Assembly (NCBI GenBank): GCA_021800255.1
Contig: JAJYZC010000011.1
Span: 1-58,928, forward strand
Source: Acidobacteriota bacterium
Lineage (GTDB): Bacteria; Acidobacteriota; Terriglobia; Terriglobales; Acidobacteriaceae
Direction of reading: 5' to 3'
Length of the DNA: 58,928 nucleotides
The notes beneath the pieces are model-generated. The model was not told where the DNA came from and did no database searches. It saw only the letters and a program-made list of their open reading frames with translations. This document shows, in pieces, positions 1 through 58,928 of this stretch. Made by a program: the position numbers and the translations under genes. Every line of letters starts with the position of its first letter. Position 1 is the stretch's first letter.

Positions 1-24
1 TGGTCCTCGCCACAGGATTGAAAC
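1..24 (+). repeat. possible 3' end of a CRISPR repeat (GATTGAAAC type)
   Basis: The window opens with a segment ending in GGATTGAAAC, the 3' end typical of many type I repeats. It differs from the 36-nt repeat at 133. It could be the last, degenerate repeat of an array lying before the window. One truncated copy cannot prove this, so the call is tentative. Confidence 0.25.
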
Positions 25-132
25 TCCGCGAACTCGTCATCATCCCGCAGCTTACCTGGAGCTATGCTGCATAACCTCCTGACTTTTCTGCCCGTTTTGT
101 GCAGATTTTCAATGGACAGGTACTAAATGCCA

Positions 133-234
133 GCTGTTGAGGGGCGTCCATTCACGGCTGACTGAAACTGGTGGGAATCTGAGATGCACGCGCGCGTCGC
201 TGTTGAGGGGCGTCCATTCACGGCTGACTGAAAC
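133..234 (+). CRISPR. two-repeat CRISPR mini-array
   Basis: Two identical 36-nt repeats lie at 133-168 and 199-234. They begin GCTGTTGAGGGGCGTCC and end GGCTGACTGAAAC, and a 30-nt spacer at 169-198 separates them. The GAAAC end suggests + orientation with the leader at about 61-132. No third copy is visible after 234, and no cas gene lies in the window. It is either a minimal or decayed array, or the edge of a larger locus to the left. Confidence 0.7.
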
Positions 235-601
235 GTGAGTCTCTCGACCACGCGCGGATCGGTAAACAGCGCCTGGATCTCACACGCGACTGGATTGTCC
301 GCAGTCTTTGGTCCCGCCCTCTTGTTTTCTCAGGTCTTGCTCGAAACAGAAAATGCAACTTCGGAGTTCAGGCTTATAGGTTAGCTCCGCTATCTTAGCG
401 GATAAACCCGTTCTCCATTGCCAGATGAGGCGGAATAGAAGGTTGTTGACTGAATCCGCGAGCGGCACAACCGCGCTGCGGAAAACATACCGCCCGGCGC
501 CGGAATCTGGTGATATTTGCATCCTATGATTTCCGTTCCAGAAGCTGCCGTGCCTATACATGCGAAAGATCGAATATTCTTATGCTATGATTATGGTTGT
601 T
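235..601. other. intergenic, no gene supported
   Basis: This stretch lies between the CRISPR repeats and the regulator gene. A 93-codon open frame on the minus strand (280-561) matches nothing I recognise and has no convincing start, so it is not called. The 40 bases before 602 are AT-rich with TATGCT and TATGAT hexamers, consistent with a promoter for the downstream operon, but no clear -35 is seen. Confidence 0.5.
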
Positions 602-946
602 ATGCCAGATTCCCTTCGCCGCTTCAAAGCTGATGTATTTCAGGCTCTCGGGCATCCGACTCGAATTGCCATCATCGAGATGCTTGGGCATCGGGAGCTT
701 TCCGCAGGCGACCTGATCGAGGAATTGGGGATGGAGCAGGCGAATGTTTCGCAGCATCTGGCTGTTCTTCGCTCGAGACAACTGGTCATGAACAGGAAAT
801 CAGGCAATCAGGTCTTCTATTCGGTTCGTGATCCCATCCTGCTTGAGGTTCTTGCCCTGATGCGGAAGTATTTTCAAAAGCATTTGACTGAAGCACTCGC
901 GATTCTGGAAGAGATCGGCGCATCGAAGAAGGAGCGTGGCAAGTGA
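602..946 (+). CDS. ArsR-family transcriptional regulator
   Basis: A 114-residue winged-helix regulator, counted from the ATG that begins MPDSLRRFKADVF. Longer starts (560) add an unlikely N-terminus. ALGHPTRIAIIEML followed by LSAGDLIEELGMEQANVSQH is the ArsR DNA-binding core, with recognition helix QANVSQHLAVLR and the wing around NRKSGNQVFYSV. The classical metal-sensing ELCVCDL cysteines are absent; the protein has no cysteine, so it probably senses something other than a thiol-bound metal. It sits 85 bp before the six-gene hydrogenase-like operon on the same strand and is the likely regulator of it. M. tuberculosis Rv0081 is an ArsR-type protein in a similar position before a hydrogenase-4-like cluster, which supports a redox or hypoxia role by analogy only. 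Confidence 0.88.
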   Translation: MPDSLRRFKADVFQALGHPTRIAIIEMLGHRELSAGDLIEELGMEQANVSQHLAVLRSRQLVMNRKSGNQVFYSVRDPILLEVLALMRKYFQKHLTEALAILEEIGASKKERGK

Positions 947-1031
947 GGACGCGGCTTCAACCTCATTCAGAGTTGCGGCTGAGCGAATCCACATCAGCGC
1001 GTGTTACGCAGGTTCCACGAGGAAATTCCGC

Positions 1032-3074
1032 ATGAACGCGCAGCATGTGGCTGATTTCCTCAACACCGTTCTGATCCATCCACTCGGTTTAACGCTCGCT
1101 GTTGCGGCTTGCTGGCCGGTGATCGCGCTTGCCTGTCTGCTGCGGCCGCACAGCATTCGTTACGTCGCGCGCTTTCTGTTTCCGGCAGGCGCGCTGGTTT
1201 GTGTGGCGATGTTTCTATGCGCCGGAACATTCCTCATCTCGGGTCACGCTCCTGAGGCGATGATTCTGCCTCTGGGGCTGCCGGACCTTCCGTTTCACGT
1301 GCGACTGGACGCCTTGTCGGCCTTCTTCCTGATGATTCTTGGCTTGTCCGGCGCAGGCATATCCACGTTTGCAGCGGGCTATTTTCGCAGCGGCGAGGGA
1401 ACTGCGCCGGGCCTGCTGGGTCTCCACTACCACGTGTTTCTTGCAAGTATGGCTGTGGTGATGCTGGCTGACGATGCGTATCTGTTCATGGTGGCCTGGG
1501 AGACGATGGCCCTCACTTCGTACTTTCTTGTCACCTCGCAGCATCGAATACCGGAGATCCGCCAGGCCGGATTTCTTTATCTGCTGATGGCTCACCTTGG
1601 CGCGGTGTGTATCCTGCTCTGTTTTGGAGTGATGCAGGGGGGAAGCTGGCAATTCACGTTCAGCGCGATGCGTAGCGCGTCGCTGACGCCTTTCTGGGCT
1701 ACGGTCGCTTTCACGCTCGCGCTGCTCGGGTTTGGAGCGAAAGCGGGATTGGTCCCCGTGCACGTGTGGCTGCCGGAGGCGCATCCAGCCGCGCCATCGC
1801 CTGTGTCCGCCATGATGAGCGGCATCATGTTGAAGACCGCGATCTACGGCCTGTTGCGCATTACCTTTGATCTGCTCCACGTGCGGTTCTGGCAATGGGG
1901 CGTTGCGGTATTGGCTCTGGGACTTTTTTCGGGGGTGTTTGGAGCGATCTTCGCCGCGGTTCAAACCGACATGAAGCGTCTGCTTGCGTACTCCTCGATT
2001 GAGAATGTCGGGCTGATCTTCACGGGCATCGGACTTTCGATTTTGTTCGCGGCCAGCCACATGCCCTTGTTTGCTGCGCTTGCTCTGGCAGCGGCCTTGA
2101 TCCACGCGCTGAACCATTCGCTGTTCAAGAGCTTGCTCTTTCTGGCGACCGGATCGGTGATGCACGCGACCCGGCAGCGCAGCCTTGGGAAGCTGGGCGG
2201 TCTGATTCGCTTCATGCCCTGGGTAGCTGCGCTGGCGCTTATCGGCACGCTTGCGAGCGCCGGCCTGCCTCCACTCAATGGCTTCGTCTCAGAGTGGCTT
2301 CTGCTACAGGCGTTTCTTTTTACTCCACAGCTTCCTCACGCCTTCGTGAACATGCTTGTTCCACTCGGCGCCGCGGCCCTGTCGCTGACCGTTGCGCTGG
2401 CGGCGTACGTCATGGTCAAGTTCTACGGTGTCATCTTCCTTGGGCAACCGCGCGAAGCCTCCCTGCATGAGGCTCACCATTCCAACTGGCTGGAACGGAT
2501 CGGCCTGGGCTGGCTGGCGGCCGGATGTGTGGTTATCGGAGTTCAGCCGCAACTGGCGCTTCATGCAACGGGCCAGGCGACGGGAATGCTGGTGGGTCGG
2601 GCGGTTGCTCCCGAGCCCTCGATCTGGCGTATTGCTCCGGTTGCTCCGGAGCAGGCCTCCTACAGTGGATGGATTTTTATGGCCGTCATTCTTTGCGTGG
2701 TCGCCATTACGTTTCTGGCCGTCCGTCTGCTGGCTCACGGCCGCGTGCGCAGAACAGCTCCATGGGATTGCGGCTATCCGTGGCAAAACTCGCGCATGCA
2801 GGATACCGCGGAGGGATTCGGGCAGCCGATCCGGCACATGTTTGGCGCATTCTTTCTGATGGAACGTACTCTTCCATCGCCGGCCGATCTGACGCCGCGT
2901 TACCGCATTCATATTGAAGACCGCTTCTGGCGTGTGTTCTACAAGCCGCTGGCGAGCGGAGTGCAGCGTCTTGCCGATGCGGTTGCCTTTCTCCAGGGAG
3001 GGCGGCTCTCGTTCTATCTGCTCTCAAGTTTCCTCACACTGCTCGGATTGCTGGTGTTCCTGCTATGGCATTGA
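1032..3074 (+). CDS. hyfB: hydrogenase-4/Ehr membrane subunit B (NuoL-like antiporter)
   Basis: A 680-residue polytopic protein of the NuoL/MrpA proton-translocating family, closest in layout to HyfB/HycC. The start at 1032 (MNAQHVADFLNTV) is preceded by GAGGAAA at good distance; upstream in-frame codons overlap the regulator. Family segments include HVWLPEAHPAAPSPVSAMMSG, with its lysine and histidine environment (AKAGLVPVHVWLPEAHP), and DMKRLLAYSSIENVG. The C-terminal part contains CGYPWQNSRMQDTAEGF, as in HyfB proteins, and a last hydrophobic helix. It should form a proton- or sodium-pumping antenna of a membrane complex with the five following genes. Its 3' end overlaps the next start by 10 bp, implying translational coupling. 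Confidence 0.93.
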   Translation: MNAQHVADFLNTVLIHPLGLTLAVAACWPVIALACLLRPHSIRYVARFLFPAGALVCVAMFLCAGTFLISGHAPEAMILPLGLPDLPFHVRLDALSAFFLMILGLSGAGISTFAAGYFRSGEGTAPGLLGLHYHVFLASMAVVMLADDAYLFMVAWETMALTSYFLVTSQHRIPEIRQAGFLYLLMAHLGAVCILLCFGVMQGGSWQFTFSAMRSASLTPFWATVAFTLALLGFGAKAGLVPVHVWLPEAHPAAPSPVSAMMSGIMLKTAIYGLLRITFDLLHVRFWQWGVAVLALGLFSGVFGAIFAAVQTDMKRLLAYSSIENVGLIFTGIGLSILFAASHMPLFAALALAAALIHALNHSLFKSLLFLATGSVMHATRQRSLGKLGGLIRFMPWVAALALIGTLASAGLPPLNGFVSEWLLLQAFLFTPQLPHAFVNMLVPLGAAALSLTVALAAYVMVKFYGVIFLGQPREASLHEAHHSNWLERIGLGWLAAGCVVIGVQPQLALHATGQATGMLVGRAVAPEPSIWRIAPVAPEQASYSGWIFMAVILCVVAITFLAVRLLAHGRVRRTAPWDCGYPWQNSRMQDTAEGFGQPIRHMFGAFFLMERTLPSPADLTPRYRIHIEDRFWRVFYKPLASGVQRLADAVAFLQGGRLSFYLLSSFLTLLGLLVFLLWH

Positions 3075-4033
3075 GAGGAATGGCATTCGTCTGGCAATTC
3101 GCGGAGGTGATCCTCGCCATTGCGCTTGCGCCGCTGTTCGTTGGCTGGATTGCGCAATGCCGCGCCTGGATGCAGAGCAGGTCCGCGCCGCCACTGACGC
3201 AGCAGTATCGTATGCTGCGCAAGCTGTTTTCGAAGGATGTGGCCCTGGCTCAGAATGCTTCGCCGCTGTTCCGCGCCGCGCCGTATGTGCTGTTCGCCAC
3301 TATGGTGCTGGCCGCGGCCATCATTCCTTCGGTGGTCACCGACCTTCCCTTTGCGCGCGCCGCCGACGCCATCGCGCTCATCGGACTCTTTGCGACTGCG
3401 AGGGTGTTTCAATCGCTCGCAGCCATGGACATCGGAACCTCCTTCGGTTCGCTGGGAGCGCGCCGGGAGATGATGGTCGGCTTTCTGGCCGAGCCGGCGA
3501 TTCTTATGGTGTTCTTCAATGCGTTTCTTCTGTTTGGCACCACAGACCTCACCAGCCTTGTAGACAACCATGCCTCGCATCCGTCGGTGATCGATCCCAG
3601 CGTGATCTTTGCTGCGATCGCGTTCGTCATGGTGCTTTTGGCCGAGAATGCGCGCATCCCCATCGACAATCCCGCAACCCATCTTGAACTGACGATGATT
3701 CACGAAGCCATGGTGCTTGAATACTCCGCGCGGCACCTTGCCCTGGTGGAGTGGGCGTCGAGCCTCAAGCTCTTCAACTACGCCTGCATCGGGATTGCGC
3801 TGTTTCTGCCGTGGGGCATTGCCATGCACGGAGAGCACATGGGCGCAGTTTTGCTCGCGTTAGCCGCTCTGATTGTGAAACTCGCCCTCTGCGGCGCGGG
3901 TCTGGCGATGATCGAGACTCTCTCGGCCAAGCTGCGCATCTTTCGTGCGCCAGAGTTTCTGGCGATGGCATTTCTGGTTGCGGTCTTGGGTCTGCTGGTT
4001 CATCTTTTACTGGGGGCCAACCCCAATGCTTAG
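3065..4033 (+). CDS. hyfC: hydrogenase-4/Ehr membrane subunit C (NuoH-like)
   Basis: A 322-residue NuoH/HycD/HyfC-type integral membrane subunit that anchors the peripheral arm and forms the proton entry near the cluster/quinone site. Recognisable parts are QCRAWMQSRSAPPLTQQYRML near the N-terminus, the acidic loop DIGTSFGSLGARREMMVGFLAEPA, and the ENARIPIDNPATHLELTMIHEAMVLEYSARHLAL block, which carries the conserved glutamates and is diagnostic of the family. The start overlaps the hyfB stop; a second ATG at 3080 follows GAGAGGA too closely to be preferred. It partners hyfB, E, F, G and I. Confidence 0.94.
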   Translation: MALRGMAFVWQFAEVILAIALAPLFVGWIAQCRAWMQSRSAPPLTQQYRMLRKLFSKDVALAQNASPLFRAAPYVLFATMVLAAAIIPSVVTDLPFARAADAIALIGLFATARVFQSLAAMDIGTSFGSLGARREMMVGFLAEPAILMVFFNAFLLFGTTDLTSLVDNHASHPSVIDPSVIFAAIAFVMVLLAENARIPIDNPATHLELTMIHEAMVLEYSARHLALVEWASSLKLFNYACIGIALFLPWGIAMHGEHMGAVLLALAALIVKLALCGAGLAMIETLSAKLRIFRAPEFLAMAFLVAVLGLLVHLLLGANPNA

Positions 4034-4700
4034 TCTTCATCTCTCGCAACTCGATGTTCAGTTGCTGAAGCTGCTGGCGGCCGCCATGCTGCTGCTCTCT
4101 TTTGCGATGCTGTCTGCGCGCCGAACGCAGCAGCTCATCACGCTGTTCGCATGGCAGGGCGCAGTCCTCTTTCTCTCGACCGTGCTTGTCGCCCATGAGG
4201 CCGGATTGCCGGAGCTCTATTTCTCGGCGGCACTCACGCTGATCTTGAAAGTCATCACCCTCCCTCTGATCCTCCATCTTCTGATCCGGCGGCTGGGCGC
4301 GCAGTGGGACAACGAGCAGCTTGTCAATATACCCGTGACCATGCTGGCCGGTCTGGTGCTGGTGATCTTTGCCTTTGGGCTGGCGCAGCCGATCAGCCTG
4401 CTGGCCACCACGGTTACGCGTCACATCATCGGAATAGCTTTGGCGGTCATCCTTCTTTCATTCCTGATGATGATTACGCGGCGCAAAGCAGTGACACAGG
4501 TTATCGGCTTCCTGGCCATGGAGAACGGCTTGTTCTTCGCCGCCACCAGTGCTACCTACGGTATGCCGATGGTAATTGAGCTGGGTATCGCGCTCGATCT
4601 TCTTGTGGCCGTTTTCATTCTTGGAATCTTTTTCTTTCAGATCCGCGAGCAGTTCGACAGTCTGGATCTGCACCATCTTGAATCGCTGAGGGAGGAATAG
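4026..4700 (+). CDS. hyfE: hydrogenase-4/Ehr membrane subunit E
   Basis: A 224-residue HyfE-type protein with about seven predicted membrane segments. HyfE proteins combine a NuoK-like core with extra helices. The motif GFLAMENGLFFAATSATYGMPMVIELGIALDLLVAVFI fits the NuoK-like signature, with glutamates in membrane helices. The start at 4026 overlaps the hyfC stop by 8 bp; an upstream in-frame extension would read through hyfC. The protein ends in a cytosolic acidic tail (DSLDLHHLESLREE). The hyfF Shine-Dalgarno sequence (GGAGGAA, 4691-4697) lies inside its last codons. Confidence 0.9.
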   Translation: MLSLHLSQLDVQLLKLLAAAMLLLSFAMLSARRTQQLITLFAWQGAVLFLSTVLVAHEAGLPELYFSAALTLILKVITLPLILHLLIRRLGAQWDNEQLVNIPVTMLAGLVLVIFAFGLAQPISLLATTVTRHIIGIALAVILLSFLMMITRRKAVTQVIGFLAMENGLFFAATSATYGMPMVIELGIALDLLVAVFILGIFFFQIREQFDSLDLHHLESLREE

Positions 4701-4702
4701 CT

Positions 4703-6154
4703 TTGGAACTGCTGCTCGTGCTCGGGCTTCCCCTGGCGGGAACTTTCGTACTTGCGCTCATCGGCGCCCGCCGCTATGCGGCCGAAGTCAACGCCGGCGT
4801 CAGTTTCGTCACCCTGGTCGCGGCCTCGGCACTGGTTGTCCGCATCATTCGCAACGGACCGCTGCTGGTGTGGCACGATCAGTTCTTTGTGGACCCGTTT
4901 AACGTGTTCCTGGTGGCGCTCACTGCATTTGTGGGTTTCACGACAGCGATCTTCTCGCGCCCTTACATGCGTATCGAGGAGCGCCACGGGCGCGTGAATG
5001 CGCGCCGGCTACGCCTCTATCACAGTATGTATCAGCTTTTTATGTTTGCCATGCTCCTGGCGCTGCTGACGAATAACATGGGCCTGCTTTGGGTCGCCAT
5101 GGAAGCCGCGACGCTCTCCACGGTCCTGCTGGTTTCGCTTTACCGGACCAAGGCCAGTTTAGAAGCTGCATGGAAGTACTTCATCCTCTGCGGCGTCGGG
5201 ATTGCACTGGCGCTTTTTGGAACCATTCTTTTGTACTTTGCCGCGGAGCGCACGCTGGGGCAGCAAGGTATGACCGCGCTCTTGTGGACCCACCTCAACA
5301 GCGTGAAGGGCGAACTGGAGCCACGGGTGCTGGGTCTGGCGTTCGTGTTTCTGCTCGTGGGCTATGGAACCAAGGTGGGCCTGGCGCCGCTGCATAACTG
5401 GCTCCCCGATGCGCATGCCGAAGGCCCCGCGCCAGTTTCTGCCGTGCTCTCAGGCTTGTTGCTGAACGTCGCGCTCTACGCCGTGATTCGCTGCAAGGCT
5501 CTGGCCGTTGGCTCTATCGGACCGGCGATGCCAAGCCACATGCTGATGACGTTCGGCCTTCTGTCGGCGGTATTAGGAGCCTTTTTCCTCTGGCGTCAGC
5601 GCGACATCAAACGCCTGTTTGCATACTCCTCCATCGAACACATGGGGATTATCACATTCGCATTTGGCCTTGGCGGGCCAGTGGCCAACTTTGCCGCGCT
5701 GCTGCACATGACCGTTCACTCGCTGACCAAGTCCTCCATCTTCTTCACCGCCGGGCATGCTTCCCAGACGGCGGGAACACAACAAATGGATGGCATTCGT
5801 GGTCTGGTGGGCATCAGTCCCGCCATCGGCTGGGGGCTGATGCTCGGTTCGCTGGCCATTCTGGGCATGCCGCCTTTCGGCGTTTTCACCAGTGAGTTTC
5901 TGATTCTGACAACCGCGATGCGTGAGCACCCATGGACGACGCCGGTGCTCCTGATCGCGCTGGGGGTTGCGTTTGCCGGAATCTTCATGAAAGTGCAGCC
6001 GATGGCGTTTGGCGAAAGCGACGCGCCCAGGTTGCCGCACTCGCCCGCGCTGGTTCCGGCCTTTGTTCATCTGGCGATGGTCCTTGTACTGGGACTGTAC
6101 ATTCCTCCCGCGCTGGCTCACTGGTATCGCGCCGCGGCGCGGTTAATCGGGTGA
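4703..6154 (+). CDS. hyfF: hydrogenase-4/Ehr membrane subunit F (NuoN/M-like antiporter)
   Basis: A 483-residue Mrp/Nuo antiporter-like subunit. Translation starts at TTG 4703, two bases after the hyfE stop, with GGAGGAA five bases upstream. Conserved features are EAATLSTVLLVSLYRTKASLEAAWKY (glutamate in TM5), GTKVGLAPLHNWLPDAHAEGPAPVSAVLSG (the lysine and broken-helix region), DIKRLFAYSSIEHMG, and a KSSIFFTAGH segment with a membrane lysine. It is the second pumping subunit of the complex. A third antiporter, HyfD, found in the E. coli hydrogenase-4 operon, is absent, giving a B-C-E-F membrane arm. Confidence 0.93.
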   Translation: MELLLVLGLPLAGTFVLALIGARRYAAEVNAGVSFVTLVAASALVVRIIRNGPLLVWHDQFFVDPFNVFLVALTAFVGFTTAIFSRPYMRIEERHGRVNARRLRLYHSMYQLFMFAMLLALLTNNMGLLWVAMEAATLSTVLLVSLYRTKASLEAAWKYFILCGVGIALALFGTILLYFAAERTLGQQGMTALLWTHLNSVKGELEPRVLGLAFVFLLVGYGTKVGLAPLHNWLPDAHAEGPAPVSAVLSGLLLNVALYAVIRCKALAVGSIGPAMPSHMLMTFGLLSAVLGAFFLWRQRDIKRLFAYSSIEHMGIITFAFGLGGPVANFAALLHMTVHSLTKSSIFFTAGHASQTAGTQQMDGIRGLVGISPAIGWGLMLGSLAILGMPPFGVFTSEFLILTTAMREHPWTTPVLLIALGVAFAGIFMKVQPMAFGESDAPRLPHSPALVPAFVHLAMVLVLGLYIPPALAHWYRAAARLIG

Positions 6155-6161
6155 TGACTGA

Positions 6162-7706
6162 ATGATTCGCGAGTTTCAACATGGCACAAAGGCATTGCCT
6201 TCGAACCTGCCCTGCCGCCTCATCAAAGTGGGCGCAGTGGAATGGCGGCAGATTGCCCAAAGGGTGCGCACGGATGGCGGGCGACTGCTGACCCTCTGGG
6301 GCGCAGACGACCGTGATCGCGATGGCCGGTATCGCGTGTATGCCGCTTATCTCAACGCCAATGGCGTGGACGTGATTGAGCACGAAATGGACGGCGGAGC
6401 GAGGCCCGTTTATCCAAGCCTTTGCGAGTTCTTCCCCAGCTCTTTGAGAATGGAGCGCACAGTCTTTGATTTGCTTGGCATCCGGAGCATGGAACCGGAC
6501 CAGCGCGGATGGCTGCGTCACGGTGGGTGGTCTGAAAGTGCCTTTCCACTGCGCCGCGACTTTGAAAGTAACTCCCAATCTGCGGCCGTCTCCGAACCGT
6601 ACCCGTTTGTTCAGGTCGAGGGCGATGGGGTGCATGAAATTCCCGTCGGACCGGTTCATGCGGGCACGATTGAGCCTGGACACTTTCGATTCTCAGTAGT
6701 CGGGGAAAAGGTTTTACGCCTAGAAGAACGTCTTGGTTATACGCACAAAGGAGTCGAAAAGCGATTTGAGCAGTTGCCTCTGGAAGAAGGCCACAGGCTT
6801 GCAGCGCGCATCTCCGGCGATTCGGCGGTTGCGTACTCATGGGCCTATTGTGCGGCGCTTGAATCCATCACGAGTGCCGATTGCCCACCGCGCGCGCTTC
6901 AATTGCGCGCTCTTGCTCTGGAGCATGAGCGCATGGCCAACCATCTGGGCGATTTGGGCGCGCTTGGGAATGATGCAGGCTTCGCTTTTGGTCTGACTCA
7001 TTTCTCCCGCATGAAGGAAGATTTGCTGCGAACCAATCAGGCATGCTTCGGCGCTCGCTATCTGATGGATTTCATCGTGCCGGGCGGTGTCGTTTCTGAT
7101 CTGCCGGCTCACGCTCACCGGTTGCTCCTCGATCGCTATCGAACAATCGAAGCTGGGACGGCGAGCATGAGGAACACCTATGACAACCATGCGGGGGTTC
7201 AGGATCGATTCCGCGAGACCGGAGTTCTGTCGCCGGAGTTGGCGTGGAATCTTGATGCCACAGGATTGGCTGCCCGGGCATCCGGCATTCCCCACGACCT
7301 GCGCGCGGATTGCCCATGGCCGCCATACGACAAATTGAAGCCGAAGGTGTCTACCCAGCCATCAGGCGATGTTGCGGCGCGTGCAGCAGTCCGATTCGAC
7401 GAGATTGTCGAGTCGTTGCGTATTTGCCGCGCGCTGGCCGGCGGCCTTGCCGGCGGTTCTGTGCGCAACGCGATTGCGGAAGCGGCGCCCGGTCTTCTCG
7501 GAATCGGCGTGATTGAAGCCTGGCGCGGTCCTGTGCTGATCGCTCTTGAGACAGGTCCCGGCGGAAGCATTCGCCGCTGCCATCCCCACGATCCATCGTG
7601 GCAGAATTGGCCGCTTCTGGAATTTGCAATTCTCGGAAATCTGGTGCCCGATTTTCCTTTGATTAACAAGTCCTTCAATCTCTCCTACAGCGGTCAGGAC
7701 GTCTGA
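6162..7706 (+). CDS. hyfG: hydrogenase-like large subunit without Ni-Fe ligands (NuoC-NuoD fusion type)
   Basis: A 514-residue HyfG/HycE-type protein. Residues 1-135 are a NuoC-like domain (ERTVFDLLGI, WLRHGGWSESAFPLRRDF). The rest is the NuoD/hydrogenase large-subunit fold (ERLGYTHKGVEKRFE, EHERMANHLGDLG). True enzymes have RxCGxC (L1) and DPCxxC (L2) cysteines holding Ni-Fe. Here L1 reads RISGDS (216-221) and L2 reads DPSWQN (477-482), so all four ligands are missing (Ser, Ser, Ser, Asn). The C-terminus runs on for 32 residues after L2 (VPDFPLINKSFNLSYSG) with no processing-type His/Arg after a cysteine motif. Hydrogen turnover is therefore not expected. This is the signature of energy-converting hydrogenase-related (Ehr) complexes. 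No hyp maturation genes are nearby, as expected. Confidence 0.93.
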   Translation: MIREFQHGTKALPSNLPCRLIKVGAVEWRQIAQRVRTDGGRLLTLWGADDRDRDGRYRVYAAYLNANGVDVIEHEMDGGARPVYPSLCEFFPSSLRMERTVFDLLGIRSMEPDQRGWLRHGGWSESAFPLRRDFESNSQSAAVSEPYPFVQVEGDGVHEIPVGPVHAGTIEPGHFRFSVVGEKVLRLEERLGYTHKGVEKRFEQLPLEEGHRLAARISGDSAVAYSWAYCAALESITSADCPPRALQLRALALEHERMANHLGDLGALGNDAGFAFGLTHFSRMKEDLLRTNQACFGARYLMDFIVPGGVVSDLPAHAHRLLLDRYRTIEAGTASMRNTYDNHAGVQDRFRETGVLSPELAWNLDATGLAARASGIPHDLRADCPWPPYDKLKPKVSTQPSGDVAARAAVRFDEIVESLRICRALAGGLAGGSVRNAIAEAAPGLLGIGVIEAWRGPVLIALETGPGGSIRRCHPHDPSWQNWPLLEFAILGNLVPDFPLINKSFNLSYSGQDV

Positions 7707-7713
7707 GGTTTGC

Positions 7714-8214
7714 ATGATCAAAACACTCGTACAAATCGTCCGCACCGGGATCTTGACCGAGGAAGCCCCGCAGGTCGCAGATGCGGATCTCGCGCTCAGC
7801 GAAATCCATGAAAGCATCAGAAGGACTCTCGGGCGTGCGCTTTGCATTCGTCACGTCGATGCCGGATCATGCAATGGGTGTGAACTCGAAATACAGGCGC
7901 TTAACAATCCGTATTACAACCTCGAAGGCATTGGCATCAAATTTGTGGCAAGCCCTCGCCACGCCGATCTTCTTCTTGTAACCGGCCCGGTCTCGGTCAA
8001 CATGGAAGAAGCATTGAAGAGGACGTTCGATGCCATCTCTGACCCGAAGCTGGTGGTTGCGGTTGGAGACTGCGGAACATGCGGCGGAATTTTTGGCAAG
8101 AGCTATGCAAGCAGAGGGGCTGTTGCCGATGTCATTCCGGTCAACCATTCCGTGAAAGGCTGCCCGCCAGCACCGGTGGCAATTCTGCAGGCCATTCTTC
8201 AGGTGATTCGGTGA
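7714..8214 (+). CDS. hyfI: hydrogenase-4/Ehr small subunit (NuoB-like, [4Fe-4S])
   Basis: A 166-residue NuoB/HyfI-type subunit. It carries the proximal [4Fe-4S] ligands C53 and C56 (GSCNGCELE), C120 (VAVGDCGTCGG) and C150 (VKGCPPAP), in the spacing of NuoB and group 4 hydrogenase small subunits. The Fe-S cluster is thus kept although the partner large subunit lost its Ni-Fe site. The start lies 7 bp after the hyfG stop, so this is the last gene of the operon. No ferredoxin-like HyfA/HyfH subunit is encoded here, so the electron donor to this cluster is unknown. Confidence 0.93.
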   Translation: MIKTLVQIVRTGILTEEAPQVADADLALSEIHESIRRTLGRALCIRHVDAGSCNGCELEIQALNNPYYNLEGIGIKFVASPRHADLLLVTGPVSVNMEEALKRTFDAISDPKLVVAVGDCGTCGGIFGKSYASRGAVADVIPVNHSVKGCPPAPVAILQAILQVIR

Positions 8215-8967
8215 GTGCTTCGTGACGGAGGATTTCATCGAGATGCCGCCCTTACGCGAACGGCCTTGCAGGTTCCATGTTTCTCTCCAACCTGCGCATC
8301 CGGCTGTAATTCTTACTATTCTTGCCAGACCTAATCGTGCGCTTGGATGGCTGCGTGGCCCTCTGAGCCAACTTGAATGAGACAGGTACCCCCTCAACAA
8401 TTACTGTAGGGCGGAGAAGAAAAACTCATCGTGGAAAACCTCTTAAATCCTTCTCAGCAGGGTTCTTCTTCGGTTTCGCTGGCGCCGCATCGAACGGCCG
8501 CTGATCCCGAGGATCTCCGCCGCCAGCCGCCAGGTAATCTTCTTCGCCATAGCTCGCAGAATCACTTCCTGCACCTTCATCGTCCGCTCCATCGCGGCCC
8601 CCGGATATGTGTCCATGCCTTGCATGGTCACCTATCTTCGCGCCTGCAATGCGGACATTTCACTTGCTAAGTCAACCGGACATATCATGTGCTATGACAC
8701 CGCTGCAGAAACCGCTTGATTCACACGCCTCGAACGCGTACCCTGTTTTACATTGCTCACCATTTTGGTGACTCCCGGGCATGGGTTCGCGGAGCGCAGA
8801 ACTCCGCGTCCTTCCTGGTGTAAAACAGCATTCCCAGGGGCTGCCAAATGGCTCCCGCGCATAATTCAGGTGGCAGGCCGCCGATCGCTGTGGAAAACAG
8901 CCTGCACGACTTCTCTTCCGGCCTCTCCCATCGATAGGATGAACACTGATGTATCCGAGGAGATGGA
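8215..8967. other. intergenic with IS debris
   Basis: This 753-bp gap lies between the Ehr-like operon and the GH31 gene. It contains the transposase remnant described at 8405-8697. The remainder, including 8698-8940, shows no gene I can support. The GH31 ribosome binding site GAGGAGATGG is at its right edge. Confidence 0.6.
8405..8697 (-). mobile_element. decayed ISNCY-type insertion sequence, transposase internally deleted
   Basis: Read on the minus strand from 8631, the frame begins MTMQGMDTYPGAAMERTMK and continues VQEVILRAMAKKITWRLAAEILGISGRSMRR. This is the N-terminal helix-turn-helix of ISNCY/IS1202-group transposases. After SMRR (about 8500) the homology stops. An alternative frame gives a basic tail (PAKPKKNPAEKDLR), which resembles the C-terminal end of such transposases and suggests an internal deletion. 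Bases 8646-8695 hold paired CGGACAT motifs like the left end of these elements. Family assignment is from memory of conserved residues; the deletion is inferred. Confidence 0.6.
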
Positions 8968-11340
8968 ATGAGAACGAGAATCCGCAGCCGGAGAATCTGG
9001 CTGCAGGCATTGGCTTTGCCCCTGATTGCGAACACCGCTGTGGCTTTTGGACAGCCGGCCCCCCATCCCAATGTCGTCCTGAGCGAGCAACAGACGCCCG
9101 GCGGCGAAATCTTCCACCTCACCAACGGCACACTCCGCATTCAACCCTGCGGCGATGAAGTCGTGCGGGTCACATACGTCACTGGATCGTCCATCCCTGA
9201 CCTCAGCAATCCGGCTCTGTCCGGCTCCGCCTGCCATACTGCCCCTTTCTCCGTTTACGACTCCGCGCAGTCCATCGAAGTTGTTGCCGGCGCCCTTCGC
9301 GTTGATGTCAACAAGAACAGCTCCGCCGTCAGCTTCAGCCGTTACGGTAAGCACATGCTCGGCGAAACGGACTGGCCCTTCCCGCGGCGGATCATCCCCA
9401 CTGTGACCGGCGGCCAGCGCGTCCATTCCGCCTCGGTCTGGTTCGCTCTTACTCCGCGCGAGCGCCTCTATGGCCTCGGCCAGCATCAGACTGGACTGCT
9501 GGATGAACGCAACACCCAACTCATCCTCTCCCAGACAAACACAAACATCTCCATCCCGTTCTTCCTCTCCTCCCGCGGGTATGGCGTCCTGTGGAACAGC
9601 GCCTCTGTCACCAACTGGAACAACCGCTTCCGCCAGGTCGTCACCTTCCAGTCGAACGACGCGGATGCCGTTGACTACTACTATATTGGCGGCCCATCCT
9701 TCGACAAGATCATCGCTGGCTACCGCCGTCTGAGCGGCGAGGTGCCCTTGTTTCCGCGCTGGGCCTACGGATACTGGCAATCCAAACTGGCCTACGCCAG
9801 CAGAAAGCAGTTGCTGGGCGTTGCCGCCAAATACCGTGCCCTGCACATCCCGCTGGACAACATCGTGCTGGACGCCGGCTGGGAAACTGCATTCGGCTCC
9901 CGTACTTTCACCTCCCGTTATCCCGATCCCGCTTCCATGGTGCAAACCCTGCACCGTGAGCACGTGCACCTGATGGTCTCCATCTGGCCGCTCTTCCAGC
10001 CAGGCAGCAGGAACTTCGAGGAGATGCTGTCGCACGGATATTTTGTCGATCCCGGCCCCAACGCGTTGCCCTCGTACATGCCGGGGGCGCGCCTCTACGA
10101 CGCCTTCAATCCCGGCGCCCGCCGCCTCTATTGGGATCAGGTCAAGCGGTCTCTTTACAAAATCCACGTGGACGCATACTGGATGGACTCCACCGAACCC
10201 TCCGACCTCTACGCCGAAGAGCACGGCTCCATGCTGGCGGGCGCGAAGACCTACTTGGGCGACGGTTCGAAATACGCCAACCTGTTTCCGTTGATGACCA
10301 CGAAGGCCATCTACGACGGCCTCCGCCGCCAGCCGGGCAACAAGCGCGTCTTTATCCTCACCCGCTCCGCCTTTACCGGAATGCAGCGGAATGCGGCTTC
10401 CGTCTGGTCCGGCGATACCACCACAACCTTCGATGCGCTGCGACGGCAGATTCCCGCCGCACTCAACTACTCCATGAGCGGCCTGCCTTACTGGACCAGC
10501 GATATTGGCGGCTTTGTCGGAGGCAATACGAATAACCCGCGCTACCGCCAGTTGTTCGTCCGCTGGTTTGAATTCGGAGCTTTCTGCCCCATCTTCCGGG
10601 CTCACGGCGCGCGCAAGAACAATGAAAACGAACTGTGGTCCTATGGACCTCACGCACAGAAGATTCTCACCTACTACGATCGCCTCCGCTACCGTCTGAT
10701 GCCCTACATCTACGCCATGGCGGCGCGCACCACATTCGACAACTACACGCCCATGCGGGCACTGGTCTTCGACTTTCCGTCGGATCCCAGAGTGCTCAAT
10801 ATCGGCAATGAGTACATGTTCGGCCCGGCTCTGCTGGTGGCTCCGGTCACGCGGCCGGACGCCACGACACGGAATGTCTATCTGCCCAAAGGAACAGACT
10901 GGTACGATTTCTGGACCGGCCGCCGGTATGCTGGAGGACAGGTCATCCATCGCGCGGCGCCCCTTAGCATGTTGCCTCTTTACGTTCGCGCCGGCAGTAT
11001 TCTGCCCATGGGGCCGGAGGAGCAGTACACCGGCGAGTATCCCAACGCCCCGATCGAACTCCGCATCTATCCAGGCAAAGACGGCAACGCCAGCCTCTAC
11101 TTCGATGACGGCAGCACCTATAACTATCAGGACGGACAATACGCATGGCTGCCCATGCACTGGAACAACGCCACGCGCGTCCTGACACTGGAATCCTGCA
11201 AAGGCAGCTTTCCGGGGCTTCCGTCGCAGCGTACTTTCTTCGCTACCGTGGTTCGCCCCGGACACGCTGTCGGCGAAGCGATGACGCCGCATGGCCGCCG
11301 CCTGATCTACAAAGGCGTCACCATCCACATGCACATGTAG
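8968..11340 (+). CDS. secreted glycoside hydrolase family 31 (alpha-glucosidase/alpha-xylosidase type)
   Basis: A 790-residue protein with an N-terminal signal peptide (basic start, hydrophobic LQALALPLIANTAVAF, cleavage near residue 28). It then has the GH31 N-terminal beta domain, the TIM barrel and a C-terminal beta region ending in a DUF5110-like part (APIELRIYPGKDGNASLYFDDG). The catalytic nucleophile is D407 in AYWMDSTEPSD and the acid/base is D483 in SVWSGDTTTTF. LPYWTSDIGGF is also typical. The family hydrolyses alpha-linked glucose or xylose; the exact substrate cannot be read from the sequence. The start is supported by GAGGAG eight bases upstream. A hairpin terminator follows at 11374. 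It is probably periplasmic or exported. Confidence 0.93.
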   Translation: MRTRIRSRRIWLQALALPLIANTAVAFGQPAPHPNVVLSEQQTPGGEIFHLTNGTLRIQPCGDEVVRVTYVTGSSIPDLSNPALSGSACHTAPFSVYDSAQSIEVVAGALRVDVNKNSSAVSFSRYGKHMLGETDWPFPRRIIPTVTGGQRVHSASVWFALTPRERLYGLGQHQTGLLDERNTQLILSQTNTNISIPFFLSSRGYGVLWNSASVTNWNNRFRQVVTFQSNDADAVDYYYIGGPSFDKIIAGYRRLSGEVPLFPRWAYGYWQSKLAYASRKQLLGVAAKYRALHIPLDNIVLDAGWETAFGSRTFTSRYPDPASMVQTLHREHVHLMVSIWPLFQPGSRNFEEMLSHGYFVDPGPNALPSYMPGARLYDAFNPGARRLYWDQVKRSLYKIHVDAYWMDSTEPSDLYAEEHGSMLAGAKTYLGDGSKYANLFPLMTTKAIYDGLRRQPGNKRVFILTRSAFTGMQRNAASVWSGDTTTTFDALRRQIPAALNYSMSGLPYWTSDIGGFVGGNTNNPRYRQLFVRWFEFGAFCPIFRAHGARKNNENELWSYGPHAQKILTYYDRLRYRLMPYIYAMAARTTFDNYTPMRALVFDFPSDPRVLNIGNEYMFGPALLVAPVTRPDATTRNVYLPKGTDWYDFWTGRRYAGGQVIHRAAPLSMLPLYVRAGSILPMGPEEQYTGEYPNAPIELRIYPGKDGNASLYFDDGSTYNYQDGQYAWLPMHWNNATRVLTLESCKGSFPGLPSQRTFFATVVRPGHAVGEAMTPHGRRLIYKGVTIHMHM

Positions 11341-11373
11341 CAATGGGTTCACTCCTGGCCAAGTCCCGGAAGG

Positions 11374-11402
11374 GAGGCGTGCTGCACGGTACGCCTCTTT
11401 TT
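11374..11402 (+). terminator. rho-independent terminator after GH31
   Basis: GAGGCGT (11374-11380) pairs perfectly with ACGCCTC (11391-11397) around a 10-nt loop and is followed by TTTTT. It lies 34 bp after the GH31 stop and 49 bp before the next start. This suggests separate transcription of the following membrane protein gene. Confidence 0.7.
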
Positions 11403-11450
11403 CCCAGACTCGTAACACCCCTCATCTGTCTGTACTATCAAGACAAGAGC

Positions 11451-13139
11451 ATGGACCGCCGCCTTCCACTGATCATCGTCCCCGCCGGAGCATTTCTGGC
11501 TATTCTTCCGCTGCTGCTTTGGGGGCCGTCTTGCGGCGACGATTTCAAGTTCCATCTCCTCAACTGGCTGGAAGCCGGCGCCCAGTGGAAGCAGGGCGTG
11601 CTGTGGCCCCGCTGGGATTTCACTTCCACCTGGAATGCCGGTGAGCCGCGATTTGTCTTCTATCCCCCGTTTTCCTGGGTTCTCGGAGCGATCTTCGGCC
11701 TGATCCTGCCGTGGGCAGCCGTCCCCGCTGCCTATATCTGGACCTGCCTTTGCGCCTCGGGTTTCACCATGTACAGGCTGGCGCGAGAATGGACCGGCAC
11801 GGCCGGTGCGCTTCTTGCCTCCTGCTTCTTCATGGTGCATCCGTACATGCTCTTCACTTCGCTGGAGCGCAGTGCATTTGCGGAGCTGCTCGCCACGGCC
11901 TGGATTCCGCTCTTGCTCCTGTCCATCCTGCGGCGGCGCCTTTCCATTGCCGGAATCGCCCTGCCTATCGCTCTGCTCTCGCTCTCCGATCTCCCCGCCG
12001 CCGTCCTGGGCTGTTATTCCTTCGCTCTGCTTGCGGTTCTGCGCGTGGCCTGGAGGGGAACTATTCTCCTGCAGCGCCGTGAAGCCTTGCGCGACGCGGT
12101 GCGGGCGGTTGTGGGCGTGGGCCTCGGCCTTGCGCTTTCCGGCTTTTACCTCGTTCCAGCTATCTGGGAGCAGCGCTGGGTTCACATCATCATGGAGAAC
12201 GTGCCGAACACGAGCTACCGCAACAATTTCCTCTTCGGACAACACGGAAGCGTCTCCCACATCGCCATCCTGCGCATCGCTTCGCTGTGTTCTGTTGCTA
12301 TCGTTTCCCTGATCGCGGCCTTTGCTTCCATTGCTCTCGCCCGCCGGTCAGCAGAGGCAGGAGATGGCATGAGGCAGGAGCGAAGGGTAGCTATCGCCAG
12401 TCTGCTGCTTCTCACCGCCGTGCTCGGCTTCCTGCTCACCTCCTCCAGCCAGCCGCTCTGGCGCTGGATACCCGATCTGAAGTTCCTGCAATTCCCCTGG
12501 CGTTTCGACGCCATGCTCGGCGCGGTTGCTGCGGCGATGCTGGCGCTGGCCCTCAGCCCGGTCTCCCGGCACCCGCGCACAGTCGTCACCGCTGCACTGG
12601 CCGTCAGCGTTCTTGGAGGATTCGCCGGCAACCACTTCTTCCGCCAGTTCTGCAACATCCCCGGCGGAGTGCGCGGCATGGCCGCGGCCTTCCACCTGGG
12701 CGAAATCCACGACCTAACCGACGGCTATACTCCGCTGACCTCCGACCCGCTCGCGGTCGGCCATAACAACCCGCCATTCTGGATCGCCCTCACTCCGGAG
12801 GGAAACCCGGCGAAACGATGGACCGGACCAGACCCGGAAGCACTCCGCACCAGGCTCAGCTTCTCCGTCACCAGCCCCGAACCCGCCTGGTTCGTGATCA
12901 ACCTGCGCGATTACCCGGCGTGGCGCATTCACCTGAACGGAAAGCTATGCTCGAAGCTCCCGCATCGCGCCGATGGCCTCATTGTCGTGCCCATCCCTGC
13001 CGGAACATCCCAAATCACCATCCGCTATGCGCTCACTCCCGACTTCCTCGTGGGATGCCTTCTGAGTCTCAGCTCCGCGATTCTGCTTCTACTGGCAGGG
13101 AGAAAGAAATGGCTCACCAGCGCAGCTCTTTCCTGCTGA
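11451..13139 (+). CDS. polytopic membrane protein, PTPS-related/GT-C-like
   Basis: A 562-residue protein with about ten hydrophobic segments and a C-terminal extracytoplasmic beta domain (WFVINLRDYPAWRIHLNGK, then a final helix). The N-terminus (MDRRLPLIIVPAGAFLAILP) is a membrane anchor; longer frames upstream overlap the GH31 gene and the terminator. The first loop (CGDDFKFHLLNWLEAGAQWKQGVLWPRW, followed by GEPRFVFYPPF) has the acidic pair and FYPP pattern found in the PTPS-related membrane family and in GT-C glycosyltransferase-like proteins. The function is not established. A lipid-linked sugar transfer role is possible but not shown by any catalytic motif I can confirm. Confidence 0.75.
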   Translation: MDRRLPLIIVPAGAFLAILPLLLWGPSCGDDFKFHLLNWLEAGAQWKQGVLWPRWDFTSTWNAGEPRFVFYPPFSWVLGAIFGLILPWAAVPAAYIWTCLCASGFTMYRLAREWTGTAGALLASCFFMVHPYMLFTSLERSAFAELLATAWIPLLLLSILRRRLSIAGIALPIALLSLSDLPAAVLGCYSFALLAVLRVAWRGTILLQRREALRDAVRAVVGVGLGLALSGFYLVPAIWEQRWVHIIMENVPNTSYRNNFLFGQHGSVSHIAILRIASLCSVAIVSLIAAFASIALARRSAEAGDGMRQERRVAIASLLLLTAVLGFLLTSSSQPLWRWIPDLKFLQFPWRFDAMLGAVAAAMLALALSPVSRHPRTVVTAALAVSVLGGFAGNHFFRQFCNIPGGVRGMAAAFHLGEIHDLTDGYTPLTSDPLAVGHNNPPFWIALTPEGNPAKRWTGPDPEALRTRLSFSVTSPEPAWFVINLRDYPAWRIHLNGKLCSKLPHRADGLIVVPIPAGTSQITIRYALTPDFLVGCLLSLSSAILLLLAGRKKWLTSAALSC

Positions 13140-13177
13140 GCACTCCTGGCGAACCTGTGTTCGCTGCGGGCTGTAAA

Positions 13178-13743
13178 CGCTACGGCTCCGTAACCTTCAC
13201 CACCCTGTCGCCCTGCACATTCCTCCGTGTTTGGACGATCCCGGACGGCCACCAGATCATCGCCATCTCCGCCTCCGCATACGGGCGCAGGCCGGGAAAC
13301 CCCTGAAGTGAAGGCGTCTGCGGCGCGTGCGCGAAGAGAGCGAACCAGAGGCCGCGGTTTGAGAAGCGCAGCGTGCGCCAGCAGACGTTATCGGAGTCGA
13401 GTCGCGCGAGCGCCTGGCGGGCGGCGCGGAGGTCGATTTCGAGGGCGATGGCGGACTAGGCCGCGCCTGTTTCGAGCAACCAGTTGGCCTCGTCGCCGTA
13501 CTGAGCAAACCAATATAGGATCTGCTGGCGTCGCAGGAGGGTATGCCCACGCGGGCGGATTTCGAGATAGAGCGGGCCAGCAGGAGGCGGAAGGTTTTGT
13601 AGAAAGGATGGGCGGCAGGGATGGATGGATGTGAGATAAAGCACATCGGATAAGCGGGAATGATCCAGTGTGGCGCGATTCGAAACACCGCCATCAGAGT
13701 CCCAGACCCGCCGCCGGTAGACATCGAGGACTTCTGGGAACAT
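13178..13743 (-). pseudogene. unrecognised gene interrupted by an in-frame TAG
   Basis: The minus strand reads MFPEVLDVYRRRVWDSDGGV from 13743 and stays protein-like to LLETGAA, where a TAG stops it (13456-13458). The same frame continues as SAIALEIDLRAARQALARL and on to WWPSGIVQTRRNV, ending at TAG just before GGCTCCG (13178-13180). Together they would make a protein of about 188 residues. Continuity across a single stop suggests a recent nonsense mutation. I do not recognise the family. It lies in a debris region between two intact genes. Confidence 0.45.
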
Positions 13744-13873
13744 CGCTCAGATCGGATGAAGGCGGCCGCATGACTTCATCCCACAAATCTGACGTGCGCT
13801 CCCGTAACAATGCTTTCACCTCTCGCCGGCACTCGCCGCTATGAATGGTATAGCCCTCCGCTGGAATGCTGGC

Positions 13874-16249
13874 TCAGGTACTAACCAGACGGCCCAGCAA
13901 GGGCTTCTTGACAGTATCGAGCAAAAACATCATCACGATGGTGGCGGCTAATAAACTCACGACCATCAGAGCCGGTACGGGGGTCATCAAAATACCAAAG
14001 ATCGCCATTGCCGATACCACCACCACATCTCCGGCTGTAGCCCAAAGCAGGAAATTTCCCGGGCGCGACTTCCAAAACGCGCCGGTTTCACGCACCAGGT
14101 ACACGGTGGCCAAACCACTGAATACCAGGGCCAGAAAAACGAAGGTTTGTGTCGCGGGCAGTGGCAGAAAATGGCGGCTGACATAAAAGACCGCGAAGCA
14201 GTAAAACAGCCAGGAGATTGCTATTACCGTCGAAACCCACATCAACACGCGAATATTCCAGCGGTCCGGATGCGGCGAAGGCGTAACGTAATCACTGGCT
14301 AAAGACATAGTGACGAAATCATTGGCGAACAAAAGCAGCAATACGAGCCGCGGCGTAGTCACGAGATCGCCTGTAATCAGCAAGCCGAGGCTTAAAAACA
14401 GCGCTACCTGGATCGTTTTTGTGATTTTATTGGTCGTGTAGGTCAACATGCGCCGATACACCTTGCGGCCAATATCAACGGCATCCGCTATACGTGCGAT
14501 TCCCGGCTTGGTCAGCACCAGACTCGCCGCAGAGCGAGCAACATCGGTGGCATTGGAAACGGCGATTCCAACCTCCGCCTGCTTGAGCGCCGGAGCGTCA
14601 TTGACGCCATCTCCGGTCATGCCGGTGACAATGTGTCGCTTTTGAAGCTGCCGGACCAAGGCAATTTTATCTGCCGGGAAAACGCCGGCGAATACATCTG
14701 CATCAAGTTGCCCTTGTTCAATAGCGATACGATCCGCAGACTTATCGCCAATGCCAAGTTGCATGGAAATGGCCCGGGCGGTGGCTTGCCCATCCCCTGT
14801 AACCATGCGCACGCGAATACCCAAGGCTTGCAAATTGGCAATCGTGTCATGCGATTCCGGGCGCGGCGGATCACGCAGGGACAACAATCCAATCAGCTTC
14901 AGTTCGCCATCGGTCTGGGCTGCCACTCCGATCACACGGTTCCCCAGTGCGGCCAGTGCATCGGCCTGTTTCAGCCCCTCGCCGGTATAGTTGCAAAGAG
15001 CGGCCAGCGTGGCCGGCGCCCCCTTCATGGCCCGGGCCTTTTTGCCATCCATTTCCAGCTCCGCCTCGGCGCGTTTGGTGGCTGGGTCAAAAGGAATTAA
15101 CTTGGATCGCTGCCAACGGAAACTCGCGGCGGGATGCTCCCGATATTGTTTTAGAATAGCCATATCAATGGGATCTTGCGTTCCGGCATCACACGTTTGC
15201 GCGGCGAAGGCTAGAACATCTTCCTCCGTGGCGCTATCAAGACCTTGAACTTTTTCCAGCGCCAACTCATTGAGCGTCAGCGTGCCCGTTTTATCACAAC
15301 AAAGCTGCTGCATTCCAGCCAATTCCTGGATGGCCGATAAACGTGTCACTAGCACATTATGATCCGCCATCTCCAGCGAAGCCGCAGCCTGCGCCAGAGT
15401 AAAGGTGGCCGGTAGTGCTACCGGCACCGAGGCCACGAGCAGTATCAACGCGAAAGGCAGAATAACCGGCCATGCCATGCCAATGGAAAAGGCGTAAATT
15501 AGAACCATCGCCACCAGTGCCCCATCCATCATCAGCAGATATTTAACGATGGCGAAAATAATTTGCTCCATGTGGCCGACGGTTTTGGCGCCCCGCACCA
15601 GTTCCGCAGTTTTGCCAAACATACTGCTAGCGCCAGTGGCTGTGACTTCGGCCGCGGCCTCACCACGTCTGACGATTGAACCGGAACGGGCATCGCCGCC
15701 GCCGGCAAGCTCAACCGGGGCAGATTCTCCGGTTAGAGCAGATTGATCAACCTGAATATCACCCTGAACAAGGTGGGCATCGGCAGGAACCATGTCACCC
15801 ATGCGCAGATAAATGCAGTCACCTGGAACCAGATCGCGTGCAGGCACAGATATCCATTTACCATCGCGCAGCACGCGAGCGTTGATTTCCAAACGATGGC
15901 GGAGAATTTCCAGGGCAGCCTGCGCCCGGCCCTCCTGGACAAACCCGAGCACCGCATTACCGATCAGCAGCAAGGCAATGATGACGGATTCAACGGGCTT
16001 GTGCAGAGTAAGTTCCAGGATGAACGTGACTTCCAGCATCCACGGAACGGGCGCCCAAAATTTCAACAGAAACGCGCGAATAGGATGCGGCTTTTGCTCT
16101 GGGATAGCATTAGGGCCAAATTTTTTCAGACGCTCTGCGGCCTCTGGTGTAGAAAGCCCCTGGGCGGAGCTTACCGCTGGAATCGTGCCGATATTCTGCG
16201 CTGGAACTGGTGATCCTTCAGTGCTCACGATGCCAAACACTCCATTCAA
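13874..16249 (-). CDS. plasma-membrane proton-efflux P-type ATPase (P-IIIA type)
   Basis: A 791-residue P-type ATPase. It shows TGESAPV (actuator domain), the phosphorylated aspartate D319 in CCDKTGTLTLNE, and the hinge MTGDGVNDAPALKQAEVGIAV. There are four hydrophobic segments before and about six after the catalytic domains. It lacks N-terminal CxxC metal-binding domains and an intramembrane CPx motif, so a heavy-metal pump is excluded. Length, the N-terminal ALSTPEAAERLKKFGPNAIPE segment and the actuator/nucleotide layout match bacterial homologues of plant and fungal H+-ATPases. It would expel protons at ATP cost, useful for acid tolerance. Flanking DNA is full of remnants, so it may lie in an acquired segment. 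Confidence 0.88.
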   Translation of the reverse strand: MNGVFGIVSTEGSPVPAQNIGTIPAVSSAQGLSTPEAAERLKKFGPNAIPEQKPHPIRAFLLKFWAPVPWMLEVTFILELTLHKPVESVIIALLLIGNAVLGFVQEGRAQAALEILRHRLEINARVLRDGKWISVPARDLVPGDCIYLRMGDMVPADAHLVQGDIQVDQSALTGESAPVELAGGGDARSGSIVRRGEAAAEVTATGASSMFGKTAELVRGAKTVGHMEQIIFAIVKYLLMMDGALVAMVLIYAFSIGMAWPVILPFALILLVASVPVALPATFTLAQAAASLEMADHNVLVTRLSAIQELAGMQQLCCDKTGTLTLNELALEKVQGLDSATEEDVLAFAAQTCDAGTQDPIDMAILKQYREHPAASFRWQRSKLIPFDPATKRAEAELEMDGKKARAMKGAPATLAALCNYTGEGLKQADALAALGNRVIGVAAQTDGELKLIGLLSLRDPPRPESHDTIANLQALGIRVRMVTGDGQATARAISMQLGIGDKSADRIAIEQGQLDADVFAGVFPADKIALVRQLQKRHIVTGMTGDGVNDAPALKQAEVGIAVSNATDVARSAASLVLTKPGIARIADAVDIGRKVYRRMLTYTTNKITKTIQVALFLSLGLLITGDLVTTPRLVLLLLFANDFVTMSLASDYVTPSPHPDRWNIRVLMWVSTVIAISWLFYCFAVFYVSRHFLPLPATQTFVFLALVFSGLATVYLVRETGAFWKSRPGNFLLWATAGDVVVVSAMAIFGILMTPVPALMVVSLLAATIVMMFLLDTVKKPLLGRLVST

Positions 16250-16522
16250 TAATGATAGCCATAGGTATCGCGTTTAAATTCTTGCACAATAAATCATTGA
16301 CAAAACGACTTCAGCAAATTTCCGCATCGCTCTTAACATGTTAAAGATGGCTTGCAAGCAAAGGGATTTCAAGGGCGAAGCCCTTGGCTGGTATTAGTAT
16401 TAGAACCGCTGGCGAAGCGGTATACCCCTTGTACGTGAAGCGGTATGCCTTTGTAAAGCGGCTTCATTGCATGCGGCCATTTTCTGGCCAGCGTGCCGGG
16501 AACGGCCGCCATGTGAGGAGCC
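16250..16522. other. intergenic with short direct repeats and hairpins
   Basis: Upstream of the ATPase start the DNA holds a small hairpin, CAAGGGCGAAGCCCTTGG (about 16370-16387). It also holds two near-identical 19-20 bp direct repeats, GAAGCGGTATACCCCTTGTA at 16414-16433 and GAAGCGGTATGCCTTTGTA at 16437-16455. No coding potential is supported. The role is unknown. Confidence 0.5.
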
Positions 16523-16770
16523 ATGCATTCCATCGCCCAGCCTCGATATATCCGCGTCCACGAGAAGGACAACGTTGCGGTCGTGGTGAACGAGGGCGGC
16601 CTGCCGGCCGGCAGCCGCTTCGCGTGCGGGCTGGTCCTTGCCGAGGCCGTTCCGGAGACGTACAAGATCGCTCTCGCCGAGCTGGACGAAGGCGAGGCCA
16701 TCGCGCGCTACGGCGCCGTGATCGGCTACGCAAACCGTGGTATCGCTCGCGGCTGTTGGGTGCAGCGTCA
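16523..16770 (+). pseudogene. truncated galactarate/altronate dehydratase N-terminus (SAF domain)
   Basis: About 80 residues starting MHSIAQPRYIRVHEKDNVAV match the N-terminal SAF domain of GarD/UxaA-type sugar-acid dehydratases (VVNEGGLPAGSRF, ALAELDEGEAIARYGAVIGYA, GIARGCWV). The roughly 400-residue catalytic part is missing. The frame runs into insertion-sequence DNA at about 16770. It has a plausible start but cannot encode an active enzyme. It is evidence for loss of a sugar-acid utilisation gene by IS insertion followed by deletion. Confidence 0.7.
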
Positions 16771-16773
16771 ATG

Positions 16774-17054
<281 letters not shown>

Positions 17055-17142
17055 TCAGGGGTCCCCACAAAATCCCCCACAATTGCCTAACGGACACCAA
17101 ATCAATGGGTTATTATGGCGTATAACTATTTTAATTTCATAA

Positions 17143-17219
17143 TGGTAGGCAAGGCGGGTCTCGAACCCGCAACCCCCGGCTTAGAAGGCCGGTGCTCTAT
17201 CCAGTTGAGCTACTCGCCC
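17143..17219 (-). tRNA. tRNA-Arg (anticodon TCT), CCA encoded
   Basis: On the minus strand the 5' acceptor strand GGGCGAG (17219-17213) pairs, with two G-T pairs, with CTTGCCT. The D arm contains AGCTCAACTGGATAGAGC, and the anticodon arm is CCGGC-CTTCTAA-GCCGG with anticodon TCT. The T arm is GCGGG-TTCGAGA-CCCGC. The discriminator is A and CCA is encoded (17145-17143). All four arms fold, so it looks functional. Its 3' end faces the debris at 16250-17142, the usual side for integrative elements. Confidence 0.96.
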
Positions 17220-17268
17220 ACGGTAATCATTGTAGCTTTACCCTGGCTCGCCCGGCAGCCGGCTCAAT

Positions 17269-18408
17269 TTAAGCCGCGCCGTTAGCGACGGCCTGAAGGT
17301 AGCGGATTACAGTGGCTTCGGCCCAGTGAATTTCATTGCCGGCGTCGCGGGAAAGAAAGGCGCAATGGCCTCCATGACGGGTTTCGACGAAGGCGATGTG
17401 AGGATTGGCGAGCAGACGGGCGCGGGTATCGGGCATCAAGCGGATGAAGGGATCGTCCTGGGCGCAGAGAACCAGCGTGGGCACGGCGATGCGATTCACC
17501 ACGCGGGCGCTGGCGGCGCGATAGTAATAGTCGTCGGCATCGCGGAAGCCGCAATACGGCGCCACGATCTTCTGGTCGAACTCGCGGATGGAATGGATGG
17601 GACCCATGCCGCGGCTGGTGTAGGTTCCGGGAAACATCTTTGCCTTGCTGCGGAAACGGCGCATAAGCCCGCGCAAGAAATGCCGCTCATAGACGCGGTT
17701 GGATGGTTGGTGGAGGGCGTCGGCGCTGGCGGCGAGATCGATAACCGGACAGACCGTGGCCACCGCGCAGAGCGGGGGCCGGCTGCCCCACTCGCCGGCC
17801 AGCTTGAGCACCAGGTTCCCGCCCATGGAGTAACCCACCAGCGCCACACGCTGCAAGCCGAAACGCGCGGTAAAATGGCGCACCACCGCGCTCACGTCTC
17901 CGGAACGGCCGGAGTGATAGAGTCCGGGCGTCAGCGCGTCAGAGCCGCCGCAGTTGCGCATATTCATGCGAACCACGTTCATCCCGGCCGTCCATGCACG
18001 CATGGCGACGCCGTGAATGTAACGGGAATCCGACGACCCTTCGAGGCCATGAACCAGAATTACGGTGAGCCGCGTTGCTCGCTCTGGCGCCGGTTGCCAA
18101 TGACAGTGACATAGGACGCGGCTGCCGTCGGTGGGGTCCACCTCGACGGTTTCCGCAACCGAGGGCAGACGAAAGGCGGTGCGTGGGAAGAAGTTGCCCA
18201 CAATTGTTTGCAGATGGCCGTTGGAGAGACCGCGGCGGGGCACAAATGCACTGAACCATGGCCATGAGCCGTGGCAGCACTGCGCCGGTTCAGGCTTACC
18301 CAAATCCCCTCCTTCTTCGCTTTTAGGGATCACAGAGACTCCGCCCATGGTCTGGCCTGCGGTGGGCACGGTTCCTTCACGATGGGGCGGCCGGTGGGGA
18401 TCGAACAT
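17269..18408 (-). CDS. YheT-family alpha/beta hydrolase
   Basis: A 379-residue alpha/beta-fold hydrolase. The SNGHLQTIVGNFFPR segment (62-76) is the N-terminal hallmark of the YheT/EMB8 group. The nucleophile elbow is GYSMGG with S194. Other family marks are HGLEGSSDSRY (oxyanion region), an acid in LCAQDDPF, and the catalytic histidine in ETRHGGHCAFL. The substrate is unknown; relatives act on lipids or carboxylic esters. The first about 40 residues are poorly conserved, so translation may start at MGGVSVIPKSE (18348). The gene lies just beyond tRNA-Arg and reads toward it. Confidence 0.87.
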   Translation of the reverse strand: MFDPHRPPHREGTVPTAGQTMGGVSVIPKSEEGGDLGKPEPAQCCHGSWPWFSAFVPRRGLSNGHLQTIVGNFFPRTAFRLPSVAETVEVDPTDGSRVLCHCHWQPAPERATRLTVILVHGLEGSSDSRYIHGVAMRAWTAGMNVVRMNMRNCGGSDALTPGLYHSGRSGDVSAVVRHFTARFGLQRVALVGYSMGGNLVLKLAGEWGSRPPLCAVATVCPVIDLAASADALHQPSNRVYERHFLRGLMRRFRSKAKMFPGTYTSRGMGPIHSIREFDQKIVAPYCGFRDADDYYYRAASARVVNRIAVPTLVLCAQDDPFIRLMPDTRARLLANPHIAFVETRHGGHCAFLSRDAGNEIHWAEATVIRYLQAVANGAA

Positions 18409-18579
18409 CTTAACCTACTTTTTTATCTGTAACTTACAGATGCAATGATACCACGGTTGCCAGAAATACCATGGTTGCAGCCGGCCATTGCACGCTATTG
18501 CACGCCGGGAGCAACCTTGTTGAGATACTGCGACAAGCAGCTAGAAGCAGCTAGGCTGCGCGCACACGCAAAATGCGCC

Positions 18580-18830
18580 ATCCTTCCCACCTTGATCGGC
18601 GCGGCCGCGGCCTATGCAGTTTCGGGCGACGCATCGGCCTCCGCCGATCAGCGTCTGCACGAAGAGGCCGAAGCGCCGGCGCTGGGAGCCGAGAGCAGCC
18701 GCGTCGCAAACGCGAAACCTGGAGAGACAGCTTCTCAGCGCACCCAGCTTAGCCAGGCCCAGCCTTCCGCCAGGAGCGTGGCCGGAATTTCCACGCGCGA
18801 GTAGTTCCACAACCTGATGTGAGCCTCGCT
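18580..18830. repeat. relic of a duplicated ClC / anion-permease 3' junction
   Basis: Bases 18591-18670 match 20721-20800, the end of the ClC gene downstream, at about 75 of 80 positions and encode the same YAVSGDASASADQRLHEEA. Bases 18742-18830 match 21492-21587, the reverse-strand 3' end of the permease gene, with a 6-bp gap and more mismatches. In the relic the two tails are 71 bp apart; in the intact locus they are 691 bp apart. The relic therefore preserves a tail-to-tail junction without the gene at 20871-21443. Confidence 0.75.
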
Positions 18831-18841
18831 CCCAACCTCTC

Positions 18842-18885
18842 TTGAAATAGATCGTATTACGATGTAAATTAGATTGCAATGCGAT
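18842..18885 (+). promoter_or_regulatory. sigma-70-like promoter with MarR-type operator for marR-clc
   Basis: TTGAAA (18842-18847) and TAAATT (18865-18870) are separated by 17 bp. The spacer contains the perfect palindrome ATCGTATTACGAT (18851-18863). A second, inverted copy (ATTGCAATGCGAT, 18873-18885, 10 of 13 positions when reverse-complemented) is centred 22 bp away, two helical turns. A regulator bound here would block RNA polymerase, consistent with autorepression by the MarR protein encoded 47 bp downstream. Confidence 0.65.
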
Positions 18886-18931
18886 ATAAATTCCTCCACC
18901 AAGAACGCGGTGGGTTCTAGAGAGGCGTCCG

Positions 18932-19447
18932 ATGAGGCCGATGAGACCTGGAAATGACCCAGCGATGGTGCGGGACCTGGCCTGGTTCCGCTACAACCTG
19001 CGCCGCTTTCTCGGCTTCAGCGAGCGCGCGGCGCGCGCCTGCGGCGTGACTCCGCAACAGCACCAGCTCATGCTGGGGGTAGCCGGATTTTGCGCCCAGG
19101 GCGAGGCCACGATCTCCGGCCTGGCGGAGTTTCTCCAGGAGCGCAACAACTCCGTGGTGGGCTTGGTGGAGCGCGCGGCGAAGAGCGGGCTGGTGCGCAG
19201 GAAAACGTCCGCCGCTGACCGGCGGCAGGTGATGGTCACGCTCACCCCGCGCGGCCAACGAGTGCTTGCCCGCCTGAGCCGCCTTCATCATGAAGAAGTG
19301 GAGCGCGTGCGGGAGGGTTTTTTGACACGGCCCAGCTTCGGGCGCCGATCCCAGCCGGGCGGCGGCAAGACGGCGCGCCCAGCGCGGCAGGGATCGCGCC
19401 GGAAAGCGCGCGCGGCGCGGCGCCGGGAGGGCAAGACAGAAGCATGA
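18932..19447 (+). CDS. MarR-family transcriptional regulator
   Basis: A 171-residue winged-helix protein. The core QQHQLMLGVAGFCAQGEATISGLAEFL, ERNNSVVGLVERAAKSGLV, then RRQVMVTLTPRGQRVL, is the MarR DNA-binding domain with the DRR wing turn. The C-terminal about 45 residues are very basic and probably disordered (RRSQPGGGKTARPARQGSRR), which is unusual for the family. Its stop overlaps the ClC start (19444), so the two are translationally coupled. It probably represses its own operon through the palindrome at 18851-18863. The ligand is unknown. Confidence 0.88.
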   Translation: MRPMRPGNDPAMVRDLAWFRYNLRRFLGFSERAARACGVTPQQHQLMLGVAGFCAQGEATISGLAEFLQERNNSVVGLVERAAKSGLVRRKTSAADRRQVMVTLTPRGQRVLARLSRLHHEEVERVREGFLTRPSFGRRSQPGGGKTARPARQGSRRKARAARRREGKTEA

Positions 19448-20814
19448 GCAGCGGGAACACACAGCGCACGCAAGCCGCGGGAAGGCCGCGAAGGCGGGCA
19501 AGAGCACGGCGGCTGATGGCCGCGATGCGCACCGATTTGCGAGCCGCCTACGCGCGCGATCTGCGCAAGTGGCTGGTGATTGCGCCCGTGATCGGCGCCG
19601 TCACCGGGCTGGTGGCCACGGGCATCGTGGCCGTCATCCTGCAGGAGTTGTGGCCCATGGTGATGGGCTGGTACTTGCATCATCACTGGGCGATCGTGCC
19701 GGGATTGACGCTGGGTTTTGCCGCGGCCGGACTCATCATGCAGTTTTTTACTCCGGACCCCAACGAGCACTCCACCGAGGAGGTCATCCACGCCTATCAC
19801 GAGCGCGGCGGCAGGATGGATGTGCGCTCCTTTGTGCCCAAGATCGCGGCCGCCATCGCCACGGTGGGCTGCGGCGGCAGCGCCGCGCTGGAAGGCCCCG
19901 GCATCTACGGCGGCGGCGCCATCGGCTCGTGGCTGTGGGCCCATCTGCGCCGCCTGCGCCTAAATGAGCGCGACCGCCGCATCACCCTGATCTGCGGCGC
20001 TGCGGCGGGCATGTCGGCGGTCTTCCGCGCCCCGCTCACCGGCATTGTCTTCGCGTTGGAGATGCCCTACCGCGACGACCTGGCCCACGAGGCGCTGATC
20101 CCCGCGCTGCTGGCCTCGGTGACCTCATTCGCAACGCTCAGCGCCTTCCTCGGCGCGGCGCCGCTGTTTGATTTTGCGTCTTCCACGCACTTTTCGCGGT
20201 CAGATCTTTACTGGAGCGCACTGCTGGGGCTGCTGGCCGGGCTGGCCGCGATGGCCTTTGCCCTCATCTTCCGCCGCGTGCGCGGTTTTTGCATACGCTG
20301 GCGTGCGCCGCATTGGCTCAAGATGGCCGTGGGCGGCTTGCTCACCGGCCTGTGCGGCCTGCTCTTCCTCCGCCTCTACCCCGGAAACCTGGTGCCCCTG
20401 GGTCCCAATTACGAGGCTGTGGAAGCGATTCTAAACTTTCATCACGGCTCTTTGGAGCTTATCGTCTTCGGCATGCTCAAGCTGGCGGCCACGCTGTTTT
20501 CTCTGGGCGCAGGCGGGGTGAGCGCCATGTTTGTGCCGCTGTTCCTCGCCGGGGGCAGCTTCGGAACAGCCTTCGCGCAATCCATCGTCCACAGCGCCAC
20601 GCCGGATTTGTACGCGGCTGTAGGAATGGCCGCATTTATAGCCGCCGGCTACAAGACGCCGCTGGCCGCCGTGGTCTTTGTGGCCGAGGCGACGGGAGGG
20701 CACGCCTTCATTATTCCCGCCTTGATCGGCGCGGCCGTGGCCTATGCGGTTTCGGGCGACGCATCCGCCTCCGCCGATCAACGCCTGCACGAAGAGGCCG
20801 GAACGCGCGAATAG
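19444..20814 (+). CDS. ClC-family chloride channel or H+/anion antiporter
   Basis: A 456-residue membrane protein with about ten helices. The gating glutamate is E150 in GSAALEGPGIYGG. Other family segments are CGAAAGMSAVFRAPLTGIVFALE and LGAGGVSAMFVPLFLAGG (the GxFxP-like region). The GSGIP selectivity motif is not recognisable; the matching place reads HERGGRMDVRSF, as in divergent ClC clades. No C-terminal CBS domains are present. The first about 27 residues are strongly basic. Gene overlap with marR indicates one transcript. The transported anion cannot be inferred with certainty; chloride, fluoride or nitrate are possible. Confidence 0.88.
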   Translation: MSSGNTQRTQAAGRPRRRARARRLMAAMRTDLRAAYARDLRKWLVIAPVIGAVTGLVATGIVAVILQELWPMVMGWYLHHHWAIVPGLTLGFAAAGLIMQFFTPDPNEHSTEEVIHAYHERGGRMDVRSFVPKIAAAIATVGCGGSAALEGPGIYGGGAIGSWLWAHLRRLRLNERDRRITLICGAAAGMSAVFRAPLTGIVFALEMPYRDDLAHEALIPALLASVTSFATLSAFLGAAPLFDFASSTHFSRSDLYWSALLGLLAGLAAMAFALIFRRVRGFCIRWRAPHWLKMAVGGLLTGLCGLLFLRLYPGNLVPLGPNYEAVEAILNFHHGSLELIVFGMLKLAATLFSLGAGGVSAMFVPLFLAGGSFGTAFAQSIVHSATPDLYAAVGMAAFIAAGYKTPLAAVVFVAEATGGHAFIIPALIGAAVAYAVSGDASASADQRLHEEAGTRE

Positions 20815-20870
20815 CACGAATGGATCATCTCCGCAGGCATTTCCAGCGGAGATGATACCCATACATCTGA

Positions 20871-21443
20871 TCAAAATGCCCCGCGACCGGAAAGCTTCTT
20901 CTGCAGCCGAACGAAATTCTTCTCCACGTCCTCATAAAACGGATACAAGTCCTTCTCACTATGCACGATTTCATTCGCTACCGCGTAGGAAAGTGAATTT
21001 GCAAGAAATAGCCTCCAAATCTCCATAAAATCAATCAGCTTCGAATAGTGGTCTCTGGTAGATGGCTCTGCAAGGTACATCCTTTCTTTGAACAGCTTGG
21101 CAATCTCTTCGTAGGTGGGTATTAGCTCTTTCTTCAACTGTTCATTGCCATATTCAATCACTCTCGCATAATCAGCACAATCTTTTTCCGTAGCTGTACG
21201 CACATTTTGTTGCCATTTTTCTTCCGTTATTTCCTGTAAGCGAACTCTGAACCTGCTCTTGACCTTGATTTCTTCGCGTAGGCCAAGAATAGGTGAATAG
21301 AAGTTTTGAAGTTGATCGCGATAGCGCTCGTTTAGACGGTCTCTCCACTGTGAGTACGCGGTCAATACACCGCCTACTACGACGCCCAAGAGGCCTGCAC
21401 CTGCACTTATCAGTGCGTTGTAATTCATAGCTGCATTCATCAC
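20871..21443 (-). CDS. hypothetical single-TM protein, lower GC than neighbours
   Basis: A 190-residue protein that I do not recognise. An N-terminal glycine-rich membrane segment (ALISAGAGLLGVVVGGVLTAY, about 10-30) is followed by a charged, mostly helical cytoplasmic domain (SQWRDRLNERYRDQLQNFYSP and on). This resembles small membrane-anchored helical proteins of unknown function. The base composition is clearly more AT-rich than the genes on either side. The relic at 18580-18830 shows a related junction without this gene, so it is probably a later insertion. No transposase or repeats flank it. Confidence 0.7.
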   Translation of the reverse strand: MMNAAMNYNALISAGAGLLGVVVGGVLTAYSQWRDRLNERYRDQLQNFYSPILGLREEIKVKSRFRVRLQEITEEKWQQNVRTATEKDCADYARVIEYGNEQLKKELIPTYEEIAKLFKERMYLAEPSTRDHYSKLIDFMEIWRLFLANSLSYAVANEIVHSEKDLYPFYEDVEKNFVRLQKKLSGRGAF

Positions 21444-21484
21444 TGTCTCCTTATCACAACAAACCTACCCCTACTCGATATCGA

Positions 21485-22756
21485 TTACCTTACCCAACTC
21501 AGCCATGCCCAGCCGACGGCCAGCGTCAGCAGCGTGACCGGAATGCCCACGCGGGAGTAGTCCCAGAAGCCGATGTGAATTTCGCCGCGTGCGCGCTCGA
21601 CGACGATCAGGTTAGCCACCGAGCCGGTGATGGTGAGGTTGCCGGCCAGGGTGCTGGCCATGGCCAGCACCAGCCAGCCGGTGCGCGGGTCGTGGAACGA
21701 TGGGACGAGCGACTTGAGCACCATCACCGCCGGCACGTTGCTTACGATGTTGGAGACGAGCGCGGTGGCCGCCGTAAAGACGCCGGCGTTTTGGAGGTTG
21801 ACGCGGCCGGCGGCGGCGAACAGGCCGGAGGTCAGGCCCGCAGCTTCGGCGCCGCCCACGATCAAAAACAAGCCGATAAAGAACACCAACAGCCCCCAAT
21901 CCACCTCGTCGTAGACCAGGCGCGGCTCGCGCGTGCGGGTGATGAGCATCAGCGCCGCTCCCACGGCGGCCACCATCGCCGGCGGCGCGCCAGCGAGGAA
22001 CCCGGCCAGCACCAGCGCCATCACGATGGCCGGCTTGCGCATCTGGCGCAGATGGATGCGCGGCGGAGCAGCGGGCGCGCCCGCGCCGGCCGGCGCGGGC
22101 TCATGCGGGCAGAGCAGGCGGATCAGCGCCCAGTCGAGCAGCAGCCCGATCAGCGCCACCGGCCCCAGCCGCCCCAGGAAATAGCGGTAGCTCAGGCCTG
22201 AGACCGAGCCGATGAGCATGTTCTGCGGGTTGCCGGTGATGGTGGCTACGCTGCCGATGTTAGCTGCGGTAGCCACGGCCAGCAGGTAGGGCAGCGGCTT
22301 CAAACCCATGCGCCGCGCCGCCGCCAGCGCAAAGGGAACCATCACCAGGCAGATGATGTCGTTGACGAAGAAAGCCGCCAGAGCGCCGGTGATGAAGATG
22401 GTCACCGGCAGCAGGTTGCGCGGGTTCAGGCGCGACACGATGTGCTCGGTGATCCAGTCGAAGAAGCCCGCCAGGCGCAGGCAACCGACCACCAGCATCA
22501 TGGAGAAGAGCAGCACCAGCGTGCTGAAGTCCACTAGGCGCAGCGCCTGGCTGGCGCCGATCACCCCAAAAGCCACCATCAGCACCGCGCCGATGATCGC
22601 ACCTCCCGGCCGGTCGATCTTCATGCCCGGCAGCTTGCCCAGCGTGAAGACCAAGTAGCTCGCCGCAAAGACAGCGTAGGCCGCAGCCACCTGCCAATCG
22701 GCAAGCGGGTGCGGCGGCAATAGCACAGGCGCGGAGGACAGCAGAGCCGGGACCAT
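21485..22756 (-). CDS. ArsB/SLC13-type anion permease
   Basis: A 423-residue protein with about eleven membrane segments from the ion transporter superfamily that includes ArsB, SLC13 and NhaD-like carriers. Two inverted repeats are suggested by FFVNDIICLVMVPFAL, TAANIGSVATITGNPQNMLIG in the first half and VSNIVSNVPAVMVLKSL, STLAGNLTITGSVANLIVVE in the second. ATG 22756 is chosen because upstream frames overlap the divergent amidohydrolase-like gene. The substrate is uncertain (arsenite, dicarboxylate or sodium/proton exchange). It converges on the ClC gene. A decayed copy of its 3' end lies at 18742-18830. Confidence 0.85.
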   Translation of the reverse strand: MVPALLSSAPVLLPPHPLADWQVAAAYAVFAASYLVFTLGKLPGMKIDRPGGAIIGAVLMVAFGVIGASQALRLVDFSTLVLLFSMMLVVGCLRLAGFFDWITEHIVSRLNPRNLLPVTIFITGALAAFFVNDIICLVMVPFALAAARRMGLKPLPYLLAVATAANIGSVATITGNPQNMLIGSVSGLSYRYFLGRLGPVALIGLLLDWALIRLLCPHEPAPAGAGAPAAPPRIHLRQMRKPAIVMALVLAGFLAGAPPAMVAAVGAALMLITRTREPRLVYDEVDWGLLVFFIGLFLIVGGAEAAGLTSGLFAAAGRVNLQNAGVFTAATALVSNIVSNVPAVMVLKSLVPSFHDPRTGWLVLAMASTLAGNLTITGSVANLIVVERARGEIHIGFWDYSRVGIPVTLLTLAVGWAWLSWVR

Positions 22757-22913
22757 CAAGGCTAGTGTATGCGGGGCTAGGCGGGAATCATCGGCAAAGA
22801 ACAAAAACCTTGCGTTCTTGCTCGCAAATTTTACGGCGGCCGCGTCGCGTACTTGTACCAGGTTGCTATTTCCTTCCAACCCGCTGTGCGACAATTCACA
22901 AAAGACAGTTTGT

Positions 22914-24407
22914 ATGCGATTTTCCTGCCATCGCCTGGTGTGGTTGGGGGGAGTGGTTCTAGCGAGTGCTCTGGTCTCTGCGCAGGCGGGGCGCCCAGCA
23001 GCTCCCACCGCTCCCGGCTCCCCGCCACAAGCTGCGCCGCCACTGGTTCTCACCGGCGGAACGGTGGTGGACGTTACGGACTGGGGCGACTCGGCAAACG
23101 ACCTGCAGAATGCCGTCGTGATTATACGCGGCAACACCATCACCCAGGTGGGCGCGGAGGGAGCCGTCGTTATCCCCAAGGGCGCGCGCATCATCAACTG
23201 TGCAGGAAAATTCATCATCCCGGGGCTGGTGGACGGTTTTGCGGGCATGAGTTCGCAGGGCCAGGCCAATGCCGACCTTTACATGGGCGTGACCACGGTG
23301 GTGGCCCGCCAAGACAGCCAGCGCGGGTTCATCGATATGAGCGCCAACCCCAGCCCCCACCTCTACCTGATCGACTCGGTCGGCACCACCGACAATTGGA
23401 GCCTGCTCGCCAAACAGCCGGAGTGGGCCGCCCGGCTGCGCGAGGGCGCGCAGCCGGTGGAGATCAGCCCGGAAGCTATGGCCTGGCAGATGGCCGCCAG
23501 CGCACGGCTAGGGGCGCGCGTGCTCTTTCTGGGCCCCGCCCTGACGGCGGCCAACGTGCAGTGGATCATCGCCCGCGCCCACCAGATGGGCCTGGTGACC
23601 TATGGCGAGTTCGTGGCTACACCTTACCGGGTGGGCGTGGAGGCGGGCGTGGACGCTCTGGTACACATGGGCCGCTACGAGTTGGGCGTGATCCCCGACG
23701 AGCTGCAAGAGCCGCTGGTGAGCAGTCCCTATGGCCAGCCCGCCAGCGCAGCCTACGACTATGCGCAACGCATTCCGCCCACCGACCCGCACCTGCTGGC
23801 CTACGCTCATTTTCTGGCCGCGCACCATGCCGCGCTGATGCCCACCTTCAGCCTCTACTATCTGCGATTGCCGGGGCATAGCGATCTATGGGACGAGCCG
23901 GCAGCCGCGCTGCTCGATCCCAGTCAAATGTACGACCCCTCCGACCCAAAGACTGGAGAAATGTTCTACCCGCTGCCGTCCTGGGCGCACTGGCTGCCCG
24001 GCATGGCGCAGCGATGGATGGAGAGCACCCAGCAAAAAAAGGCCGACCAGGCGGCGATGCGCTTGTGGCAAATCAACCAGACGATCTTTTCGGCGTTTCC
24101 GCACTACCTGGCCGGTTCGGGCGCCAGCTCGATGGGCACCATGGCGGGCATCTCTTTGCACACCGAACTAGAGCTGCTAGTGCGGCTGGGGCTGTCGCCG
24201 CGCGAGGCGCTGGCTTCGGCCACCAACAATTACGCTCTCCAATTCGGCTGGACCGAGCTGGGTCAAATCGTGCCCGGCCGCCGCGCCGACATTCTGGTGC
24301 TCGACGGCGACCCGACGGCCAATATATGGAACACGCGCCGCATCGCCACGCTGATTCTGAACGGCAACGTGATCGATAGAAACTCGCTGCTGCACGCGAA
24401 CAATTGA
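22914..24407 (+). CDS. secreted amidohydrolase-like protein lacking most metal ligands
   Basis: A 497-residue protein with a signal peptide (MRFSCHRLVWLGGVVLASAL, cleavage near residue 23). The fold of metal-dependent amidohydrolases is clear: the N-terminal beta part GGTVVDVTDWGDS, the region IIPGLVDGFAGM, and the C-terminal LVRLGLSPREALASATNNYA and GQIVPGRRADILVLDGDP. The HxH metal motif expected after PGLVD is replaced by GFAGM. The histidine of the later VAVH strand reads VTYGE, and the aspartate near GTDA reads GSGAS. Only ALVHM keeps a histidine. It is probably non-hydrolytic or binds differently. Its start lies 157 bp from the divergent permease start. Confidence 0.8.
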   Translation: MRFSCHRLVWLGGVVLASALVSAQAGRPAAPTAPGSPPQAAPPLVLTGGTVVDVTDWGDSANDLQNAVVIIRGNTITQVGAEGAVVIPKGARIINCAGKFIIPGLVDGFAGMSSQGQANADLYMGVTTVVARQDSQRGFIDMSANPSPHLYLIDSVGTTDNWSLLAKQPEWAARLREGAQPVEISPEAMAWQMAASARLGARVLFLGPALTAANVQWIIARAHQMGLVTYGEFVATPYRVGVEAGVDALVHMGRYELGVIPDELQEPLVSSPYGQPASAAYDYAQRIPPTDPHLLAYAHFLAAHHAALMPTFSLYYLRLPGHSDLWDEPAAALLDPSQMYDPSDPKTGEMFYPLPSWAHWLPGMAQRWMESTQQKKADQAAMRLWQINQTIFSAFPHYLAGSGASSMGTMAGISLHTELELLVRLGLSPREALASATNNYALQFGWTELGQIVPGRRADILVLDGDPTANIWNTRRIATLILNGNVIDRNSLLHANN

Positions 24408-24484
24408 AGGGCTACGGCGGCGCGTACACTGGTTTCACCGGGCGCGACGGCAGCAGCGCATTCTTTCGCGCCGGCTTCTGCGTT

Positions 24485-25003
24485 ATGACTCCGATACGGG
24501 CAGCGATTCTGACCGTCAGCGATAGGGGCTTCAAGGGCGAACGCGCCGACTTGAGCGGCCCCGCACTGGCCCAATGGCTCGCGGAACGGTCCGTCGAGGT
24601 GGTTTCGAGCAAGCTGGTTCCCGACGCGACGGAGGGCATCTCCGCGCAACTGAAGGAGTGGGCCGACTCCGGGTGCTGCGACCTGATTCTGACCACGGGA
24701 GGAACAGGCGTATCGCCGCGCGACCGGACTCCGGAGGCCACGCGCAGAATTTTGGATTTGGAGATCCCCGGCATAGGAGAAGCCATGCGCGCGGCGAGTT
24801 TCGGCAAGACGCCGTTTGCCGTGCTTTCGCGCGCCGCGGCCGGCGCCCGCGGGCGCACGCTGATTGTGAACTTGCCGGGCAGCCCACAAGGAGCTGTCGA
24901 GAACCTCGCCGTCGTCTGGCCCGCAATTCCTCATGCGGTGAAAAAGCTCCAAGGCGATGCCAGCGACTGCGTTCCGGCTATAGCAAAACCAGAGACGCCG
25001 TAG
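24485..25003 (+). CDS. moaB: MoaB/MogA-type molybdenum cofactor protein
   Basis: A 172-residue protein of the MoaB/Mog family, which adenylates molybdopterin before molybdenum insertion. AAILTVSDRGFKGERADLSGP at the N-terminus and LILTTGGTGVSPRDRTPEATR are diagnostic. LPGSPQGAVENL is the C-terminal signature. The start MTPIRAAILTVSD fits the family; a longer frame overlaps the preceding gene. MoaB and Mog are hard to separate by eye. A molybdopterin oxidoreductase gene follows at 25799 and is a plausible user of the cofactor. Confidence 0.9.
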   Translation: MTPIRAAILTVSDRGFKGERADLSGPALAQWLAERSVEVVSSKLVPDATEGISAQLKEWADSGCCDLILTTGGTGVSPRDRTPEATRRILDLEIPGIGEAMRAASFGKTPFAVLSRAAAGARGRTLIVNLPGSPQGAVENLAVVWPAIPHAVKKLQGDASDCVPAIAKPETP

Positions 25004-25329
25004 TCCGAGCCACGGCATCTTCGTAAACAGGTTCTCGCCGGCGCTTGGCGATCGGATGACAAAACATTCGCCTGCACGCCCTGAACATAGAGGATGCCTG
25101 CCGGCAGACCAAGCAGTCCTGGGCAGGACCTGGGATTTTCAGGAATACTGTAGACCGTGAGCGCACACTCGAGCTGCCGCGGCCCCAAGGCGTGGCGGCA
25201 TGGAAACCAATCTCCACAGGTTGGATGCCATGCTGGCCGGCAGCCGCGGCGGCGTTTTCTCGCGTACAATCCTGACCGGCAAAAGCCCTTTTAGCTGACT
25301 ATGCGGCAGTGGGATTGTGCGCAGCCCGT
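25004..25329. other. intergenic, no gene supported
   Basis: This gap separates the convergent moaB and HIT genes. A 112-codon minus-strand frame covers part of it but overlaps moaB and has no recognisable motif or good start, so it is not called. Confidence 0.5.
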
Positions 25330-25668
25330 TTATCCCGGCGGCCAGGTCATGGCGCGTCCGCCCAGCAGGTGCAGGTGCAGATGGTCTACCGTCTGTCCGC
25401 CGTCGGGGCCGATGTTCACCACCACCCGATAGCCTTTGCCGAGTTTCTTTGTGCGCGCAATCTCCGCCGCCGCGCCCAGCAAGTGCCCCAGCAGCGCGCG
25501 CTGGCTCGCGTCCGTCTCGTCGAGCGACGCGATGTGCTCCCGGGGCACGATCAGCACGTGCACCGGCGCCTGGGGATTGATGTCGGCAAATGCGTACACG
25601 CGGTCGTCCTGGAATACGGCCGTCGAGGGGATGCTTCCTTCCACGATCTTGCAAAACAGGCAGCTCAT
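25330..25668 (-). CDS. HIT-family nucleotide hydrolase (HinT-like)
   Basis: A 112-residue protein of the normal HinT length. It begins MSCLFCKIVEGSIPS and contains DINPQAPVHVLIVPREH. The histidine triad HLHLH (H96, H98, H100, followed by LL) and the GGRAM tail make it a HinT-like purine nucleoside phosphoramidase. Longer frames to 25761 are not family-like. It is divergent from the molybdopterin oxidoreductase gene, 130 bp away. Confidence 0.92.
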   Translation of the reverse strand: MSCLFCKIVEGSIPSTAVFQDDRVYAFADINPQAPVHVLIVPREHIASLDETDASQRALLGHLLGAAAEIARTKKLGKGYRVVVNIGPDGGQTVDHLHLHLLGGRAMTWPPG

Positions 25669-25798
25669 GGCTTCCACAGTGTACATGCGCGCGGCGGGCG
25701 CGAAAAAGCGCGAAGGATGCGCCCTGGGCTGTGCAGGCCGCTGCCGGCTCAGCAACCGCAATGTTCCCGCTCATCCAGCTTCCGCTTACAATGACGGC

Positions 25799-28000
25799 AT
25801 GGCCGCTTCATCGCCCTTCCGCGTGGTCCACGCCGTGTGCTCGCACGACTGCCCAGACTCCTGCGCGGTGCTGGTCACGGTGAACGGGGAAGGCCGCGCC
25901 GTCAAGGTTGAGGGCGATCCTGCGCAGCCGGTGACGCAAGGCTTTTTGTGCGCCAAAGTGGCCAAGTATCTGGATCGCGTCTACGCTGCGGACCGCATCC
26001 TCTATCCATTGCGACGAAAGCCGGGAGCGCAAAAGGGCCCACGGCCCCGCGGACGCGAGTTGGAGTCCTTCGAGCGCGTGAGCTGGGACGAGGCACTGGA
26101 GGCCATCGCCGCGCGGCTGCGGCAAATCTCGGAGACCTACGGCCCGGAGTCGATCCTGCCCTATAGTTACGCGGGCACCATCGGCGTGCTCGGCTACGGT
26201 TCCATGGACCGGCGCTTCTTTCACCGCCTGGGCGCGAGCCGGCTGGACCGCACTATCTGCGCCGAGGCCGGCGGCCAGGCCTGGAACCTGGTTTACGGCA
26301 AAAGGGTGGGAATGCCCAGCGAAGATTTTCGTTTCGCCCGGCTGATTCTGGCCTGGGGCGCGAATATCCACGGCAACAACATTCATCTATGGCCATTTAT
26401 CGAGAAGGCGCGGCGCGCGGGCGCGCGCTTCATCGTGATCGATCCCTACCGCACGCGCACCGCCGCGCTGGCCGACTGGCACATCGCCATCCGCCCCGGC
26501 ACCGACGTGGCGCTGGCCCTGGGCATGATGCACGTGATCCTGAACGAAGGGCTGGAAGACGGCGCGTATATCGCCGAGATGACGCACGGATTCGAGCGGT
26601 TGGCCGAACGCGCGCACGAGTACACGCCGGAGCGGGTTGCCGGCTGGACAGCAATGACGCCGTCCGCCATCGAGCAGTTAGCGCGCGAGTACGCTACAAC
26701 CCGGCCTGCGGCCCTGCGCATGAACTACGGCGTGCAGCGCGCGGAGAACGGCGGCGCGGCGGTGCGCGCCATCGCCATGCTGCCCGCGCTCACCGGCGCG
26801 TGGAAGCTCCGCGGGGGCGGCGCGCAGCTATCCACCTCCGGGGGCTTCGCGTGGAACAAGCAGGCCCTCGAACGGCCCGATCTGGCGCTCTCGTCACCGC
26901 TGGGGCGCGAGGCGCGCCTGGTGAATATGTCCACGCTGGGCCACGCGCTGACGGAGTTGGGAGTGAAGCCCGCAAATCGGGTCCCCAGCGACAGGTCTTC
27001 GTCGCTGGGGTGTGAAGACGGCCCGCCGGTTCACGCGCTCTTCGTCTACAACTCCAACCCTGGCGCGACCGCGCCCCATCAGAACGCTGTGCGCCGTGGC
27101 CTGGCGCGCGCTGATCTGTTCACCGTCGTCCACGATCTGTTTTTTACCGACACCACCGACTACGCGGATTTCATTCTGCCCGCAACCACCTTTCTGGAGC
27201 ACACCGACATTCAGGGCGCCTACGGCCACTATTTTGTGCAGCTCTCGAAACAGGCCATTGAGCCGCCCGGCGAGGCGCGCTCCAACGTCTGGCTCTTCAG
27301 CCAACTCGGTCAGCGCATGGGTTTCCCAGAGCCTTGCTTCCGCGATACGCCGGAGGAGATGATCCGCCAGGCGCTGGCCATTGGCGTTGATGGCTACTCC
27401 ACCAATCAAGGAATGGAGCACATCACCGTCGAGGATCTGGAACGTCAGGGCCATATCCCGCTCTCGTTTCACCGCCATCCTGAGGCTGAGCCCTTTCTAC
27501 CCAACACATCGGGGCCGCTCCCCACGCCTTCAGGCAAGATCGAGTTTTATTCTGAGGTCCTGGCAGCCGCCGGCGCTGACCCGCTGCCCGGTTTTTCTCC
27601 TCCGGCCGAATCGCGTTGGGGCGAGGCGGCCGCACGCTACCCGCTCGAACTGCTTGCGCGCAAGTGTGACAATTACATGAACTCAACCTTCGCCAACCTC
27701 GAAGGCCATCGCAATTGGGAGGCGCGCGGCCGCCAGCGGCTGGAGATGCACCCCGCCGACGCCACGGCTCGCGCCATCGCCGAAGGCGACCCGGTGCGCA
27801 TCTTCAACGACCGCGGCTCGCTGCGGCTGACGGCTATGCTCAATCCCAGCCTGCCTGCGGGCGTGGTGGCTGCGCGCCTGGACTGGGCCAAATTCCAACC
27901 CGGCGGCTCGAACGTGAACGCACTGACCAGCGAGCGGCTCACCGACATCGGCGCCGGAGCCACGTTTTACTCCACGCTCGTCGAAGTAGCCAAAGCCTGA
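25799..28000 (+). CDS. molybdopterin-dependent oxidoreductase (DMSO reductase family, [4Fe-4S])
   Basis: A 733-residue protein of the DMSO reductase superfamily. C14, C18, C22 and C51 (CSHDCPDSC and GFLCAK) form the N-terminal [4Fe-4S] motif. SWDEALEAIAARL, TDYADFILPATTFLEHTD and the C-terminal VRIFNDRGSLRLTAMLNPSLPAGVV barrel are characteristic of COG0243 enzymes. There is no twin-arginine signal, so it is cytoplasmic. No selenocysteine TGA is apparent, and the substrate is not readable; formate-dehydrogenase-like or oxidised-sulfur/nitrogen reductase roles are possible. A start further upstream is not needed. moaB is close by, and a small rhodanese gene follows. No dedicated Fe-S or membrane partner subunit is adjacent. 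Confidence 0.86.
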   Translation: MAASSPFRVVHAVCSHDCPDSCAVLVTVNGEGRAVKVEGDPAQPVTQGFLCAKVAKYLDRVYAADRILYPLRRKPGAQKGPRPRGRELESFERVSWDEALEAIAARLRQISETYGPESILPYSYAGTIGVLGYGSMDRRFFHRLGASRLDRTICAEAGGQAWNLVYGKRVGMPSEDFRFARLILAWGANIHGNNIHLWPFIEKARRAGARFIVIDPYRTRTAALADWHIAIRPGTDVALALGMMHVILNEGLEDGAYIAEMTHGFERLAERAHEYTPERVAGWTAMTPSAIEQLAREYATTRPAALRMNYGVQRAENGGAAVRAIAMLPALTGAWKLRGGGAQLSTSGGFAWNKQALERPDLALSSPLGREARLVNMSTLGHALTELGVKPANRVPSDRSSSLGCEDGPPVHALFVYNSNPGATAPHQNAVRRGLARADLFTVVHDLFFTDTTDYADFILPATTFLEHTDIQGAYGHYFVQLSKQAIEPPGEARSNVWLFSQLGQRMGFPEPCFRDTPEEMIRQALAIGVDGYSTNQGMEHITVEDLERQGHIPLSFHRHPEAEPFLPNTSGPLPTPSGKIEFYSEVLAAAGADPLPGFSPPAESRWGEAAARYPLELLARKCDNYMNSTFANLEGHRNWEARGRQRLEMHPADATARAIAEGDPVRIFNDRGSLRLTAMLNPSLPAGVVAARLDWAKFQPGGSNVNALTSERLTDIGAGATFYSTLVEVAKA

Positions 28001-28080
28001 CCGCGCCGCCTGCTCACGCCAGGTACGCAGTGCGCATCTAAGTATGCAGGTACCGGTTTTGCCCTCCCGGCTTTGAATCT

Positions 28081-28446
28081 ATGCATTGGACCACGTTGTT
28101 TGTCCTGCTGGCACTGACGGCGCTCTTTTTGCTGGTGAAGCGCGCCGGCCGCATCCCGCTCGCCGATGCGCGTAAACACCTGAAAAGCGGCGCCCTGCTC
28201 ATCGACGTACGCACGGCCGGTGAGTTCGTCTCGGGGCACTTGCCCCGCGCCATCAATCTTCCCGTCAATGAAATTGACGCCGTTCTTCCGCGCCGCGTGC
28301 CGGACAAGAGTAAAGTGCTGTTGGTGCACTGCCAAACCGGCCTGCGCTGTGGAATTGCAAAGAGGAAGATGAAGTCTCTGGGTTACGTCAACGTCTTCAG
28401 CATCGGACCCTATGCGCGCGCAGCGCAAGCCGTGAACGGCAAATAA
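28081..28446 (+). CDS. membrane-anchored rhodanese-domain protein
   Basis: A 121-residue protein. An N-terminal hydrophobic helix (WTTLFVLLALTALFLLV) anchors a single rhodanese domain. It has LIDVRTAGEFVSGHLPRAINLPV and the active-site loop VHCQTGLRCG with C84 as the likely sulfur-carrying cysteine. Single-domain rhodaneses transfer sulfane sulfur to thiol acceptors; the specific acceptor is unknown. It lies 80 bp after the molybdopterin oxidoreductase gene on the same strand and may be co-transcribed. Confidence 0.88.
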   Translation: MHWTTLFVLLALTALFLLVKRAGRIPLADARKHLKSGALLIDVRTAGEFVSGHLPRAINLPVNEIDAVLPRRVPDKSKVLLVHCQTGLRCGIAKRKMKSLGYVNVFSIGPYARAAQAVNGK

Positions 28447-28620
28447 AGCGCGCTTCTACACCCTGCGAGACGCCGGTGAGCGCACCCGGCCGGCGAGGCG
28501 CTGGCGTGGGCAGGATCTGTCTGTGCGTACCGCACCTAGTCAAGCCCGGCGAGACCCGGCAGGGGATGCGGTGGTTGCAGTTGCGCGAAGCTGCCATGCG
28601 CCGGAAGTGAAAAGCCGGTT

Positions 28621-30588
28621 TCAGGGGTTAGGTTTCAGAGAACAGAGATCATCCCACTCGATCCCGGCGCAGCGCAGGCCGCGAACGGCGTTGGTGAGAT
28701 AAACGGCGCTGGCAGTGCGCAGATCGTCGAGATACAGCACGCGCTCTTCGATCTCAGGGCGCGTGGCGAGAAGATGCCGCCGGTAAACGCCGGCCAGCAG
28801 GCCGCATTCTACCGGCGGCGTGAACCAACGGCCGTCGTTCACCACGAAAACATTGCTGATGGCGCCTTCGGTCACCTCGCCGCGGAGATTCATGAAGAGC
28901 ACGTCGTCGAAGCCGCCGCGCACGGCTTGCGCGAACGCCTCTGCGTAGAGCGGGCGGTGGGTAGTCTTGTGGTAGAGCATGGGGTCGGCGGGGTCGGTGC
29001 GTTCCTTCGCTATCAGCACGCGGCCCCTGCGGCCCGGGCCGTCGCGCGAGGGGAGAATCTCGCTGGTAATCTCGAATTCTCCGCCGGCGCCTAACAGCAT
29101 GCGGACCCGCCGCGGCCGGTGCGGCTTTTCCTTTTCGAATCCGCACACGTGCGCTTCCCACGCCGCTTTTACCGCTGCGCGATCGCAGGGAAAATCAAAA
29201 TACTCTGCGGAATCTTCGAGGCGGTCGAAGTGCATCTCGAGGAGCGCGCACCCGCCGTCCCAAAGTGCGGTTTCAATGAGAGAAAAATCAGCCTGCCGCC
29301 CGCCGCACGCAGGGCTGCAATGTGCGGTGCCGGTGAGAAACTTGGCCTTCAACAGGCATTCGCGGAACTCCTCTGCCGGATCGGAGTCGATGACGATGCC
29401 GCTGCCGGCTCCCATCGTTCCGCGCCCGTCCTCAAGCTCCAGCGTGCGAATGGCGACGTTAAAGACCGTCTGCTGCCGCGCGAAGAAGCCGATGGCGCCG
29501 GTGTAGACGCCGCGGGGCGCGTCTTCAAGCCCGGCGATGAGCTGCATGGCGCGAATCTTCGGCGCGCCCGTAACCGATCCGCAGGGAAACAGAGCGCGAA
29601 AGATGTCGTAGTAGCTAACCTCGGGGCGCAGCTCGGCGCTGACGGTCGAGGTCATCTGCCAGAGCGTAGGGTAGCGTTCGACGGCGAATATCTCTTCCGT
29701 GCGCACCGTGCCGAAGTGCGCTAAGCGGCCCAGGTCGTTGCGCACGAGATCGACGATCATCACGTTCTCGCTGCGGTTTTTGGGATCGTTGCGCAGCCGC
29801 TCGGCAATCTCGCGGTCCTCGCGCGTGGTGCGCCCGCGCGGCGCGGTTCCCTTCATGGGGCGCGTGATGATGCGGCGCACTCCACCGGCGCTTTCTACGC
29901 GGAAAAACAGCTCCGGCGAAAAGGAGAGGATGCGGCAGCCGGGCTGCCAGTGAAGAAACGCGCCGTAAGGGACAGGCTGGCGCGCTCGCAGCCGTGCGTA
30001 GAGCGCGGCTGCGCTGCCGAACGCTTGGACCTGCAATGGGGCCGTGAAGTTGAGTTGATAGACGTCTCCGGCGCGAATCCACTCGTGAACGGCGGCGATC
30101 CGCCGGGCGTAGCCGGCTTCGGTGAGAGGGAATTCGGCCATCATTTGCGGTTCAGCGGCTGCGGCTTCGCTTCCGGCTGTCTGGCTGCCGCCGATCCGCG
30201 TCAGCTCCGGGGGCTCGGACTCGACAAACCTTCCTGTGCCATGGTCGAAGATGCAGCAGCGCCGGTAGATGCCGAACCACGCCAGGGGCAGGCCGGCGCG
30301 GCCGGCACGCATCGAAGCCCTGGGTTCAAAGCAATTTCCGCACTCGTAGCTGAAGAATCCCGCCGCGCACAGGCCTGCGGCGACCGCGCTCTCGATTGCG
30401 GCAAAGATCCCGGCAATCTCCGCCGGCCGGTAGGCCGCGTACACACACATGGGAGACGTGAACAGGCGGGTCCACGGCTGCTCGTTGGCTCTGGGATGAT
30501 CCGGCTTCCCATCTTCCAGCAGCACAGTGCCTGGGATTTGTTCCACCAGCGCATAGACACGTGCAGGAAGGGAATAGCGGCGATTCAT
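28621..30588 (-). CDS. pabB: aminodeoxychorismate synthase component I fused to ADC lyase (PabB-PabC)
   Basis: A 655-residue fusion. The N-terminal about 400 residues are PabB, making 4-amino-4-deoxychorismate from chorismate. It shows YQLNFTAPLQVQ, ILSFSPELFFR, TRPMKGTAPRGRT, NVMIVDLVRNDLGR and GSVTGAPKIRAMQLIAGLED. The C-terminal about 230 residues are a class IV aminotransferase-like lyase (PabC). It shows LIETALWDGGCALLEMHFDRL, the PLP-lysine region PMLYHKTTHRPLY and GEVTEGAISNVFVV. Together they give two steps to p-aminobenzoate for folate. The start MNRRYSLPARVYALVEQ is preferred; a longer frame overlaps the Ig-like gene. The glutaminase PabA is not in the window. Confidence 0.92.
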   Translation of the reverse strand: MNRRYSLPARVYALVEQIPGTVLLEDGKPDHPRANEQPWTRLFTSPMCVYAAYRPAEIAGIFAAIESAVAAGLCAAGFFSYECGNCFEPRASMRAGRAGLPLAWFGIYRRCCIFDHGTGRFVESEPPELTRIGGSQTAGSEAAAAEPQMMAEFPLTEAGYARRIAAVHEWIRAGDVYQLNFTAPLQVQAFGSAAALYARLRARQPVPYGAFLHWQPGCRILSFSPELFFRVESAGGVRRIITRPMKGTAPRGRTTREDREIAERLRNDPKNRSENVMIVDLVRNDLGRLAHFGTVRTEEIFAVERYPTLWQMTSTVSAELRPEVSYYDIFRALFPCGSVTGAPKIRAMQLIAGLEDAPRGVYTGAIGFFARQQTVFNVAIRTLELEDGRGTMGAGSGIVIDSDPAEEFRECLLKAKFLTGTAHCSPACGGRQADFSLIETALWDGGCALLEMHFDRLEDSAEYFDFPCDRAAVKAAWEAHVCGFEKEKPHRPRRVRMLLGAGGEFEITSEILPSRDGPGRRGRVLIAKERTDPADPMLYHKTTHRPLYAEAFAQAVRGGFDDVLFMNLRGEVTEGAISNVFVVNDGRWFTPPVECGLLAGVYRRHLLATRPEIEERVLYLDDLRTASAVYLTNAVRGLRCAGIEWDDLCSLKPNP

Positions 30589-30718
30589 GCAGGCAGTGTA
30601 GAGCATCTGCCCGTCTTTTCCAGCCCTTGCACGCGAGCGCAAGGGCAAGCGTCTTGCGCGAGCCCCTGCTTGACCGCTGGCTCGGTCCGCTGCGAAAGGA
30701 AGATTGACGGGCTGGCGC

Positions 30719-31753
30719 TTACTCGACCGTCGCCACCATGGTGGTGGAGTTGGTAATGGCGGTAACGCCATTGGACGCCTGGCCGGTGACGGTTACTGTG
30801 AAAGTGCCTGCCGGAGTCGCGGGTGTGATCGGAGGGCCGTGGTTGCGGTAATAGTAGAGCGGGTTGCAGGCGGTTGTGCCCAGCGCCGTCACCAGCCCTA
30901 GAAGCGCGATGAGAAAGAGCCAGTGCAACCTGCGCCGCCGGCGCGCGCCCCAGGCCAGTCCGCCCAGCCCCAATGCTCCGGGCAGCAAAAACGCCCACGC
31001 GATGGGGCTGCTCCCTGTACCGCTCCCCGCGGGCAGCGCCAGCTTGGCTGAAGTTCCCTGCCGTTGCGTCTGGAGCACCATCTGGCTGGTCGGCGGACAG
31101 GCGGATGCCGGAGATCCTGACGCGCAGCTTGCAGGCGTGTTCTGAAGAATCTCCACGCTCTCTGGCGCAAAGGTGCATGACGACTCGTTGGGTAATCCCG
31201 AGCAGGACAGGGTCACAAACATAGGCGCCGTGAGTGCGGCGTTGTTGACCGGCGTAATGGTTACCTGAATCGTTCCCGAATCGCCGGGCGTCAGCACCAG
31301 CGGCAGCGTGGAGGGCGGAATCGCCGTCAGACTCAACTGGAAATTGGGCGTTGTGCCGCTGTCGGAATCCACCGCATAAGGCGTGGATGAGGAGGCCAGA
31401 TGGGTCGCATCGCCGGTATAAACTGCGCGCAATGAGTGGCTACCGCCGGGCAGCTCCACAACCGCGTCAGCCTGGCCGCTGCCGTCGAGCTTCACCTCGG
31501 CCAGCACGCGGGAGCCGTCCTCGATGTTCACCGCGCCCCCGGCCGGCAAGCCGTCAGCCCCGGTCACCGTAACGGCAGCCGTGGCCCGCATCTGTCCGTC
31601 CTGGTCGCGGGTCTCCACGTGCAGCGTGGTATGCGTGACTGTGTTCGCCGCTGCAGCCGCAACCGCCGGCCGCGCCGGCATCACCAGCGCAGCCCCCATC
31701 GCGATCACCCACTCAAGCCGCAGACCGCGGCGCTTCCTACTTCTCACGTACAC
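30719..31753 (-). CDS. secreted Ig-like repeat protein with C-terminal double-helix/Cys tail
   Basis: A 344-residue exported protein. A signal peptide (WVIAMGAALVMPARPAVAAAA) leads to Ig-like beta repeats of the Big_3_5 type (DGSRVLAEVKLDGSGQADAVV and LRAVYTGDATHLASSSTPY). The C-terminal 100 residues hold a hydrophobic helix (about 251-270), an arginine cluster RRRRR, and a second helix ending ALGTTAC with Cys297. They finish with a beta strand region ending TPAGTFTVTVTGQASN. The same tail order occurs in the giant protein at 37296-44663. It is probably cell-surface attached. The binding partner is unknown. Its 3' end lies 131 bp from the pabB start. Confidence 0.78.
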   Translation of the reverse strand: MYVRSRKRRGLRLEWVIAMGAALVMPARPAVAAAAANTVTHTTLHVETRDQDGQMRATAAVTVTGADGLPAGGAVNIEDGSRVLAEVKLDGSGQADAVVELPGGSHSLRAVYTGDATHLASSSTPYAVDSDSGTTPNFQLSLTAIPPSTLPLVLTPGDSGTIQVTITPVNNAALTAPMFVTLSCSGLPNESSCTFAPESVEILQNTPASCASGSPASACPPTSQMVLQTQRQGTSAKLALPAGSGTGSSPIAWAFLLPGALGLGGLAWGARRRRRLHWLFLIALLGLVTALGTTACNPLYYYRNHGPPITPATPAGTFTVTVTGQASNGVTAITNSTTMVATVE

Positions 31754-32067
31754 GTGCTCCCACTCTCCACGGGAATCGGAGAACCGCCGTAAATCGCGTC
31801 CCGCCGTTTGCCCCTATGTAGAACCTTATTGTATCCGGCCAGACCTAGGCCCGGCCAACCGTCTCTTTTGGACGCAACCCCCGCCAGAATGCAATCTCTC
31901 CGCCGCGCCGCGCTCTCTTTTGGGGAGAAGTGCGCCGTCATGATCGAAGCGGCGTCCGGATTCTGCAAAGTATGGCGAAGTACGGGCTCAACTTCCTGCC
32001 CAATGCCGCTGGGGCGCCGTATTTTGCCGGAGCGTCCTATGGGACTTATTCTCAGTGCAAGCCTTTG
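31754..32067. other. intergenic upstream of dnaG
   Basis: This gap lies between the divergent Ig-like protein gene and dnaG. It holds possible start codons in frame with dnaG (for example MAKYGLNFLPNAAG) that would extend primase by about 30 to 45 residues unlike the family. No promoter is clear enough to call. Confidence 0.45.
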
Positions 32068-33873
32068 ATGTCCGATTTTGCCCAGACCGTGAAGCAGCAG
32101 GCCGACATCGTGAAGATCGTCGAGGGATACATCCGCCTGCGCAAAGCCGGCGCACAGAACTACTCGGGGCTTTGTCCGTTCCACAAAGAGAAGACCCCGT
32201 CGTTCAGCGTACATGCGGTGCGGCAGTTCTACCACTGCTTTGGCTGCGGGGCTTCAGGAGACGTATTCAGCTTCGTGGGCAAGATCGAGAACGTCAGCTT
32301 TCCCGAGGCGGTGCGCATCGTAGCTCAGAAGTGCGGGATTCCGCTGCCCAAGCGGGAGTTTTCATCGCCCGAGCAAGCTGCCGAGGCGCGGCTGCGGACC
32401 AAGCTCTTGGAGTTGCACGAGACGGCGGCGGCGTGGTTCGAGGAGCAGTTGCGCTCGCCCGAGGGGGCGCTGGCGCGCGAGTACCTTTCAGGTCGAGGAC
32501 TCTCGGACGAGGGTATGCGCACATTTAGAATCGGCTACGCGCCGGACAGCTTTAACGCCCTGCGCGACCGGCTGAAGGGCGCGGCCGATGAGGAGACGCT
32601 GCGCGCAAGCGGCCTGTTCAGCGCCAAGGAGGCGGGTACGGGGCCGGACGGCCAGACGCAGTTCGGACCCATCTACGACCGCTTCCGCAAGCGGGTGGTG
32701 TTTCCCATTTGCAATGAGGGCGGCAGGGTGATCGCGTTCACGGCGCGCGTGCTGCCCGGCGCGGCGGAGGGCGAAAAGGCGGGACCGAAGTACGTCAACT
32801 CGCCGGAGACTCCGCTCTACTCCAAAGGTTCGGTGCTCTTCAATCTGGATAAGGCCAAGACGGCGATCCGCTCCATGGGCTTCGCGCTCCTGGTCGAGGG
32901 CCAGATGGACTGCATCAGCGTTTTCCTGGCTGGGATTCAGAATGTGATCGCAACCAGCGGGACGGCCTTCACTCCGCAGCAGGTGGCGATTCTGAAGCGG
33001 CACACGCAGAACGTAGTGGTGAACTTCGATCCCGACGCCGCGGGCGCGAATGCAGCCGAAAAGTCGATTGCCCTGCTCACCGAGGAGGGCTTCGCCATTA
33101 AGATCGTCACGCTGGAGGGCGGGCTGGACCCGGACCGGTATATTCGCGAGCGGAGCGTGGAAGCGTACACGGCGGCGATCCGCGGGGCGCGGCGGCAATC
33201 CGATTATCTGATCGAGCGGGCCCGGCTTCTATTCCCTGGCGCCAGCGCGGAGCAGAAGGTAAAGGCCATGAACTTCCTGCTGCCGCACATCCGGCGGATG
33301 CCGGAGAAGCTGGCGCGGGACGAGTTCGCGGCCGATGCGGCGCAGAAGCTGGGGATTGATTCGGCGGTGCTGCGCGAGGAGCTGCGGCAGGCGGCGCTCA
33401 GGCGGCGGGAGCGGGTAGAGGCGCGGGCCGCGGCGCTGACCGAGGTGGAGCGTGTGCTCTTACGGGCGCTGGCCATCACCGATCCCAGCTACGAGCAGGC
33501 GCGGCGGCTGGCGGCTCAGGCGCTGGCGGAACAACCCGCTTCTTTCGAGCATCTGGGCGCATTTCCGGCGCTGCAGGCGCTGGCCGGGCGGCAGGCGCGT
33601 GACCCCATGGACGCGGTGGAGGATGAAGCGCAGCGGGCGCTGGTGGCCGAAGCGCTGCTGGCCGAGACCAGACCGCCGGAGGCAAGCGAGGTGGAGAGCG
33701 CCATCCAGGAGGTTGAGGAGCGGGCGCTGGAAAGCCGGCAGCGCGAGCTGCGGGCGAGGATAGCCGAGGCGGAACGCCAGGGCGACTTTGCTGAGCTGGC
33801 GATTCTCACCCAGCAAAAGGTCAAGCTGGACCGGGATCTGCGGGAGCTGCATCGGAACCCTTTGCAACAGTAA
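32068..33873 (+). CDS. dnaG: DNA primase
   Basis: A 601-residue DnaG that makes RNA primers at the replication fork. The N-terminal CHC2 zinc finger has C36, H39, C57 and C60 (LCPFHKEKTPSF, FYHCFGCGASGD). The TOPRIM domain has LLVEGQMDCISVFLAG and VVNFDPDAAGANAAEKS. The C-terminal about 150 residues form the helical DnaB-binding part. The start MSDFAQTVKQQADIVKIVEGY fits the family. Downstream is rpoD, as in the common macromolecular synthesis operon, but 532 bp separate them and a separate rpoD promoter is likely. Confidence 0.96.
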   Translation: MSDFAQTVKQQADIVKIVEGYIRLRKAGAQNYSGLCPFHKEKTPSFSVHAVRQFYHCFGCGASGDVFSFVGKIENVSFPEAVRIVAQKCGIPLPKREFSSPEQAAEARLRTKLLELHETAAAWFEEQLRSPEGALAREYLSGRGLSDEGMRTFRIGYAPDSFNALRDRLKGAADEETLRASGLFSAKEAGTGPDGQTQFGPIYDRFRKRVVFPICNEGGRVIAFTARVLPGAAEGEKAGPKYVNSPETPLYSKGSVLFNLDKAKTAIRSMGFALLVEGQMDCISVFLAGIQNVIATSGTAFTPQQVAILKRHTQNVVVNFDPDAAGANAAEKSIALLTEEGFAIKIVTLEGGLDPDRYIRERSVEAYTAAIRGARRQSDYLIERARLLFPGASAEQKVKAMNFLLPHIRRMPEKLARDEFAADAAQKLGIDSAVLREELRQAALRRRERVEARAAALTEVERVLLRALAITDPSYEQARRLAAQALAEQPASFEHLGAFPALQALAGRQARDPMDAVEDEAQRALVAEALLAETRPPEASEVESAIQEVEERALESRQRELRARIAEAERQGDFAELAILTQQKVKLDRDLRELHRNPLQQ

Positions 33874-34405
33874 GCGTAAGGGGGGCCGAGGGCGGCAGGC
33901 AATGGAGGAGCATCTTGCGTCGAAATAGGGGCTGTGGGCGTCTAATTGGATAGCAGCAGGAGCGGGTGGCGGGCCGATGCGCCAGGACCGTTTCCATGCA
34001 CTCCGCCGGCGTCTTTCCGTGGGCCGAATTATTTGCTGGAGCGGGCGGGAGAATTGTGGTAATCTATTGATCTCAGTGAGGATGCGCGCCCTTTTGCCCC
34101 ACATATGAGCTGCGGCTCGCGGGCTATCCAGGCGAAACCTGATGCGCGGCCATCCTGTTCCGGGCAATTGAATGAGACCGCTTCTTTTTGCGGGACTGAG
34201 CGGGTCGGTGCGCGAGCGCGTGGGTCTCCAGAAGGAAATCTGCGTGGAACGCCAGCCATGGAAGCAGGCCCTCGCATGAGACCGCGAGAGAAGACAAATC
34301 CGCCGGTGGGGCGCAGAGCAGCGGCAATGCATTGAGCCGCGGCGATGAAGTTTGAGATGGGCCGGATCGTGGAGGCGCGGTTCCGGCCGGAGGAGTAGGA
34401 AAACT
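33874..34405 (+). other. dnaG-rpoD intergenic region
   Basis: This 532-bp region without a supported gene holds a possible extended -10 promoter near 34057. Minus-strand frames here are continuations of shadows of rpoD. Confidence 0.5.
34057..34065 (+). promoter_or_regulatory. rpoD: possible extended -10 promoter for rpoD
   Basis: TGGTAATCT at 34057-34065 is an extended -10 (TGnTAATCT). No well-spaced -35 is present; TTGCTG at 34033 is 21 bp away, too far for the usual 17 bp. The site lies 340 bp before the rpoD start, leaving a long leader. Confidence 0.35.
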
Positions 34406-36100
<1,695 letters not shown>

Positions 36101-36574
36101 TGCTTTGCGGGACGTGAACCCCGCGTATCTGCCGCTTCGTAACGGCCAAAGCACTCAGGTCTTTGACCTCATGAATTCGTTCCTTCGAGCTTTTGTTTTC
36201 CCAGGTCCCAAAGAGGACCTGGGGCACCCCAATGGCGCAAAATCATGCGGCCGAAGCACCCAGGAGCCACAAGGTTCAACAAGGATCGGCCGGTTATCAA
36301 TAAAAGATTCGATGCTTGTTTTTGGGAGCAGAGGTGTCGATCTTTGGTGGACTTCGTTGAGGCCTGTTGTTATCCGTAGGTGTAACACCCACTCATTGGC
36401 TTATCCGCTGACCGTGATCCTCATCTTTTCTTCTTTGCTTCCTTCAAATGATCTTCCAATCCGGACGAATCCTTGGGGAGGGTAAGTCAGGCGGCTGACG
36501 GCATCGCCTGGGTCACGGAGGAGGGATTCTCTGTGCCCCATCTCATTCATCTCATGAACCCGGAGTTGCGATGG
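36101..36574. other. intergenic region containing repeat copy 1
   Basis: This gap lies between convergent rpoD and the barrel protein gene. It holds the first copy of the palindromic repeat (36158-36260). The remainder shows no supported gene. Confidence 0.6.
36158..36260 (+). repeat. REP-like palindromic intergenic repeat, copy 1
   Basis: It begins GGTCTTTGACCTCATGAATTC and shares the core GACCnCATGAATTCGTTCC with copies at 50453 and 53158. A hairpin of CCCAGGTCC (36200-36208) and GGACCTGGG (36215-36223) is at the centre, followed by GGCACCCC. The terminal inverted repeat seen in copy 2 is degraded here. Confidence 0.7.
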
Positions 36575-37279
36575 TCAGCGGCGGAGCCGTCCGAAGCGGA
36601 ACACTACGCCGGCGCCGAGTTGGAGGCTGTTCTGGAGGTTGTTGGTGGAGTTGGGCATTTGGGTGCGCAGCCAGTTGGCCTGGAAGGCGCGCAGAGCCAG
36701 GTGAGGTGAGAGATTGAGATCCAGGCCGCCGCCCATCTCCACGGCCAGGCCGTATTGGCTGTCGATGGCGCCGGTGGGCGCGGGAAAGATGCTGTTGAAG
36801 CCGAAGGCTTCGCCGGCCAGCGCCTGCGCGAACAGGGAGTACTTTTTGCGCGCCGGGGCGAAGGTGTAGCGGGGACCGAAGACGGCCGTAACCAGGTCCA
36901 GGCCCACGCCCGTGGAGTTGATGTTGGCGGTGTGCGCGCCGGCGATGTCGGCCACCGCGCCCAGGCCACGGTAGAAGCGGCCCTCCAACTGCACGCTGCC
37001 GCCCTGCATCCAGAAGCTGGTGCCGGAGATGGGGTTGGCGAGGGTGGCGTTGTAAGTGACGGCCAACTGAAGGCTGCCCGGCGTTGATTGAATGGTTTGG
37101 GGCGTCTGGGAAGCGGCGGTCTGGGCCGCCAGGGCTGCGGGCGTAAACAGGATTGCCGCCGCGGCCCACAACAGGATCGGGGCCGTTCTGGCCGGCAGGG
37201 TTCGCGCCGCAGCCGGCCGGCTGGCGGTCTCCGTTTTGCCTGCTCCGCAAAGGAGCGTGACGGTGAGTTTTTCTGCCAT
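36575..37279 (-). CDS. small outer-membrane beta-barrel protein
   Basis: A 234-residue protein. A signal peptide with an extended N-region ends near ILFTPAALAAQTAA (about residue 53). The rest is rich in alternating hydrophobic strands with aromatic girdles (LQLAVTYNATLAN, SVQLEGRFYRGLGAV, LVTAVFGPRYTFAPARKKYSLFAQALAGEAFGFNS) and ends GAGVVFRFGRLRR, close to a barrel C-terminal signal. This fits an eight-stranded OmpA/OmpX-like porin. GGAGAG precedes the ATG. It lies 16 bp after the stop of the giant surface protein gene, so they probably form one operon and may act together at the outer membrane. Confidence 0.8.
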   Translation of the reverse strand: MAEKLTVTLLCGAGKTETASRPAAARTLPARTAPILLWAAAAILFTPAALAAQTAASQTPQTIQSTPGSLQLAVTYNATLANPISGTSFWMQGGSVQLEGRFYRGLGAVADIAGAHTANINSTGVGLDLVTAVFGPRYTFAPARKKYSLFAQALAGEAFGFNSIFPAPTGAIDSQYGLAVEMGGGLDLNLSPHLALRAFQANWLRTQMPNSTNNLQNSLQLGAGVVFRFGRLRR

Positions 37280-37295
37280 GCGATCTCTCCTTTGC

Positions 37296-40200
37296 TTATT
37301 GCAGGTTGAGGGTGACGAGGGCGGAGTGTTCCAGGTTGCCGGACGTGGCGGTGATGGTCACCGTGTAGTTTTTGGGGGCCTGGTTGAAAAAGCCGCCCGC
37401 GCAGCCGGTGAGCGAAAGCGTGGCCATGGCCCCGGCCGTGAGCAGCACCATGAGACAGAAGAAACGCTGAAGCGCACGCCGGCTCTTGCGCAGCCCGCCT
37501 AGGCCGAAGAGCATCAGCGCGGCCAGCGCCAAGGGCGCGGCGTCGCGGCGGCCCGTGGGCGGCGGCTGCGGCCGCTGCAATGCGGCCGTAGCCGGAGCGG
37601 TTTGGATGGTTACGGTGATGATCTGCGGGCCGCCGTTGGCGGGGATGGACGCAGGCGAGAAGCTCACTGTTGCGCCCGGCGGCAGGCCGCTGACGGCAAA
37701 GTTTACCGTGCCTGAGTAGGCGCCGTAGTCGGGCGAGACCCACACTTGATAAGTGATGGCGCTGCCCGGAATCACGGTGGCGAAGGAGGGCCCGTTAATG
37801 GTCATGGTGAAGTCCAGAGGGGCCACGATGACCGGGACGCCAGCAGTGGTGCTGCTGGCAGTGAAGTTCGCATCGCCCGAGTAGACGGCGGTGAGCGTGT
37901 GTGTGAGGCCGGGAGCCAGGGCCGTGGCGGCGTAGCTGGCCACGCCCGCCGTCAGCGCCACCGGCGCCGCGTTCAGCAGCGTGCCGTTGTCGTAGAAGTT
38001 CACTGTGCCGGTGGGCGTGCCCGTAGTGGTGGAAATGACCGTAGCTGTCAGCATCACGCTCTCACCCGGCGTGATGGAGCCGCTGTTCACCTTGAGCGCA
38101 ATCGTTGATGCGGCCTGCGTGACGGTGAGTGTGCCATTGGTCACCGTCTGGGTGTAGTCGGCCAGATCGGCGCCGCTGACGGAAGGGATGATGGAGTATG
38201 TGCCCACCGGCGAGGAGAGCGCGGCGGTGGTTGAGAAGCCCTCCGTGAACGTGTCTCCTGCCTGCTGGCCGCTGACCGTGCCGGTGAACGTAGGATTCGC
38301 CGTCCCATAAACTTTAGTCGCGTTGTTGGCGGTGATGGTCAGCGCGGCCTTGCCGACCGTGACTGATCCCGGCGTGTAGCTGATCGTGTAGTTCGCGTCC
38401 GCTGCGCCTGCGCACGTGCTGGGATAGCTGCCTACGGCGCTCTTGCTCGTGGCCGTGGTCGAGCAGGTGGGCTGCACGGTCAGCGAGGCTGCGCTGTCGC
38501 CGTTCACAAAGCCCGCATAGCTGGGCGTAATCGTGGGCGCTGTCCCGCCGTAGGTCATCGTGCCGCTCGATGCGGTGATCGTCAGCGCGGCCTTGCCGAC
38601 GGTGACGGAGCCGGGCGTGTAGCTGATCGTGTAGTTCGCGTCCGCTGCGCCTGCGCACGTGCTGGGATAGCTGCCTACGGCGCTCTTGCTCGTGGCAGTG
38701 GTCGAGCAGGCGGGCTGCGCGGTCAGCGAGGCTGCGCTGTCGCCGTTCACAAAGCCCGCATAGCTGGGCGTGATGGTGGGCGCTGTCCCACCGTAGATCA
38801 TCGTGCCGCTCGATGCGGTGATGGTCAGCGCGGCCTGACTCACCGTGTAGGGAGCGGTCGTCGATGCGCTCGTGTCGACCGACGGATTGCTGGGCGTAAA
38901 TGTGGCCGTAATAGTGTAATTGCCCGCCGGCAGCACCGTCGTGCCCGCCACAAGCGTTACCGGGCTGCCGTTCACCGTGGTGGTATAGGCGAACGTGCCT
39001 GCAACGTTCCCACTGTTGTACGTGGCCGTAGCGTCGAGCGAACCGGCGGCAATCGCCGCGCCGTAGGTCTGCGAGCCGGGCGCGGGCGCAAAGCTCAGCG
39101 TGGGCGTAATCTGCGATACGTTGAAGGTCCCGCTCTGGGCCGAGATCGATACCGCCGGCGAAGTGTTGAGCGTCAGGCTCGCCGTGAGCTGGTCGCCGGT
39201 GCCGGGCTGGTTCACAGTCAACGAGGAGTAGGTTGCCACGCCCGCGCTCGTCGAGGCCGAGCCGCCCGTCAGCGTTGCGCCCGCGGGGCTGCTGGTGAGC
39301 GTGAGCGGAATCGTCGCCGCTGCCGCCGTAAACGCCGTCCCATCCTCGTCGAGCGTCACCGCAGGAGCCGGACTCATCGCCGTGTCCGCCGCCACGTTCG
39401 ACACTGGAGCCGTAAAGCTCATCGCGTAGTCGGTCTGGACCGCGCCCGCGTCCACCGTGCCCGTGGGGCAGTAGCCGCCGGCGTTGAAGGCCACGCCGCG
39501 CTGGTCGGTGGTCGTGCCACTGGGAACCAGCGACAGCGAACCCGCGCAGATGGCCGGGCTGCCCGGCTCAGGCAGCATGGTCTGCGTCGCCCCGCCGTAG
39601 TTGCCCAGCGACGCCAGCCCCGCCGCCACCTGCGAGGCGCCGCTGATGGAAGTTCCCAGCAGGTTTCCGCCGCCGTCGGTGAGCGTGCCTGCGCTTTGGA
39701 AATTATCGAGGTCCGCATAGCTGCCCGAGGCCTCGTTGCCGGCCACGATGGTGTTCTTGAGCGTCAGCGTGCTGGAGTACAAAATGCCGCCTCCGGCAAA
39801 GCTGGTCCCGCTCCCGCCGCTCTCCAGGTTGGCGGCAATCGTGCTTCCAGTAATCGTGGCCGGACTGCCGCTGAAGATGCCGCCGCCTAGCGCCGCTCCA
39901 GTCCCCGTGGCCAGGTTGCCGGAAATGGTGCTGTCGATCACCGTCAGAGAGCGCGCCGCAGCGTCGCTGTAAATTCCGCCGCCTACCCCTATACTTCCAT
40001 TGGTGGCCGTGTTGCCGGAGATGGTGCTGTCCTCCACGGTAAGGATGTTCAGGTTGTTGAGACCTCCGCCCTCCGGCGCGGTGTTGCTGGAGATCGTGCA
40101 GTGGATCACCGTCAGTGAGCTGCCGTCGCCGACGTAGGCGCCTCCTCCTTGGCTAGTGCCCGATGTGCCGTTTCCGTCCACGATGTTCAGGTTGGCAATC

Positions 40201-43200
40201 TCAACGTTGACGACCGGGTTTGCAAACGCGATCGGCGCCACGGTGAAGACCGTCGCCGCATTGTTGCCGCTTACTGTGACCAGGTTGGTGAGCGTAGCGC
40301 CGCTGCCGCTGGTCAGGCCCTGGATGATGGTGTTGGAGGGCACGTTCAGCGTGCCGTTGGTCAGGGTGATGGTCGCGCCCGATCCGAACGCCGAGGAAGC
40401 AAAGGTGATGTTGGCCCCGCCGGCGCTCGCCGCCGCCGCCAGCGCGTCACGCAGGGTGCAGGTTCCCTCCGGCGAGCCGGTGCAGTTCGACGCCGTGCCG
40501 GTGGCGTCGTCGGCAGCCGTGTTCACCACAAAATTGGGGGTGGTGATGGTGAGCGTGTGCGTGGTGTCGCTGCTGGAGAGAAAGACGCCGCTGGAATCGG
40601 AGTAGCTTGCCAGGAGGCTGTAGGTTCCCACCGTTAGCCCGGCCGGCAGCAGGTAAGTGTAGGAGGCGCTGCCTGCGGAAACCAGCACTGCGACGGGCAC
40701 GGCGACGTAGGTCGTTACCCCACTGACCACCTTGGGCACATACGTGTCAAAGGTCATCGTGCCCTCGTTCACCACACCGGCCGGCGAGGTGACGCTGGCC
40801 GTCATGGTGATGCTCTGCTGGTTCGCGCTCCAGGGCAGGGTGAGGTTGCCGCTGGTCAGGGTGGTCGTGGTGGCCGCCGCGCTGGCCGTGTTCGTCAGGC
40901 TAAAGCCGGTCGATACGGTGCCAGACTGGGCACTGACCGTGTAGGGACCGCCGGCGATGGTATTGGCCGTCGCGGTGACCGAGCACTCGCCGTTCGCGCC
41001 CGTGGTGCAACTGCCCGCGTTCGACAGCGTCGCGCTTGCGCCAGAGCCCGGCGCGGTAAAGGCAACGGTTGCGCCGGAGTCGGCGTTGCCGCCGCCGTCC
41101 TTGACCAGGACCGTCAACGGGCTGGCGAAGGCGGTACCGACGGTCGCGGATTGATTGTTCCCCGCTACGACCGCGACGCTGGCCGGAACCTGTACGACGG
41201 GAACATTGGAGTCTGTGCCCGTGGCCGCATTAGCGGAACTGGTGTGGTTCGGATCGCCTCCGCCCCAGGCACCTGCCGTGTTGCTTACCGACGCAGGCGA
41301 ATTCACGGGAACATCGACGATCAGCGTCAGCGTGGCGAAAGACGACCCGCCGCTTACGGTCTGCGAAGAGGTGCAGGTTACGGTTCCTGTTCCCGAGCAC
41401 GACCAGCCCACACCGCTGTAGTTATAGAGCAGGTAGCCGCTCGGCAGAGTGTCCTGTACGGTCACCGCTCCCGAGGTGGTGCTGGTATTGGCGGCGGTGT
41501 TGCTCACCGTAATCTCCCACTCAGCCGTTTGTCCCTGTGTAAACGTCCCGGTGTGCGTCTTGGTCACAGCCAGCGACGGAGGCGGAACCACGGGAATGCT
41601 GTCGTTCGCCGACGCATTACTCGCGCCGGCGCCGCTCACAGTAATCGCGTTTGCGAGCGGCCCGGTTGCGTTGCTTGCAACGTTCACGTCGATGGTCAGA
41701 TCCGGATAGCTGCTGCCCTGCGCAATGCTCTCGTCGTTGGTGCAGGTCACCGTCTGGCCGCTCGCCGAGCAGGTCCAATCGGCGCCGTTGCTGCCGGCGG
41801 CGAAGGTCAGGCCAATGGGCAGCGTATCCACGACTGTCAGTGGGTTGCTGCCGCTGACCGGGTCGCCTGTCGGCCCGCTGCCGTTATTCAGGATGCTGGC
41901 CGTAATCTGCGCGTTCTGCTCGTTCGGCACAAAGGAACTGCCCGCGCCCGAGGAGCCGCTATGCCCGAGCGTGGGCGCTACCGTAACCGTATTTTCGGTG
42001 AAGTTCACGCACCAGCCATTCGCGGCGCCGGCCGTGCCGGCCGCGTCGTCCTCGGTCATGTAGAGGGCCCAGACGCCGTTGGGATTGGTGCTGGGGTTGG
42101 TATTTACGAATTGACTGGCAAATGTGCCGGCGCCCTGAGATGCCGCATAGGTGATCGTCGAGGGCAGCGTGTAAAAGCCGCTGGAGCTTGCGGTATAAGG
42201 CTGCGCGGGCTCAGGCCAGTTGGGGTCGCCCTCAGGGTAGCTGGATGGTTGGTAGCTGCCGGGTGAGAGGGTGGTCACCGACTGCGGAACCTGTCCGCTG
42301 GCGGAGTCGGAAAATAGATAGTTGCCGAGGCTGGCCGTGCCTCCGATTCCGCCATTCCAGCCGGCGTTGGAGAAGAAGTCGAGATCCGCGCCGGTGGGGC
42401 CCACGACCATGGATTCCAGCGCGTAGAGGATGTCTGTTGCCGACGAGAATTGGTTCAGGCCGAGGGAGACGCTCTGGATCGTCCCGGGAAGATTGGTGAC
42501 GGAGATGACGGATGGGTCGGGGGTGAAGGCGCCCTTATAGGCGGAATTAGAAGTGACGGCGCCGGGATTGCAATAGCAGTAGCTGGCGCTGCACGTGCCG
42601 CCGTTGGGGATCGCGGCGTTGGCCGCGTAGACCTGCGTGGCGTCGTTCATCCGCTGCGTCAGCGTTGCGAAGCTCAGATCGTAAACGTCTGTGCCGCTGT
42701 ACGATGCTGTGATGAGGTGGTCGCCCTCGGCGAGTGAACTGGTGGTGATGGAAGCCTGGCCGTTGCCGTTTAGTGCCACTGTGTTGTTGGTAACGCCGGC
42801 TGGAACCTGGTCGTTATCCGTGAAGGTCACCGTGCCGGAGGGGACCGGGCTGCCGCCCGAGGTCACCGTGGCCGTGAAGGTCGTCGCCTGCGTCGTGGTC
42901 TGCGGATTCTGGCTCGAAGCCAGCGCCGTCGTGGTGGGGCTGCCGGTGTTGAGGGTGAGTGCGATGCACCAGCCGCCATTCATCGTCTCAGGGTAAGCGA
43001 GGGCCGTATAGGGATAAAGCGCCCAGGTGCCGTTCGCCGGGGCGCCGTTGAAGTTGCTCTCGAAGGTTTCGCCGACAGAACCATGAGCACTCGTATTGAA
43101 GGGGTCATATCCGTAATTCACCGTGGCCGGAATCGCTGGAATCGAAGTGTCGTAGGAATTTGCCGACGAGGCGGGGAAACTCTCCGTGCCGGTCGCCTCG

Positions 43201-44663
43201 TCGGAGGGCAGGTAATTGCCGCTGGCCGGCGCATCGGTGCCGCTTGGATAATCCGGGTACCCTCCGGAGGCGCCGTCGTAGAAGTTCAGGTTGACGCCAG
43301 GCGCGGAAGCGGTGTCGGCCGGATTGAAGCCTGCATCGAAGAAGTCGAGGTTGTGCCCGTCCGGTGCCACCAGAAGATGCTGGGCATAAACGATGCCTGT
43401 GACTCCCTCGAGTTCCACTTCGACGTTGGCGACGGTCGTCCCCGCCGGATAGCCGCTCACCTTGATGACCGACGGATAGGCCAGTCCCTCGCTTCCGCCG
43501 GGAATGGTGACCGCGCCGGTGTTGCACCAGGTATCGGCCGTCGGCTCCGTGGTGGGATGCTCGACAACCTGGTTGAAGGTGCCGCTGGCGCTTGAGGAGA
43601 AACCCGAGCCAGGAGTGTAGCTGGCCACAATTGCATAGAGGCCCTGCGTCGAGAAGGTCGTGTTGCAAGTGGCCGTGCCGCCGCTGACAGGGGCCGCTCC
43701 GCAGCCCGAAATCGTTGTCCCGTTGGCGGTGAATGCCACCGTGCCGGCATCCACGGTGGTGCCGGGGTTTGTGGTGTCGGCAACAGTGGCCGTAAGCGTA
43801 ATGCTATTGGCTGTAGACGCCGGATTGCTGGTGTTGCTGGAGACGCTGGTCGAGGTGGAGTCCACCGTGCCCCCGCTGAAGGTCATCGTCAGCGACCAGC
43901 TCGAGATCGAAACGGGATCCGGGTCTTCCCCGCCTTCATCGATGATGGAGAGCGTCCAAGTGCCGTCGGGATTGGATCCGCCGAAGAGACCGTTCAGGGT
44001 CGCATTCGAACCTCCACGCGCCACCCCGTCGGTCTGAGGGAAGGAAAACGTGGTGAGATCGGAGGGGAGAGTCGAGTTAGAGCAGAAGCCATTATTGAGG
44101 TCCAGCCAGTAGGAACTGGGCTCCACGGTCGTGCTGCCGCTGTGCGGCCAGGAACCGTTAACGTTTGGAGCCGCGGGGGAGCCGTCTTGAATGGTGATAT
44201 TCAAGCCGTTGATGCCGGAACCGGAGTCGGAGGGATTGGCGCTATCGCCGTCCTCGCCATCCCCCGTGCTGCCCAGAAGCACGAGCTTTTGGCCGCCTGG
44301 CCCCGAAAGCGCAAAGCTGGTACAGCCTACGCTGAAGTTGGTGTTCGCGCCGGTGTTGTTGCCGTTCGAGGTCAAGCCCTTGAGGGTGACGGAAATGGTC
44401 TGCACTGTGCCCGAAACTCCGCTGACCGGCAGGGTGGACGAACCTGTAACAGACGCACTGCCCGTTACGATTACGCTGATCGATCCTCCGCCGGAGAACG
44501 TGGTCTGGGCCAGCATGGCAGGCGCGCCCGCGCCCGCGAGCAGCCCCACCAGAGCAAGCGCCATCAGCAGGCGGACGAGAGGAAAACTGTGCCCAGAGAT
44601 AGCTGGGAGCGAGACCCAGCGTCGGACCACGCGGCGCAGAGGACGAACAACTGAAATGAACAT
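37296..44663 (-). CDS. giant secreted multi-domain surface protein (Ig-like, DUF11, beta-helix, MBG)
   Basis: A 2455-residue exported protein. A long N-region and signal peptide (LVRLLMALALVGLLAGAGAPAMLA, about 30-52) are followed by proprotein-convertase P-like beta domains (DGTWTLSIIDEGG). Next are Ig-like Big_3_5 repeats (about 577-668) and two DUF11-like domains (about 890-1120). A CSLREA-type motif (GTCTLRDALAAA, about 1400) and a right-handed beta-helix follow to about 1650. Two near-identical MBG units (about 1946-2107) and a last Ig-like repeat (about 2185-2278) come next. The C-terminus has two hydrophobic helices split by KSRRALQR, then SLTGCAGG with Cys2421, then a beta region KNYTVTITATSGN. 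Such architecture suggests adhesion or a surface layer role. The barrel gene downstream may help display it. No enzymatic site is seen. Confidence 0.85.
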   Translation of the reverse strand: MFISVVRPLRRVVRRWVSLPAISGHSFPLVRLLMALALVGLLAGAGAPAMLAQTTFSGGGSISVIVTGSASVTGSSTLPVSGVSGTVQTISVTLKGLTSNGNNTGANTNFSVGCTSFALSGPGGQKLVLLGSTGDGEDGDSANPSDSGSGINGLNITIQDGSPAAPNVNGSWPHSGSTTVEPSSYWLDLNNGFCSNSTLPSDLTTFSFPQTDGVARGGSNATLNGLFGGSNPDGTWTLSIIDEGGEDPDPVSISSWSLTMTFSGGTVDSTSTSVSSNTSNPASTANSITLTATVADTTNPGTTVDAGTVAFTANGTTISGCGAAPVSGGTATCNTTFSTQGLYAIVASYTPGSGFSSSASGTFNQVVEHPTTEPTADTWCNTGAVTIPGGSEGLAYPSVIKVSGYPAGTTVANVEVELEGVTGIVYAQHLLVAPDGHNLDFFDAGFNPADTASAPGVNLNFYDGASGGYPDYPSGTDAPASGNYLPSDEATGTESFPASSANSYDTSIPAIPATVNYGYDPFNTSAHGSVGETFESNFNGAPANGTWALYPYTALAYPETMNGGWCIALTLNTGSPTTTALASSQNPQTTTQATTFTATVTSGGSPVPSGTVTFTDNDQVPAGVTNNTVALNGNGQASITTSSLAEGDHLITASYSGTDVYDLSFATLTQRMNDATQVYAANAAIPNGGTCSASYCYCNPGAVTSNSAYKGAFTPDPSVISVTNLPGTIQSVSLGLNQFSSATDILYALESMVVGPTGADLDFFSNAGWNGGIGGTASLGNYLFSDSASGQVPQSVTTLSPGSYQPSSYPEGDPNWPEPAQPYTASSSGFYTLPSTITYAASQGAGTFASQFVNTNPSTNPNGVWALYMTEDDAAGTAGAANGWCVNFTENTVTVAPTLGHSGSSGAGSSFVPNEQNAQITASILNNGSGPTGDPVSGSNPLTVVDTLPIGLTFAAGSNGADWTCSASGQTVTCTNDESIAQGSSYPDLTIDVNVASNATGPLANAITVSGAGASNASANDSIPVVPPPSLAVTKTHTGTFTQGQTAEWEITVSNTAANTSTTSGAVTVQDTLPSGYLLYNYSGVGWSCSGTGTVTCTSSQTVSGGSSFATLTLIVDVPVNSPASVSNTAGAWGGGDPNHTSSANAATGTDSNVPVVQVPASVAVVAGNNQSATVGTAFASPLTVLVKDGGGNADSGATVAFTAPGSGASATLSNAGSCTTGANGECSVTATANTIAGGPYTVSAQSGTVSTGFSLTNTASAAATTTTLTSGNLTLPWSANQQSITMTASVTSPAGVVNEGTMTFDTYVPKVVSGVTTYVAVPVAVLVSAGSASYTYLLPAGLTVGTYSLLASYSDSSGVFLSSSDTTHTLTITTPNFVVNTAADDATGTASNCTGSPEGTCTLRDALAAAASAGGANITFASSAFGSGATITLTNGTLNVPSNTIIQGLTSGSGATLTNLVTVSGNNAATVFTVAPIAFANPVVNVEIANLNIVDGNGTSGTSQGGGAYVGDGSSLTVIHCTISSNTAPEGGGLNNLNILTVEDSTISGNTATNGSIGVGGGIYSDAAARSLTVIDSTISGNLATGTGAALGGGIFSGSPATITGSTIAANLESGGSGTSFAGGGILYSSTLTLKNTIVAGNEASGSYADLDNFQSAGTLTDGGGNLLGTSISGASQVAAGLASLGNYGGATQTMLPEPGSPAICAGSLSLVPSGTTTDQRGVAFNAGGYCPTGTVDAGAVQTDYAMSFTAPVSNVAADTAMSPAPAVTLDEDGTAFTAAAATIPLTLTSSPAGATLTGGSASTSAGVATYSSLTVNQPGTGDQLTASLTLNTSPAVSISAQSGTFNVSQITPTLSFAPAPGSQTYGAAIAAGSLDATATYNSGNVAGTFAYTTTVNGSPVTLVAGTTVLPAGNYTITATFTPSNPSVDTSASTTAPYTVSQAALTITASSGTMIYGGTAPTITPSYAGFVNGDSAASLTAQPACSTTATSKSAVGSYPSTCAGAADANYTISYTPGSVTVGKAALTITASSGTMTYGGTAPTITPSYAGFVNGDSAASLTVQPTCSTTATSKSAVGSYPSTCAGAADANYTISYTPGSVTVGKAALTITANNATKVYGTANPTFTGTVSGQQAGDTFTEGFSTTAALSSPVGTYSIIPSVSGADLADYTQTVTNGTLTVTQAASTIALKVNSGSITPGESVMLTATVISTTTGTPTGTVNFYDNGTLLNAAPVALTAGVASYAATALAPGLTHTLTAVYSGDANFTASSTTAGVPVIVAPLDFTMTINGPSFATVIPGSAITYQVWVSPDYGAYSGTVNFAVSGLPPGATVSFSPASIPANGGPQIITVTIQTAPATAALQRPQPPPTGRRDAAPLALAALMLFGLGGLRKSRRALQRFFCLMVLLTAGAMATLSLTGCAGGFFNQAPKNYTVTITATSGNLEHSALVTLNLQ
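38341..38826 (-). repeat. tandem 243-bp MBG repeats inside the giant gene
   Basis: Two adjacent 243-bp units (38341-38583 and 38584-38826) are almost identical and encode the 81-residue MBG unit containing TITASSGTMTYGGTAPTITP. Similarity this high between adjacent repeats suggests recent duplication or gene conversion, so this locus is probably length-variable. Confidence 0.85.
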
Positions 44664-45288
44664 TGCTGACTCCAGAAACCAGAAACGCCAGCGACCGGAT
44701 TACCTCAAAGGAGGTGGGGAGTTTCGATCACTTTCCGGCTGAACAGACTGGGTATATTCCCGGCCGGGTGCGGAGTGGGGGAAGAACAGTCCGAAGGTTA
44801 AAACGCACCCTGTCGCCATGCGAAGGCTGAACAAACAGCGTTTTTGATTCCTTCAGATCGGTTAATCTTGAGCAGACCGGCTCCGGGTGGCGTGCCTGGA
44901 AGCCTAGTTGCTGGATACCTTTCGATTAGCTACAACCTGTATTGCCCGGGAAGAAAATGACCAGGATGAGGGGAATAGGACGTAGCCAATTTCGCATACC
45001 CGCAGCCGGATGTCAATAGAAAATCGAGAGTTTGTAATAGCGCACTCGAAGTGTCCCCGTCTTGCGCTCAGAAGTCATACAGCGGCTCTGAACTGAGCTG
45101 CTGTTGGCGGCTTGAAGGGATGTATCTAGCTGCTTGCCTGTGAAATCACTACTCGGCGGGTGAGCTACACATACTCTGCCACGAACCGGCGCTTACGCGC
45201 AGCTTCGCGGTCTATCCTTGCTCTTTCTTGGCACCCTACCGCGCGCGCACGTCACAGCGTACCCGGCCAGGCGCGGTGCGCCGCATCT
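44664..45288. other. intergenic, 625 bp, nothing recognised
   Basis: This region separates the giant surface protein gene from the lipoprotein gene. On the minus strand, the 150 bases before 44663 contain the leader of the giant gene. I looked for cyclic-di-GMP riboswitch and other known leader patterns and found no convincing match. No gene is supported. Confidence 0.5.
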
Positions 45289-45825
45289 TTACCTGGTCCG
45301 ATGGGGCGCCTTGAATTCAACGTCGGTCGATAACCAGTCAGACAGGCTCATCTCGCTGATTTCGGCATTTCCGGGCTGGTTGCTGATCGCCGACTGGGCC
45401 AGCAGCACGGATACCTTGATTTTTCCCTTAATGCCGTAACCGTTGAGAAGGGTCGCCAGCGCCTTATCGGCTGCACCCATATAGTCCGCGGGAAGGACGC
45501 CCTGCGCGCCATGGATGTTAAACGCGCCCATTACCATCTGATTCATCATCTTGCGGTTTTTTGCAGCTCCTAAAGGCTCAATCCGCACCACCAGTGCGGC
45601 TCGATTCACCACATATTCGGGGTTCGCCGTGTACTTGATAACCGGGATGGTAAAGCCCGCCGGGTTGGGCTTGGTTGCCTGCGTGTCAAATGCGAGGTGG
45701 TAGGGAGGTCCCTGCCATGTGGGCTGCACGGGAATGGTGTACTGGTTCTGGCTTTTGCACCCCGTCAAAAGCGCCCATCCCCCCATCGCCAGCCCGGCTG
45801 CCAACAATAGGATGCCTCTTTTCAA
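45289..45825 (-). CDS. predicted lipoprotein of unknown function
   Basis: A 178-residue protein starting at TTG 45825, preceded by AAGGAGGAG at ideal spacing. The signal peptide ends in the lipobox LLTGC (Cys about 22), giving an acylated mature protein CKSQNQYTIPVQPTW. The remainder has no motif I recognise; it contains ALVVRIEPLGAAKNRKMMNQM and a C-terminal AEISEMSLSDWLSTDVEFK. It is probably attached to a membrane and periplasmic or surface exposed. Confidence 0.75.
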   Translation of the reverse strand: MKRGILLLAAGLAMGGWALLTGCKSQNQYTIPVQPTWQGPPYHLAFDTQATKPNPAGFTIPVIKYTANPEYVVNRAALVVRIEPLGAAKNRKMMNQMVMGAFNIHGAQGVLPADYMGAADKALATLLNGYGIKGKIKVSVLLAQSAISNQPGNAEISEMSLSDWLSTDVEFKAPHRTR

Positions 45826-46036
45826 GGTGTTCTCCTCCTTGCTCAAAAAAACAACGCGCCAGAATACCACTTCGGCGCGGCGCAGGGGGGAAATCATTAC
45901 TCGAAGCCGCCATATCCATGAACCAAACCGGGCCGGCGCCGCAGCGATGTTCGCCGCGGGGAATGAGACCTCTCACACATGGGAAGGCAAAAAACCGGGT
46001 ATGGCGCAGTGCGAGCTAAGGGCTAAAGCCTGCCTT

Positions 46037-46546
46037 TCACTTCGCCACCACATCGAGCGGCACGGTGATGGTCTTGGGCGGCAGGCACTGGTTGAGGTTG
46101 CAGGCCTGGTAGCGCAGCGTGCCCTGGAACATGTGGTCGCCGCGCGCGGCCACCACGCGCGCATGAATGACGAACTCGCCGGTATAGACGCTGAGCTTGG
46201 TTTTGGGGTCGATGGGCAGCGTCAGCTCCGCGCCGGCCGGATAACTAAGGTCATTGAAACGAACGCCGGAACCCTGGGGAACCGAAAAAAACGTTGGAAT
46301 GAGGAAGCCGCTGCCCGGCGTGTGGGAGTTGATGTGCAGGCCAGGGGCCACGCGAAAGTGCAGCGCCACGGCAGCGGCCCGGCCGGCGGTCACGTTCAAC
46401 TGCTCGGGATAGAGAAACTCGACGGCTTGGCCTTTGAGCAAAGAAGCGTTCTGCCCGTAGCCCTGCCCGTGCGCGCCTATAGCGGCAAATACAACCGCCA
46501 AGGCCAGCGCCGCCCGAACCGGCCATTTTGCTTGAGTCATCTTCAA
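46037..46546 (-). CDS. periplasmic DsbD-alpha-like domain protein
   Basis: A 169-residue exported protein with signal peptide AALALAVVFAAIGAHGQ. The mature part matches the N-terminal domain of DsbD, which carries reducing equivalents in the periplasm (NVTAGRAAAVALHFRVAPGLH, then YQACNLNQCLPP with C149 and C154). In DsbD this domain is followed by eight membrane helices and a thioredoxin domain; neither is present here. It is the downstream partner of the TlpA-like gene, 134 bp after that stop. The pair may form a small periplasmic redox system, with a membrane reductant encoded elsewhere. Confidence 0.83.
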   Translation of the reverse strand: MKMTQAKWPVRAALALAVVFAAIGAHGQGYGQNASLLKGQAVEFLYPEQLNVTAGRAAAVALHFRVAPGLHINSHTPGSGFLIPTFFSVPQGSGVRFNDLSYPAGAELTLPIDPKTKLSVYTGEFVIHARVVAARGDHMFQGTLRYQACNLNQCLPPKTITVPLDVVAK

Positions 46547-46680
46547 TCCCCGCCTCGATTTGCGGCTCGATTTTCACCTGCGGGCCGCGCGCCGGCGGCG
46601 CCGCAATCCCTCAGCCGCCTTGCGCCGGCAAACTCGCCCCCAGGCGCGCCGGCGGTTTGCGCTCCCGCGCCTCGGAAAAA

Positions 46681-47334
46681 TCAGTCGGCGAGCGCCTTGC
46701 GGATATTGGCGGCCATCTCGCTCTCTGAGGTCAACCCCATTTGCGCCGCCACCACGATGCCCTTGCGGTCCACGTAAAAGGATGTGGGCAGGTCCTCCAC
46801 GCCGCCGTAGGAATCGGCAATGCTGTCGCCGCCCAGCAGAACCGGGTACGGAACGCCCTCCTGATGGACGAATTTCTCAATGGCTTGTTTGTCCTGGTTC
46901 CACTCCGCGGTGTCTTTGGGCGTGGCGTCGTCGCCCTGGGAGGAAACGCCCAGCACCTCGAAGCCCTGTTTGGCGTATTGGTTGCGCAGCCCGACCAGCC
47001 ACGGTGTTTCGATCTTGCAGGGCGTACACCAGGTTGCCCAAAAGTTGATGAGTACGGCCTTGCCGCGGTAGCTGGCCAGCGAAACCGTTTCGCCGTTCAG
47101 GCTTTGCAGCGTGAAGTTTGGCGCCGGCTTGCCCTTGAGAGGGGTAACGAATTCGAGCGCGGTGCCGGAGGCATTGGGCACAAGCACGCTCTGGGCAACC
47201 GCCTGCGCTGCCTGGCGTTCGGCCTCCTGCTTGCGGTACTCCCAGTTGGCCCAGCCCGCCCAGGCGAAAACGGCCAAGAGAAAAAGAACGGCGGCAAGCA
47301 CCAACGCGTTGCGGTTGGAGGTGAATGACCTCAT
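46681..47334 (-). CDS. membrane-anchored TlpA/ResA-like thiol-disulfide oxidoreductase
   Basis: A 217-residue protein. An N-terminal helix (ALVLAAVLFLLAVFAWAGWA) anchors a periplasmic thioredoxin fold with the active site WATWCTPC (C103, C106) and the cis-proline loop DLPTSFYVDRKG. TlpA/ResA proteins keep cysteines of cytochrome c or other partners reduced. It reads away from kdsD, whose start is 95 bp from its own, so the promoters lie in that gap. A DsbD-alpha-like gene follows. Confidence 0.92.
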   Translation of the reverse strand: MRSFTSNRNALVLAAVLFLLAVFAWAGWANWEYRKQEAERQAAQAVAQSVLVPNASGTALEFVTPLKGKPAPNFTLQSLNGETVSLASYRGKAVLINFWATWCTPCKIETPWLVGLRNQYAKQGFEVLGVSSQGDDATPKDTAEWNQDKQAIEKFVHQEGVPYPVLLGGDSIADSYGGVEDLPTSFYVDRKGIVVAAQMGLTSESEMAANIRKALAD

Positions 47335-47429
47335 GCCCTCATTGTACGGAAAGACAGTCCCCCGTTCCCAGTGGTCAGTCGCGCGTTCTCCCGCATGAGG
47401 TGCCCTGAAGCTGTTACCATCAAAAGCCA

Positions 47430-48437
47430 ATGAGCGAGTCCAGCGCCAGCGAATGGGAACCGGGTCCGATTCAGCCCGCCGGTCTGGTCCGCACGGAAGC
47501 AGCGGCTCTCGAAGCCCTTGCTACGCGCCTGGAGGGGCCGATGGCCGCCGCGTTTTCCCGCGCCGTCGAGCTGGTGCTGCGCTGCAGCCAATTGCATGGC
47601 CGCGTGGTGGTCACCGGGATGGGCAAGAGCGGCATCATCGCGCAAAAGATCGCGGCTACGCTCAGCTCCACCGGGAGTCCGGCGCTGTTTCTGCACCCAG
47701 CCGAAGCCGTACATGGCGATGTGGGCGTGCTGATGGCGGGCGACGTGGTCGTCGCGCTCTCGGCTTCAGGCGAAACCGAGGAGATCCTGCGCCTGCTCGC
47801 CACCCTCAAGCGCAAGGGCGACGCGCTCATCAGCTTCTGCTGCAACCTGAAATCCACGCTCGCCCAGGCCAGCGACGTGGCTCTTGATTGCAGCGTAGAA
47901 CGCGAAGCCTGCGGCTTGAATCTTGCGCCTACGGCGAGCACCACGGCCATGCTGGCGCTGGGTGATGCGCTGGCCATTGCAGTCAGCCTGCGCAAAGGCT
48001 TCCGCGCCGAAGATTTTGCCCAACTGCACCCCGGCGGCAAGCTGGGCAAGCAGTTGGCCAAGGTGCGCGATCTGATGCACACCGGCGACGAAGTGCCCGT
48101 GGTCGCGCCTAAAACATCCATGACCGACGCCATCTATGAAATGTCGTCGAAGAAGCTTGGCATCACGACCGTGCAGAAAGACGGGCGGCTCTGCGGCGTC
48201 ATCAGCGACGGCGACCTGCGCCGCCTGCTGGAGCGCGAAGGCGGCGCGGCGCTCAGCAAGACCGCCGGCGAAGCCATGAATCCACATCCCAAGACGATTG
48301 GGGCGGATGAACTGGCCGCCAAAGCGCTGGCGATTCTGGAGGAGCGGAAGATTACCTCGCTCGTCGCCGTCGACGCGGACGGGAAGGTTGAAGGCGTAGT
48401 GCATCTGCACGACCTATGGGGCGTGGAGCTGATTTGA
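47430..48437 (+). CDS. kdsD: arabinose-5-phosphate isomerase (KdsD type)
   Basis: A 335-residue protein that interconverts ribulose-5-phosphate and arabinose-5-phosphate, the first step of KDO synthesis for lipopolysaccharide. The SIS domain shows VVVTGMGKSGIIAQKIAATL, LHPAEAVHGDVGV and LSASGETEEILRLL. The PTASTTAMLALGDALAIAV motif and EDFAQLHPGGKLGKQL lie before two CBS domains (VRDLMHTGDEVPVV, EAMNPHPKTIG). Length and order match KdsD/GutQ. KDO use fits a Gram-negative envelope. Confidence 0.94.
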   Translation: MSESSASEWEPGPIQPAGLVRTEAAALEALATRLEGPMAAAFSRAVELVLRCSQLHGRVVVTGMGKSGIIAQKIAATLSSTGSPALFLHPAEAVHGDVGVLMAGDVVVALSASGETEEILRLLATLKRKGDALISFCCNLKSTLAQASDVALDCSVEREACGLNLAPTASTTAMLALGDALAIAVSLRKGFRAEDFAQLHPGGKLGKQLAKVRDLMHTGDEVPVVAPKTSMTDAIYEMSSKKLGITTVQKDGRLCGVISDGDLRRLLEREGGAALSKTAGEAMNPHPKTIGADELAAKALAILEERKITSLVAVDADGKVEGVVHLHDLWGVELI

Positions 48438-48575
48438 AAGAAGCTGATCAGAGGCTCGCCGGGCCGGGAACCCCGCGAAACAACAATCGCAAGTATCCTG
48501 ACATTTAGAATAGAAACTGCCGTTATTTGCTCTACGTCCTCTTCTGGCGGACGGGAAAGTTTGCTTACTTCTTCT

Positions 48576-50447
48576 ATGCACCGTTGGTCGAAGCTCTTCA
48601 TCCCCACCCTGCGCGAGGCCCCGGCGGACGCCGAAGTGGCCAGCCACAAGTTCCTGCTCCGCGCCGGCTACATCCGGCAGCTTGGGGCGGGGATTTACAG
48701 CTATCTGTTCCTGGGCCAGCGCTCGCTGAACAAGATCATGGCCATCGTGCGCGAAGAGATGGACAAGATCGGGCAGGAGTTTTACCTGCCTGGGATTCTG
48801 CCGCGTGAGCCGTGGGAGGAGAGCGGACGCTGGACGGCGATGGGCGACAACATGTTCCGCCTGAAGGACCGCAAGGGCGCCGACCTCTGCCTGGGCATGA
48901 CGCACGAAGAGATCATGACCGCGATTGCGCGCGGCGAGCTGCGCAGCTACAAGCAGTTGCCGCAGATCTGGTACCAGATTCAGACCAAGTTTCGCGACGA
49001 ACCGCGGCCCAAGTCGGGCCTCTTGCGCGTGCGCCAGTTCATTATGAAGGACTCGTACTCGTTCGACATCGACAAGGCCGGTCTCGACCGCAGCTTCGAC
49101 CTGCACGACCAGGTGTATCGCGCCATCTTTACGCGCTGCGGGCTCAAGTTCGTCGCCGTCGAGGCCGACTCCGGCGCCATGGGCGGCTCGCAGTCGCAGG
49201 AGTTCATGGTGTACACCGACGCGGGCGAGGATCTGATCGCAAGCTGTCCGGTGTGCGGCTACGCGGCAAACCTGGAAAAGGCGACTTCGCGCCTCGAGCC
49301 GGTCGTCGAACTGGAGCCGACCGGCGACGGTAAGCCGGAGCTGGTCCACACGCCGGGCTGCGCCGCCATCGCCGACGTGGCCGCGTTCTTTAAGATTTCG
49401 CCGGCAAGCGACATCAAGTGCGTGGCCTACATGGCATTGCGCGGGTATGGTCCTGGCCCAGTGCTGCGTAATGCTGGATTTGGCCCGATGGAGCCGAACT
49501 GGGTACCTGTCGCAGCGTTTTTGCGTGGCGACCATCAAGTGAATGAGGTCAAGCTGATGGGCGCCATCGGCGCAAATGAATTGCGCCCCATGCAGGCCGA
49601 GGAGTTGGATAAATACTTTCGTGGCCCGGCAGGCTACTTGGGACCAGTTGGACTGAATCCAAAAGAAGTACAGGCGCAAACATCGTTCGGTCCTGCATTT
49701 TCCGAAAAAGGAAAGTCTCAAGGAACTGGGGAGCCCCTCGTCGTCATCATCGATCGCTCTCTCGAAGGCCGCAAAAACATGGTCTGCGGCGCCAACAAGC
49801 TGGACTACCACCTGCGCAACGTGACGCCGGGACGCGATTTTAACTGGACGCTCGGCGCCGACATTCGCAGCGTGAACGAGGGCGAGGGCTGCCCAAAGGA
49901 TGGCTGCAACGGCAAGCTCGTCGTCGGCAAAGCAGTCGAAGTTGGCCACATCTTCAAGCTCGGCTACAAATACTCGGAGGCGATGGGCGCGCGCGTGCTC
50001 GACCCCAACGGCAAGGAGGTGACGCCGATCATGGGCAGCTACGGGATCGGCATCGAGCGCATCCTTACGGCCGCCATTGAGCAATCCAATGACGCCAACG
50101 GTTTTTGGCTGCCGGCGTCGATTGCGCCGTTTACTGTGGTGGTGACGGTAACCAACGCGGCCGACGCGGCGCTGCGCGAGACTGGCGAAAAGCTGGCCGC
50201 GGAGCTAGAAGCGGCAGGCCTTGACGTGCTGCTCGACGACCGCGACGAGCGCGCCGGAGTCAAATTCAAGGATGCGGATTTGGTGGGGATTCCCTACCGC
50301 ATCAACGTGGGCAAGAAAGCCGCGGGCGGCCAGGTGGAGCTGGTGACGCGCGCGGCGGCCAGCAGCGAGGACGTGGCGTTGGACGGCGCGGTGGCGCGTT
50401 TGAAAGAGCGCGTCGAAGAAGAAACGCTGCTGGAGGCGAGTTGCTAG
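48576..50447 (+). CDS. proS: prolyl-tRNA synthetase (bacterial type with insertion domain)
   Basis: A 623-residue class II aminoacyl-tRNA synthetase. It begins [20 protein letters not shown]. Motif 2 is [19 protein letters not shown] and motif 3 is [15 protein letters not shown] roughly 180-residue insertion between them, with [16 protein letters not shown]-like and [19 protein letters not shown] segments, is the editing domain typical of bacterial ProS. The C-terminal anticodon-binding part has [29 protein letters not shown]. The insert has some local codon-use drift (about 49440-49740). A palindromic repeat follows 6 bp after the stop. Confidence 0.96.
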
Positions 50448-50452
50448 GGGCT

Positions 50453-50556
50453 GGTCTTTGACCGCATGAATTCGTTCCTTTTAGTTTCTGCTTTCCCAGG
50501 TCCCCAAGGGGACCTGGGGCACCCCGGGATGGTGCAAAATCAAGCGGTCAGAGACC
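50453..50556 (+). repeat. REP-like palindromic intergenic repeat, copy 2 (best preserved)
   Basis: A 104-bp element starting 6 bp after the proS stop. Terminal inverted repeats are GGTCTTTGACCGC (50453-50465) and GCGGTCAGAGACC (50544-50556), 12 of 13 complementary. In the middle, CCCAGGTCCCC (50495-50505) pairs with GGGGACCTGGG (50508-50518) in an 11-bp stem. The core GACCGCATGAATTCGTTCC is shared with the other two copies. Confidence 0.78.
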
Positions 50557-50674
50557 TAGCTTCGGGCGGCTGATGTTCCGCGCGCAGCCGATCTAATAGC
50601 TGCCTCAAAAGAGGAGAGGTGTGGCAGACCAGTGAACCGGCGGCCGCCGGCGGGATGCCGGGAGTTTTTTGAAG

Positions 50675-53059
50675 ATGGCGTTGAAGATCAAGTTCGTAAG
50701 ACCGGAAGGCCGGCGTTCGGTTAAGCCGGCGCTGGCGCTGATTGCACTGGCTGCGGTGGGGTTGTGTGTCATAGCGGGCGGCTGGGTCTTCGTTTATTAC
50801 TACTTCAAGTACCAGCGCATTGTCGATGCCCGCTTCCGGCATCCGGTCTTCGTTGATACGGCGCAGATTTACGCCGCACCGCGCGTGGTCCGCCCCGGAC
50901 AAAAGCTGTCCATTTCGCTCATCGCCAACGAGCTGAGCGAAGCCGGCTACACCGCCGCCGGCGCGACCCCTGTGTCGCAGATGGGCACATACAGCCTGGG
51001 CCGGCAATCCATTACTGTACTCCCCGGCCCGCAATCGTATCACGCGCCGGACGGCGCGGTGATCCACGTAAGCGATGGAATGGTGGACACCATCACCGAT
51101 AGCCAGGGCCAGCAGTTGGCCAGTTACGCGCTGGAGCCGCTGCTCATCACCGGCCTGAGCGAGAGCGCGGACCGCATCAAGCGCCGGCTGGTGACCTTCA
51201 ACGAGATGCCGCCGAATCTCATCAACGCGGTGCTAGCCATCGAGGACCGGCACTATTTCGAGCATGGCGGCGTGGACTACGAACGCATCCTGGGCGCGAT
51301 CTGGGCCGACCTGAGCCACCGCGACCTTAGCGAAGGCGCTTCGACCATTACCATGCAACTGGCGAAGATGTTCTTCCTCACGCCTGCGAAGACATTCAAA
51401 AGGAAGTTTCTTCAAGTAGTGATCACCTTCCAGCTCGAGCATCTTTTCGATAAGAAACAGATCTTCCAGATGTACGCGAACGAAGTGCCGTTAGGCCATT
51501 GGGGCAGCTTCGATATCGACGGCTTCGGCGAGGCGGCGCAGGCCTACTACGGCAAAGATGTGGGCCAACTGAATCTGGACGAGAGCGCGCTGCTGGCCGG
51601 CCTTATCCAGAGCCCCAGTTATCTGAACCCCTTCCGGCACCCCCACCGGGCCATTGTTCGCCGCAACATGGTGCTGGATGCGATGGTGGAGACGGGAGCG
51701 ATCACCAAAGAACAGGCCGAGACCGCCAAGGCCCAACCGCTGCAAGTAGAGCGGGCCAGCCTAGACGCCAGCGAGGCGCCGTACTTTGTAGACTTGGTGC
51801 GCGATGAACTGACGCGCAAGCTGGGCAACCGCGATTACAACCGCGAGGGCCTGCGCATCTACACCTCGCTCGATCCTAACCTGCAACGCATCGCCACTGA
51901 GGCCGTGGATTCAACGATGCCACAAATCGATAAGGACGTGGACAGGCTGCACGCGCGCGACCGGCGGCGCGGCATTCCGTATCCCTATCCGCAGGTGGCG
52001 CTGGTGGCGCTGGACCCGCACACCGGCCAGGTGCTGGCGCTGGTGGGCGGGCGCAGCTACGGCGCCTCGCAGTTGGACCACGCGCTGGCCATGCGCCCCA
52101 CGGGCTCCACTTTCAAGCCTTTCGTCTATGCGGCTGCCTTTCGGACGGCAGTTGAAGGCACCTTGCTGCCGGGCCAGACACAACTGTTTTCACAGCTCAC
52201 GATCCTGAATGACGAACCGACCACCTTCAACTTCAACGGCCAGGAGTACACGCCGCGCAACTTTGAGAACGAGTATTTCGGCCCCGTGCCGGCGCGCGAG
52301 GCGCTGGCGCGCTCACTGAACAATGCCACCATCAGTCTGGCCAGCATGGTGGGCTATGACAACGTGGCCGCGCTGGCCCGCGACGCAGGCATCACCAACG
52401 CCCAGGGCACGCCCGCCGTGGCCATCGGCGCCTATGACGCCTCGCCGCTGGAGATGGCCGGGGCCTACACCATCTTCGCCAACAACGGCATCCATATCGA
52501 TCCCTGGGTGCTGGCCAGCGTGCGCACCCCTACCGGCAACATCATCGCCGACTACACGCCCACAACCAACCAGGTGCTGGACCCGCGTGTGGCTTACCTG
52601 ACCACCAATATGATGGAGGCCGTCCTCGAAGGTCACGGAACCGGCGCGGGAGCGCGCGATATGGGCTTTACCGCTCCGGCTGCGGGCAAGACCGGCACCG
52701 AGAACGACTCGTGGTTTGCCGGCTTCACCAGCAACCTGCTCTGCGTGGTGTGGGTGGGCAACGACGATTACACCGACCTCGGGATTGAAGGCGCGCGCGC
52801 GGCCCTCCCCATCTGGGCTAAGTTCATGAAAAGTGCCGTCGAGCTGCCTCAGTACTCAGACACGGAGGAGTTCATTCCCCCGTCTGGCGTGGAACTGGTA
52901 GCCCTGGACAAAGGGACTAACTTGCTGGCCGACGAATCGTGCCCCGACGACTATACCGCGGCGTTTCTAGACGGTACCGCGCCCACGAACACGTGCAGCC
53001 ATCCGCATGGCCGCAACATCTTCCAGAAGATCCTCGGACTGGGCAAGCCGGGCAACTAA
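50675..53059 (+). CDS. class A penicillin-binding protein (PBP1-type)
   Basis: A 794-residue bifunctional peptidoglycan synthase anchored by one N-terminal helix (ALALIALAAVGLCVIAGGWVFVYYY). The GT51 glycosyltransferase has E190 in AIEDRHYFEHGGVDYERI, plus EGASTITMQLAK and KRKFLQVVITFQLE. The transpeptidase has S478 in GSTFKPFVYA (SxxK), SLNNAT (SxN) and AAGKTGTENDSW (KTG). A UB2H-like segment in the N-terminal part (VFVDTAQIYAAPRVVRPGQKL) suggests PBP1b rather than PBP1a type. ATG 50675 is preferred to TTG 50669. A repeat copy follows 99 bp after the stop. Confidence 0.94.
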   Translation: MALKIKFVRPEGRRSVKPALALIALAAVGLCVIAGGWVFVYYYFKYQRIVDARFRHPVFVDTAQIYAAPRVVRPGQKLSISLIANELSEAGYTAAGATPVSQMGTYSLGRQSITVLPGPQSYHAPDGAVIHVSDGMVDTITDSQGQQLASYALEPLLITGLSESADRIKRRLVTFNEMPPNLINAVLAIEDRHYFEHGGVDYERILGAIWADLSHRDLSEGASTITMQLAKMFFLTPAKTFKRKFLQVVITFQLEHLFDKKQIFQMYANEVPLGHWGSFDIDGFGEAAQAYYGKDVGQLNLDESALLAGLIQSPSYLNPFRHPHRAIVRRNMVLDAMVETGAITKEQAETAKAQPLQVERASLDASEAPYFVDLVRDELTRKLGNRDYNREGLRIYTSLDPNLQRIATEAVDSTMPQIDKDVDRLHARDRRRGIPYPYPQVALVALDPHTGQVLALVGGRSYGASQLDHALAMRPTGSTFKPFVYAAAFRTAVEGTLLPGQTQLFSQLTILNDEPTTFNFNGQEYTPRNFENEYFGPVPAREALARSLNNATISLASMVGYDNVAALARDAGITNAQGTPAVAIGAYDASPLEMAGAYTIFANNGIHIDPWVLASVRTPTGNIIADYTPTTNQVLDPRVAYLTTNMMEAVLEGHGTGAGARDMGFTAPAAGKTGTENDSWFAGFTSNLLCVVWVGNDDYTDLGIEGARAALPIWAKFMKSAVELPQYSDTEEFIPPSGVELVALDKGTNLLADESCPDDYTAAFLDGTAPTNTCSHPHGRNIFQKILGLGKPGN

Positions 53060-53157
53060 AATACAGATCGTTTCCGGTAGCCCGGCTGGCGTTTTGGCCT
53101 GGGCGGCGGCTTTCTTCCGTTGCCGGTGCGCTGGGCCGTCGCGCCGGCGAGCGGAGA

Positions 53158-53266
53158 GGTCTCTGACCACATGAATTCGTTCCATCCAGTTCGTGCTTTC
53201 CCAAGCCCTCCGCCGCGTCGGACGGGCCCTGGAGCATTCTCCAGTGGTCCAGAACTAAGCCGTCAT
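53158..53266 (+). repeat. REP-like palindromic intergenic repeat, copy 3 (diverged)
   Basis: It begins GGTCTCTGACCACATGAATTC, 99 bp after the penicillin-binding protein stop, and shares the core GACCnCATGAATTCGTTCC with the other copies. The central hairpin is altered (CCAAGCCC and GGGCCCTGG with an inner GC-rich stretch). The 3' end AAGCCGTC is a degraded version of the copy 2 terminus. Confidence 0.6.
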
Positions 53267-53329
53267 AAAATTTATGAGGGTTCGATGCTGCATCCGGGCG
53301 CACGAGCGGCGAAGTGAGGGAATGAAGCC

Positions 53330-55588
53330 ATGCATCTGTATACGCAGGCGCGGCGGGCCATGGTGATCGCCCTGGGTTTGTTTGCGCTGGTTGCCGCCGC
53401 GCCGCGCTGCGCCCGGCAGGGCGCCAAGAGAAATACTGGGAACGCGCTCCGATTTCCGTGGATGAACCGCGCTCTTTCTCCGCAGGCGCGGGCCGGGCTG
53501 GTGCTGAAGCAGATGACTCTCGATGAAAAGATCTCCTTGATCCACGGGACAAGCTGGCATGGCCTGGACTGGAAGACCTGGAACCTGAAGATGCTCGGCT
53601 CCAATGGAGGGGTGGGATACGTGGCGGGCATTCCGCGCCTGGGCATCCCTGGGATTCAGATGAACAATGCGTCCTACGGCGTGACGCGCAGCCGCAGGAA
53701 CAGACGTTATTCGACGGCGCTGCCGGCAGACCTGGCGCTGGCGGCCACCTGGGATGAACACGCAGCCTATGAATACGGTGCGCTGCTGGGTCGGGAGTTG
53801 CGCGCCCAGGGCTACAACATGGCTCTCGGCGGAGGCGTCAACCTGGCGCGAGAGCCGCGCGACGGCCGCACCTTTGAATTTCTGGGCGAAGACCCCATTC
53901 TGGCGGGCACCATGGCCGGCTACGAAGTGGCGGGGACGCAGGCCCAGCATGTCATAGGCGATCTGAAGCACTTTGCCATGAACGACCAGGAAACCGGCCG
54001 GAAGAGACTCAACGTCCATATCGATGAGCGCGCGATGCGCGAGACGGATATGCTGGCCTTTGAAATTGCGCTGCGCATTTCCCGCGCCGGAGCGGTGATG
54101 TGCGCCTATAACGGCGTGAATGGCGAGTTTTCGTGCCAGAACAAGTATCTGCTGACCCAGGCGCTCAGAAAAGACTGGAAGTTTCGCGGCTTCGTCCTTT
54201 CAGATTGGGGCGCGGCGCACAGCACTATCGCGGCCTCCGCTGCCGGGCTGGATCAGGAAGAGCCATCGTCGGTCTTTTATGGGGATGCGATGAAGCGGGA
54301 CGTGCGCAGCGGCAAGGTTTCCATGGCCGAGCTGGACGAACATGTTCGCCGCATCCTGCGGTCAGAGTTCGCCTGCGGGATTGTGGACGATCCTGCGGTG
54401 CAGCATCCCGTCGATGTGGATCGCGATCTCATGATCGCGCAGCACCTAGCGGAAGAGAGCATAGTTCTGCTCCGCAACCAGGATGCGCAGCTACCGCTCG
54501 ACGCCGCCAAGCTCCGCACCATTGCCGTGATCGGCGCTCATGCCGATGCGGCGATGATCTCCGGAGGCGGTTCGGGCCAGGTTGATCCGCCGGCCGGGAG
54601 CGCCTTGCACTTCGGCAAGGGTGCGCCCTGGCGGAGTGAGGTATGGTTTCCGGATGCGCCGCTGAAGGCGATACGCGCAGAAGCGCCGCACGCCAAGGTG
54701 GAGTACGATCCGGGCACAAATCCCGCGGCGGCTGCCGCTCTGGCGCGGACCGCCGGCGTGGCCATTGTTTTTGCCGATCAGTGGGAGAGCGAGGGCATGG
54801 ATCTTGCCACGCTCGCTCTTCCTGGGGACCAGAATGCGCTGGTCGAGCAGGTTGCGGCCGCGAACCCGCATACGATTGTGGTCCTGGAAACAGGCAGTCC
54901 CGCGCTGATGCCGTGGGCCAACAAGGTGAGCGCCATTCTGGAGGCGTGGTACGCAGGGAGCCGCGGAGCGGAGGCGGTGGCCAAGGTACTGTTCGGAGAG
55001 GTGAACCCGAGCGCCAAATTGCCGATCTCGTTTCCTTTGCGCGAGGCCGGCGTGCCCCAACCCGTGGTGGTGAAGCCGGCGCCGTCGCGGCTTGGCGTTT
55101 TTGCGCGTCTAGCGGCGCTGTTCAGCGGGCCTGGCGCGGAGCGCCCTCCTGTGCAGCTTGACTACCACGAAGGATTGCTCGTGGGCTACAAATGGTACGA
55201 GGTGAAGCGGCAAGCCGTGCTGTTTCCTTTTGGCTTCGGACTCTCCTACACCAAATTTCATTACTCCGGCTTGCGCGTAAAGGTTGACGGAGGAGTGCAC
55301 GTCAACTTCACGATCAAAAATACAGGCGCCCGGTCCGGAGCCGAGGTTGCCGAGGTCTACGCAGAGTTGCCAGCGAGCGCAGGAGAGCCTTTCAAGCGCC
55401 TGATCGGCTGGCAAAGAATGCCGTTGAATCCGGGTGAAAGCGAGCGGGTCTCAGTGAAGATTCCGGTGCAGTATCTCTCGATTTTCAACATAAACAAAGG
55501 CGAGTGGCGGTTGGCTCCGGGAGAATACACAATCTTTGTGGGCGGATCGTCAGAGAACCTGCCCCTGCGGCAGAGAGTGCGCCTGTAG
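53330..55588 (+). CDS. secreted glycoside hydrolase family 3 (beta-glucosidase type)
   Basis: A 752-residue exported protein. The signal peptide is AMVIALGLFALVAAAPRCA. The TIM barrel has GVTRSRRNRRYSTALPADLALAATWD, GRTFEFLGEDPILAG and KHFAMNDQETGR. The nucleophile is D292 in RGFVLSDWGAAHST. The second alpha/beta domain (IVLLRNQDAQLPL and GSGQVDPP) and the C-terminal fibronectin III-like domain (EVAEVYAELPASAGEPFKRLIGW) complete the typical three-part GH3. Beta-glucosidase or beta-xylosidase activity cannot be separated by eye. It complements the GH31 enzyme in oligosaccharide breakdown. Confidence 0.93.
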   Translation: MHLYTQARRAMVIALGLFALVAAAPRCARQGAKRNTGNALRFPWMNRALSPQARAGLVLKQMTLDEKISLIHGTSWHGLDWKTWNLKMLGSNGGVGYVAGIPRLGIPGIQMNNASYGVTRSRRNRRYSTALPADLALAATWDEHAAYEYGALLGRELRAQGYNMALGGGVNLAREPRDGRTFEFLGEDPILAGTMAGYEVAGTQAQHVIGDLKHFAMNDQETGRKRLNVHIDERAMRETDMLAFEIALRISRAGAVMCAYNGVNGEFSCQNKYLLTQALRKDWKFRGFVLSDWGAAHSTIAASAAGLDQEEPSSVFYGDAMKRDVRSGKVSMAELDEHVRRILRSEFACGIVDDPAVQHPVDVDRDLMIAQHLAEESIVLLRNQDAQLPLDAAKLRTIAVIGAHADAAMISGGGSGQVDPPAGSALHFGKGAPWRSEVWFPDAPLKAIRAEAPHAKVEYDPGTNPAAAAALARTAGVAIVFADQWESEGMDLATLALPGDQNALVEQVAAANPHTIVVLETGSPALMPWANKVSAILEAWYAGSRGAEAVAKVLFGEVNPSAKLPISFPLREAGVPQPVVVKPAPSRLGVFARLAALFSGPGAERPPVQLDYHEGLLVGYKWYEVKRQAVLFPFGFGLSYTKFHYSGLRVKVDGGVHVNFTIKNTGARSGAEVAEVYAELPASAGEPFKRLIGWQRMPLNPGESERVSVKIPVQYLSIFNINKGEWRLAPGEYTIFVGGSSENLPLRQRVRL

Positions 55589-55871
55589 CTTGCTGCAAAA
55601 TGGATGAAACGGCTACCGGGAAGGAACAGCCGCCGATTCCTGTTCGCGCGCAATCGCCGGCCGCAGCGGACGGTCTCCGCTCCGTCGAAAATCAATCGCC
55701 TATCCTTCGGCTCGGCTTGGCGCCAAAGCTCTCGCAGTTTGGCTCAGGATGACATCGCCCCATTCTCTTTGCAGGCGCCGGGAAAGGAATGTAAGGAACC
55801 TCCGCATGGGAACGCGCCCGGGCGGCGATCCCAACTTTGACGAGCGGCAGCGAAGGTTCCTTCAATTTGAG
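55589..55871. other. intergenic between convergent GH3 and M61 genes
   Basis: No gene is supported here. An 8-bp inverted pair, AAGGAACC (55793-55800) and GGTTCCTT (55855-55862), spans a GC-rich stretch and may act as a bidirectional structure at the gene ends. Confidence 0.4.
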
Positions 55872-57836
55872 CTACTTTACCGGGGCCAGAATCGCGTCCA
55901 GACGGTCGGCCGTTCCCGGTATGCGTTGCAAGTGCGGATAACGCAGCCCGCCGTGGTAATCCACATCCACGCTGAATACATTTCCGTCCTTCTTCACCGC
56001 AAAGCGAATCGGCTGGGTGCTCTTTTCCGCTGTGGTAATCGCGTCTTTCACCACCTTGGCCGATCCTCCGGCAAGGCCATCCCAGGCCTTCCCATCGACA
56101 GCTATAATCTTCATGCCCGGAGTCAAGCCGGCCTTGAAGGCCGGGCTGTCCCACTGCACGTCAACGATGGTTCCGTTGCGCTGCACGCTGAAGCCGATGG
56201 AGGTGGCATAGCTGACGCCGCGGCGGCCGGGCTGGCTGTACTTCTGCCACGACGGCTGCGTGTCGTTGTAGACCAGCTTGTATCCGCCCCGCGTGATTCC
56301 CGCCAGAGGCACTTGCGGATGCAACTGATAGACCCGGGTGCGGAAGAATTTTGCCCAGTCGTATGGCTGCACCTTGTTGAGAGCCGCTACGATGCCGTTG
56401 AAGTCGTAGGTGCGGGTGATGAAGCTGCCGTTGTCGATCCCGTAGAACTGCTTGGCAAAGTCATCCAACGACCTCTTGCCGCCGCTCAGTTGGCGAATCT
56501 TCGTGTCCGCGTCCAGCCAGATCAGCACTCCCTCCATGTAGTAGTCCTCGTCCCGCTGCCAGCTTACCCAGCTCACCGGCCGCCGTTCGGAGAGAACCTC
56601 CTGGTTGGTGGTGTCGATCAGCGGCCGCCAATCGCGGCCGGGACTGTCTTCGAAGCTGGCCGCAATTGCGGCCAGCACGTCGCGCGTTTGCTGCGCTGTC
56701 CTCAGCCCCGCGCGCGCCGTCAACACTTCGCCCCAGTATTGCGTCAGCCCTTCATAAACCCAGAGCAGATTATCCTGCTCGGGCATGTTGAAAGCGGGCC
56801 GCCACAGGTCGTTCGGCCGCCGGAACTTTCCGTTCCAGGAATGCGTGTACTCGTGCGCCAGCAGGTCGCGGTCGGCTACGCCCGCCTTCCAGTCGGTAAA
56901 GTAGTTGGCGCCGGTTCCGTCTTCGCTCGACTGGTGATGCTCCAGCCCCTGATAGCCCAGCGTATTGCTCAGCGTAAAGAGGAAATCGTAGTGGTTGTAA
57001 TGGTGTGAGGCGAAGAGCCTCTGCACCTGTACAGTCAGGTTTTTGTGAAGCTGCAGCTCTTCCGGGGTGATCTCCAGATCCTTCGGCTCATCGGCGAAGA
57101 CATCCAAGAACACCTGGTTGCCGGGGCCCGTCGACAGATTCGCTTGCCGGTAGTATTCGCCCGCCGCCAGCGGCGAATCCACCAGCGTGTTCAGCGTCGT
57201 CTCCTTAAAGTGGACGGCGCCGCCATCCTTTGATACGGTCTCCAGCGCCGTGGCATACTTCCAGCCGGCGGGCAGCACCACCGCCGGCGCCACGTGAATA
57301 TCCCGCGCGAAGTGTCCAGCCGGATAGAGCACCACCGTATTCCACTCCAGGTCCGCCATGACGCGCGACATTGACACCATCCCGTCCTGACGCTGAATGG
57401 GCGACAGGTAGTCGAACTTGATCTCCAGCGAAGTTGTTCCCTCCGGCACGCGCACGTGGAAGGCGTACATGTTCACCCGGTCGCGCACCCAGGGAATGCG
57501 CTGCCCATGCGCGGTGATCACCAGCCCGGCCATCGCCTGGATCGGCCCCTCCGGCGCGTGCGTGCCGGGAATCCACTGCGGATAGAGCAGAGTCATATCA
57601 CCGGCGCGCACGGGGATGGTTTCATTGACCTCAGCCACGCGATCAGTGGTGTTGGTCAGGTCCACGGTTAGCGCAATCGTGCCCGGATACGGCGTGTCAG
57701 CCGGCGCAGCCACGGGGGGCGGCAGCGGCGCCGGTTCAGGCCCCGTGTAGCTTTGGGCCCAGGCAGAATGGATAGAGACAAGAAGAAAAACCACGGCAGC
57801 AGCCGCGGCAGCGGTCAGACACCAGCGACGCATCAT
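55872..57836 (-). CDS. M61-family metallopeptidase with PDZ domain
   Basis: A 654-residue exported protein. A signal peptide (AAAAAAVVFLLVSIHSAWAQ) leads to an N-terminal beta domain. The zinc-binding HEYTH (H328) within LLAHEYTHSWNGKFRRP and a downstream glutamate in LLWVYEGLTQYWGEV are the M61 glycyl-aminopeptidase signature. A PDZ domain near the C-terminus (IGFSVQRNGTIVDVQWDSPAFKAGLTPGMKIIAVDGK) is usual for the family. It should cleave peptides N-terminally in the periplasm or outside the cell. The start MMRRWCLTAAAAAA is chosen over a longer frame. Confidence 0.92.
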   Translation of the reverse strand: MMRRWCLTAAAAAAVVFLLVSIHSAWAQSYTGPEPAPLPPPVAAPADTPYPGTIALTVDLTNTTDRVAEVNETIPVRAGDMTLLYPQWIPGTHAPEGPIQAMAGLVITAHGQRIPWVRDRVNMYAFHVRVPEGTTSLEIKFDYLSPIQRQDGMVSMSRVMADLEWNTVVLYPAGHFARDIHVAPAVVLPAGWKYATALETVSKDGGAVHFKETTLNTLVDSPLAAGEYYRQANLSTGPGNQVFLDVFADEPKDLEITPEELQLHKNLTVQVQRLFASHHYNHYDFLFTLSNTLGYQGLEHHQSSEDGTGANYFTDWKAGVADRDLLAHEYTHSWNGKFRRPNDLWRPAFNMPEQDNLLWVYEGLTQYWGEVLTARAGLRTAQQTRDVLAAIAASFEDSPGRDWRPLIDTTNQEVLSERRPVSWVSWQRDEDYYMEGVLIWLDADTKIRQLSGGKRSLDDFAKQFYGIDNGSFITRTYDFNGIVAALNKVQPYDWAKFFRTRVYQLHPQVPLAGITRGGYKLVYNDTQPSWQKYSQPGRRGVSYATSIGFSVQRNGTIVDVQWDSPAFKAGLTPGMKIIAVDGKAWDGLAGGSAKVVKDAITTAEKSTQPIRFAVKKDGNVFSVDVDYHGGLRYPHLQRIPGTADRLDAILAPVK

Positions 57837-58278
57837 AGGCGCACTCCGAAAGTGATTTTTGGGATATATGGTAACCGAAAGGTGGTTGGGAAAACATGTA
57901 CACCGCTGTCCAGTCAGGGCACGGATCATCCCTGAGTTCTTTGCCTGCCGGCCTTTTGTGCTGCTGCACAGCGCGGCATCATGAGCGCGGTCAGGCGGTT
58001 CAATTTCGCTGCGGCGCGCAACGGCGGCCTGGAACCCACACGGCTTTATCTAAGGCCACTCCATCGATATTACTCCTCTTATGCCTGTGTCTCATTCGGA
58101 CGAATGGCGCGGGGAGGACAAGCGCATGAACAGGGAAGGGCTGGGAAATAGCCCAGGACAAGCGCAGCGCAGTCCTGGGAACATGCTCACACCCGGCAGA
58201 CAAGCCCCGTAAGGACGGCGCGATCCTCAGCCAAGTCCTCATTCGCCGTTCCTGCGATTTCCCTGAGACTCGCTAACC
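57837..58278. other. intergenic, no gene supported
   Basis: This 442-bp region upstream of the M61 gene and before the GloVer relic shows no frame with a recognisable motif. The M61 promoter should lie here. Confidence 0.5.
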
Positions 58279-58591
58279 CTCAGCGCCAATGGCGCATTCT
58301 CGTTCCCGATGAGTCGGAACAGCGGCAGCGCCTACTCCGTCACGGTGCAGTGGCACACGCCCGGAATCACTTGTTCGATCAGCAACGGCAGCGGCACAGC
58401 CGGCTCCTCCGATGTGACGGATCGACGCCGCCTGCGCTGCCGGAGTTGAGAAAATTCTCCACTCTTTCGGCGTAAGCCCCGATGGGCAGACCCCGTATGC
58501 AGGCCTGACCATGGACCGCGCCGGAAACCTCTATGGAACGACCTACTCGGGTGGTGCGGACTACTTCGGCACGGTATTCGTCATCAACTGA
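58279..58591 (+). pseudogene. relic of a GloVer-repeat extracellular protein
   Basis: One frame reads LSANGAFSFPMSRNSGSAYSV and ends at TGA near 58448. It resembles the beta repeat (gsFtF, SGSAYSVTV, TCSISNGSGTAGSS) that precedes Ig-like modules in surface proteins. The next frame reads EKILHSFGVSPDGQTPYAGL, then TMDRAGNLYGTTYSGG, then GTVFVIN, ending at TGA 58589-58591. This is the C-terminal GloVer repeat. Two frames and no start indicate a decayed or rearranged gene end. It overlaps the 3' end of ppa by 31 bp on the other strand. Confidence 0.6.
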
Positions 58592-58928
58592 TGGGCGCGC
58601 TTAGCCTTGTCCTCTTGAAAGAGATTGATGGCGTGGGTCACGCGGTCGCGCGCATAGGCCGCGTCGCGCCAGCCCTTGATCTCCACCCGTTTGCCTTCCA
58701 GGTCTTTGTAAATGGAAAAGAAGTGGGTAATCTCCTTGAGCACGTGCGGATAAATGTCGGTGTAATTCCACACGTTGGTAAAGCGGGGATTGTTTTTGCC
58801 AACGGCGAGCACTTTTTCGTCCAGGGTGCCCTGGTCGAGCATCTCCAGCAGGCCGATGGGGCGCACCTCTTGCACGCAGCCGGAAAAACTGGGAGCGGGC
58901 ACCATCACCAGCACGTCCAGCGGATCGC
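58561..58928 (-). CDS. ppa: inorganic pyrophosphatase, 3' part (cut by window end)
   Basis: About 122 residues are visible, continuing past 58928. DPLDVLVMVPAPSFSGCVQEVRPIG and DKVL-like EKVLAVGKNNPRF are the family I pyrophosphatase motifs, with metal-binding aspartates in DxxDxxD and DEKV positions. HVLKEITHFFSIYKDLEGKRVEIKGW is the usual C-terminal part. It hydrolyses pyrophosphate to drive biosynthesis. The stop at 58561 lies inside the GloVer relic on the opposite strand. The 5' end is not in the window. Confidence 0.9.
   Translation of the reverse strand, partial: DPLDVLVMVPAPSFSGCVQEVRPIGLLEMLDQGTLDEKVLAVGKNNPRFTNVWNYTDIYPHVLKEITHFFSIYKDLEGKRVEIKGWRDAAYARDRVTHAINLFQEDKAKRAHQLMTNTVPK

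Follow-up and report, generated by a model that had tools for sequence, protein, structure and literature searches.

The window analyzed here (58,928 nucleotides, the whole stretch of Acidobacteriota DNA under study) encodes a ClC chloride transporter and a CitMHS-type permease that face each other, and, upstream of this pair, a decayed piece of DNA that joins the ends of the same two genes. At the intact locus a third gene (20871-21443) lies between both ends and the relic has no counterpart of it, which raises the question of which arrangement is the older one and how the relic was produced. The original prediction had left open whether the gene was inserted later or lost from the duplicated copy, and had suggested a former tandem duplication as the source of the relic. 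The features of the region are as follows.

17269-18408, minus strand: alpha/beta hydrolase gene, left neighbor of the relic (Pfam Abhydrolase_1, 2.5e-19).
18426-18509, no strand: conserved block upstream of the hydrolase gene, outside the relic (72-83% DNA matches in G061, G100, G099, G063 and G066).
18579-18676, plus strand: ClC 3' end of the relic, decayed (90% to 20709-20806).
18677-18734, no strand: relic spacer between both tails (CTGCACGAA-to-permease-stop gap of 71 bp).
18735-18829, minus strand: CitMHS-type permease 3' end of the relic, decayed (stop codon at 18735-18737; 71/88 aligned bases plus a 6-bp gap).
18851-18885, no strand: two 13-bp near-palindromes, 22 bp apart, likely MarR operator (pattern ATYGYANTRCGAT).
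18932-19447, plus strand: MarR-type regulator gene (HTH_27 above cut-off; MarR_2 and MarR just below theirs).
19444-20814, plus strand: intact ClC chloride transporter gene (Voltage_CLC, 6.7e-75).
20824-20856, no strand: inverted repeat just past the ClC stop (14-nt arms, 93% paired, 5-nt loop).
20871-21443, minus strand: inserted gene, 190 aa, without a family match above cut-off (GC 45%).
21485-22795, minus strand, 5' limit approximate: intact CitMHS-type permease gene (CitMHS, 1.1e-60; ArsB models scored far below their cut-offs).

The relic proper extends over about 18579-18829 and is a decayed leftover of approximately 250 bases of the ClC/permease gene pair. Its ClC end aligned with the intact gene over 98 bp without gaps, and in an 87-bp cut 81 bases were equal, values close to the 94% over 80 bp given at first; a search of the own genome returned this end at 91% over 93 bp (E 1.7e-31). 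The permease tail (18742-18829) aligned with 21492-21585 with a single 6-bp gap, and its core (18742-18822) reached a score of 74 while the maximum in 2000 single-base shuffles was 31, which rules out chance similarity for this tail; in the window outside 18441-24499 the best scores were 25 and 29, one per strand. The relic was also recovered with protein queries, both of ClC (E 1.2e-9) and of the permease (E 1.7e-7). Both tails show the order and orientation of the intact pair, and the permease stop is retained. Taking as landmarks the ClC codons present in both copies (CTGCACGAA) and the permease stop, the predicted spacings were reproduced (71 bp, relic; 691 bp, intact locus); at the intact locus the two stops are 670 bp apart. 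Base-by-base alignment of both junctions together with the protein searches thus confirmed the predicted union of a ClC tail with a reverse-strand permease tail.

Both tails appear to have lost coding constraint. In the ClC tail the original stop codon is gone, so that the frame reads through, and comparison with the intact gene shows changes in 8 of 30 codons, three of which alter the amino acid. The permease end reads HIRLWNYSRVEIPATLL in the relic vs HIGFWDYSRVGIPVTLL in the intact gene, and for four of the residues changed in the relic 12 of 13 relatives retain the original one, the exception being the distant L111, while the terminus is still WLSWVR-stop as in the intact permease. This comparison included 48 ClC and 13 permease rows, in which equal tails were kept once and rows with an identity under 60% or ending more than 12 residues short of the end were left out. 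Based on the loss of the ClC stop, the changes at conserved permease residues and the 6-bp gap, the relic can be regarded as an unconstrained leftover for which we see no function.

It could be argued that this DNA is instead a small repeat or functional element that merely resembles two gene ends, as it is located directly upstream of the likely MarR operator. This is extremely unlikely considering that the own-genome search with relic DNA matched only the relic itself and the intact ClC end, with no copy outside the intact locus, that Rfam gave nothing at gathering score between 17000 and 23000 except a tRNA, and that a second ClC tail upstream of MarR was found at none of the loci compared. 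The same searches led to the rejection of a dispersed repeat and of a known RNA as candidates. The tRNA gene (17146-17219, minus strand) lies past the hydrolase gene. With regard to the near-palindromes, the ATYGYANTRCGAT pattern occurs in the window, on either strand, only at these two sites, and a similar pair precedes MarR(-ClC) in L037, L040, L045, L058, L060 and L062; the pair at 18851-18885 likely represents the operator of the MarR gene.

On its left side the relic is followed by the block at 18426-18509, which contains repeated words (GCAACYRTGGT-like and CGTGCAATRG-like). The five genomes with relatives of this block belong to the same genus, and a relative of the hydrolase gene adjoins the block in three of them (L080, L083 and L089); in the remaining two, no such gene was found (L088) or the contig ends (L092). 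As the hydrolase relative adjoins the block in 3/5 genomes, the block was counted with the hydrolase and not with the relic. An open reading frame on the plus strand (18445-18804) was rejected as a gene since its first part overlaps this block and the remainder corresponds to the relic.

A junction without the gene is also present in other genomes. In L037 (DAIDLI010000047.1) and L038 (JAJZCY010000253.1), taken as contigs of G115 and G112, respectively, ClC and the permease are arranged tail to tail with 16 bp between stops and no gene between them; the gap between the landmarks used above is 49 bp, compared with 71 bp (relic) and 691 bp (intact locus). These two loci are near-identical (end branches 0.025 and 0.02) and count as one lineage, which is what the proposed comparison with related genomes provided in favor of a junction without the gene. 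In a sample of 398 genomes of the family the permease was detected in 64 (E 1e-100) and ClC in 95 (E 1e-120), and comparison of both lists gave 12 genomes that hold the two genes. ClC adjoins the permease in three of these (the window's genome, G112 and G115), in G018 the genes are about 13.6 kb apart, and the remaining eight have them on separate contigs, so that adjacency could be masked by a contig end. G015, G030 and G116, seen in separate searches, also have both genes on different contigs. The closest other genes share 75-76% (best ClC) and 84-85% (best permease), and no close relative of the locus was found.

A scan of genome contigs gave 34 strong loci (L031-L064), of which 27 have MarR upstream of ClC; among the remaining seven, L038 begins inside ClC. 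Two MarR-like genes precede ClC in L036 (1411-2371, divergent) and in L052 (4836-6007, tandem). In 5 of the 12 permease loci looked at (L081, L084, L090, L119 and L120) the permease is arranged tail to tail with tyrA, the gene of a prephenate dehydrogenase, and in 2 of the 12 it is beside ClC. An RNase R-type gene is found on the other side of the permease in L084, and such a gene also precedes MarR-ClC-permease in L037.

The gene at 20871-21443 differs from both neighbors in base composition, with a GC content of 45% vs 66% in ClC and 67% in the permease. Neither Pfam nor NCBIfam yielded a family above cut-off for it. Its identification as a known phage or defence gene was considered and rejected, as PHROGs and PADLOC gave weak matches only. 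The fold predicted from its sequence alone is helical, with low confidence (mean pLDDT 44.9). The family to which it belongs is rare and patchy. Counting the window's genome each time, it was detected in 3 of 99 relatives, in 1 of 396 genomes of a phylum sample (the window's own) and, using a three-row alignment as query, in 9 of 399 genomes of the class, with three of these nine matches (G790, G801 and G525) being weak and partial. In the copies whose neighbors were examined, the relatives stand among unrelated genes: the G019 copy lies between a carbamoyltransferase and an amidohydrolase gene, which we take to be pyrB and pyrC, the G055 copy between the gene of gyrase subunit A and a PH-domain gene, and the G792 copy upstream of a gene that we recognize as UvrA-like. 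Further copies occupy other sites in G702, G614 and G693, the last one having two stops. Copies of the family (L117 7915-8568, L118 9017-9604 and L127-L130) are lone genes of roughly 190-220 aa. At the window's copy no long flanking repeat was found. A plasmid search with the gene gave no match, and in viral contigs two stretches matched a pattern for it and none was confirmed; no donor or moving element was identified in plasmids or viral contigs.

Altogether, this evidence makes a later insertion much likelier, since the junction exists without the gene in L037/L038 and the gene is rare and deviates in GC. We estimate at roughly 85% the probability that the gene at 20871-21443 was inserted into the intact copy and not lost from the relic. 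The opposite order, in which the gene was already present before the duplication and disappeared from the relic, would be in line with the deletion that is likely to have affected the left copy, which is devoid of MarR and most of ClC. Nevertheless, it is very unlikely, as in addition to the gene-free junction of L037 and L038 and the rarity and composition of the gene it needs a deletion that spared both gene ends and left a spacing similar to the one seen in the relatives (71 vs 49 bp). Of the two options left open at the outset, insertion is thus borne out as the likelier one and loss is disfavored. The junction without insert is most likely the older state, for which the relic and one lineage of relatives are the only two independent witnesses.

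The origin of the relic is a less settled issue. If the DNA was duplicated in tandem and the left copy then suffered a deletion, the expected arrangement is the one observed, with the ClC and permease ends of the relic followed by operator, MarR, ClC and permease. In addition, the closest sequence to the ClC tail of the relic is the ClC of the window itself (path of 0.13 vs 0.43 for the next one). The two tails, however, diverge unequally from the intact genes, 6/87 in ClC vs 17/88 in the permease (Fisher p=0.024), a difference not expected from a single duplication if decay had been even. The relic permease tail shares 71/88 bases with the window's permease and 79/95 with that of L101, while the window's gene and L101 share 88/98. 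In the free permease tree the relic was placed beside L072 (the same gene as L101), and joining it to the window's gene was not rejected (AU 0.34; the search was a fast one and the 5000 replicates used are below the number recommended by the program for this test). The tail comparison covered hand-picked loci (18 for ClC and 13 for the permease). In the fast free search the ClC tail tree ended 8.5 log units below the constrained tree; therefore, the tail trees are rough.

Protein trees, built with a simple model and, for ClC, with a quick search, add to this picture. The window's ClC groups with L058, L037 and L038 (SH-aLRT 98), and in L058 no permease is found beside ClC. The window's permease was joined to L084 of G020 (88/92, not starred); the permeases of L037/L038 belong to the same six-row group without any particular pairing to the window's gene, which tempers our confidence in the insertion. 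Since L084 is one of the loci adjacent to tyrA, the ClC/permease neighborhood may not be a simple case of shared inheritance, and we are less sure of a single origin of the pairing.

These observations bear on another scenario, in which two cassettes of different ancestry met: an older MarR-ClC-permease set decayed to the relic and the set of a second lineage recombined alongside. It would account for a relic permease tail that is no nearer to the intact permease than to the genes of other species, for the different nearest kin of the window's ClC and permease in the two trees and for the location of the permease beside tyrA more often than beside ClC in the loci looked at; in L037, besides, no gene of the window was found apart from MarR, ClC and the permease. 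Even so, we consider it unlikely, given that the ClC tail of the relic clearly has the ClC of the window as its closest kin and that lost constraint can account for much of the divergence of the permease tail. The unequal divergence of the tails could be explained by gene conversion at the ClC end, by short pieces having decayed unevenly or, again, by cassettes of different ancestry. A former tandem duplication, as initially suggested, is in our opinion the best origin for the relic and a probable one. It is supported by the way the parts are ordered and by the affinity of the ClC tail, while the permease tail, with its higher divergence and ambiguous tree position, does not clearly support it, and the intact permease groups with a tyrA-adjacent gene.

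Based on this preferred reading, the following model can be proposed. In the ancestor a MarR-ClC unit would have faced the convergent permease, with both stop codons close together. A tandem duplication would then have taken place, with one limit upstream of the MarR operator and the other about 90 bases inside the permease 3' end, and the left copy would have lost MarR and all but approximately the last 30 codons of ClC. What remained of it decayed, as evidenced by the amino-acid changes, the lost ClC stop and the 6-bp gap. Later, a lone low-GC gene would have entered the junction of the right copy, an event that the relic would have escaped, retaining the earlier state. This full sequence of duplication, loss and decay of the left copy, and later insertion is a probable one.

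Decayed tandem duplicates and gains of single genes are well-known kinds of events. As in other decayed duplicates, the fragment stands beside its intact source with order and orientation preserved, has changes at conserved residues and was partially deleted; unlike them, it comprises the ends of two genes in convergent orientation, and for this reason bears on the later insertion. The MarR-ClC portion resembles the pair common in Acidobacteriota, with MarR upstream of ClC, and departs from it in the adjoining permease, present only in the window's genome, G112 and G115 among the 12 two-gene genomes of the family sample. The insert shares with horizontally gained single genes its rarity, patchiness, unrelated neighbors and deviant GC as well as the existence of an empty site, in L037/L038 (one lineage) and in the relic itself, and differs from them in the lack of a long flanking repeat at the window's copy and of a family above the Pfam/NCBIfam cut-offs. 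A more general proposal, that the family consists of lone and probably membrane-anchored genes that move singly into tight junctions, operons included, without a visible mobility gene or flanking repeat, with the relic as an empty site in the same genome, is speculative and rather improbable. A brief literature search gave nothing on this locus, which does not imply a claim of its absence in print.

The locus is a case of ordinary genome evolution, a tidy instance that has been neatly preserved. Its relevance is that a small fragment of a duplication can serve as an internal fossil that orders events, with the junction first and the insertion later. In addition, the inserted gene points to an unnamed and patchy family of single genes that might repay a wider survey.
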